The notes under the pieces: model-generated | Told to the model about the DNA's origin: nothing | What the model saw: only the letters and a program-made list of their open reading frames with translations | The model's database searches: none | NCBI GenBank assembly: GCA_030531025.1 | Contig: JAUMTV010000179.1 | Span: 1 to 5,117, forward strand | DNA length: 5,117 nt | Source: Turicibacter sp. | GTDB lineage: Bacteria; Bacillota; Bacilli; MOL361; Turicibacteraceae | Direction of reading: 5' to 3' | Part shown: piece by piece, positions 1 to 5,117 of the stretch | How positions within the stretch are numbered: position 1 is the stretch's first letter | Layout of the letters: each line of letters starts with the position of its first letter | Translations under genes and position numbers: made by a program

Positions 1-60
1 TAAAAAGGACTAGAAACTGAGGATGATTCTGAAAATGTAGATTATTTCTCTGTTTATATA

Positions 61-149
61 TATATAAGTCCAGATAAGTTTTTCATATCGGAAAACTTTT
101 AGCTGGACTATAGTCTGTCTTAGCATTAAAGCAATCGATTAACTAAGAC
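61..149. repeat. Short form (A-C) of a modular structured repeat element
   Basis: The 17-base string TATATAAGTCCAGATAA at 61-77 recurs exactly at 4939-4955. Both copies continue into an AT-rich hairpin. Here, TATAAGTCCAG (63-73) pairs with CTGGACTATA (103-112) with one bulged A, enclosing an inner stem of 76-84 with 91-98. Positions 103-121 match 5072-5090 at 16 of 19 bases. The right-hand copy therefore has the same outer parts with about 90 extra bases between them, which are absent here. A further inverted repeat, GTCTTAG (117-123) with CTAAGAC (143-149), closes the likely element. A 10-base palindrome, GACTATAGTC, lies at 106-115. The exact ends and orientation cannot be fixed from two copies. 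It could be a miniature mobile repeat or an RNA motif. The repeat relationship is seen directly; mobility is inference. Confidence 0.75.
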
Positions 150-187
150 TGATGTAGAATGATGAAATACATTTCTGTTTCTATATA

Positions 188-574
188 GATGAATTATTAA
201 AAACGGCAAACATTACTCCAATGGTTAATCAAATTCGCCTTTGTCCGGGAGATACTCAAGATGAGGTCGTTAACTATTGTAAAGAGAAGCAAATATTACT
301 TGAAGCGTATAGCCCACTTGACACAGGAAAAATCTTTGAAGTTCATGAGTTACAACAAATCGCAGCTAAGTATGGAAAAAGTATTGCTCAAATTTGTATT
401 CGCTGGAGTTTACAAATGGGATTTTTACCGTTACCTAAATCTGTTCATTTTTCACGTATCGATGAAAATTCACAAGTGTTTGACTTTACTTTAGATGATT
501 ACGATATGAAATTGATTACAAATCTTAAAGGGTGTGTTGGTTATTCACGTAACCCAGATGAAACAGATTTTTAA
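188..574 (+). pseudogene. Aldo/keto reductase, C-terminal fragment
   Basis: This encodes the C-terminal part of an NAD(P)H-dependent aldo/keto reductase of the 2,5-diketogluconate/glyoxal reductase type. Family-like sequence starts upstream of the first ATG, at about codon 188 (DELLKTANITP before MVNQI at 221), with an in-frame stop at 155-157. The reading frame is therefore a remnant rather than a gene that begins at 221. Visible family landmarks are VNQI (usually VNQIE.HP, here followed by RLCPG), EAYSPL, the IAQICIRW helix, and the cofactor-binding stretch PLPKSVHFSRIDEN near residues 72-85 counted from 221. About 128 residues remain of the usual 270-280. The N-terminal barrel half with the catalytic Asp, Tyr, Lys and His is absent. 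No ribosome binding site precedes ATG 221. The break lies just downstream of the repeat element at 61-149. It is probably non-functional; a very short truncated protein from 221 is possible but cannot form the active site. Confidence 0.8.
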
Positions 575-580
575 TATGAA

Positions 581-607
581 AAGACTCAGTGAGGAACTGA
601 GTTTTTT
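581..607 (+). terminator. Rho-independent terminator after the aldo/keto reductase remnant
   Basis: A 7-base-pair stem of ACTCAGT (584-590) and ACTGAGT (596-602), with a GAGGA loop, is followed by a run of T to 607. It begins seven bases after the stop codon at 572-574. Confidence 0.85.
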
Positions 608-627
608 ATGGAATTAATTTTCATAGG

Positions 628-761
628 ATGAGTAATCAAGTTAAATTATTTTTCGATGAAGAAATACATAACTTTGTAAGACAGTTAAAAGAGTAAATGT
701 TGATTCAAAACAGAAGAGAAAAGAAGATATTGTTCAAATCAATAAGAAAATAAGGAAATAA
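628..761 (+). other. Spacer with possible decayed coding in two frames
   Basis: This spacer holds no intact gene. A 22-codon frame from ATG 628 (MSNQVKLFFDEEIHNF...) stops at 694-696. An overlapping frame then reads RVNVDSKQKRKEDIVQ... and stops at 759-761. Read together with one frame change near 688, they look like roughly 43 continuous codons with coding-like composition, which could be the tail of a decayed gene. Neither part has a convincing ribosome binding site and I recognise no family. The call rests only on appearance and may be chance in AT-rich DNA. Confidence 0.15.
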
Positions 762-772
762 TGGGGAGTTAT

Positions 773-800
773 TTCTTTGTTTATAAAATCATGTTATGAT
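773..800 (+). promoter_or_regulatory. Probable promoter of the TetR-family gene
   Basis: A good -10 hexamer, TATGAT (795-800), sits 16 bases after a weak -35, TTCTTT (773-778). Transcription would start near 807, giving a leader of under 30 bases. No TAGACA/TGTCTA half-site of the kind found before the hydratase gene occurs here, so direct autoregulation through the same sequence is not evident. Confidence 0.45.
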
Positions 801-834
801 AGGTTAAAATTGAGAGAGTAGTGAGGGAACTTGA

Positions 835-1398
835 ATGTCAGAATCATTAATTACGAAAAAGGCGATTGCCAATACGCTAAAAGAATTCACACAACAAAAG
901 CCATTTTCTAAAATTTCAATTCGTGATCTAACAACTACTTGTGGATTAAATCGTCAGACCTTTTATTATCATTTTCAAGATAAATATGAGTTATTAAATT
1001 GGATTTATGAACAAGAAGGTTTTATTCCATTAATGAATGGAATTACATTAGAAAACTGGCACCTAAAAGTGATGCAACTGTTAGAATATATGAAACAAGA
1101 GCAACGTTTTTACTATGAAACGATTTACCATGACGAATGTCATTTTCGAAATCATTTATTAAACATTACAACACACTTATTTAAAGAAGCTATTCAACGA
1201 CTAGATGAGCGTCAGATGACTGCTTTAGAAGAACAACAATTTATTGCAGAGTTTTTTGCTTATGGGGTCAGCGGAATGATTGTTTCATGGGTTAAATCAG
1301 GAATGAAGCAAGCACCTTCTGAGTTAGCCACTCAATTAAAAGGCATTGCCATCAAATGTGAAAAGTTAGCTTATGTGAGATATCAAGAGGATTTTTAA
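835..1398 (+). CDS. TetR/AcrR-family transcriptional regulator, DhaS-like
   Basis: This is a dimeric DNA-binding regulator of 187 residues, a normal length for the family. The N-terminal helix-turn-helix spans about residues 10-55. It contains the typical ISIRDLTTTCGLNRQTFYYH recognition segment, followed by FQDKYELLNWIY. The rest is the helical ligand-binding and dimerisation domain. Its end, FFAYGVSGMIVSWVKSGM (about residues 140-157), is characteristic of the subgroup annotated as dihydroxyacetone kinase regulator DhaS or TetR C-terminal domain 8. That subgroup name does not prove a role in dihydroxyacetone use. The start at ATG 835 is supported by GAGGG (823-827) seven bases upstream. The gene has its own promoter and a terminator at 1398-1427, and lies directly before the oleate hydratase gene. 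It is therefore the best candidate for controlling that gene through the inverted repeats at 1438-1492. The ligand may be an unsaturated fatty acid or acyl derivative; that is inference from the neighbour. Confidence 0.92.
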   Translation: MSESLITKKAIANTLKEFTQQKPFSKISIRDLTTTCGLNRQTFYYHFQDKYELLNWIYEQEGFIPLMNGITLENWHLKVMQLLEYMKQEQRFYYETIYHDECHFRNHLLNITTHLFKEAIQRLDERQMTALEEQQFIAEFFAYGVSGMIVSWVKSGMKQAPSELATQLKGIAIKCEKLAYVRYQEDF

Positions 1399-1427
1399 AA
1401 GCTGTTAGATTCGCCTAACAGCTTTTT
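1398..1427 (+). terminator. Rho-independent terminator after the TetR gene
   Basis: GCTGTTAG (1401-1408) pairs with CTAACAGC (1415-1422) across a six-base loop. A-rich sequence precedes the stem and a T tract follows to 1427. It overlaps the last base of the stop codon and separates the regulator transcript from the hydratase transcript. Confidence 0.9.
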
Positions 1428-1437
1428 AAATTGTTTT

Positions 1438-1492
1438 TTAGACAGTTTTTATAAAGTGTCTAATTACTAGACATTCCGAATTTTTTGTCTAA
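1438..1492. promoter_or_regulatory. Tandem inverted-repeat operator upstream of ohyA
   Basis: Four TAGACA/TGTCTA half-sites form two inverted repeats of the same geometry. The first pairs TTAGACA (1438-1444) with TGTCTAA (1457-1463) across 12 bases. The second pairs TAGACA (1468-1473) with TGTCTA (1486-1491), also across 12 bases. The units repeat every 29 bases. The two inner half-sites also form the palindrome TGTCTAATTACTAGACA (1457-1473), and the whole array is symmetric about position 1465. The last half-site lies at the -35 region of the hydratase promoter. This is typical of a TetR-family operator, and the TetR gene just upstream is the obvious binder. The repeats are seen directly; the binder and the repressing effect are inferred. 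Confidence 0.75.
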
Positions 1493-1520
1493 ATGCATTT
1501 TTAATGTGTGGTGATATATT
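1493..1520 (+). promoter_or_regulatory. Probable extended -10 promoter of ohyA
   Basis: TGATATATT (1512-1520) fits an extended -10 element (TG, one base, then TATATT at 1515-1520). The -35 region at the right spacing is poor (ATGCAT, 1493-1498), as expected for an extended -10 promoter. It directly abuts the last operator half-site, so a bound regulator would hinder polymerase. A second TATAAC at 1526-1531 is a weaker alternative. Confidence 0.5.
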
Positions 1521-1543
1521 AGAGGTATAACTTTAAAGGTGAC

Positions 1544-1548
1544 GGAGG
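1544..1548 (+). promoter_or_regulatory. Ribosome binding site deciding the ohyA start
   Basis: GGAGG here is only two bases from ATG 1551, eight bases from GTG 1557, and lies inside any frame begun at GTG 1539. The spacing favours GTG 1557 as the start. ATG 1551 remains possible and would add only Met-Arg. Confidence 0.65.
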
Positions 1549-1556
1549 TTATGAGA

Positions 1557-3269
1557 GTGAAAAAGAAATCAACTAAAACATTAATGGCGACAACAGCATT
1601 AGTAGGGGTAGCTACTGCTATTGGGGCTAAAAAGTATTATGAATTAAAAGAGCAATCAGCTACATCGGATTTAAGTGAAGGCATCGATTTAAATCGTGAC
1701 GTTTATTTTATCGGTGGTGGGCTAGCTTCACTTGCTGGAGCTGCTTATTTAGTGAGAGATTGCCATATGCCTGGGGAACAAATTCATATCATTGAAGGGA
1801 TGCCGATTTTAGGTGGAAGTAACGATGGAGCGGGAAATGTTCAAAATGGATTTGTTTGCCGTGGAGGACGTATGTTAAATGAAGAAACCTATGAAAACTT
1901 TTGGGAACTGTTTTCATCAATTCCGTCACTTGAAATGCCACATATGAGTGTGACAGAGGAAATATTGAATTTTGATCATTTACATCCAACACATGCTCAA
2001 GCTCGTCTAATTGATAAAGAGGGAACTATCTTAGATGTGACAAGTATGGGATTCAATACAGAGGATCGCTTAGCATTAGGAAAATTAATGGTAACACCAG
2101 AAGAAAACTTAGATGATATGACGATTGAGGAATGGTTCGCTCATACGCCACATTTCTTCGAAACAAACTTCTGGTATATGTGGCAAACAACATTTGCGTT
2201 CCAAAAATGGTCAAGCTTATTTGAATTCAAACGCTACATGGAACGTATGATTTTTGAATTTTCACGTATTGAAACACTCGAAGGTGTGACGCGTACGCCA
2301 TATAATCAATATGAATCAGTTATCTTACCGTTAAAAGTGTTCTTAGATGAGCATGGAGTAGATTTCAGTATTAATGCGACGGTCACAGATATTGATTTTG
2401 CTAAAGGAGAAGGAATTACAGCAACAGCCATTCACCTTGAACGCCATGGGGTAGAGGAAATCATCCATTTAAATAAAGGTGATTTATGTATCATGACTAA
2501 TGCATGTATGACTGACTGCGCTACACTTGGAGATATGACAACCGCTCCTGAATATAACCCTAATAACCCAATCTCAGGAGATTTATGGGCTAAAATCGCG
2601 GATAAAAAACCGGGGCTTGGAAACCCTGAACCATTCTTTGGAAAGCCTGAAGAAACCAATTGGGAAAGCTTTACGGTAACATGTAAAGGAAATAAATTAT
2701 TAAAATTAATTGAAAAATTCTCAGGAAATATCCCTGGTAGCGGGGCTTTAATGACGTTCAAAGATTCAAATTGGTTAATGAGTATTGTTGTCGCGGCGCA
2801 ACCTCATTTTAAAAATCAACCAATGGATACAACAATCTTTTGGGGATATGGATTATACACAGATAAAGTAGGAGACTATGTCAATAAACCAATGCGTGAA
2901 TGTACTGGAGAAGAATTATTAATTGAATTACTTCATCATTTACATTTTGAAGATCAAATCGATGAAATTATGGATACAGTCGTAAATGTCATTCCATGTA
3001 TGATGCCATATGTTGACGCGCAATTCCAACCACGTAAAATGACAGACCGTCCACAAGTCGTTCCAGCTGGATCAACCAACTTTGCCATGATCAGTCAATT
3101 CGTAGAAATTCCAGAAGACATGGTCTTCACTGAAGAATACTCAGTTCGTGCCGCACGTATCGCAGTTTATACGTTGATGAATTATAAAGAAAAACAAATC
3201 TGTCCTGTCACACCATATAAGAGAAATCCAAAAGTATTAAAAGATGCGTTAAAAAAAGCATACCGTTAA
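1557..3269 (+). CDS. ohyA: Oleate hydratase (fatty acid double-bond hydratase, MCRA family)
   Basis: This FAD-dependent enzyme adds water to the cis-9 double bond of oleate and related unsaturated fatty acids to give 10-hydroxy fatty acids. FAD is structural rather than redox-consumed. The product has 570 residues from GTG 1557, usual for the family. The dinucleotide-binding motif is IGGGLASLAGAAYLVRD (about 52-68), followed by IIEG (78-81) for the FAD ribose and GGSNDGAG (86-93). The CRGGRM motif at 101-106 corresponds to the family's RGGRE, where Glu is catalytic in the best-studied enzymes; here it is Met106. Tyr227 (in FKRYM) and Gln251 (in RTPYNQYES) are 24 residues apart, matching the catalytic Tyr241 and Gln265 of the Elizabethkingia enzyme. 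The C-terminal cofactor motif VPAGSTNFAMISQF is present. Residues 9-24 (LMATTALVGVATAIGA), preceded by several Lys, form a hydrophobic segment that may anchor the protein at the membrane. The gene is monocistronic, probably controlled by the upstream TetR regulator. Confidence 0.95.
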   Translation: MKKKSTKTLMATTALVGVATAIGAKKYYELKEQSATSDLSEGIDLNRDVYFIGGGLASLAGAAYLVRDCHMPGEQIHIIEGMPILGGSNDGAGNVQNGFVCRGGRMLNEETYENFWELFSSIPSLEMPHMSVTEEILNFDHLHPTHAQARLIDKEGTILDVTSMGFNTEDRLALGKLMVTPEENLDDMTIEEWFAHTPHFFETNFWYMWQTTFAFQKWSSLFEFKRYMERMIFEFSRIETLEGVTRTPYNQYESVILPLKVFLDEHGVDFSINATVTDIDFAKGEGITATAIHLERHGVEEIIHLNKGDLCIMTNACMTDCATLGDMTTAPEYNPNNPISGDLWAKIADKKPGLGNPEPFFGKPEETNWESFTVTCKGNKLLKLIEKFSGNIPGSGALMTFKDSNWLMSIVVAAQPHFKNQPMDTTIFWGYGLYTDKVGDYVNKPMRECTGEELLIELLHHLHFEDQIDEIMDTVVNVIPCMMPYVDAQFQPRKMTDRPQVVPAGSTNFAMISQFVEIPEDMVFTEEYSVRAARIAVYTLMNYKEKQICPVTPYKRNPKVLKDALKKAYR

Positions 3270-3275
3270 TCATTT

Positions 3276-3303
3276 AAACTCCTCTTTAAATTGAGGAGTT
3301 TTT
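3276..3303 (+). terminator. Rho-independent terminator after ohyA
   Basis: AAACTCCTC (3276-3284) pairs with GAGGAGTTT (3293-3301) around an eight-base AT-rich loop and runs into a T tract ending at 3303. It begins seven bases after the ohyA stop. Confidence 0.9.
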
Positions 3304-3319
3304 CATTGAGAGAAATCGA

Positions 3320-3348
3320 GAGTATTTTTAATATTCTTGATTTTTTTT
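3320..3348 (+). other. AT-rich hairpin followed by a T run, upstream of the phosphodiesterase gene
   Basis: GAGTATT (3320-3326) can pair with AATATTC (3330-3336), with one G-T pair and a three-base loop, followed by TTGA and eight T. It could be a weak backup terminator or a protein-binding site in the promoter region of the next gene. The stem is AT-rich and may be chance. No strong -35/-10 pair is visible here; TATGAT at 3351-3356 is the best -10 candidate but has no good -35. Confidence 0.2.
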
Positions 3349-3402
3349 AATATGATGAAAAGAGGGACTAAATAAAAATGAAGGAGAAAGGAGAGCTAAG
3401 AA

Positions 3403-4698
3403 ATGGATGAAGATAGAAGATATCTCATATTAATTTCATTAGATGCTGTTGGAATGGAAGACTTAAAAGTATTAAAAAATCTTCCTAATTTCTCAGCATT
3501 ACTAAAACGAGGAAGTCTGATTACTGATGTTGAGAGTATTTATCCTTCGTTAACGTACCCAGCTCATACGAGTATCATTACAGGAAAGTATCCGAAACAT
3601 CATGGTATTATAAATAACACAAAGTTAGAACGAAATTTAAACCATCCCGATTGGTATTGGTATCATAAAGATATTAAAGGAAAGACATTGTATGACGTAG
3701 CAGAAGAAAAAGGAATGAAGACATGTTCAATTTTATGGCCAGTTACCGCAAGAAGTCACATTACTTACAATATGCCCGAGATTTTCGATACGAAAAAGTG
3801 GCATAATCAACTTTGGCGGTCACTTACTTCAGGAAGTCTAAGTTATCAATTAAAGATGTTAAAGTATCTTAAGCTCATTGAAAAAGGAATGACGAGACCA
3901 GCCTTTGACCAATTTACAACGGAAGTAGCTTGCGAGACGATTAAAGCATATCAACCGCAATTGCTAATGCTTCATTTACTTGATTTAGATATGTATAAAC
4001 ATGATCAAGGGCTTAATCCCAAGATGCTTAAAGAGGTACTTTCAAGATTTGATTCGCAGCTTAGAAAAATAATTGATAGTTTAAAGGAAGCGAATATTTA
4101 TGAAAAAACTGTGATTGCTGTTATGGGAGATCATACGCAATTAGAAGTGTCAAAGTTGATTCGATTAAATACCCTCTTTATTCAAAAAGGCTGGTTAAAA
4201 GTTGATACAAAAGGACGTCTGAAATCATATGACGTGTTAGCTAAAAGTTGTGACGGTAGTACGTATATTTATTTAAAAAATGCGTTGCTTAAACATCAAG
4301 TCAGACAAGTACTTGAACAAGTTGAAGGCATTGAATGTATTTTAGAAAAAAATGAAATTAAAATTTTAGGGGCCGATGCACAAGCCGATTTTATGGTGGA
4401 GGCGAAGAAGGAATATTACTTTGTCGATGAGACATCAGGTGATTTGATAGAAAGTATCCATCAAGCAAGTGATGGGAACGTTCACCGCTATAAGGCGTGC
4501 CATGGCTATTTGCCAACGAAAGCGAATTATCAAACCTTTTTACTCATGAGTGGAGTAGGTATTAAACAAGGATATACGGTTAAAGGTGGTTCATTGATTG
4601 ATCATGCACCAACGTTTGCTAAAATTTTAGGATTAGAGTTAAAAGAGATGGATGGAAAAGCAAGACTTTGGATTTTTGATGAAGAGGTAACACCATAA
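3403..4698 (+). CDS. Alkaline phosphatase superfamily protein (type I phosphodiesterase/nucleotide pyrophosphatase-like)
   Basis: This is a metal-dependent phosphodiesterase or pyrophosphatase-like enzyme of 431 residues. The two-zinc site of the superfamily is readable in order: Asp14 in ISLDAVG; nucleophile Thr51 in PSLTYPAHTSIITG, the ENPP-type motif; Asp196 and His200 in DMYKHDQG (DxxxHxxG); Asp243 and His244 in GDHT; and His367 in CHGYLP. All expected metal ligands and the nucleophile are present, so it should be active. The usual DHGM is DHTQ here. There is no signal peptide or membrane segment, so it is probably cytoplasmic, unlike secreted ENPP enzymes. The substrate cannot be told from sequence; nucleotides, nucleotide sugars and phospholipid headgroups are all possible. 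The start at ATG 3403 is supported by GGAG (3390-3393) nine bases upstream. The gene stands alone between two terminators, so its place after ohyA does not show a shared operon. Confidence 0.88.
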   Translation: MDEDRRYLILISLDAVGMEDLKVLKNLPNFSALLKRGSLITDVESIYPSLTYPAHTSIITGKYPKHHGIINNTKLERNLNHPDWYWYHKDIKGKTLYDVAEEKGMKTCSILWPVTARSHITYNMPEIFDTKKWHNQLWRSLTSGSLSYQLKMLKYLKLIEKGMTRPAFDQFTTEVACETIKAYQPQLLMLHLLDLDMYKHDQGLNPKMLKEVLSRFDSQLRKIIDSLKEANIYEKTVIAVMGDHTQLEVSKLIRLNTLFIQKGWLKVDTKGRLKSYDVLAKSCDGSTYIYLKNALLKHQVRQVLEQVEGIECILEKNEIKILGADAQADFMVEAKKEYYFVDETSGDLIESIHQASDGNVHRYKACHGYLPTKANYQTFLLMSGVGIKQGYTVKGGSLIDHAPTFAKILGLELKEMDGKARLWIFDEEVTP

Positions 4699-4701
4699 AA
4701 G

Positions 4702-4728
4702 ACGATTCTACTAACAGAGTCGTTTTTT
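4702..4728 (+). terminator. Rho-independent terminator after the phosphodiesterase gene
   Basis: ACGATTCT (4702-4709) pairs with AGAGTCGT (4716-4723), with one G-T pair, across a six-base loop. A T run to 4728 follows. It starts four bases after the stop codon. Confidence 0.85.
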
Positions 4729-4777
4729 AATGAAAAAAGCAGGATTTTTAGCATGATTTCGTAAAGATGAAAGAATA

Positions 4778-4806
4778 TTGTTTAAATTTAAACATAGATT
4801 TTAATA
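4778..4806 (+). promoter_or_regulatory. Possible promoter containing a 14-base palindrome
   Basis: TTGTTT (4778-4783) could serve as a -35, with a weak AT-rich -10 around 4800-4806. The perfect palindrome GTTTAAATTTAAAC (4780-4793) overlaps the -35 and spacer, the position of a repressor site. AT-rich palindromes also arise by chance. It would drive the short frame at 4833. Confidence 0.3.
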
Positions 4807-4832
4807 GAGTTTAATAAAGTTGAGGTGTGAAT

Positions 4833-4955
4833 ATGGAACTTTTAGAAATGATTCAAGAAGTATTTAGTGAAGAAAATTATAACCGTCGTTTAAATCATAC
4901 GATGGTTAATGAAGTTAGGAATCTATCATTGTCAGAATTATATAAGTCCAGATAA
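4833..4955 (+). pseudogene. 5' end of an unrecognised gene, cut off by the repeat element
   Basis: A 40-codon frame begins MELLEMIQEVFSEENYNRR and ends ...LSELYKSR. It has a good ribosome binding site, GAGGTG (4822-4827), five bases before ATG 4833, and a possible promoter upstream. The first 35 codons look like ordinary coding sequence. The last codons (from about 4939) and the stop lie inside the repeat element shared with 61-77. This suggests that a longer gene was interrupted, with the element supplying the stop. It could instead be a genuine small protein whose end coincides with the element. I recognise no family. Confidence 0.5.
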
Positions 4956-4980
4956 ATTTTCTTCATAGAAAATTTTTAAG

Positions 4981-5023
4981 CCCTAGCAGTGGAGTAAACA
5001 TGCTTCGCATGCTAGGTGACCCC
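4981..5023. repeat. B module, first copy
   Basis: This module begins CCCTAGCAG.GGAG and ends AGGTGACCCC, both shared with the second copy. CCTAG (4982-4986) pairs with CTAGG (5012-5016), and CATGC (4999-5003) with GCATG (5007-5011) around a TTC loop. The trailing GGTGACC is itself a near-palindrome. Confidence 0.7.
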
Positions 5024-5025
5024 TT

Positions 5026-5072
5026 CCCTACCAGCGGAGGATACATTTACTTCGTAAATGGCAGGTGACCCC
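5026..5072. repeat. B module, second copy
   Basis: This module begins CCCTACCAG.GGAGG and ends AGGTGACCCC. CATTTAC (5044-5050) pairs with GTAAATG (5054-5060) around the same TTC loop as the first copy, though the stem sequence is different and two pairs longer. The outer stem is CCT-A-C (5027-5031) with G-C-AGG (5061-5065), including one mismatch. Conserved flanks with changed but still paired stems indicate selection or copying of structure. Confidence 0.7.
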
Positions 5073-5117
5073 TGGACGATAGGGTGTCTTTATAAATAAA
5101 GGATATCAGTATTTTTG

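Follow-up and report, generated by a model that had tools for sequence, protein, structure and literature searches.

The window analysed here, that is, the whole 5117-base stretch of DNA, contains five reading frames of interest, all of them on the + strand, together with two copies of a modular repeat, one towards each edge. Its features, all in the same orientation, are the following:

61–121, + strand: left copy of the repeat, A-C form, a 61-nt core with no B module (from the ungapped match to the right copy and the RNA fold)
182–574 (frame 158–574), + strand: 5'-truncated aldo/keto reductase (PF00248), downstream of the left copy
835–1398, + strand: TetR-family regulator
1539–3269, + strand: oleate hydratase
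3403–4698, + strand: type I phosphodiesterase
4833–4955, + strand: 40-codon open reading frame, ending within module A of the right copy, which provides its final codons and stop
4939–5090, + strand: right copy of the repeat, A-B-B-C form, 152 nt (from the ungapped match after omission of the insert and the RNA fold)

The aldo/keto reductase is missing its beginning: similarity to a 283-aa relative starts at about residue 154, corresponding to base 182 and lying 60 nt away from the left core, and the first half of the gene was not found within the first 700 bases of the window. The oleate hydratase has its nearest named relative in Turicibacter sanguinis (88%, covering 96% of the query), and for this reason we describe the source as Turicibacter-like; the phosphodiesterase is less clear in this respect, its nearest named relative being from Clostridium septicum (51%). 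The TetR-family protein scores 120.3 bits for DhaS, the dihydroxyacetone kinase activator, which is just under the NCBIfam cut-off of 129. Ahead of the ATG of the 40-codon frame a ribosome-binding-like site (GAGGTG) can be recognised by eye; the frame has no Pfam or NCBIfam match and a single PHROG match (E 0.073), and, judging from its sequence, it is possibly a gene shortened by the right element. The frames upstream of both copies enter the element and terminate in it, as is expected by chance in an AT-rich stretch. Taken together, the truncated aldo/keto reductase and the 40-codon frame ending in module A are compatible with insertion or decay around the element, and do not amount to proof of it.

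The modules that make up the two copies are arranged as follows:

61–77, + strand: 5' part of module A, left copy, 17 nt, exact (TATATAAGTCCAGATAA)
76–98, + strand: A hairpin of the left copy, 9 bp (minimum-energy fold)
103–121, + strand: module C of the left copy; CTGGAC (103–108) pairs with GTCCAG (68–73)
4939–4955, + strand: 5' part of module A, right copy, 17 nt, exact (TATATAAGTCCAGATAA)
4954–4975, + strand: A hairpin of the right copy, 9 bp (minimum-energy fold)
4981–5025, + strand: module B1, 45 nt (placed by its CCCTA start and the B1/B2 alignment)
5026–5072, + strand: module B2, about 47 nt; one C at the 3' border is shared with module C
5072–5090, + strand: module C of the right copy; CTGGAC (5072–5077) pairs with GTCCAG (4946–4951)

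Once 91 nt (4982–5072) are omitted from the right copy, it matches the left copy without gaps at 48 of 61 positions; omitting 4981–5071 in their place scores equally. In like-for-like controls, the highest value elsewhere on the + strand is 33 of 61, and that among 100 shuffled windows 37 of 61. Because of this ungapped match the left copy can be described as A-C and the right copy as A-insert-C, which bears out the A-C and A-B-B-C copies that the first-pass annotation had proposed. Similarly, a local alignment of the two edges of the window (1–200 versus 4900–5117) scores 50, the maximum over 2000 shuffle pairs being 36. The 17 bases of module A that had been reported as exact are indeed identical in both copies, and TATATAAGTCCAGATAA, searched with up to three mismatches, has only two matches in the window, a result obtained in 0 of 200 shuffles. 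Module C agrees at 16 of 19 positions (103–121 versus 5072–5090), as had also been noted; it is the weaker part when taken alone, as 1 of 2000 shuffle pairs attains its local score, and the chance figure from its pattern search is not independent, as the pattern was derived from the two copies themselves. The outer limits had been drawn too widely: the left copy was given as 61–149 and the right one as reaching 5117, and the shared core ends at 121 and at 5090. Of the hairpin said to follow module A in both copies, it is the 9-bp pairing that is kept and the sequence that differs (by eye, both partners differ in two pairs and a single partner in one). The two cores lie in the same orientation and are separated by a 4817-nt segment. 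The difference in architecture, A-C in one copy and A-B-B-C in the other, is thus real, and the repeat is modular, structured and not a product of chance.

The B block has one position only, flanked by the A hairpin and module C, which is empty in the left copy and filled in the right one. It consists of two tandem, diverged units, each opened by CCCTA (4981 and 5026) and each containing GGTGACCCC (5015 and 5064); GGAG and ACAT are conserved between them, and their alignment scores 34, compared with a maximum of 23 over 2000 shuffle pairs. The insert has a G+C content of 53%, versus 34% for the window. Of the lengths originally assigned to the B modules, 43 and 47 bases, the second holds approximately and the first has to be corrected to 45 nt. 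The ends of the element form a short, imperfect inverted repeat with one indel, which by eye can be given either as TATAAGTCCAG versus the complement of CTGGACTATA or as TATAAGTCCAG versus the complement of CTGGACTATAG. We saw no target-site duplication: the 12-nt flanks of each core, whose borders are approximate, share nothing longer than 3 nt.

Both copies fold well as + strand RNA, with a z of -4.47 for 61–121 and again for 4939–5088, and with 0 of 200 shuffles as stable in either case. The corresponding - strand RNAs give z -2.97 (equalled by 1 of 200 shuffles) and z -2.61 (by 5 of 200). Under a DNA model, the left copy (61–125) has z -4.54 on the + and -3.26 on the - strand, and the right copy (4939–5085) -3.04 and -3.79, respectively; because the right copy as DNA is more stable on the - strand, we claim a + strand preference for the RNA only. 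The pairing of the ends through GTCCAG and CTGGAC, which had been predicted for both copies, is recovered in the + strand RNA with pair probabilities of 1.0 in the left copy and 0.98–0.99 in the right one. Enclosed by this stem, the left RNA folds as a single long hairpin with an internal loop, and the right RNA as a four-way junction formed by the closing stem, the A hairpin, B1 and B2. The DNA model leaves the closing stem out of the minimum-energy fold of the right copy. The right module C can also be drawn as a rival hairpin, CCCT-GGACGAT-AGGG (5070–5084), followed by a T-rich stretch, to which the RNA ensemble gives a probability of 0.007.

In the favoured RNA fold of the B modules, CCTA(G/C)CA pairs with TG(C/G)(T/C)AGG, and G(U/C)GGAG pairs with CUUCG(C/U), the GGAG-CUUC pairing having a probability of about 0.99 in the + strand RNA when B1 and B2 are each folded alone. 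Comparing B1 with B2 by eye, one pair of this fold has changed in both partners and two in a single partner, and B2 has one broken pair (A opposite C); the consensus fold computed on the alignment of the B modules has both-sided changes in 2 of 12 pairs. This apparent retention of pairing despite sequence change in the A and B stems is suggestive, and with two sequences only it is not proof of selection. The modules contain, in addition, a second hairpin that has this same CTTCG at its tip, namely CATGC-TTC-GCATG in B1 and CATTTAC-TTC-GTAAATG in B2, the arms of which differ between the two units yet are perfectly paired in each. In the RNA model its closing pair has a probability of 0.0 (B1) and 0.003 (B2), and a fold containing it is less stable by 12.6 kcal/mol (B1) and 9.0 kcal/mol (B2). 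The DNA model chooses it on both strands of B2; in B1, the hairpin described first persists on the forward strand, and all that forms on the reverse strand is a 3-bp tip around GAA. The small stem with a GAA/TTC loop that had been ascribed to the B modules is therefore present as one of two competing hairpins, and in the RNA model it is the less favoured of the two. According to these models each B module has a choice between two hairpins that exclude one another, a detail that is new here and that may be a switch or a by-product. These predicted folds could also be read as those of a modular RNA element, specific to the lineage, whose B modules each act as a switch with two states, one form serving the RNA and the other extruded or single-stranded DNA, for instance in mobilisation; this reading seems to us quite unlikely. 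On its - strand, B1 (4981–5025) contains GCGAAGC, a sequence known as an unusually stable DNA mini-hairpin.

We looked for further copies in viral contigs, phages, plasmids and Bacilli genomes, none of them known to be Turicibacter, and saw no third credible one in these collections. In the viral contigs, a 14-mer of module A occurs in at least 120 stretches and the 17-mer has 16 matches; the spacing of A and C that corresponds to 0, 1 and 2 B modules has 27, 14 and 19 matches, respectively, C plus the end of B has one, the B..B pattern has one and the B module pattern has none. These matches we treat as chance, since the surrounding 30 to 600 nt, inspected by eye, do not have an A hairpin followed by a correctly placed C. 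The right element has no match in phages at E 1, and in plasmids it has a single 22-nt match (E 0.4), found in four Lysinibacillus records and falling within the AT-rich A hairpin, which we also attribute to chance. By blastn at E 0.01 the window edges are unmatched, 1–200 in plasmids and phages and 4750–5117 in plasmids.

Genome sequences were approached in several ways. The phosphodiesterase found five relatives among genome contigs and, because the best identity was 44%, it is a poor query for genomes of this lineage. In another search, three of five genomes gave matches, the best at E 0.147, which we regard as noise. In a class draw of 398 genomes the oleate hydratase was found at E 1e-100 in 52, with a protein identity of at most 76%. 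When the whole window was searched as DNA, matches of more than 1 kb to the oleate hydratase gene reached at most 71% in this class draw, and those in a phylum draw of 398 at most 69%; because scoring was confined to the top two candidates in each genome, these whole-window searches do not test the element. The element itself was searched against 240 of 319 class-draw genomes (397 minus 78, the 78 comprising the 52 in which the oleate hydratase was matched, 8 genomes of at least 3.4 Mb, 17 from the search of the family of G170, and G394) and gave one match, 27 nt long (E 0.0056). In the family of G170, short matches were present at E 0.1 in 40 of the 151 genomes, the best at 0.0027 over 25 nt. 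A protein search with the translated B modules gave no candidate. Because no searched genome is known to carry the element, these empty genome searches set no limit on its distribution in Turicibacter. The Rfam 15 covariance models have no match in the window at gathering scores and seven up to E 10, none of which overlaps either copy, in line with the initial suggestion that the family may be undescribed. Likewise, among the matches listed for the Turicibacter literature on repeats or RNA, we found no earlier description on point.

The closest known parallel in architecture that we consider is that of the pneumococcal BOX elements (boxA-boxB(n)-boxC), which, in the part of PMC3049150 used here, have fixed A and C ends, a variable number of tandem B modules that fold largely independently of A and C, and a size of 67–637 bp. 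The logic of a variable B between fixed ends, which the first-pass annotation had invoked, is matched by the present element in several respects: (i) the modular order is A-B(n)-C, with n = 0 and n = 2 in our two copies; (ii) A-C pairing is combined with an independently folding B; and (iii) the 152 nt of the right copy are comparable in size to the BOX range given in that part of the source, the A-C form of 61 nt falling just under it. In contrast, (i) the module sequences are dissimilar, by eye, to the BOX consensus; (ii) the lineage is a different one; and (iii) target-site duplication, as described above, is not seen here. The BOX-related elements of S. suis, for which the same part of PMC3049150 describes the additional modules boxD, E and F (E and F averaging 115 and 133 nt), also resemble our element in following a modular scheme with other module sequences, but they are streptococcal. 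Our element is built like BOX, and we do not claim it to be BOX. Other small repeats offer more limited likenesses. bcr1 and other small Bacillus cereus repeats are small structured interspersed repeats of a Bacillota, and our element resembles bcr1 in being a small structured repeat; A-B(n)-C modularity is not known from these B. cereus repeats. The GGAG tetranucleotide near a hairpin in B recalls the tags of REP palindromes, but here it lies inside the module and is paired in the favoured RNA fold, and we know of no REPs with closing A-C ends.

The reading that we favour, with somewhat more confidence than doubt, is that both copies represent a BOX-like miniature repeat, modular and non-coding, carried by a Turicibacter-like genome and probably an undescribed repeat of this lineage. 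Of the interpretation originally offered, the BOX-like modular build and the lack of a named Rfam counterpart stand as observed, and they suggest a family that may be mobile. A coincidental resemblance between the copies is practically negligible: AT-rich sequence does yield many short repeats (there are 23 direct families in the window), and module C alone is within reach of the shuffles, but the edge and B1/B2 scores exceed all 2000 shuffle pairs, and neither like-for-like control comes near 48 of 61. It is unlikely, if well short of negligible, that we are dealing with a lineage-specific cis-regulatory or small structured RNA, riboswitch-like, non-mobile and present at few loci, in which the B modules are repeated sensor or protein-binding hairpins. 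Such an RNA would suit the stronger RNA fold on the + strand, the direction of the identified genes of the window, as well as the two competing hairpins carried by B and the GGAG and ACAT retained in both B modules. Against it, neither the gathering scores nor the seven weaker Rfam matches place a known RNA on either copy; no shared downstream gene is visible, the left copy preceding the truncated aldo/keto reductase and the right one standing at the end of the window; and no strong terminator follows the element, the weak terminator-like site at 5070–5084 being the only one.

The position of the copies, in the same orientation and one on either side of a 4817-nt segment holding the end of the aldo/keto reductase and the TetR-family, oleate hydratase and phosphodiesterase genes, would also suit direct repeats, att-like or left as recombination scars, that delimit a single segment of 4.8 kb, either mobile or amplified, and do not belong to a dispersed family. 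We consider this improbable: there is no integrase or transposase in the five Pfam-scanned frames, no tRNA was found, a difference consisting of a tandem hairpin insert is not expected of att repeats, and a TetR-like frame beside oleate hydratase exists also in another genome (L138), so that these two genes may be an ordinary pair. The inverted-repeat ends and the truncated neighbour could in turn indicate the ends of an insertion sequence, an IStron or an intron relic, and a group I intron akin to IStron introns is described in two Turicibacter strains in the part of PMC4227781 used here; we give little credit to this origin, as Rfam returned no group I or II intron match, the edges had no blastn match at E 0.01 in the collections given above, and the right element has no phage match and, in plasmids, only the 22-nt match in four records.

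A BOX-like miniature repeat of the kind we favour would be non-autonomous and depend for its spread on a transposase that acts in trans and recognises the A/C ends, and its number of B modules would change through slippage or unequal recombination between the tandem units. Such a variable number would be explained because B leaves the A-C closing stem undisturbed. A transcribed copy would fold as a hairpin (A-C) or as a four-way junction (A-B-B-C), and the folded transcript could alter the stability or the read-through of its host transcript.

BOX-type modular repeats are, in the part of PMC3049150 used here, confined to a few streptococci. If an unrelated family of Turicibacter shares the A-B(n)-C logic, this architecture arose more than once, and its repeated origin would point to an advantage of closing the ends in a stem and expanding hairpins within it, whether for what the element does or for how it moves. 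Such a family, if it exists, would also be useful for typing strains and would add to the regulatory variation of a genus common in the gut.

Two minor observations concern the segment between the copies. For the phosphodiesterase and the oleate hydratase alike, the closest cluster (98% and 99%, respectively) gives 4819 nt as the length of its longest contig, the distance between our cores being 4817 nt, as if other assemblies also broke at the repeats; this is a weak hint, the unrelated cluster P0089 having the identical value. The TetR-family gene lies directly upstream of the oleate hydratase gene (835–3269 in the window) and a similar-looking arrangement, judged by eye, occurs in the genome of L138 (742–3156), which suggests that the two form a conserved regulator-enzyme pair.
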